DNA of 22,137 nt from a virus, in the IMG/VR virus record IMGVR_UViG_3300032084_001015, positions 1 to 22,137 of that record; one strand, given 5' to 3'. The translations under genes were made by a program, and so were the position numbers. Below are positions 1 to 22,137 of the stretch, in pieces (position 1 is the stretch's first letter; each line of letters starts with the position of its first letter). A model generated the notes under the pieces. That model was not told where the DNA came from. It saw only the letters and a program-made list of their open reading frames with translations, and did no database searches.

Positions 1-1
1 C

Positions 2-196
2 AAGGTTAATTTTTCCAAGCCTCAACCTGAAAAAAATCTAAACAAAAACAACGATTTAATCAAAGAGTCAGTGAAATCCTTAAAAACATTGGGTTATAAG
101 TCGGCAGAAGTCAAGCAAACTCTTAAAAATTTGTGTATATCTAATCAGTTTAAAAATTCTGAAAGTTTAATTGAGGCATTTTTCAAGTCGAGGTAG
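2..196 (+). CDS. 3' end of a gene with a RuvA domain III-like C-terminus (partial)
   Basis: An open frame enters from the left edge and stops at TAG (194-196); 64 codons are visible and the start lies outside the window. After a lysine/asparagine-rich linker, the last 45 or so residues include LIKESVKSLKTLGYKSAEV, which resembles domain III of the Holliday-junction protein RuvA (pattern ALxxLGYxxxEA, a small three-helix UBA-like fold that contacts RuvB). In RuvA this domain follows a flexible linker, as it does here. The resemblance covers one short motif, and UBA-like helices also occur in EF-Ts and other proteins, so the function is inferred. A role in junction processing would suit a phage that also encodes RecA. 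The next gene starts 5 nt after the stop, so the two are probably cotranscribed. Confidence 0.5.
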   Translation, partial: KVNFSKPQPEKNLNKNNDLIKESVKSLKTLGYKSAEVKQTLKNLCISNQFKNSESLIEAFFKSR

Positions 197-201
197 ATAA
201 A

Positions 202-870
202 TTGAGTAAGTTTATATTGCAAGCTGACGAATCAATGTTGAGAAATATTGACAGACTGGGCTACAGAGAGGAAAAACCCCCAGAAGATACCGAGTTTAGC
301 GATTTAGTTTCGATAAAGCCAGATGGGGTGCTGCCTGAACCACCTAAAAATACTAGCGATGTTACCAAATCAGAGTTAAAGCTAGTCTCAGAACTTACTC
401 AATCACTAACAGCAGCCGAAAAAACCCTAGTAATGCTAGTTGATAAAGACCCAAACTTGCTGTTCGTTGAACTTCTAGGCGTAGACATCCTTCCATTACC
501 TATTGAAAAGTTTAACAAGTCTTGGAATATTTTAGAGCCTATTATAATATCTCTGAAAAATAAATTCAACAGACCTAGACCTAAACAGTTGGTCGAGGCT
601 TTCCCAAGGTTTTATGATGATCTATCTATCAATGTTATTGAAAGTAAAACTCATCATACCCCAGCTTACCCGTCTGGACATACGGCATATGCCACTTTGA
701 TGGCCTCAATTCTATCAGATATTTATCCAGAACAATCATCTAAATTTTACGAAATAGCCAATCTAGCTGGTCATGCTCGCGTTTTACAGGGGGTTCACTA
801 CCCCTCAGACAACGATGCTGCTATGGTTATCACTTCAGCTATTTGGCAAGACATAAAACACAAAATATAA
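202..870 (+). CDS. PAP2-superfamily phosphatase, soluble form
   Basis: A 222-residue protein starting with TTG, supported by GAGG (190-193) eight bases upstream. All three signature motifs of the PAP2/vanadium haloperoxidase fold are present in order. They are K119-x6-R126-P127, PSGH at 157-160, and R193-x5-H199-x3-D203. In this family the SGH histidine and the H199 equivalent form and stabilise a phospho-histidine intermediate, and the Lys/Arg residues hold the phosphate. The enzyme should therefore be a phosphomonoesterase or a haloperoxidase-fold relative. Most bacterial PAP2 enzymes are membrane lipid phosphatases with several transmembrane helices. This one has no signal peptide or clear membrane segment, which points to a soluble enzyme. 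Its substrate is unknown. It lies 10 bases before a conserved phage gene. Confidence 0.85.
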   Translation: MSKFILQADESMLRNIDRLGYREEKPPEDTEFSDLVSIKPDGVLPEPPKNTSDVTKSELKLVSELTQSLTAAEKTLVMLVDKDPNLLFVELLGVDILPLPIEKFNKSWNILEPIIISLKNKFNRPRPKQLVEAFPRFYDDLSINVIESKTHHTPAYPSGHTAYATLMASILSDIYPEQSSKFYEIANLAGHARVLQGVHYPSDNDAAMVITSAIWQDIKHKI

Positions 871-880
871 AGGAATCACA

Positions 881-2137
881 ATGCCACTTCCATCGAAAAG
901 AGACGGGGAATCAAGAGAAAACTTTTTGTCTAGATGTATGTCTGACGAAAAAACAATTCAAGAGTTTAAAGACAATTCCCAAAGAATGGCTGTTTGTATG
1001 TCCAAGGCACTAGAAGACTTAGGTACTCTAAGCTCTGCTGCTTTTGCCCATGACGTTATTCACGATGGCTACACGGAGGCTATCAACGAAGATAACTTTT
1101 ACGTTCCATCAGAAGAAGAGTATGAAGATTGGGGAGAAGAAACAGAAGAATGGGATATTTCTGTGGCAAAGCCGGGACTTTGGGAAAACATCAGACGAAA
1201 AAAACAAAGAGAGGGTGACGACTATAAGCCTGCTAAAACAGTCAAAGAGGGCAGGCCCACTCAAGACCAATTGAAACGTGCCCAAAATCAAGAGTATGAT
1301 TCTGTTAAAGATTTCTTTGAGGCAGAAGCAAAGCCTAGTGATCCAAGAAGAACCCCCGCTCCAAAAAAAGACCAGAAAAAAGGGTCGAAAAAGAACAAGC
1401 CAGACAGTGCAAAAAACCCTAGCGGCAAAATCACCTTCAGTAAGAACACTACTGAAAGACTATCCAAAAAAGCAAAGGAACATAACGACAAGGGTAAGGG
1501 GTCAAAGGCGACTCTCGGTATGCTCAAGGCTGTGTACCGCCGAGGTGCTGGAGCATTTTCAACAAGTCACGCCCCTAAGATGTCTAGAGACGGATGGGCT
1601 ATGGCTAGAGTAAACGCTTTCATTTACCTGCTTAGAACTGGCAGACCAAAAAACGCAGCTTATACACAAGACAACGATCTTTTACCAAAGGGGCATCCTA
1701 GAAAGTCTAAAGCTAAAATGTCAGACAAGCAGAAGAAAGCTCTAGATAAAAACAAGGATGGTAAAATTGACAATGAGGACTTTGATCTTTTACGCAAAGA
1801 CAAGGCTGGGTACAAGTATAAAGACCTTAAAACCGGACAAATTTATGAATTTGAAAGGAAGGGCATTTACACAAAGGATGGTAGGAACTTGGTTCCCGTA
1901 AGAGCAGCAGAATATCAAGGTAGAAAAGTCAAACTCGGAAAGCCATTTCTAACTCCAAATGGCCCGAAAAAACGATCTGTTTATGTTAAAAACGAAAAGG
2001 GTAACGTAGTAAAGGTAAACTTTGGTGACCCTAATATGAAAATCAAGAAGTCTGATCCAGCTAGGAGAAAGTCATTTAGAGCTAGGCATAAATGCGAAAC
2101 TCCGGGACCTAAATGGAAAGCTAGATATTGGTCGTGA
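881..2137 (+). CDS. Conserved phage protein with EF-hand and RARH...YWS C-terminus, probable virion or morphogenesis protein
   Basis: 418 residues, starting at ATG behind AAAGGA. Four parts can be seen. Residues 1-46 (MPLPSKRDGES...SRCM...QRMAVC) match a short N-terminal module I know from many phage prohead-protease-linked and portal-linked proteins. Residues 75-185 are an acidic then very basic low-complexity linker. Residues 190-275 are a conserved block with RRGAGAFSTSH, GWAMARVNAF and LLPKGHP. Residues 289-300 form a canonical calcium-binding EF-hand loop (D289, N291, D293, I296, D300). The end, with RRKSFRARHKC and ARYWS, is a signature that normally continues as C-x-x-W. Here TGA follows directly and the frame then reads R-A-W-stop, so four residues appear to be lost. 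Function is unknown; a structural or assembly role is inferred from relatives recalled in large phages. Confidence 0.75.
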   Translation: MPLPSKRDGESRENFLSRCMSDEKTIQEFKDNSQRMAVCMSKALEDLGTLSSAAFAHDVIHDGYTEAINEDNFYVPSEEEYEDWGEETEEWDISVAKPGLWENIRRKKQREGDDYKPAKTVKEGRPTQDQLKRAQNQEYDSVKDFFEAEAKPSDPRRTPAPKKDQKKGSKKNKPDSAKNPSGKITFSKNTTERLSKKAKEHNDKGKGSKATLGMLKAVYRRGAGAFSTSHAPKMSRDGWAMARVNAFIYLLRTGRPKNAAYTQDNDLLPKGHPRKSKAKMSDKQKKALDKNKDGKIDNEDFDLLRKDKAGYKYKDLKTGQIYEFERKGIYTKDGRNLVPVRAAEYQGRKVKLGKPFLTPNGPKKRSVYVKNEKGNVVKVNFGDPNMKIKKSDPARRKSFRARHKCETPGPKWKARYWS

Positions 2138-2149
2138 CGAGCTTGGTAA
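2135..2149 (+). other. In-frame TGA where a conserved Cys is expected, followed by Arg-Ala-Trp-stop
   Basis: Reading through the stop of the preceding gene gives tga-cga-gct-tgg-taa, that is [stop]-R-A-W-stop. The expected ending of this protein signature, as I recall it, is WSC-x-x-W. One base change (TGC to TGA) therefore restores the full ending. Explanations are a nonsense substitution, a sequencing or assembly error, or UGA recoding (readthrough or selenocysteine). The standard code is otherwise used in this window: at least six other genes end in TGA and tryptophan is TGG throughout. Confidence 0.6.
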
Positions 2150-2151
2150 CT

Positions 2152-2166
2152 GTGTCAGTTTGACAC
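2152..2166. repeat. Perfect 6-bp inverted repeat overlapping a TTGACA box
   Basis: GTGTCA-GTT-TGACAC is a perfect dyad with a 3-nt centre. It sits 14 nt after the TGA at 2135 and about 100 nt before the DUF1501 gene. No T-run follows, so it is not a classical terminator. The right arm contains TTGACA (2160-2165), a consensus -35 hexamer, which makes an operator over a promoter a reasonable reading. An RNA hairpin acting on the upstream UGA is a second, weaker reading. Confidence 0.45.
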
Positions 2167-2188
2167 GCTAATGGATTTACAAAATAAA
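2160..2188 (+). promoter_or_regulatory. Weak sigma70-like promoter candidate before the DUF1501 gene
   Basis: TTGACA (2160-2165) is followed after 17 nt by AATAAA (2183-2188), which matches TATAAT at 4 of 6 positions. The -35 is perfect but the -10 is poor and lies in A-rich DNA where such matches are common. It would leave an untranslated leader of roughly 70 nt. Confidence 0.3.
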
Positions 2189-2265
2189 AAATAAGCAGGT
2201 AAAAACAGGGCTTAAAATGCAGTAAAAGACTTAAATCTTAATAGAAAGATAAGGATACGCGAAAA

Positions 2266-3480
2266 ATGAAAAGAAGACAGTTTTTATCATCACTAGCTGG
2301 GCTTGCCGCTTTAACGCAAACCCTCAAGGCTAACGAGAAGGAATTAAAGAAAAAAGGCAAGTCGGCTATACTTCTCTGGATGGGCGGTGGCCCGTCAACG
2401 ATGGACATATGGGACTTAAAGCCAGACGCACCAACTGGTGGCCCATTCAAACCTATAAGTACAACCGGAGATGTAGAAATCTGTGAGCATATGCCGTTAA
2501 TGGCAAAGCAGATGCACAATATGGCTATTGTGCGAAGCATGAGTACCCGTGAAGCTGACCACATGAGGGGTCGTTACTACATGCACACAGGCTATGTACC
2601 TAATCCAAATATGGTTCACCCAAGTTACGGAGCTATTCTTTCTAAAGAACTAGAAAGAGAAGACCTTTTGATACCTCAGTTTGTGTCAGTTAATGGCCCA
2701 AGTGCTGGAGGTGGATTTTTAGGTGCTGAATATTCTCCGTTTGTGGTAAACAGCGATGGTAGAATTAGAAATCTAGACTTAGAAATAGATGATAGATTTC
2801 GTCAAAGAACACAAGCCCTACATTTAATGGAAAACAACTTCATAAAAAACAATAGAGGGTCTCTCGCTAAAGAACATCAGAAGATATTGCGAAAAACATT
2901 TGATGCTTTGACCAGTATTGAGATGGACGCAATGAAGGTGGATGTAGAGCCAGAGTCCGTTAAGGAGCGATACGGGGACAACAGCTTTGGCAAAGGGTGT
3001 CTAATGGCTAGGAGACTTGTTGAGGTCGGCGTTCCATTTATCGAGGTCGGGCTAAACGGCTGGGACAACCATCAGAATATTTTTCCAACATTAAAAGACA
3101 CAAAGCTACCCATGCTAGATCAAGGCATGAGTGCCCTAATAGAAGACTTAGAGCAGCGAGGACTACTTGATGACACGGCTATCATATGGATGGGAGAATT
3201 CAGTAGAACTCCACGTATCAACCAGAACGCTGGGCGAGACCACTGGGCAAGAAGTTGGAGTGTGGTTGTAGGTGGGGCTGGCATGAATGGTGGTATATCT
3301 ATAGGTTCAACAAACGAAGACGGAACAGAAGTAGAAACAGAAAGCCACTCTTCGGAAGATGTAATGGTGTCGATTTGTAACGCTCTTGGCATTTCGTTGG
3401 AGACCACCTATACAAGCAACAGTGGGCGACCTATGAAAATAGCTAACTCAGGAAAAATTATAAAAGAGTTGTTTGTATGA
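2266..3480 (+). CDS. DUF1501-family protein with Tat signal peptide
   Basis: 404 residues; ATG is preceded by AAGGA about 10 nt upstream. The N-terminus, K2-R3-R4-Q-F-L followed by a short hydrophobic stretch, is a twin-arginine export signal, so the protein should be folded in the cytoplasm and then exported. The mature part is typical of DUF1501, a clan member of the alkaline phosphatase/sulfatase-like fold. It includes LLWMGGGPSTMDIWDLKPD (about 36-54), a HMRGRYYMHTGY segment, and IWMGEFSRTPRINQN...GRDHW near residue 315, with Asp, His and Glu residues suited to metal binding. The family has no settled reaction. It is abundant in Planctomycetes, where members are usually somewhat longer (about 450 residues). 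Cargo of this kind is unexpected in a phage and looks host-derived. It sits alone between two non-coding gaps, consistent with an acquired cassette. Confidence 0.85.
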   Translation: MKRRQFLSSLAGLAALTQTLKANEKELKKKGKSAILLWMGGGPSTMDIWDLKPDAPTGGPFKPISTTGDVEICEHMPLMAKQMHNMAIVRSMSTREADHMRGRYYMHTGYVPNPNMVHPSYGAILSKELEREDLLIPQFVSVNGPSAGGGFLGAEYSPFVVNSDGRIRNLDLEIDDRFRQRTQALHLMENNFIKNNRGSLAKEHQKILRKTFDALTSIEMDAMKVDVEPESVKERYGDNSFGKGCLMARRLVEVGVPFIEVGLNGWDNHQNIFPTLKDTKLPMLDQGMSALIEDLEQRGLLDDTAIIWMGEFSRTPRINQNAGRDHWARSWSVVVGGAGMNGGISIGSTNEDGTEVETESHSSEDVMVSICNALGISLETTYTSNSGRPMKIANSGKIIKELFV

Positions 3481-3530
3481 TGAAAAGGGGTGTCAATTTA
3501 AATATAACATAAATATTTAAAATAAGTGTG

Positions 3531-3536
3531 TATAAT
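3531..3536 (+). promoter_or_regulatory. TATAAT -10 candidate before the trypsin-like gene
   Basis: A perfect TATAAT lies 39 nt upstream of the chosen ATG at 3570, in an 89-nt gap. The position 17 nt further up (CATAAA) has no -35 similarity, so this is weaker than the three promoters at 4262, 11128 and 18980. Confidence 0.3.
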
Positions 3537-3569
3537 CTTTTGGTGTGTTTTACAAAGAAAGGTTATATT

Positions 3570-4256
3570 ATGTTTAGGCTATTTTTTCTGTTTTTAGGTT
3601 TTGTTTTATTTCCTCAGTTTTGCCAAGCTCAAAGCTGGGATGTATCACCAGAAAAAGATTATCAAAAGGGAGTGGTTTTACTTCAAGGTGACGGACTCCA
3701 AGGCTCTGGTACAGTTGTAAAATTTATTGAAGATGCTGGTGAAAATTACATTGGTTTAATTCTTACTGCCAGTCATTGCGTTAAAGATAAAAGCACCTTG
3801 TTTAATGTATTTTTTTCAGGTGGAAAAAAATCCGAGGGAGGTATAGTTGCTTACAATTCTATGTACATATTTGAAAGCTATAATGATGTAGCATTAATTG
3901 AGGCTGTTATACCTGACGAAATACCAGTGGTGGAAATATCTAACGAGAAAGTAAAGTGTGGCGAGGAAGTGGAAATGTGTGGTTATGCAACGGGTTCGTT
4001 GCGTCACTGGAACGCTAAATACGCAGGCTCTTCAATTCCCCAAGATGGTCACGTTATTTTTTCTTGGGCTATACAGGGCGACTCAGGTGGGCCAATTCTT
4101 TACAAGGGCAAGATCATAGGCGTTATATGCTTTGGTACTGCTTTAGAAAGATTTAACGACAGGTATATAGTTGGGCCAATTCACGGAACCAATATAGATA
4201 GGGTTAGATTCTATATAGATAATTACAAGCGAAAGAAAATCACAAAAGAAGTATAA
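3570..4256 (+). CDS. Secreted trypsin-like serine protease (S1 fold)
   Basis: 228 residues. I choose ATG 3570 over an upstream in-frame codon at 3528 because AAAGG (3558-3562) is 7 nt away and the protein then begins with a clean Sec signal peptide. That peptide is MFR, a phenylalanine/leucine core, then a QAQS cleavage region near residue 21. The S1 triad is complete and correctly spaced: H69 in TASHC, D106 in NDVALI and S172 in GDSGGP. The mature domain of about 207 residues is compact for a trypsin/glutamyl endopeptidase-like enzyme and has no extra PDZ domain. It should cleave proteins outside the cytoplasm of the host. The charged tail (KRKKITKEV) carries no anchor. Together with a metzincin at 15187 that has a very similar leader, it suggests a planned attack on envelope or extracellular proteins. 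Confidence 0.88.
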   Translation: MFRLFFLFLGFVLFPQFCQAQSWDVSPEKDYQKGVVLLQGDGLQGSGTVVKFIEDAGENYIGLILTASHCVKDKSTLFNVFFSGGKKSEGGIVAYNSMYIFESYNDVALIEAVIPDEIPVVEISNEKVKCGEEVEMCGYATGSLRHWNAKYAGSSIPQDGHVIFSWAIQGDSGGPILYKGKIIGVICFGTALERFNDRYIVGPIHGTNIDRVRFYIDNYKRKKITKEV

Positions 4257-4261
4257 TTGAT

Positions 4262-4290
4262 GTGCTTTAAGCGACCCCTTGAGTTATAAT
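4262..4290 (+). promoter_or_regulatory. Promoter candidate, KTGCKY-17-TATAAT type
   Basis: GTGCTT (4262-4267), a 17-nt spacer and TATAAT (4285-4290), 43 nt before the glycosyltransferase start. The same arrangement recurs at 11128-11156 and 18980-19008, which supports all three. Confidence 0.5.
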
Positions 4291-4327
4291 ACTATTAGCT
4301 TATAACAAAACAAACAAAGGGCACGCA

Positions 4328-5377
4328 ATGATAAACTTTCAAACTCCTATCAATTTTTTAGGGTATGGAGTAGCTGGATATAATATTTTTAAAGAGATTA
4401 TAAAGATTCATCCGTCCGCTGCTTTATATCCTATTTCTAGACCAGAATTTACTGATAAATATATTGAAAAAGGTCTGAATAACCGAGACTGGCTCAAAGG
4501 CCATTGTCCATCTGTAAAGATTTGGCATCAAAACGATGTTCACACTCACATCGGAAAAGGTGAGCATATTGGCTTCCCTATCTTTGAATTAACAGAGTTT
4601 AGCGAAGAAGAAGAATTGAGCATGTCGCACTGTGATAGACTGTTTGTTTGTTCTCAATGGGCTAAAGATGTTCTAACTAAAAACAATATTAAAAAACCAG
4701 AAGATATTCATGTAGTACCCTTGGGTGTGGACACTGAGATTTTCAAGCCAGTACCTTCAAGAAATGACGATAAAACAATATTTTTTAATTGTGGCAAGTG
4801 GGAAGTTCGCAAAGGTCACGATGTTTTACTAGAATGTTTTAATGCAGCCTTTGAGCCACGGGACAATGTAGAACTGTGGATGATGTGTGACAATCCGTTT
4901 ATTGGACAAATGAATGATCAATGGAAAAATCTTTACAAAAACTCTAGATTGGGCAGCAAAATCAAGTTCATCCCAAGGCAAGAAACTCACGAAGATGTGT
5001 ATAATATCATGCGACGAGTTGATTGTGGTGTTTTCCCCGCGAGAGCAGAAGGTTGGAATCTTGAGTTATTAGAGATGATGGCTTGCGGTAAGCAAGTTAT
5101 TGCGACTAACTATTCCGCTCACACTGAGTTTTGCAACAAAAATAATTGTTATTTAGTTGAAGTCGAAGGACTTGAACAAGCCTATGATGGGGTGTTCTTT
5201 TCTGGAAACCACGGGGAATGGGCAAGTCTTAACGATTCCGCTAAAGATCAGCTTATCGAACACATGAGAATGGTTCATGGCATTAAGGAGCGATACAATC
5301 ACGCAGCAATAGAAACGGCAAATAAATTAACATGGGAAAATTCAGCAAAGGAGCTAATAAATGGACTTAAACTTTAA
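4328..5377 (+). CDS. Glycosyltransferase, GT-B fold, family 4-like
   Basis: 349 residues with AAAGGG upstream of the ATG. The N-terminal half starts with NFLGYGVAGYNIFKEI (residues 9-24), similar to the first strand and helix of GT-B enzymes. The C-terminal half has the family 4 core: VPLGVDTEIF (129-138), FNCGKWEVRKGHDVLL (153-168), and the E-x7-E nucleotide-sugar-binding motif at E241 and E249 within EGWNLELLEMMACG. It should transfer a sugar from a nucleotide-sugar donor in the cytoplasm. No membrane segment is present. The acceptor is unknown; phage glycosyltransferases commonly modify host surface glycans, phage DNA or virion proteins. Its 3' end overlaps the papain-like protease gene by 17 nt, so translation of the two is probably coupled. 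A promoter candidate sits just upstream. Confidence 0.85.
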   Translation: MINFQTPINFLGYGVAGYNIFKEIIKIHPSAALYPISRPEFTDKYIEKGLNNRDWLKGHCPSVKIWHQNDVHTHIGKGEHIGFPIFELTEFSEEEELSMSHCDRLFVCSQWAKDVLTKNNIKKPEDIHVVPLGVDTEIFKPVPSRNDDKTIFFNCGKWEVRKGHDVLLECFNAAFEPRDNVELWMMCDNPFIGQMNDQWKNLYKNSRLGSKIKFIPRQETHEDVYNIMRRVDCGVFPARAEGWNLELLEMMACGKQVIATNYSAHTEFCNKNNCYLVEVEGLEQAYDGVFFSGNHGEWASLNDSAKDQLIEHMRMVHGIKERYNHAAIETANKLTWENSAKELINGLKL

Positions 5378-6287
5378 GTCGCCTAGAAAGATTTTAAATC
5401 ATTACAGAGATGGTTTCGTTGGAAGTGTTTGTGACCATGAAGACACAGCTAAACTTTTAGGTGAGTTGCCAATGCCTGTTTTTGGTGCTGCCGCTCACGA
5501 TCTTTTTGGTGCTGGGGAAGGCAAGCTCTCATTGCCCTTTAAATCGCTTTTAAAGTTTGACCCCGCGTTTGGGCCAAGTGAAGCACAAACAACCGGAGAT
5601 TGCGTAGCTCACGCCACACGTAACGCTATAGACATCACACGGGCAGTTGAGATAGACATTGATGGTCAGAGAGAGGAATTTATTGCTCGCGGAGCCACTG
5701 AAGCGATTTACCAGTCTAGACCTTGGAGCGATCAAGGTATGACATGCTCTGGTGCTGCTAGATATGTGAGCGAGAACGGAGGTATTCTAATTCGCAAAGA
5801 TTATGGAATGGTAGACCTTTCTGTTTACAATTCAAAGTTAGGCAGTAAAAAAATGATACCTCGTCAGATTTACAGCGAAGAAGCTCAGAAGCATCAAGTA
5901 AAAACAGTTTCTAATATTAGGACTATTGAAGAGGCTAGAGACGCATTGGCTAATGGTTATGCCTTGGGTGTTTGCTCTGGTTATGGCTTTAGTTCTAGGC
6001 GAGATAAAAATGGAATCGCTGCTCGAAGCAAGGGGTGGAATCACGACATGGCTTGGATAGCCTGTGATGACACCAGAGAGCGACTTAACGAGACATTGTT
6101 TTTAATTCAAAATAGCTGGGGAATATGGAATTCTGGGCCAAAAGTTAATGGGCAACCAGAAGGAAGTTTCTGGGTTCGAGAAAAAGATGCTCGCGGAATG
6201 TTGTCTGAAGGTGGGGCTTGGGTATTCTCAAACGTAGAAGGGTTTCCCGCTAGAGAAATTGACTATACAATAGATGAGGTATTTTAA
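5361..6287 (+). CDS. Papain-like (C1 family) cysteine protease
   Basis: 308 residues. The start lies inside the previous gene, behind AAAGGAG (5347-5353). The four C1 active-site positions occur in order. Q76 and C81 lie in QTTGDCVAHA (the oxyanion glutamine and nucleophile of papain's QGSCGSCWAF). H228 lies in WNHDMAW, and N251 in QNSWGIWNSG followed by GSFWVRE, the papain NSWG...G.F pattern. There is no signal peptide and no long inhibitory propeptide; only about 70 residues precede the catalytic segment. The protein is probably cytoplasmic, or released by a holin. It is followed with a 1-nt overlap by a run of small, mostly membrane-anchored proteins. That position is where a phage endolysin often sits, so a lysis role is possible; virion assembly proteolysis or host-protein cleavage are alternatives. 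Confidence 0.8.
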   Translation: MDLNFKSPRKILNHYRDGFVGSVCDHEDTAKLLGELPMPVFGAAAHDLFGAGEGKLSLPFKSLLKFDPAFGPSEAQTTGDCVAHATRNAIDITRAVEIDIDGQREEFIARGATEAIYQSRPWSDQGMTCSGAARYVSENGGILIRKDYGMVDLSVYNSKLGSKKMIPRQIYSEEAQKHQVKTVSNIRTIEEARDALANGYALGVCSGYGFSSRRDKNGIAARSKGWNHDMAWIACDDTRERLNETLFLIQNSWGIWNSGPKVNGQPEGSFWVREKDARGMLSEGGAWVFSNVEGFPAREIDYTIDEVF

Positions 6288-6682
6288 TGGACACTTCGAA
6301 AAAATTAATGGTAGGGGCTGCTTTGATTGCCTTTTTGGTTTTTTGTCAAGTAAAACCACAATTATCAAAAAATGTCATGTCAAATGACGAAATCAGTGCT
6401 ATCATAGTACAAGTGAACGAAGCATTTGACGAAGCGGAGTTGCAGGTTTTAGGTGTTGATCCAGAACCTAATACGCCGAAGGGTATAGACCCAGACCCAG
6501 AAAAGTGTATTTGTGGTGGTACTGGCGAAATTGTTCAAGGTGATGGTCACATCACTCAATGCCCGTACCACGGAAGTAAAGATGAGTCAGTTGAGTCTGA
6601 AGTACAGTATTTTGAGCCTGAAGCTAAGATATATGTTTATCCTAGACGTAAAGGCTTTTTAGAAAGATTATTTTTTAATTAG
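6287..6682 (+). CDS. Small membrane-anchored protein with CxC...CxxH zinc-finger-like motif
   Basis: 131 residues; the ATG shares one base with the previous TAA, which implies coupled translation. Residues 6-20 are hydrophobic and likely a signal anchor. Residues 73-96 read KCICGGTGEIVQGDGHITQCPYHG: C74, C76, C92 and H95, with DnaJ-like CGGTG spacing, suggesting a zinc site. The rest is acidic. I recall similar CxCxGTGxxxxGDGHxxxCP modules in uncharacterised phage proteins but cannot name a family. Its place between the papain-like protease and a holin-like gene suggests it belongs to the same envelope-acting cluster. Confidence 0.6.
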   Translation: MDTSKKLMVGAALIAFLVFCQVKPQLSKNVMSNDEISAIIVQVNEAFDEAELQVLGVDPEPNTPKGIDPDPEKCICGGTGEIVQGDGHITQCPYHGSKDESVESEVQYFEPEAKIYVYPRRKGFLERLFFN

Positions 6683-6690
6683 GAGAAGTT

Positions 6691-6879
6691 ATGAGTAAAG
6701 TAAAATCACTACTTACCAGTCGTCGTTTTTGGGCAGCAGGTATTGGATTGGTAGCTGTTGTTGCGTCTGATCTATTTGGAGTGACACTAGATCAAGACCA
6801 GCTTATTGGTGTGGTTACAATCGTTGTTACTTGGATCATTGGTGACACGGTGCGTGAAACTAAACTAGAAGAAAAGTAA
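6691..6879 (+). CDS. Holin-like small membrane protein
   Basis: 62 residues with a strong TAGGAGAAG ribosome site. Topology: a short basic N-terminus (SKVKSLLTSRRF), a first hydrophobic helix at about 13-31, a polar turn containing LDQDQ, a second hydrophobic helix at about 38-51, and a charged tail (RETKLEEK). Two helices, tiny size, basic and acidic ends and a SRRFW start resemble small phage holins. Holins form membrane holes that time lysis. Sequence conservation in holins is poor, so this rests on size, topology and position. Confidence 0.5.
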   Translation: MSKVKSLLTSRRFWAAGIGLVAVVASDLFGVTLDQDQLIGVVTIVVTWIIGDTVRETKLEEK

Positions 6880-6890
6880 GGAGTTAACCT

Positions 6891-7220
6891 ATGGAATTTC
6901 TGTCAGGTTTAAGTTTGCCCCAGTGGGCTATTATCGGGATGGGCGTTTATCTACTTCTTTCTGGAACTATAAATTTTTCCCAGCTATTGGAATGGTTTAA
7001 AAAACAGTTTTCCAAAAGCAAAGATAAAGATAAAGAGAAAGATATGGTTACAACAGTCGAAGACGCTGAAGGACACAGCCTAGTTCAATTAGTAGCTAAG
7101 TGGGACGACTTAATGATTTCTTGCGATAAAGCGGGCCGTGTTGCTGCTTGTCAAGAACTAGAAAAGGTCTTCCCGTTGTTGGCTCCCACTAAAAAAGGAG
7201 GCACTCCAAATGAAGACTAA
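6891..7220 (+). CDS. Single-pass membrane protein with Lys/Asp-rich linker
   Basis: 109 residues, AAGGAG upstream. One hydrophobic helix spans about 11-25, followed by an amphipathic stretch and a strongly charged run (KSKDKDKEKD, about 43-52). The C-terminal 55 residues look like a small helical domain (LVQLVAKWDDLMISCDKAGRVAAC...LEKVFPLL). No family recognised. The gene overlaps the next by 11 nt and belongs to the 6287-7882 set of small membrane proteins. A role in lysis or membrane remodelling is only inferred from position. Confidence 0.5.
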   Translation: MEFLSGLSLPQWAIIGMGVYLLLSGTINFSQLLEWFKKQFSKSKDKDKEKDMVTTVEDAEGHSLVQLVAKWDDLMISCDKAGRVAACQELEKVFPLLAPTKKGGTPNED

Positions 7221-7662
7221 AGTTATCATTGGCTTGACGTTGTTATTTATAGGTTTATTCTGGGGTCAAATTCAGGAACGGATTCCTGATTTTACTATTC
7301 CTTCAAGGCCATCTTTAGATATTATGGAGCCTTCTGAAGAAATAAAAGAAAAAGTCTCAAGCATCTCGTCTGAAGTTGTCGATGATATGGATAGATTGAA
7401 TTTAGCTGTTTTCAATAATGTTTTTTCTGAAAGAGTACTAAGCTATTCTGATGCGAAGGCCCAACAGATAAATGATATTTACACTGATTCTGCTAAGATT
7501 TTTTTTGGTCAAAGATTAAAAGGTAAGTATAGTAATCTCGCTGACAACCTTACGGGGTTGATGTCTGAGACATTAGGAAGCGAAGATCACGTTGTTACAC
7601 CTGCGGAGTTGCAGGGTTTAAGTTCGAATTTCCAAGGTTTATCTTGGTCTTTTTCAAAGTGA
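7210..7662 (+). CDS. Signal-anchored protein of unknown function
   Basis: 150 residues with the strongest ribosome site in the window, an AAAAAAGGAGG stretch, 8 nt before ATG. Residues 2-18 (KTKVIIGLTLLFIGLFW) form an uncleaved signal anchor, so the remaining 130 residues should lie outside the cytoplasm. That part is mostly helical with a proline-rich neck (RIPDFTIPSRPSLDI) just after the membrane. The N-terminal anchor, external helical domain and place after a holin-like gene would fit an inner-membrane spanin. There is no lipoprotein partner and no clear coiled coil, so I do not assign that role. Confidence 0.5.
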   Translation: MKTKVIIGLTLLFIGLFWGQIQERIPDFTIPSRPSLDIMEPSEEIKEKVSSISSEVVDDMDRLNLAVFNNVFSERVLSYSDAKAQQINDIYTDSAKIFFGQRLKGKYSNLADNLTGLMSETLGSEDHVVTPAELQGLSSNFQGLSWSFSK

Positions 7663-7669
7663 GGTGAAT

Positions 7670-7882
7670 ATGGTTGAAATTTTAAAAAAATTAATTGAAG
7701 CTAGGTTGGGAGGCATGGCGTTTAAACTACAGAATGTTTTAAATTCTCCCGAAGAAAACTCAGTGTCTAAACTTGATGATTTGCTGACTGACTACGTTGT
7801 TGACGTGCAAAAGTTAAAGATGATAGATGAAATCATTAACAGTTCAAATCAAGAACCTGAAGTCGATCAAGAGCCACAGTAA
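7670..7882 (+). CDS. Small acidic orphan protein
   Basis: 70 residues from ATG 7670; GAGGTGA (7661-7667) overlaps the previous stop and serves as ribosome site. An alternative GTG two codons upstream (7664) lies inside that site and is less likely. It is helical, with a Glu/Asp/Gln-rich tail (EPEVDQEPQ) and no membrane segment. Not recognised. It closes the small-gene cluster. Confidence 0.45.
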   Translation: MVEILKKLIEARLGGMAFKLQNVLNSPEENSVSKLDDLLTDYVVDVQKLKMIDEIINSSNQEPEVDQEPQ

Positions 7883-7905
7883 TTAAAAGCCAAGAAAGAA
7901 ATTGA

Positions 7906-8307
7906 ATGAAGTTGAAAATAACTTTTATTGTAGTACAATGCGACAAAAGAACTGATATTTCAGACCCTAACCGATTTCGGGTATTGCTAGATGACAATAT
8001 GAATTTTCCATCTAAGTATATATCCACTAAAGACGAGTTTGATACACTTAAAGAGTTGTCGGATAAGTTTTTAAGGGTTGATTTCAATTGGCTTCCAAAA
8101 GAAATACGGGGGTTTAGAAAGTTACAGAAAGAATCTCTGGAGCTTAAAACTCCCGTATTTGAATTGGTCTACTCTTCTTACATGCCTGTAATTCTAGGCT
8201 CAGAAAAATTAGGTTATTTCTTTACAGAACAAGAGCTTCACAATGCAGGCATAGAGATTGAAGAGTTTTATCAAGACGTTTTATCATCAAGATCAAGGGG
8301 TTTTTAA
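7906..8307 (+). CDS. Orphan protein, alpha/beta
   Basis: 133 residues starting at ATG with a purine-rich AAGAAAGAA upstream. Opening strand KLKITFIVVQCDKR, later FELVYSSYMP and LGYFFTEQEL, suggest a compact alpha/beta fold. The layout faintly recalls Nudix-like proteins, but the G-x5-E-x7-REUxEExGU box is absent, so I do not call it that. Its stop is 1 nt before the next start, indicating tight coupling. Confidence 0.5.
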   Translation: MKLKITFIVVQCDKRTDISDPNRFRVLLDDNMNFPSKYISTKDEFDTLKELSDKFLRVDFNWLPKEIRGFRKLQKESLELKTPVFELVYSSYMPVILGSEKLGYFFTEQELHNAGIEIEEFYQDVLSSRSRGF

Positions 8308-8308
8308 A

Positions 8309-8680
8309 ATGGATAAATTTGACGACATAGAAAAATACAAGCAGCTAGAGGAATCAGGTGATGCTATGGACAATATTCAATCATTTATCCTTTTATTTGT
8401 TGACAAAGACGGAGAAGTGGGTTATAATGCAGACTGGAGTAATGGAATAGAGAACTTCGCTAGGATGTTTTTTGCAATGACTTACTCTAATTTACTTGAC
8501 GATATTTTGAATGATATGGAACAAGAGTGTGTAAAGACTGGTAAAGAAGAGGAATTTGAGAAAATTCTTTTAATTTTAACCAAGCTACTTAGAGAGCGAA
8601 ACGCTTTAGCCGCTGAAAATGTGGGAGGTGCTGGCGACTCAGTTGTTGTCTCACCTTTAAGCGATCCGTACTTTCAATAA
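8309..8680 (+). CDS. Orphan acidic helical protein
   Basis: 123 residues. I choose ATG 8309, with AAGGGG (8295-8300) 8 nt upstream, over an in-frame ATG at 8258 that would overlap the previous gene by 50 nt. The middle (FILLFVDKDGEVGYNADW) suggests a short strand pair, followed by helices with many Glu and Leu. No signal peptide or membrane span. Not recognised; its neighbours are also orphans. Confidence 0.5.
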   Translation: MDKFDDIEKYKQLEESGDAMDNIQSFILLFVDKDGEVGYNADWSNGIENFARMFFAMTYSNLLDDILNDMEQECVKTGKEEEFEKILLILTKLLRERNALAAENVGGAGDSVVVSPLSDPYFQ

Positions 8681-8694
8681 TACTGGGAGTTGTA

Positions 8695-9330
8695 ATGAAT
8701 CACAAGAAGATAACGTGGAAAAGCTGGAATGTGATTGAGTCTGGAATTATAGAAAAAAATAGCAATTTCTTGTTTGAAATCACAAGGCCGGAACAAGAAG
8801 AGCCTTTTGATCAAGAAGAAGAAAGACAGTTTGAGGAATTCAATAATGTTCCAATCCCGCTAATGGTTCAAACACCAATAGGTGTATTCCCGCAAGATTC
8901 CTACTTTTTGCCAAGCAATAGATGGGATTGCTGGGTGGGTTTTACAAATTTTGATATCACATATAACCTGCAAAGCAAGATAGAAGAAGTTGCTGGAGTT
9001 GAGCGATTGAAAGTTATTGGTAGGTATACTTTCTTTATCGGCGTTGGAGAGCTTTTTAATATTAGAGATGTTAGACAGGATATAGAAAAAGTTTCTTGTG
9101 TCTATACTGAAAGCGAAATATTGTCTGATAGCAATGTTAAGATTGCTGTCGAGGAAGTTAAGAGTCAGGTTGCCGACAAACCGTTTTGGTCTATATTTGT
9201 TGGGACTGATGGAAACATTGATTATTGCGTGTCAGATTCTATGGATTTGAGATATTTGCGTGATGTTAATAAATTGGTAGTTAAAAAAGAATCTTTAGGT
9301 GGAATTGTATTAAGGAGCGAAAATGGTTGA
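8695..9330 (+). CDS. Conserved-looking phage orphan
   Basis: 211 residues, GGGAG before ATG. An acidic patch (EEPFDQEEERQFEEF) is followed by MVQTPIGVFPQD, WVGFTNFDIT and GVERLKVIGRYTFFIGVGELFNIRDVRQDIE. I recall the last stretch (RYxFFIGxGxxFxxxDVRxxIE) as a pattern in uncharacterised proteins of T4-like aquatic phages. No enzymatic motif. It overlaps the sigma factor gene by 8 nt. Confidence 0.55.
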   Translation: MNHKKITWKSWNVIESGIIEKNSNFLFEITRPEQEEPFDQEEERQFEEFNNVPIPLMVQTPIGVFPQDSYFLPSNRWDCWVGFTNFDITYNLQSKIEEVAGVERLKVIGRYTFFIGVGELFNIRDVRQDIEKVSCVYTESEILSDSNVKIAVEEVKSQVADKPFWSIFVGTDGNIDYCVSDSMDLRYLRDVNKLVVKKESLGGIVLRSENG

Positions 9331-9907
9331 AAAGGAAATGGTTAATAAGGATAAAGTTGGAACTTGTTTTTTTGAAAAGTATGGGGATGATTTTGAGTCT
9401 TATTATCGGGACAGTAGTATTCAAAGTCTTATGACTAAGGCATCTTCTTCTTACAGAAATAGCTTTACTAAAGATGAGTTGGAGTCTGTAAAGCTACAGT
9501 GGTTGTGGAACGCCATAAGAAAATTTGATGGCAATAAGTTTCCAAATACTAAATTTACGTCATACCTGTTTAATCAGGTGATTTACGGTTTAAAGATTGA
9601 ACTAAGAAAACGACAAAAAGATAAATTTAGGTCAATGGGGAGTTTTGATACTAGCGAAGGCAAGTTTAGCCAAGGAGCAGGAAAAAAAACAGAATCAGTA
9701 AATAGTCGCTATTTAACCTCAAGTGAGTCCCCAAGAATGGCTAAAGATTTCATCATGGATTTGCCGTCAGATGTAAGGTTTATATTAGAACAAAAATACC
9801 TTTACAACATGACAATGCAAGAAATTGGGGAAGCTAACGGCTATAGCAGAGAAACAGCTAGAAGAAGAATTAATTCAGCTATTAAATTTTGTCAAAAGTT
9901 ACAGTAA
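9323..9907 (+). CDS. Phage RNA polymerase sigma factor (sigma70-type, regions 2 and 4)
   Basis: 194 residues, AGGAG (9313-9317) 5 nt before ATG. Residues 57-99 (KLQWLWNAIRKFDG...FTSYLFNQVIYGLKIELRKRQ) match sigma region 2, which binds core polymerase and opens the -10: compare the usual AIRxFDPxxGxxFxxYAxxxIRxxI. Residues 147-193 (LPSDVRFILEQKYLYNMTMQEIGEANGYSRETARRRINSAI) form region 4 with a helix-turn-helix, which reads the -35. A linker of about 45 Ser/Gly/Lys-rich residues separates them, with no region 3. Size and layout fit ECF-like or gp55-like phage late sigma factors. It probably redirects host RNA polymerase to late genes. The next gene looks highly expressed and may be a direct target. 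Confidence 0.8.
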   Translation: MVEKEMVNKDKVGTCFFEKYGDDFESYYRDSSIQSLMTKASSSYRNSFTKDELESVKLQWLWNAIRKFDGNKFPNTKFTSYLFNQVIYGLKIELRKRQKDKFRSMGSFDTSEGKFSQGAGKKTESVNSRYLTSSESPRMAKDFIMDLPSDVRFILEQKYLYNMTMQEIGEANGYSRETARRRINSAIKFCQKLQ

Positions 9908-9931
9908 TTAAAATCTTTTGTGTATATAGGT

Positions 9932-9964
9932 TTGGACTTGGATTGTGTTTTTGGATGAATTGGA
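9932..9964 (+). repeat. Four TTGGA pentamers in the leader of the putative structural gene
   Basis: TTGGA occurs at 9932, 9938, 9951 and 9960 within 33 nt of the 87-nt gap between the sigma factor gene and the next gene. They could be binding sites or a phage-specific -35, but I see no convincing -10 at fixed distance (TATTTT at 9974 is the nearest). Confidence 0.3.
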
Positions 9965-9994
9965 AATTTGTTTTATTTTGTAGGAGTATATATT

Positions 9995-10663
9995 ATGGCA
10001 GTTCCTAGTTCAGCTTCGGCTTATCTAAGAAATACCACTGGTGGAGCCTTTGTTAAGGCTGATGAAGGTGGTACAATTCTCGGCAACCAAACCACAGGTT
10101 CGGTTATCACTAAGGCTTTAGGTTTGCAAGACAACGCTAAAGATTCCGCTTCTGGCAACCTTCCTAAAGAACTAGACAATGGATCGGTTAGTAACGCAAA
10201 GGCTTTGGCTGGCGGTACTTTCGCGTTTCAAGAAGCAGGAAAGTATGTTGTTATGGCTTCAGCTACTTCTCTATCTGGCGTAGACACTAACAAGATGCTT
10301 ATCACTGGTCAAGGTGGTCAGCTAGATGCTATCCATCAGTTTATGAACGACTTTGGTGCTAAGGTACAGACAAGACTCAGAGAAAATCATTACACTTTAA
10401 CTGGTTTCTTTAGAAATGGAAACCCAACTAAGTCTAGATTGATCTGGTTGAATAACGGTGGTACAGCAGTCGAAAAACCGGGTACCAAAACTGGTCTCCT
10501 TCCTTGGAATCCTAATGCGGATAGTGCGGTCAGAAGGTCTGACGTTGCGGCTAATCCAACTAGAGCAATTCCGGGTAAGTTGGTAATGTTGGTTGACTTT
10601 GTTGATCTATCAATAGCAACTGGTGGAAACTTCTTCAATTACAAGCCTATCACTGGAATGTAA
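9995..10663 (+). CDS. Putative abundant virion structural protein
   Basis: 222 residues from ATG 9995, with TAGGAG 8-9 nt upstream; an in-frame ATG at 9968 lies before that site and is rejected. The protein is rich in Ala, Gly, Asn and Thr, with no cysteine and no membrane helix. It has a blocky beta-type composition (TTGGAFVKADEGGTILGNQTTG, then later PIPGKLVMLVDFVDL-like strands). It directly follows the sigma factor and a strong terminator lies 15 nt behind it, so it is set up as a highly transcribed short unit. Codons look more GC-ended than its neighbours. These are traits of capsid, decoration or tail-tube proteins, but I do not recognise a specific family, so the assignment is by context. 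Confidence 0.5.
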   Translation: MAVPSSASAYLRNTTGGAFVKADEGGTILGNQTTGSVITKALGLQDNAKDSASGNLPKELDNGSVSNAKALAGGTFAFQEAGKYVVMASATSLSGVDTNKMLITGQGGQLDAIHQFMNDFGAKVQTRLRENHYTLTGFFRNGNPTKSRLIWLNNGGTAVEKPGTKTGLLPWNPNADSAVRRSDVAANPTRAIPGKLVMLVDFVDLSIATGGNFFNYKPITGM

Positions 10664-10678
10664 TTTCTACCCTTATTT

Positions 10679-10708
10679 ACCCATCCGCACTTGCGGGTGG
10701 GTTTCTTT
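10679..10708 (+). terminator. Strong rho-independent terminator
   Basis: A 10-bp stem ACCCATCCGC / GCGGGTGGGT (one G-U pair) closes a 4-nt ACTT loop and is followed by TTTCTTTT. It ends the transcript of the putative structural protein. Confidence 0.9.
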
Positions 10709-10722
10709 TCTGAAAGGCGACA

Positions 10723-11037
10723 ATGAATGAGACATGGGAATTTATCGAGTCAATCGCTAGATTGGTCGGCATGTTTGCAATACCATTGTTCAGTTGGGTT
10801 GTTTTCAATTTAATACAGCAAGGCAAACAAATAATAATACTGGAGCAAAAAGTGAATGATTCTTTAAACAACAGGATGACTTCTCTTGAGAAAACGGTTG
10901 GTGAAGTCGAAGAAAAAATCGACAGAATAGATAGTAATATTGTAGATTTTAAACTTCACTTCTCGGAACTTAATTCGAACACGAGAAGAGTTGAAGACAA
11001 AATAGGGACTTTAATTAGCTCTATGGAAAACAAATAA
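10723..11037 (+). CDS. Small protein with one membrane helix and a coiled coil (XhlA-like topology)
   Basis: 104 residues, AAAGG before ATG. Residues 12-33 (ARLVGMFAIPLFSWVVFNLI) form one transmembrane helix. Residues 38-104 are a continuous heptad-patterned coiled coil (ILEQKVNDSL...LEKTVGEVEEKIDRIDSNI). The order differs from XhlA, whose coiled coil precedes the membrane helix, but the size class is similar to hemolysin XhlA and small phage membrane accessories. Function is unknown. It lies between two terminators, so it is either readthrough-expressed or has an unseen promoter. Confidence 0.55.
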   Translation: MNETWEFIESIARLVGMFAIPLFSWVVFNLIQQGKQIIILEQKVNDSLNNRMTSLEKTVGEVEEKIDRIDSNIVDFKLHFSELNSNTRRVEDKIGTLISSMENK

Positions 11038-11074
11038 TAGCTGGCTTTGCCACAGGGTTCGCCAATGCGAGTCG

Positions 11075-11108
11075 AAAAGACCTGTTTTAAAAATGGGTCT
11101 TTTTTTTT
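11075..11108 (+). terminator. Rho-independent terminator upstream of nrdA
   Basis: AAAAGACC (11075-11082) pairs perfectly with GGTCTTTT (11096-11103) across a 13-nt loop, and the 3' arm runs into nine T residues. It separates the late block from the nucleotide-metabolism block. The preceding bases 11041-11074 hold no gene that I can see. Confidence 0.8.
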
Positions 11109-11127
11109 ACATATTTACAAATTGAAC

Positions 11128-11156
11128 TTGCTCTTTTTGGGTATAACAGTTATAAT
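11128..11156 (+). promoter_or_regulatory. Promoter candidate for nrdA, KTGCKY-17-TATAAT type
   Basis: TTGCTC (11128-11133), 17-nt spacer, TATAAT (11151-11156), 48 nt before the nrdA ATG and just downstream of a terminator. Same spacing and TGC core as 4262 and 18980. Confidence 0.55.
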
Positions 11157-11198
11157 AACTATACATAGATATCAACATAAACTTATAAAGGATGAAGA

Positions 11199-13454
11199 AT
11201 GAAAGTAACAAAGGCTGACGGAACATTCGAGGACTTTTCCGTTGAAAAAATTCATAAAGTGGTAGAGTGGGCAACGAACGATATTAAGGGTGTTTCTTTT
11301 TCTGACATCGAGATGAACGCAAATTTATCAATTTATGACAAGATTAAAACTTCTGAGATTCACAAGGTTCTAATAAAATCAGCCAACGATTTAATCTCAA
11401 CATCCACCCCGAACTATCAATATGTCGCAGCTAGGCTTTTGAATATGCAGCTACGTAAAGAGGTCTGGGGGTCTGGGCAAAATCCCCCTAATTTTGTTAC
11501 TTTCTTGCAGAACAACATAGACAATGGCGTGTACGACGATAAGTTAAATCCTAGTAGCGATGACTCTTCTAGTGAAAGCGGTTGGTCGAAACTAGAAGTT
11601 GAAGAACTAGAAAAATATATCGACCACTCCCGTGACGACCAGTTTACCTACGCTGGATTGCAACAAATGGTTGACAAGTATCTTGTTAAAAATAGAAGTA
11701 CGGGCAGAATTTACGAAACGCCACAATTTGCATATATGTGCATTGCTATGTGCCTGTTTGATAATTTAGAGGATGTAAAAAATGCTTACGATGTTTACTC
11801 AACTTTTAAACTTAATCTTCCTACGCCCGTTATGGCTGGTGTTAGAACTAGTATACGGCAGTTTGCTTCTTGCGTTCTGGTTGACGTTGATGATACTTTG
11901 GACTCTATTTTTAGCAGCGTACACGCTGTGGGGCGTTATACGGCACGTAGGGCGGGTATAGGCTTAAACATAGGAAGGGTAAGACCTTTGAATTCTCCCA
12001 TCAGAGGGGGCGAGGTGATCCACACAGGGCTTATTCCTTATCTTAAGAACTTTGAGTCTGCGGTAAAATCAACCTCACAGAACGGCATTAGAGGTGGTAG
12101 TGCTACGGTTCACGTACCCTTTTGGCATTACGAGATTGAAGACGTGCTGGTACTAAAGAATAACGCTGGAACGGACGACAATCGCGTTCGTAAGCTAGAT
12201 TACAGTATTCAGTTTTGTAAATTATTTTACGAGAGACTTATCGCGAATGAAAGCATCACTTTGTTTTCACCTCACGAAACAGAAGGTCTTTACGAGGCTT
12301 TCGGGAATAATGAAGAGTTTGAGAAACTTTATTTGAAATACGAAAACTCTAGGTCTATAAAATTCAAAAAGAAAATCCCAGCAAGTAAATTGGCATCTTC
12401 TTTCGCTAAAGAAAGACTAGAAACTGGTCGAATATACTCTATGAACATCGACTCTGCTAATGAACATGGATCGTGGAGTATCCCCTGCTATATGAGCAAT
12501 CTATGCCAAGAAATTATACACCCAACAAAACCAATCAAATCAGTGGATGATTCTGACGGGGAGATAGGTATATGTATTTTGTCGGCGTTAAACCTACTTG
12601 AGTTGACAAGCGATAAAGACTTTGAAAAAGCGTGTGAAGTTGCGGTTCGATCTTTAGATTCAATCATTGATTACCAAGATTATCCAGTTGCGGCTGGAGA
12701 AAACTTTACTGTAAACAGAAGGTCTTTGGGTGTTGGCATCACAAACCTAGCTGGATTTCTAGCCAAGAACAAAATGTTCTACGGAGAACAAGACGCATTG
12801 AACTTAGTGCATGAAACTATGGAAAAAATTCAATGGTATTTGATAGACGCTAGTTGTAGACTGGCAGAAGAAAAGGGTCAGTGTAGTCGATTTGAAGACA
12901 CTAAATACGCTCAAGGTTTACTACCTATCGACTGGTATAAAAAAACGGTAGATGAAATTGTAAAACCAGATCACAAAATGGACTGGGAAGAATTGAGGGG
13001 TAGAGTTAAAGAATTCGGGTTGAGAAACTCTACTCTGTCTGCTATAATGCCATGTGAGTCCTCTAGTGTTATTCAAAACTCCACAAACGGTCAGGAGCCA
13101 GTTAGAAGTTTATTGATTTACAAAAAGGCTAAAAACGGAGTGTTAAAACAGTTGGTTCCAAACTACTATAACAGAAAAAACTTTTACACTTTAGCTTGGG
13201 ACATGAAGGACAATAAGGCAGTTTTAGATACCGCCGCCGTTATTCAAAAGTTTGTGGATATGAGTATGAGTACAAATCTTTACTATAACTACGATCATTA
13301 TGAGGGTGGAAATATTCCGTTAAGTTTGTTGATTAAAGATCAGATTTACGGTTACAAGTATGGGCTAAAGAATTTTTATTATTGCAATACGCCAGATGGT
13401 GATGGAGCAGAAGAAAAAGATATGGGTTGTGAGTCAGGAGCGTGTGCGATATGA
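11199..13454 (+). CDS. nrdA: Class Ia ribonucleoside-diphosphate reductase, large (alpha) subunit
   Basis: 751 residues, close to the 761 of E. coli NrdA. It reduces ribonucleoside diphosphates to deoxy forms in the cytoplasm with NrdB (14055). Residues 1-90 are an ATP-cone (VTKADGTFEDFSVEKIHKVV...), the allosteric activity site. The active site is complete: C225, N434, C436 and E438 in SNLCQEI, and C459, equivalent to E. coli C225, N437, C439, E441 and C462. The radical-transfer pair Y727-Y728 lies in NFYYCNT. The mobile tail ends GCESGACAI with redox cysteines C744 and C749. These define class I with diferric-tyrosyl NrdB. It heads a promoter-driven operon. The stop overlaps the next ATG (ATGA). 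Confidence 0.97.
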   Translation: MKVTKADGTFEDFSVEKIHKVVEWATNDIKGVSFSDIEMNANLSIYDKIKTSEIHKVLIKSANDLISTSTPNYQYVAARLLNMQLRKEVWGSGQNPPNFVTFLQNNIDNGVYDDKLNPSSDDSSSESGWSKLEVEELEKYIDHSRDDQFTYAGLQQMVDKYLVKNRSTGRIYETPQFAYMCIAMCLFDNLEDVKNAYDVYSTFKLNLPTPVMAGVRTSIRQFASCVLVDVDDTLDSIFSSVHAVGRYTARRAGIGLNIGRVRPLNSPIRGGEVIHTGLIPYLKNFESAVKSTSQNGIRGGSATVHVPFWHYEIEDVLVLKNNAGTDDNRVRKLDYSIQFCKLFYERLIANESITLFSPHETEGLYEAFGNNEEFEKLYLKYENSRSIKFKKKIPASKLASSFAKERLETGRIYSMNIDSANEHGSWSIPCYMSNLCQEIIHPTKPIKSVDDSDGEIGICILSALNLLELTSDKDFEKACEVAVRSLDSIIDYQDYPVAAGENFTVNRRSLGVGITNLAGFLAKNKMFYGEQDALNLVHETMEKIQWYLIDASCRLAEEKGQCSRFEDTKYAQGLLPIDWYKKTVDEIVKPDHKMDWEELRGRVKEFGLRNSTLSAIMPCESSSVIQNSTNGQEPVRSLLIYKKAKNGVLKQLVPNYYNRKNFYTLAWDMKDNKAVLDTAAVIQKFVDMSMSTNLYYNYDHYEGGNIPLSLLIKDQIYGYKYGLKNFYYCNTPDGDGAEEKDMGCESGACAI

Positions 13455-13657
13455 AAATTAAACAACAGCAAGATTACGTAGAAATCGTAAAAACTATGCA
13501 CCTCAAGATCGAGCGACTTTGGGGTGAGGGTAGTAAGCAGGAAGTAGCTATGAAAGAAATACTAGAAAAAGAACGCGACAAGTTATTTTTTATGCTTGAA
13601 GAGCGAGAAACGCACGTTAAAGCTGCCGAACAGCTATTGGCAAAGATATTTAAATAA
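13451..13657 (+). CDS. Small coiled-coil orphan between nrdA and nrdB
   Basis: 68 residues. I use the ATG at 13451, which overlaps the nrdA stop as ATGA and has AGGAG (13436-13440) upstream, rather than the GTG at 13442. It is almost entirely helical and charged (VEIVKTMHLKIERLW..., ILEKERDKLFFMLEERE). Not recognised. Position suggests cotranslation with NrdA. Confidence 0.55.
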   Translation: MKIKQQQDYVEIVKTMHLKIERLWGEGSKQEVAMKEILEKERDKLFFMLEERETHVKAAEQLLAKIFK

Positions 13658-13674
13658 ACGGAGGGATCAATAGG

Positions 13675-13779
13675 ATGGTAGCTTGGTGGTATTGCCCAGA
13701 CTGTGGCAAGGTAACGGATGAGTATGAGAGTAGCAAGTCGATTAAATGCCCTGAATGTAGGAAGAAAAATGAAAACTGA
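13675..13779 (+). CDS. 34-residue zinc-ribbon microprotein
   Basis: A short frame, MVAWWYCPDCGKVTDEYESS then KSIKCPECRKKNEN, with GGAGGG (13660-13665) 9 nt before ATG. Two CPxC knuckles (C7/C10 and C25/C28) 14 residues apart make a minimal rubredoxin/zinc-ribbon. Its stop lies 8 nt inside the next gene, a typical phage overlap. Such small ribbons often bind nucleic acid or partner proteins. Its place in the reductase operon might suggest a redox or regulatory role, but nothing shows that directly. Confidence 0.65.
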   Translation: MVAWWYCPDCGKVTDEYESSKSIKCPECRKKNEN

Positions 13780-14071
13780 TAAACATGATTTTATTAAGGT
13801 CAGCAACAAGGCACAACTAAAACTTATTAAAGATTTAAAAATAAAGCCTAAATTTTTAATACATAAAACCAAACCTAGTAAAAAAATTCATATTTGGGGT
13901 TATGGCGACACATGGTGTAATTCGATAAAGTCTGGAGGCGTTTACCTTTCGGACTGGGATATTCTGCAAGATGATCTAGATTCAAATCAGTCAGAGGCCG
14001 GACTCTGCAAAAACTGTACAAATAAAATTTTAAAAGAAAATATGGAGCACCTGTATGAAAACTATTTTTAA
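13769..14071 (+). CDS. Small protein with H-C...CxxC zinc-binding pattern
   Basis: 100 residues from ATG 13769, with AGGAAG 4-5 nt upstream; an in-frame ATG at 13718 would overlap the zinc-ribbon gene almost completely. The N-terminal 40 residues are basic. Then come KIHIWGYGDTWC (H41, C50) and GLCKNCTNKI (C80, C83), an H-x-W...C...CxxC arrangement seen in small zinc-binding proteins of unknown role. It overlaps nrdB by 17 nt. Confidence 0.55.
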   Translation: MKTDKHDFIKVSNKAQLKLIKDLKIKPKFLIHKTKPSKKIHIWGYGDTWCNSIKSGGVYLSDWDILQDDLDSNQSEAGLCKNCTNKILKENMEHLYENYF

Positions 14072-15125
14072 CACCAAAAACGTCGATCCAATGTCTCAGC
14101 CTCTTTTTCTTGGCAAAGACCTTGGAGTGCAAAGGTACGACATTTTAAAGTATCCTGTTTTTAAAAAACTAACAAAAAAACAGAAAGAAAACTTCTGGTC
14201 TCCCGAAGAAATCGAACTGAAAAAAGACAGGGCTGATTTTGCCACATTGACAGACAACGAAAAGTTCATTTTTACTTCAAATTTAAAGTACCAAACTATG
14301 CTTGATAGTGTAATTTGTCGTGGAGTTCCCACCCTTTTGGACTACGTTACCAATTCCGAGCTTGAAGCATGTCTGATTACATGGATGTTTTTCGAGCAAA
14401 TTCACAGCGAAAGCTATAGCTATATTATTCAAAACGTATACGCTGACAGCAGCGAAGTGTTTGGCGGTATCTACGAAGATAAAGAAATTATGAAAAGAGC
14501 TAATTCAGCAATAGAAGATTACAATAATCTTATGGGTATGGCATCTGGGAGTAGTAAGGTTGCTGACATTAAAAAGCAGATATATATGACTATTGTAAGC
14601 ATCAACATATTAGAGGCTATTAGATTTTATGTTAGTTTTATATGCTCTTTTGCCTTTGCCGAAAACAAAAAGATGGTAGGCAATGCGGACATTATCAAGC
14701 TAATCAAAAGGGACGAAGCCCTACATCTCACAAATACGCAAGAGATATTGAAGATATTGCACTCCGAGGAATCAGAGGGTTTCGTAAAAACCGCAGAGCA
14801 ATGCCAAGAAAAGGCAATTAAAATGTTTGAAAGTGCCGCAAAAGAAGAAAAGGAGTGGGCGACTTATCTATTTAAAAATGGTTCAATTATAGGTTTAAAT
14901 GAGCAAGTATTGCATCAATACATCGACTGGTTGTGTATGAGTAGAAGGAAGTCAATAGGACTGCCTTATGAAAGTGTTGGGAAAAACCCAATAGCTGGAT
15001 GGACTCAAGCGTGGATGAGTAGCGAAAGTGTGCAAGTTGCCCCGCAGGAACATGAAATAACCAGCTATAAAATTGGAGCCAGTAAAAATGATATGGAAGA
15101 TATGGATTTTGGCGGTATATTATAA
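14055..15125 (+). CDS. nrdB: Class Ia ribonucleoside-diphosphate reductase, small (beta) subunit
   Basis: 356 residues, GGAG (14044-14047) before ATG inside the previous gene. It houses the diiron-tyrosyl radical cofactor that starts catalysis in NrdA. All ligands are in place: D84 (NLKYQTMLDS, same number as E. coli), E114 and H117 in FEQIHSESY, E187 in ILEAIRF, and E221 and H224 in RDEALHL. The radical tyrosine is Y121. W48 in FWSPEE is the usual radical-path tryptophan. F191 and F195 line the site. The acidic tail ending MDFGGIL should dock to NrdA. No sign of the Tyr-less class Ic form. Confidence 0.97.
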   Translation: MKTIFNTKNVDPMSQPLFLGKDLGVQRYDILKYPVFKKLTKKQKENFWSPEEIELKKDRADFATLTDNEKFIFTSNLKYQTMLDSVICRGVPTLLDYVTNSELEACLITWMFFEQIHSESYSYIIQNVYADSSEVFGGIYEDKEIMKRANSAIEDYNNLMGMASGSSKVADIKKQIYMTIVSINILEAIRFYVSFICSFAFAENKKMVGNADIIKLIKRDEALHLTNTQEILKILHSEESEGFVKTAEQCQEKAIKMFESAAKEEKEWATYLFKNGSIIGLNEQVLHQYIDWLCMSRRKSIGLPYESVGKNPIAGWTQAWMSSESVQVAPQEHEITSYKIGASKNDMEDMDFGGIL

Positions 15126-15186
15126 GGATCGTGATAGGAAGGGTAAATATTAGGACTTTCTTCCCCTTATTTATTCGAGGTCTGAC

Positions 15187-16041
15187 GTGTTTAGATTTTT
15201 ACTGTTTTTCGTTTTTTGTTCACTGTTCACTTGCAATTTACATGCTCAAAAGATAAAATACTGGTTGGAACCCAACGGTCATATGGCTGAAATATCTTCT
15301 GAAGAGACTCACCGCAGGATCGACGAGGCTTTAGCAGAGATAGAGCAGATATGTGACATAGAGTTTATAAGAGTTTATGAATTTCGTAAAGCAAGGGTTA
15401 GATACTTTTTTAGACCTCAAGACCAAATACCTTACGGGGCTTTGGGTTTAGCTTACAAAAGTAAACGATACATCTTGATGAACAGCACTAGAAAGATTGG
15501 CCTTACACAAGAAATTGGAGAAAGAAGAGTTCAAACAGTAGCACAACATGAAATGCTTCACATGCTTAACTGGAAACATCGAACAGATGATGTGTTGGGT
15601 CAAGACGAATTATCTATCATGGACCCCTATCGTTTAGCGAAGTATTTCAACAGACTTGATGTTTATTATTTACAAAGAAAGTTTGGTAAGTACAAAGACA
15701 AAGTAAACAATGAGACTGGTGCTAAGGGCAGAAAGAACAGGGATGGTATTCCAGACAAGACTTTCGTTCCTGCAACACTAGCTAAATGGGGCAGGCAGCA
15801 CAGAGAAGATGTTGTTGAAGGTAAAATCCTTCACGAAGAAAGAGATAGATTAATAGCAGAAAGAGACGCTTTGACTGACCCTGTTGCAAGGGGGCAAAAG
15901 CAGGCAGAAGTTTTGGAGAACCTCGACAGAATTCTAGCACATAATATTAAGCAAGTTGCCTCTGGTGCTAGGTGGCACGCGATTAATTTTTACTGGGCAG
16001 GAACTTACGGTTACCGTTTTAATTATTATCAACCTGAGTAA
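15187..16041 (+). CDS. Secreted metzincin-type zinc metalloprotease
   Basis: 284 residues starting with GTG, supported by GAGG (15177-15180) 6 nt upstream. Residues 1-20 are a Sec signal peptide (MFRFLLFFVF..., cleavage near HAQK). The zinc motif is H121-E122-x2-H125-x5-H131 (QHEMLHMLNWKH), with Asn where metzincins usually have Gly. The Met-turn SIMDP follows at M145, 14 residues after the last ligand. The N-terminal strand region (KIKYWLEPNGHM, ETHRRIDEALAEIEQI) resembles matrixins, which begin with a similar strand-helix pair, and no propeptide cysteine switch is seen. About 120 further residues form a charged helical tail of unknown role. It should degrade proteins outside the cytoplasm. 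It follows nrdB by 61 nt. Confidence 0.82.
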   Translation: MFRFLLFFVFCSLFTCNLHAQKIKYWLEPNGHMAEISSEETHRRIDEALAEIEQICDIEFIRVYEFRKARVRYFFRPQDQIPYGALGLAYKSKRYILMNSTRKIGLTQEIGERRVQTVAQHEMLHMLNWKHRTDDVLGQDELSIMDPYRLAKYFNRLDVYYLQRKFGKYKDKVNNETGAKGRKNRDGIPDKTFVPATLAKWGRQHREDVVEGKILHEERDRLIAERDALTDPVARGQKQAEVLENLDRILAHNIKQVASGARWHAINFYWAGTYGYRFNYYQPE

Positions 16042-16058
16042 TAAAGGAAAATATAGTT

Positions 16059-16706
16059 GTGGAAAAGATACTTTATGTGGACTTGGATGGGGTTTTGGTT
16101 AACTTTATCGACGGTTGGATGGATCATCATTCTATTGAATCCAGAAAACCAGTAACAAAGTGGAACTTCGGAGAAGATTATGGGTTGAATAGAAAAGATT
16201 TCTACAAGTCTATTATTTCATTGCCGATAAGTTTCTGGAGCAACTTGAATCCAACGCCTTGGGCTTTTGAATTAATTGACCGTTTAACCGAAGGTATTGG
16301 TTTTTTTAAGTGTGATAAAATTATGTTTTTGTCCCACTCTGTATCAGAGGAATGTCGGATCGGCAAGCAGTTGTGGGCGAACAAACACTTCCCAAAGTTT
16401 GGCGATTCTTTAATTACCGTTCCTGACAGCAAATTGAAAGCTAAGTTTGCCAACGAGAACTGCACTCTGATTGATGACAAGCCTCAAAACTGTGAAGAGT
16501 TTGTTAAAGCTGGAGGAAGTTCTTACTTGTTTGCTAGACCTTGGAATCGAGGTATGCCTTGCGAAAAGGATTCAGTAATTTTCTTTTCTTTTAGTGAAGC
16601 TCTAATGGGCGAGACTGTGACTTGGGAAGCTGTTCTAGAGCCTGTAAAAATTAGAAAACAAACTAGTTTAATCGAAGCTATAATTAAGGGGGAAATCAAT
16701 GACTAG
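16059..16706 (+). CDS. HAD-superfamily 5'(3')-deoxyribonucleotidase-like phosphatase
   Basis: 215 residues starting with GTG behind AAAGGA. HAD motifs: I, YVDLDGVLVNF, with nucleophile D8 and acid/base D10; II, S92 in FLSHS; III, a lysine at 125-129 in DSKLKAKF; IV, D139-D140 in LIDDKPQN. The segment between motifs I and II (KWNFGEDYG, ISLPISFWSNLNP, AFELIDRL) fits the cap of NT5C-type nucleotidases, which remove phosphate from dNMPs. Relatives in phages are often annotated this way. Being next to nrdA/nrdB it may adjust nucleotide pools, for instance by depleting one host nucleotide. Substrate is not shown by the sequence. Confidence 0.78.
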   Translation: MEKILYVDLDGVLVNFIDGWMDHHSIESRKPVTKWNFGEDYGLNRKDFYKSIISLPISFWSNLNPTPWAFELIDRLTEGIGFFKCDKIMFLSHSVSEECRIGKQLWANKHFPKFGDSLITVPDSKLKAKFANENCTLIDDKPQNCEEFVKAGGSSYLFARPWNRGMPCEKDSVIFFSFSEALMGETVTWEAVLEPVKIRKQTSLIEAIIKGEIND

Positions 16707-16935
16707 TTTTTGGGGTGGACGCAAAAAGTCTCCAAATGAAGAACCTGTGTCTACAGGCTTCGTTGATAACTTTGTAGATGACATTCTAAAGCGTTACGGA
16801 ATCACAGAGAAAGCCGTCAAAGGCGTGACCGAGATTATTGACAGTGTTGTAAAGAATGTCTCAGTCAAAGAAATAGGAGACGAAACATTTATTACGATTC
16901 ACATTAAAGATATACATTTTAAATTTAAGAAATAG
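16699..16935 (+). CDS. Small orphan protein
   Basis: 78 residues, AAGGGGG upstream of ATG, overlapping the nucleotidase gene by 8 nt. A polar start (SFWGGRKKSPNEEP) is followed by a helix (VDNFVDDILKRYGI) and beta-rich end (KEIGDETFITIHIKDIHFKFKK). Soluble. Not recognised. Four bases separate it from the next gene. Confidence 0.5.
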   Translation: MTSFWGGRKKSPNEEPVSTGFVDNFVDDILKRYGITEKAVKGVTEIIDSVVKNVSVKEIGDETFITIHIKDIHFKFKK

Positions 16936-16939
16936 AATT

Positions 16940-18184
16940 ATGTTTAACGATATTAACAGTAGAGTTTTTTACGCCTGTATGGGCGTTATATTTAAGGGTA
17001 GAAATATTAACTTTGATACCGACTCCCCAACCGATGGAGATTTTTTGACGGGAGTTCAAAACATTGGACTAGACGGAGACTTGCCGTCTGTGTCGCTTGC
17101 TGACGTTGGTAGATTTCAAAGAAAGTTTCACTACTATTCCCCACAATCTTTTTCTGTTACCATAGATAGGATTATTGATCAAAACAGTAATTTCTTTTAT
17201 CACGTTCTTGACACAGATTATATAACGTATGAATCTTCTCACATTCTAGCACCTCACAACATAGGAATGACTGGAACATCAGACAGTAACGATAAATCTT
17301 TAAGAAATTACGACATAACAATCTTGGTTGGGCCAGATCAGTTTAGTAGCTTTGGTTCTGGCTCAGGAGGCGATGCCGATAAGGTTTTGGCGGCAACTCT
17401 AAAGCAATGCTTGGTAACATCTATTAACTATTCAATATCAGCAGATAGAATAACAGAGTCGATAACGCTTACCTCTAAAGAGCTAGAATTTAGCGACTCA
17501 GCTTACACAATGTCAGATTTTGTGGGAGACCCATCAATACTGCCTCAAAGTGCCAATATACTAAAAAGGGAAGACTTTGACTTCTTGAATAGCTCTAGGG
17601 ATTCCGTACTCCCATATGAAGTTGAGCAAATGTTTAGTGCGAAAAATAGTGCAGGGCAAGAGTCCAATGAAAGAGATCAAAGAGTACTAGGTTTGCAATC
17701 TATAGACATTCAAGCGACTATTGACTATTCGACTTTGTACGATAGTGACTTTGATTACAAGGCTGGCCCCGCAAATGATTCATACGATAAATATAGGAAT
17801 ATATGGACTAGCGTTGTTCTGCCCGTACAGGTAACTTGTTCATTCACGGGTAATGCTAGACAGCTTTATCCGTTTTCAATATTAAATAATGATATAAGAT
17901 TTTCCCAAGCTGAGGGAGACGGAGTAAGAGTTGCCACAGATTGGAATAAAGTTGATAGAGAAATTAAACTTGTCGCCAAAAAGTTTCCATCACCCCCAAG
18001 TATTCAATACTTTACTTGGGACTTGGGCAAAAGCAACTACCTGACTGCAATATCGCAATCAGGGGGCGATACAGACGGAGGCTTGGTAGAATACACTTTG
18101 TCTTATCAAAATGATGCTAGTGATTTCGTGCCAGTCAAGGATACCCAAGTAAGGAGCTTCGATAAACCAACATCACCATTATAA
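16940..18184 (+). CDS. Probable virion (tail or baseplate-type) structural protein
   Basis: 414 residues; the ribosome site is weak (AAGAAATAG), suggesting coupling to the gene 4 nt upstream. The protein is beta-rich with many Ser, Asp and Asn and no catalytic motif. It opens with RVFYACMGVIFKGR, then GVQNIGLDGDLPSVSLADVGRFQRKFHYYSPQSFSVTIDR. I recall a GVQ-x-(I/V)G-x-(D/N) ... DIGRFQ pattern in structural proteins of large aquatic phages, and a glycine/serine loop (SFGSGSGGDADK) is consistent with an exposed turn. The specific role (tube, baseplate or fibre) cannot be set from sequence alone. Confidence 0.55.
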   Translation: MFNDINSRVFYACMGVIFKGRNINFDTDSPTDGDFLTGVQNIGLDGDLPSVSLADVGRFQRKFHYYSPQSFSVTIDRIIDQNSNFFYHVLDTDYITYESSHILAPHNIGMTGTSDSNDKSLRNYDITILVGPDQFSSFGSGSGGDADKVLAATLKQCLVTSINYSISADRITESITLTSKELEFSDSAYTMSDFVGDPSILPQSANILKREDFDFLNSSRDSVLPYEVEQMFSAKNSAGQESNERDQRVLGLQSIDIQATIDYSTLYDSDFDYKAGPANDSYDKYRNIWTSVVLPVQVTCSFTGNARQLYPFSILNNDIRFSQAEGDGVRVATDWNKVDREIKLVAKKFPSPPSIQYFTWDLGKSNYLTAISQSGGDTDGGLVEYTLSYQNDASDFVPVKDTQVRSFDKPTSPL

Positions 18185-18196
18185 CGGAGACTGAAA

Positions 18197-18877
18197 TTGT
18201 CTAAACGAAAAAATAAACAACGTAAACAAAACATTAGACCACAGAGGAAAAAACTACAACCCAAAAGCGAAAACCAGTCAGAATATATCGAGTCAATGAT
18301 AGAATGTGATGTTACGTTTTGCTCTGGGCCAGCAGGTTCAGGTAAAACAGCTTGTTCCGTTGGACTTGCCTGTGACTGGTTGTTAAATAAAAAAATAAAC
18401 AATATTGTAGTCGCTAGACCAGCAATTGAAGCAGGTAGAGGATTGGGTCATCTTCCGGGTGGACTGAATGAAAAAGTTCACCCTTATATGATTCCAGTCC
18501 TAGAAGAAATGAAGAAATACTTAGGTTTAGACACATACAACTCAATGAGAGCAACAAAAACTATTGAGATATGCCCATTAGAATTTATGCGAGGTCGCAC
18601 ATTTGATGACGCTTTTACCATTCTTGATGAAGCACAAAACGCTACCTACGAACAAATTATTATGTTTATAACACGACTAGGTATGCACTCTACAGCGGTT
18701 ATTAATGGTGACCCTGATCAAACAGACCTTAAAAGAAATGAAGCTGGAGCGTTTGATCGCCTGATGGACGAACTAGATGATTTAGAAGGTGTGGGAATCT
18801 GCGAGCTTGAGGCTTGCGATATTGTTAGAAACCCTATCATCGGAAGAATCATGGCTAGAACTGGTGGAAGAGCATAG
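18197..18877 (+). CDS. phoH: PhoH-like ATPase
   Basis: 226 residues starting with TTG behind GGAG (18186-18189), 7 nt away. After a basic tail of about 25 residues comes a P-loop domain: Walker A GPAGSGKT (44-51), IVVARPAIEAGRGLGHLPGGLNEKVHPY (70-97, the PhoH-specific block), Walker B TILDEAQN (141-148), and GDPDQTDL (171-178). This is the usual length of phage PhoH proteins, which lack the N-terminal PIN or KH domains of cellular forms. PhoH-like proteins are ATP-binding and probably act on RNA as helicase-type enzymes; their job in phages is not settled. A terminator follows at once, ending this transcription unit. Confidence 0.93.
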   Translation: MSKRKNKQRKQNIRPQRKKLQPKSENQSEYIESMIECDVTFCSGPAGSGKTACSVGLACDWLLNKKINNIVVARPAIEAGRGLGHLPGGLNEKVHPYMIPVLEEMKKYLGLDTYNSMRATKTIEICPLEFMRGRTFDDAFTILDEAQNATYEQIIMFITRLGMHSTAVINGDPDQTDLKRNEAGAFDRLMDELDDLEGVGICELEACDIVRNPIIGRIMARTGGRA

Positions 18878-18884
18878 TAATAAA

Positions 18885-18925
18885 AGGGTGGTTTTCTTAT
18901 AAATTGTGGAAAGCCGCCCTGTTTT
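18885..18925 (+). terminator. Terminator after phoH, with an alternative hairpin
   Basis: A 12-bp stem with two G-U pairs (18885-18896 with 18909-18920) closes a 12-nt loop and is followed by GTTTT. A second possible hairpin, TTGTGG (18904-18909) with CCACAA (18927-18932), uses the loop and base of the first and excludes it in part. Confidence 0.7.
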
Positions 18926-18979
18926 CCCACAAATTGATAATTTTAAAAATTTGATAAACGCTCTAAAGTAAATTTTATT

Positions 18980-19008
18980 GTGCGTTATCCTTTCGTCTTG
19001 ACTATAAT
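18980..19008 (+). promoter_or_regulatory. Promoter candidate for the FmdB-recA gene chain, KTGCKY-17-TATAAT type
   Basis: GTGCGT (18980-18985), 17-nt spacer, TATAAT (19003-19008), 45 nt before the ATG at 19048 and downstream of the phoH terminator. It matches the layout at 4262 and 11128. Confidence 0.55.
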
Positions 19009-19047
19009 AAGATAATTAACTTAACGTACAATAGAAATGGAGTTAAA

Positions 19048-19386
19048 ATGCCACTTTATGATTTTGAATGTGAGCCTTGTGCTTTTTACACGGAGATAAG
19101 GCAGGGTATTAACGACCCCGCAATACTAGAATGTCCCCACTGCAATAAGCCCACACTTAAAAAAGTTTTTATTACAGCACCATACATAGCTGTTAGAGGC
19201 GAGCCAGAAACAGTAAAACATCTAGCTGAAAGAAACACGCAAAACATGGGAACGTATGAACTTCAAAGCAAAATGAAAGAAGATAAAATCGAGGAAAGAA
19301 ATGCAAAAAGAGAAAAGGTTAAGCTAAACAATAAAATAAATAGTATGACACCTCAAGAAAAAATAAAGTGGATTGAAAATGGATAA
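19048..19386 (+). CDS. FmdB-type zinc-ribbon protein
   Basis: 112 residues, GGAG before ATG. The first 45 residues match the FmdB regulatory zinc ribbon: MPLYDFEC (C8), C11, then CPHC (C29, C32), followed by TLKKVFI. In the family the usual glycine after the second cysteine is replaced here by Ala (CEPCAF). The other 65 residues are a charged helix (KMKEDKIEERNAKREKVKLNNKI). FmdB domains are assumed to regulate transcription but are poorly studied; many phages carry one. It is first in a promoter-led chain running to recA. Confidence 0.75.
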   Translation: MPLYDFECEPCAFYTEIRQGINDPAILECPHCNKPTLKKVFITAPYIAVRGEPETVKHLAERNTQNMGTYELQSKMKEDKIEERNAKREKVKLNNKINSMTPQEKIKWIENG

Positions 19387-19606
19387 TAAGACTAATTGCA
19401 GAAACCACCCACATCACGCTACTATAACTTTCAAAGTAGATATAAGAAAAATAAACGAAGATGGAACTTTAGACTATATGCCTATGGGCAATAAATTACT
19501 TAGAAAGTACGGGATGTCGGAAAAAGCCCAGTTATTGATTAGTGGAGTTGATGAAGCTGACTGCATAAACAAAGTAAAAGAAAGGTTAGATAGATTAAAT
19601 GGATAA
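19379..19606 (+). CDS. Small orphan protein
   Basis: 75 residues from ATG 19379, which overlaps the FmdB gene by 8 nt; a TTG two codons earlier (19373) is possible. It begins with a His/Cys-containing stretch (NCRNHPHHATITFKVDIRKI), then a short beta-hairpin and helix (KNK-like ...VKERLDRLNG). No family recognised. The ribosome site is weak, so translation is probably coupled. Confidence 0.5.
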   Translation: MDNKTNCRNHPHHATITFKVDIRKINEDGTLDYMPMGNKLLRKYGMSEKAQLLISGVDEADCINKVKERLDRLNG

Positions 19607-20015
19607 AAACACTTTTGATGGTCACGAATATCAAAGACAAAACAAGCAGATGTACGCTCACTATATTGAGCTTGACAGCAAAAATAAATCTGCTTCTTGG
19701 GATGTTATTTTTTCAATAAATGACTACTCAATGAAATCAATACTAAAAAAGACTTCAAGGTCAACTTTCGCTATTAGCTCTTGGTTAAAGGATGACGAGG
19801 GCAATAAAGGTAGCGAAAAATACTGGGTTCTTTTTGGGCCTTCTGGCTTGGTAGACCCTTTTAATATGAGTCCCAGTGCAAGAGATCAAAGGCTAAAAAC
19901 CTTAAAATTTAGAAAGGTTGATGAAAGCACTTTCAATAATTTTTCTAAATACCTTGAAACCAAAAATACTTTATATTTCACTAAAGCAAGAAGAACAGCA
20001 ATGGAGTCAGCATGA
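19599..20015 (+). CDS. Orphan alpha/beta protein
   Basis: 138 residues, overlapping the preceding gene by 8 nt and the next by 4 nt (ATGA). Contains SWDVIFSINDYSMKSILKK, TFAISSWLKDDEG and KYWVLFGPSGLVDPFNM, suggesting a small beta-sheet with flanking helices. No catalytic signature or membrane segment. Not recognised. Confidence 0.5.
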   Translation: MDKNTFDGHEYQRQNKQMYAHYIELDSKNKSASWDVIFSINDYSMKSILKKTSRSTFAISSWLKDDEGNKGSEKYWVLFGPSGLVDPFNMSPSARDQRLKTLKFRKVDESTFNNFSKYLETKNTLYFTKARRTAMESA

Positions 20016-20407
20016 AAAACAAGAAACTGAAAAAAATTAAAAAAGGGCCACTGTCTAATTCTGAAAAGTCAGATATCTTAAACCGCATAAGTAAACAGGA
20101 AGATGTTTCGACCATCGCAACACAGCTAAATCGTTCACCGGACATTATTAAAAGGTTTGTTGACGAGAACTCTGTAGCCAAAGATAAGTTTACCGCGACC
20201 ACAACAGATGAGGCAGACACAGAAGAAACTCCTAGCAGAACTAGGACTTCTGAATTATTTGCTAGGAACGAAAAATACGGAGTGACTGTAATGACCGCAC
20301 AGGCATCTGAGGCGGGTGACGACAGCAGAAAACAAAGAGTTAAGGCTGCTAGTACTCATAGGTATAGTGACTGCACAACTACAATTAGAAAGGCTAAAAA
20401 TGATTGA
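20012..20407 (+). CDS. Putative helix-turn-helix DNA-binding protein
   Basis: 131 residues, GGAG before ATG, which overlaps the previous stop. A basic start (KNKKLKKIKKG) precedes residues 14-52 (LSNSEKSDILNRISKQEDVSTIATQLNRSPDIIKRFVDEN), which fit a homeodomain-like helix-turn-helix of the kind seen in small terminase subunits and resolvases. A flexible Thr/Asp/Glu linker leads to YGVTVMTAQASEAGDD, a pattern I recall in uncharacterised phage proteins. It may bind DNA; whether as a regulator or a packaging factor is open. Confidence 0.55.
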   Translation: MKNKKLKKIKKGPLSNSEKSDILNRISKQEDVSTIATQLNRSPDIIKRFVDENSVAKDKFTATTTDEADTEETPSRTRTSELFARNEKYGVTVMTAQASEAGDDSRKQRVKAASTHRYSDCTTTIRKAKND

Positions 20408-20939
20408 GCCGTTAAGTGCTCCTGATCCGCATTTTAAGGATTATGTAAACAATAAGGTTAACATGTCTTGGAAGGTTACGCTTACAGAAAGTGAAGACCC
20501 CGAAGTTTTCAAAGTTGTTTATGGGGACTATGAAAGACCTGACGCGATGAATCCTTGGCTTAGGTTAAAAGAATACTGTAAAAAACACAACGTTCTTCCT
20601 GCCAAAATTCAATTGCAAATGCTTGGTGCTCAAGAAAAAGTTTTTTTCGAAGATGAAAATGGTCTAGATGGCGTTTGTATTATGAGGGGTGCAGCTAAAG
20701 ACCAGTTGATGGACGGGTCAACTTCCACTCTTTATCAATCATTAACGGTACTTCTAGTAAAGGACGACTGCTCAGGTGTAAAGGTTTCAAAATATCTTTG
20801 GCCTCACAACAGTTTTGAGGCGGGCGAATCTGAAAGAGATTTGTCTGTGGAGAATTTAAAGGACATGATTTTTGCTAACGGATCAGAAAAGTTAAAAAAT
20901 GAAGAATTATCAAAGTATATCAACGGGAGAGCCTTGTAA
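20400..20939 (+). CDS. Orphan phage protein
   Basis: 179 residues from ATG 20400 (AAAGG 7 nt upstream), preferred to an in-frame ATG at 20316 that would lie 92 nt inside the previous gene. Features: MSWKVTLTESEDPEVFKVVYGDYERPDAMNPW, CKKHNVLPAKIQLQMLGAQEKVFFEDENG, then SLTVLLVKDDCSG. The mix looks like a soluble alpha/beta protein. I recognise no family. It overlaps the next gene by 41 nt. Confidence 0.55.
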   Translation: MIEPLSAPDPHFKDYVNNKVNMSWKVTLTESEDPEVFKVVYGDYERPDAMNPWLRLKEYCKKHNVLPAKIQLQMLGAQEKVFFEDENGLDGVCIMRGAAKDQLMDGSTSTLYQSLTVLLVKDDCSGVKVSKYLWPHNSFEAGESERDLSVENLKDMIFANGSEKLKNEELSKYINGRAL

Positions 20940-21363
20940 TGCCGCACAATTTGTAGCGGAGATAGTTTGTATCAGGAAACGCGAAAGAGAGAATAAAGGT
21001 AGTCTAGAATATAAATTCTGGAGTAAATCACACCAAGATCAATACCAAACTCAGATCAAAGTAGCGTGGAAGCTGATAAAAAAATTCAACGAACAGGCAC
21101 TCGTTAGATATATAACTAGCCCCAAAGGTAAAAATATTTACTCTTTGGGGTTTCTTCATAAAAGCGGGAAGTATGTATTGCCTCTTTATTTTGTGCAAGA
21201 TGGGGTCTCTGAGTGCTATGATTTACTAGAGAAAGAGGCTTTGGAAGAAAAGCCAGAAGTTGAATTTCACGATAACAAGGAATTCAAGCCCAGAAAAGGC
21301 AGTTACAAAAAGAATAGATTTTCAAAGATAAGGGAAATAGATGACAACGAAAACAAAGAGTAA
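20899..21363 (+). CDS. Conserved-looking basic phage protein upstream of recA
   Basis: 154 residues. The ATG at 20899 is the only suitable start and gives an unusual 41-nt overlap with the gene before it. The overlap must be real coding, because the conserved-looking start STGEPCNAAQFVAEIVCIRKRE (about residues 8-29) is partly encoded there. The middle (FWSKSHQDQYQTQIKVAWKLIKKFNEQALVRYI) is helical. The C-terminus is Lys/Arg-rich (PRKGSYKKNRFSKIRE). I recall similar TAAQ-x-xAEIIxxRK starts in phage genes beside recombination genes, so a DNA-binding accessory role is possible but unproven. Confidence 0.6.
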   Translation: MKNYQSISTGEPCNAAQFVAEIVCIRKRERENKGSLEYKFWSKSHQDQYQTQIKVAWKLIKKFNEQALVRYITSPKGKNIYSLGFLHKSGKYVLPLYFVQDGVSECYDLLEKEALEEKPEVEFHDNKEFKPRKGSYKKNRFSKIREIDDNENKE

Positions 21364-22137
21364 CAAAGTTCCAGACTATCTCAAGGACACCGTAAAGAAG
21401 TACGGGGAGATAATCAAGAAGGGCAACAAAGTCCTCGAAGAAAAGGGTGACTACGGAGTTATCTCTATTAGCCCTGCCCTAGATGTTGGGCTAGGTGGTG
21501 GAGTAAGGGAGGGCTGTTGGCTAACTTTAACAGGAGACCCTAAATCTGGCAAGACTACAACCGCAATGCAAATAGCGGCTAACTGCATAGAAGAAGGTAG
21601 AAAAGTTATCTACATTGACGCTGAAGGTAGATTGAAAGATTTAAATTTTCAAGTCGCAGGACTAGACCCTTCAGACATGGACATTATAGCTCCCGTAGAC
21701 AAACCTTTGTCTGCTGAACTACTGCTTGAAACAGCTTATAAAATGCTTTGCGACCCAGAGTATCATGGGGCTATATTGATCATAGACTCTATATCTTCAT
21801 TGATTTCAGAAAAAGAACTAGATGGAGATTTTTCTCCAAGAAGAGCAGGTCTACCTAAAATACTTTCTGTTTTCACAAAAAAGGTTGGTCAATTACTTCC
21901 TAGTCAGAGAGGTTTGATTATTGCAATTACTCACTACATCTCTAACACTTCAGGTTTTGGAAAGTCTAAAATGTCAGACGGTGGAGTTAAGATTCAATAC
22001 CAAGCTGACACGAGGTTGGAGATTGCACATGGCGGCGAAGGCAACCCTGCCGTAAAAGCCGTAGTGGATGACAATGGTAATCAAGTGGGTCAAAAAATTA
22101 ATTGGCGTGTAGTTTGCTCTTCTATGGGGCCGCCGGG
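21341..22137 (+). CDS. RecA/UvsX-like recombinase (partial, runs off the right edge)
   Basis: 265 codons are visible from ATG 21341 (AAGGGA 5 nt upstream), starting 23 nt inside the previous gene. RecA core features appear in order: VISISPALDVGLGGGVREGC (RecA sTGs..LD..LGiGG), Walker A GDPKSGKT (65-72), YIDAEG (ATP-contact glutamate strand), LIIDSISSL (Walker B), ITHYISNTSGFGKSKMSDGG (the loop L2 region before the conserved GG), and the YQADTRLEI strand. It lacks the long N-terminal oligomerisation helix of cellular RecA in its usual form; a Lys-rich helix of about 30 residues stands there. It catalyses ATP-dependent strand exchange in phage recombination and replication. The C-terminal domain is outside the window. 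Confidence 0.9.
   Translation, partial: MTTKTKSNKVPDYLKDTVKKYGEIIKKGNKVLEEKGDYGVISISPALDVGLGGGVREGCWLTLTGDPKSGKTTTAMQIAANCIEEGRKVIYIDAEGRLKDLNFQVAGLDPSDMDIIAPVDKPLSAELLLETAYKMLCDPEYHGAILIIDSISSLISEKELDGDFSPRRAGLPKILSVFTKKVGQLLPSQRGLIIAITHYISNTSGFGKSKMSDGGVKIQYQADTRLEIAHGGEGNPAVKAVVDDNGNQVGQKINWRVVCSSMGPP

What the first reader, a model, noticed from the sequence alone, without database searches (positions are those of the whole stretch)
5361..7882. Candidate lysis or envelope-breaching module built on a papain-like protease instead of a peptidoglycan hydrolase
A C1-type protease with a complete Gln-Cys-His-Asn set overlaps directly into small genes, including a two-helix holin-like protein and three other membrane-anchored proteins. 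This is the gene order of a phage lysis cassette with the endolysin replaced by a protease. No lysozyme, amidase, NlpC/P60 or CHAP enzyme is visible elsewhere in the window. A protease endolysin would suit a host whose wall is largely protein. I know of no described example, so this is a hypothesis.
Basis: inference. Interest (0 to 1): 0.7.

Follow-up and report, generated by a model that had tools for sequence, protein, structure and literature searches.

The report
Phage holin plus papain-like protease cassette
A large family of environmental phages, probably infecting planctomycete bacteria, carries a protease locked beside a hole-forming-type membrane protein where a wall-cutting enzyme would normally sit, so these phages may escape their hosts by digesting protein rather than the usual sugar-peptide wall.

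Summary
ORF 5361-6287 is a papain-fold cysteine protease with an intact Gln76-Cys81-His228-Asn251 set, coupled to four small genes, three or four with membrane segments, one a two-helix protein matching PHROG holins. An IMG/VR scan found 283 relatives (80 kept). One short two-helix protein accompanies the protease in 61 of 61 loci with enough flank: 42 downstream, 19 directly upstream. The two kinds show no detectable homology; the protease tree needs two exchanges. Two relatives are complete genomes (167 and 173 kb). Neither matched any of seven muralytic families searched, and a ClpP-type protease already sits with the head genes. Among 72,556 plasmid records the only relative lies on pPLIM01 of Planctopirus limnophila, a whole 37-kb phage. 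There it has a membrane segment, follows a two-helix protein, overlaps a further short gene with a membrane segment, and lies just before HNH and terminase, as lambda's lysis genes do. In 18 of 80 loci the next gene carries a thioredoxin domain, which would suit disulfide-bonded protein walls described for planctomycetes. Best reading: a holin-plus-protease lysis cassette (about 0.55). Nothing was tested at the bench. The window-type gene lies among replication genes, profile searches can miss remote enzymes, and P. limnophila sacculi are lysozyme-sensitive.

The parts
5361..6287 (+). C1-like (papain-fold) cysteine protease, 308 aa, proposed lysis enzyme; catalytic Gln76, Cys81, His228, Asn251; no hydrophobic membrane segment
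   Evidence: ORF; residues invariant; papain/cathepsin fold; no hydrophobic segment
6287..6682 (+). 131-aa protein with N-terminal membrane segment and a Cys motif C-x-C-G-G-T-G...GDGH...CP, probably facing outwards (inferred); in 18 of 80 relatives fused to a thioredoxin domain, 5 of 80 with a lipobox-like sequence
   Evidence: (Thioredoxin_2 in the G013 homologue)
6691..6879 (+). 62-aa two-helix holin-like protein (called holD here)
   Evidence: PHROG holins; two segments; linked to the protease
6891..7220 (+). 109-aa protein with a probable N-terminal membrane segment, conserved partner of unknown function
   Evidence: segment below cut-off in the window protein, clear in the G013 homologue
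7210..7662 (+). 150-aa protein, N-terminal membrane segment plus a confidently predicted helical domain (side of the membrane not tested); conserved partner
   Evidence: pLDDT 92.8; no convincing structural relative
7664..7882 (+). 72-aa conserved neighbour without a membrane segment; membership in the module uncertain

Best explanation
The cluster is an envelope-breaching (lysis) cassette in which a papain-type protease takes the place of the usual peptidoglycan-cutting endolysin. Proposed course: the protease is made and folds in the cytoplasm; the two-helix protein accumulates in the inner membrane and opens it; the protease reaches the periplasm and cuts peptide bonds of the wall, most likely of wall protein. 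The neighbouring anchored protein, with a Cys-rich and in some relatives a thioredoxin domain, keeps the active-site thiol reduced and/or opens disulfide bonds in the wall. The other anchored proteins assist membrane disruption, possibly in a spanin-like role. In the 37-kb phage of Planctopirus limnophila the protease carries its own N-terminal membrane segment, as SAR endolysins do. Shown: gene content, conserved active site, fold (by prediction), pairing with one two-helix protein, and no recognised muralytic enzyme in complete relatives. Inferred: export, substrate, timing and lysis itself. Of the 0.55 given here, about 0.37 is for a wall protein as substrate and 0.18 for peptide bonds of peptidoglycan (the first rival, counted inside the 0.55).
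For: Active site intact in 96 of 96 homologue rows. Fold: best Foldseek PDB hits are papain-family proteases (actinidin, E 2.3e-5); VIA-align gives xylellain Z 17.7 (rmsd 3.9, 236 residues) and Cwp84, a C. difficile S-layer-associated protease, Z 15.3. Of 61 loci with at least 1.0 kb upstream and 1.8 kb downstream, 42 have only the downstream two-helix protein, 19 only an unrelated upstream one, none both, none neither (repeated with stricter profiles and positions). The two kinds show no homology (hhalign probability 0.3%); two exchanges on a protease tree of 61 sequences. Searching by the two-helix protein, 54 of 60 loci examined hold the protease, 0 lack it with enough flank, 6 were too short (many are contigs already seen). 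In G014 (127-bp exact end repeat) and G013 (about 100-bp end overlap), none of CHAP, NLPC_P60, M23, SLT, Amidase_2, Phage_lysozyme, M15_4, and no muralytic family in Pfam scans of 121 G013 and 47 G014 proteins. pPLIM01: homologue with N-terminal membrane segment, after a gene with two hydrophobic helices and overlapping a further short gene with a membrane segment, just before HNH and terminase. Thioredoxin fusion in 18 of 80 next-door genes, 17 of 21 in type II.
Against: No experiment. The protease lies within a replication and nucleotide-metabolism block on the strand opposite to the structural genes (G013), not in a late lysis module. A Pfam Peptidase_C1 search found none of the proteases in 7 records that contain them, so remote muralytic enzymes could have been missed too. 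Planctomycetes do make peptidoglycan: isolated sacculi of P. limnophila itself (then P. limnophilus) and G. obscuriglobus fall apart with lysozyme (PMC4432640, passages). Cys24, Cys129 and Cys205 are not kept in the P. limnophila homologue, so a shared redox mechanism is not certain; thioredoxin is fused in only 1 of 59 genes outside type II. The holin swap may be as few as two events, so 61 of 61 are not independent. The host is inferred; the three hits in cellular assemblies sit in a 'SAR202' MAG (1) and a 'Lokiarchaeota' MAG (2).
Confidence: 0.55

Rival explanations
1. Same cassette, ordinary substrate: the protease is an endolysin in disguise, a papain-fold endopeptidase that cuts the peptide cross-bridges of planctomycete peptidoglycan, as CHAP, NlpC/P60 and C39-like domains do. 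(This share is counted inside the 0.55 of the best explanation.)
For: Papain-fold domains are known in endolysins; mycobacteriophage LysA N5 domains are assigned to the papain family (PMC3314691, passages read). P. limnophila and G. obscuriglobus sacculi are lysozyme-sensitive (PMC4432640, passages). A BFVD structural match is an uncultured phage protein named 'Peptidoglycan binding-like' (E 2.3e-3).
Against: The fold matches classical protein-cutting cathepsins and papains, and no CHAP or NlpC structure is among the 50 rows shown in either PDB comparison. No peptidoglycan-binding domain is recognised. Peptidoglycan genes are missing from most Planctomycetales (PMC8567305, passages) and several are dispensable in P. 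limnophila (PMC10632474, passages).
Confidence: 0.18
2. The module remodels the host envelope during infection rather than lysing it: for example superinfection exclusion, receptor destruction or export of phage proteins, with the two-helix protein as a channel or anchor.
For: The cassette sits among replication genes next to a glycosyltransferase, and the window carries other apparently exported proteases. Holin-mediated non-lytic export is described (PMC9527704, search listing only).
Against: The two complete genomes then have no recognised lysis enzyme at all. In pPLIM01 the cassette lies directly before HNH and terminase.
Confidence: 0.2
3. Intracellular early protease that degrades a host or defence protein; the membrane genes next door are unrelated passengers of the same operon.
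For: No hydrophobic N-terminal segment in the window protein; position in the replication block.
Against: One two-helix protein in 61 of 61 loci and the membrane partners in 58 of 59 loci with longer flanks (the exception, G012, ends in a large inserted gene); membrane segment on the P. limnophila homologue.
Confidence: 0.08
4. Head-maturation or virion-borne protease.
For: Phages need maturation proteases; genes that look tail-fibre-like by eye adjoin the protease in G010 and G012 (the G010 one, cut at 330 residues, has no PHROG match).
Against: A ClpP-type protease lies with terminase and portal in G013 and in pPLIM01; the cysteine protease is about 45 kb from the packaging genes in G013.
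Confidence: 0.02

Closest known systems
Holin-endolysin-spanin cassettes of tailed phages (lambda S-R-Rz/Rz1)
   Same: Small two-helix membrane protein coupled to a soluble enzyme without signal peptide; short overlapping genes with anchored partners; in pPLIM01 placed just before HNH and terminase (lambda features recalled)
   Different: The enzyme is a papain-fold protease; in the window family the cluster sits among replication genes
Pseudomurein endoisopeptidases PeiW/PeiP of methanogen phages (C71)
   Same: Peptidase used as endolysin for an archaeal wall (PMC4592898, start of abstract only; cysteine-peptidase nature recalled)
   Different: Different peptidase family (recalled), isopeptide substrate in pseudomurein; holins not identified there (PMC4456609, passages)
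Mycobacteriophage LysA N5 (C39/papain-family) domains
   Same: Papain-type fold in a phage endolysin (PMC3314691, passages)
   Different: Joined to a second, putative cell-wall-binding domain and directed at peptidoglycan; here a single-domain C1-like protein
Cwp84 and xylellain (bacterial C1A proteases)
   Same: Among the closest solved folds by VIA-align; Cwp84 is titled a surface-layer-associated protein
   Different: Bacterial proteins, not phage; under 20% identity
Baculovirus V-CATH
   Same: Viral cathepsin that promotes terminal host liquefaction and virus dissemination (PMC9965964, start of abstract seen)
   Different: Acts on insect hosts together with a chitinase; unrelated virus

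Membership tests
Papain-like C1 peptidases | Gln, Cys, His, Asn active-site set in order | tested here: met
   Q76, C81, H228, N251 in 96 of 96 rows; Q, C, H kept in the pPLIM01 homologue, Asn placement depends on the alignment. Four residues lie between Gln and Cys, against five in papain (recalled)
Papain-like C1 peptidases | papain fold | tested here: met
   model confidence only moderate (pLDDT 67.8, pTM 0.75)
Papain-like C1 peptidases | match to Pfam PF00112 | tested here: not met
   0 families for the window protein; 0 of 7 records at E 10. Hence 'C1-like', not filed as a PF00112 member
Papain-like C1 peptidases | peptidase activity | not testable with these tools
   needs purified protein and C81A control
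Holin-endolysin lysis cassette | small two-helix holin next to the enzyme | tested here: met
   one per locus in 61 of 61; PHROG holin 9987 (3 of 17 members at 1e-3); the upstream type matches no named family. Hole formation itself untested
Holin-endolysin lysis cassette | enzyme cuts the wall | not testable with these tools
   no substrate test possible
Holin-endolysin lysis cassette | no other endolysin in the genome | tested here: inconclusive
   none found in two complete genomes, but not every protein was scanned and one search shows that profiles can miss remote members
Holin-endolysin lysis cassette | late expression | tested here: inconclusive
   only gene position known: replication block in G013; before HNH and terminase in pPLIM01
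CHAP / NlpC-P60 endolysins | profile match of the window protein | tested here: not met
   0 Pfam families; 0 of 21 records
SAR endolysins | N-terminal signal anchor | tested here: not met
   no segment in the window protein; a segment is present in the pPLIM01 homologue (from residue 9)
Prohead maturation proteases | located with portal and capsid genes | tested here: not met
   that place is held by a ClpP-type protease

The most novel reading that the evidence does not exclude
A proteolytic lysis system for a bacterium with a largely protein wall: holin, papain-type protease and an exported thioredoxin act together, the thioredoxin reducing disulfide cross-links of Cys-rich wall proteins (such as the planctomycete YTV proteins) and the protease digesting them. 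It would realise the 'holin plus protease' exit proposed, but not found, for S-layer archaea.
Probability: 0.27. Interest if true: 0.9.

Novelty: new variant of a known kind. Interest (0 to 1): 0.72.

Why it matters
Phage lysis of bacteria is understood almost entirely as attack on peptidoglycan or its synthesis. A family of large phages that pairs a holin with a protein-cutting enzyme would be the first such lysis system that my searches met. It would also be a genetic witness in the long dispute over what holds planctomycete cells together. The P. limnophila phage pPLIM01 makes the question testable now, in a host with published genetic tools (PMC4910669 and PMC11958385, search listing only).

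Tried and rejected
Head-maturation protease: rejected because a ClpP-type protease occupies that place. Close relatives in sequenced phages: none for the protease, the two-helix proteins or the pPLIM01 protease. Sequence search of the PDB gave nothing useful, by single protein (best E 0.38) or profile (0 hits). The planctomycete export motif as a general host marker failed: a strict pattern found 1 of 2,995 phage ORFs against 1.55 in shuffles; only one protein (G014 15084) resembles the published consensus, with 3 mismatches in 10 fixed positions, read by eye. DUF1501 as host marker is only moderate: the best plasmid hit is a planctomycete for the window protein and two G013 paralogues (29-35% identity), but other phyla carry it. 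The 150-aa partner gave a confident model without a convincing structural relative (best Z 6.6; BFVD best E 0.025). A strict-pattern IMG/VR search with the pPLIM01 protease found no relative. The 'W010' labels are partly false because that profile drifted: in L061 and L079 the extra one is a thioredoxin ORF, and in L122 it marks an ORF that joins both domains; the counts were repeated with a clean profile and stand. The pPLIM01 lipobox lies inside an annotated 370-aa ORF, and I saw no ribosome-binding site at the internal Met, so a separate lipoprotein there is not shown. The phages binned as SAR202 and Lokiarchaeota are taken as mis-binned, not proved. A Peptidase_M19 dipeptidase occurs in 3 of 10 large records and was not taken as an endolysin.

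Coverage of the endolysin test. G013: 121 of 207 called ORFs scanned with Pfam. Left out: replication, RNR and glycan proteins recognised by eye, 11 further ORFs of 90 aa or more chosen by eye (one search list), most ORFs under 90 aa, and four genes crossing piece borders (a G010 homologue of one was scanned). G014: only ORFs of 80 aa or more without a G013 relative (47), less up to 22 left out by eye and 2 crossing borders. pPLIM01: only Amidase_2, Phage_lysozyme and M15_4 and the listed annotation, which PLSDB calls incomplete. In one search one first-look candidate for NLPC_P60 in G013 did not score at E 1.

Full report
What is there. The window is a 22,137-base fragment of a virus record. 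ORF 5361-6287 encodes 308 aa. It matches no Pfam family and no solved structure by sequence at a useful E-value. A model built from 28 homologues (pLDDT 67.8, pTM 0.75) matches papain-family proteases: Foldseek best E 2.3e-5, with 46 chains at or below 0.001; VIA-align best xylellain, Z 17.7, rmsd 3.9 over 236 residues, and Cwp84 at Z 15.3. The nearest predicted viral structures include phage proteins named Peptidase_C1 or C1A. Gln76, Cys81, His228 and Asn251 are identical in 96 of 96 homologue rows (up to 13 rows are second copies). The gene overlaps its neighbours or is separated from them by a few bases.

Comparative anatomy. One IMG/VR scan with the single protein gave 16 relatives; a scan with an alignment found 283, of which the best 80 were kept. 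Gene orders were tabulated for 87 loci. Type I, as in the window: glycosyltransferase, protease, Cys-motif protein, two-helix protein holD, then two anchored proteins. Type II: sigma factor, a 204-222-aa protein, a TM/coiled-coil protein of 191-199 aa (PAS-like by eye), a different two-helix protein holU, protease, Cys-motif protein (often with thioredoxin), a further one-segment protein, two anchored proteins, NrdA. L122 and L123 show a third, rearranged order with holD. In 61 loci with at least 1.0 kb upstream and 1.8 kb downstream, 42 have only holD, 19 only holU, none both, none neither. A repeat with stricter profiles gave the same numbers and places: holD begins 375-1,122 bases after the protease stop, holU 215-237 bases before the protease start. 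The Cys-motif protein and the two anchored proteins are present in 58 of 59 loci with longer flanks; the exception, G012, holds a large other gene there and then ends. holD matches PHROG holin families (E 3.3e-5 for the window protein; 3 of 17 members at 1e-3). holU matches no named family and shows no homology to holD. On a protease tree of 61 distinct sequences (not the same 61 as above) the holD/holU label needs 2 changes, with a 5-95% bootstrap range of 2-2. A search seeded with holD returned 80 of 210 relatives. Of the 60 loci newly fetched, 54 hold the protease, none lacks it with at least 1.7 kb upstream, and 6 are too short. Many are contigs already seen, so this is only partly independent. 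Stable pairing of one enzyme with one of two unrelated two-helix proteins is what a holin-endolysin pair would show.

Is there another lysis enzyme? G014 has an exact 127-base end repeat and G013 an overlap of about 100 bases, so both are taken as complete. Six-frame searches found no CHAP or NLPC_P60 in 21 records, no M23 or SLT in 15, no Amidase_2 or Phage_lysozyme in 13 and again in 6, and no M15_4 in 12 and again in 6. Pfam scans of 39, 40, 55 and 34 proteins (121 of the 207 called ORFs of G013, 47 of G014) found no muralytic family; the only cell-wall-suspect hit is an M19 dipeptidase present in 3 of 10 large records. The main caveat: the Peptidase_C1 profile found none of the proteases in 7 records that contain them, so absence by profile is not proof.

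Host and a cultured relative. DUF1501 proteins are carried by these phages (several in G013). For the window one and two of G013 the best plasmid match is a planctomycete, at 29-35% identity. One G014 protein starts with a sequence close to the planctomycete export consensus RRLxxExLExRxLLA quoted in PMC8567305; the motif is not enriched overall. Strongest: among 72,556 plasmid records the window protease has one match, PLIM_RS21800 on pPLIM01 of Planctopirus limnophila (27.7% identity over residues 76-308, E 1e-8). pPLIM01 is annotated with terminase, portal, ClpP-type prohead protease, capsid, tail tube, tape measure, integrase and Gam; none of the 54 listed features is named a lysis enzyme, though that table is incomplete. 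The homologue has a membrane segment from residue 9 and keeps Gln, Cys and His. The gene before it has two hydrophobic helices and, further on, a lipobox-like stretch inside the same annotated ORF; the gene after overlaps by four bases and has an N-terminal hydrophobic segment. HNH and terminase follow directly. This is the position of lambda's lysis genes (recalled). A homologue with a membrane segment argues for action outside the cytoplasm.

Mechanism. Planctomycete walls were long described as protein, with disulfide bonds (PMC2754498, PMC8567305, passages read). Cys-rich YTV proteins occur in Planctomycetales wall preparations, and peptidoglycan genes are absent from most Planctomycetales (PMC8567305). 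In P. limnophila several peptidoglycan genes are dispensable and a YTV protein is in the essential set (PMC10632474, passages). Against this, sacculi of P. limnophila and G. obscuriglobus are disintegrated by lysozyme (PMC4432640, passages). A holin that releases a protease into such an envelope would be a sensible lysis device. The thioredoxin domain fused to the next gene in 18 of 80 loci (17 of 21 in type II, 1 of 59 elsewhere; a separate thioredoxin ORF in L061 and L079) would supply reducing power. This last step is the boldest and least tested.

Against. In G013 the cassette lies in the replication block, opposite in strand to the structural genes. Cys24, Cys129 and Cys205 are not conserved in pPLIM01. 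The holin exchange may be only two events. No activity, location or timing is known. Hits in SAR202 and Lokiarchaeota assemblies leave some doubt about the host range.

Literature. PMC4456609 (passages) proposes holins combined with proteolytic enzymes for archaeal virus exit and says that S-layer-degrading enzymes are unknown. A 2025 survey of viral lytic proteins (PMC12596118, term search of the main text) contains neither 'papain' nor 'planctomycet'. Searches for papain-type phage lysis and planctomycete phages showed no described case among the rows listed, which were 15 of 8,262, 15 of 473, 12 of 41, 12 of 17 and 1 of 1 papers; only open-licence papers are held. A chronic, non-lytic planctomycete phage is described in PMC10945688 (passages).

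Verdict. Observation confirmed. The lysis reading is the best explanation at about 0.55, a new variant of the holin-endolysin kind with precedents in other peptidase endolysins; the protein-wall plus thioredoxin version is kept at 0.27.

Noticed in passing
window 2266-3480: DUF1501 protein with a twin-arginine-like N-terminus; G013 carries several, one of them near its PAP2 and DUF5824-like genes as in the window.
   Followed up: partly
window 3528-4256 and 15187-16041: Two further apparently exported proteases: a trypsin-like one (Pfam Trypsin_2 4e-8) and one with a HExxH-type motif (Matrixin only at E 0.063).
   Followed up: partly
G006 21366 (L019): ORF that looks like a MotA/TolQ/ExbB-type proton-channel subunit in a phage contig, with anchored ORFs following; judged by eye only.
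   Followed up: no
G014 (L133-L141), complete 172,984-bp record: Phage genome with 24 tRNA-like genes in the 4 of its 9 pieces that were scanned, and an RTX-repeat protein starting with a planctomycete-type export motif.
   Followed up: partly
L220 (pPLIM01): The 37-kb Planctopirus limnophila 'plasmid' looks like an entire phage genome (a phage-plasmid) in a genetically tractable planctomycete.
   Followed up: yes
L121, L122, L123: Phage contigs of this family binned in SAR202 and Lokiarchaeota assemblies, probably mis-binned; L122/L123 have a rearranged cassette directly after a ribonucleotide reductase gene, with two partner domains joined in one ORF in L122.
   Followed up: partly
G008, G010, G013, G014, G017 and other type II loci: TM plus coiled-coil protein with a PAS-like C-terminus (by eye) directly before the upstream two-helix protein; possibly a regulator of lysis timing.
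   Followed up: no
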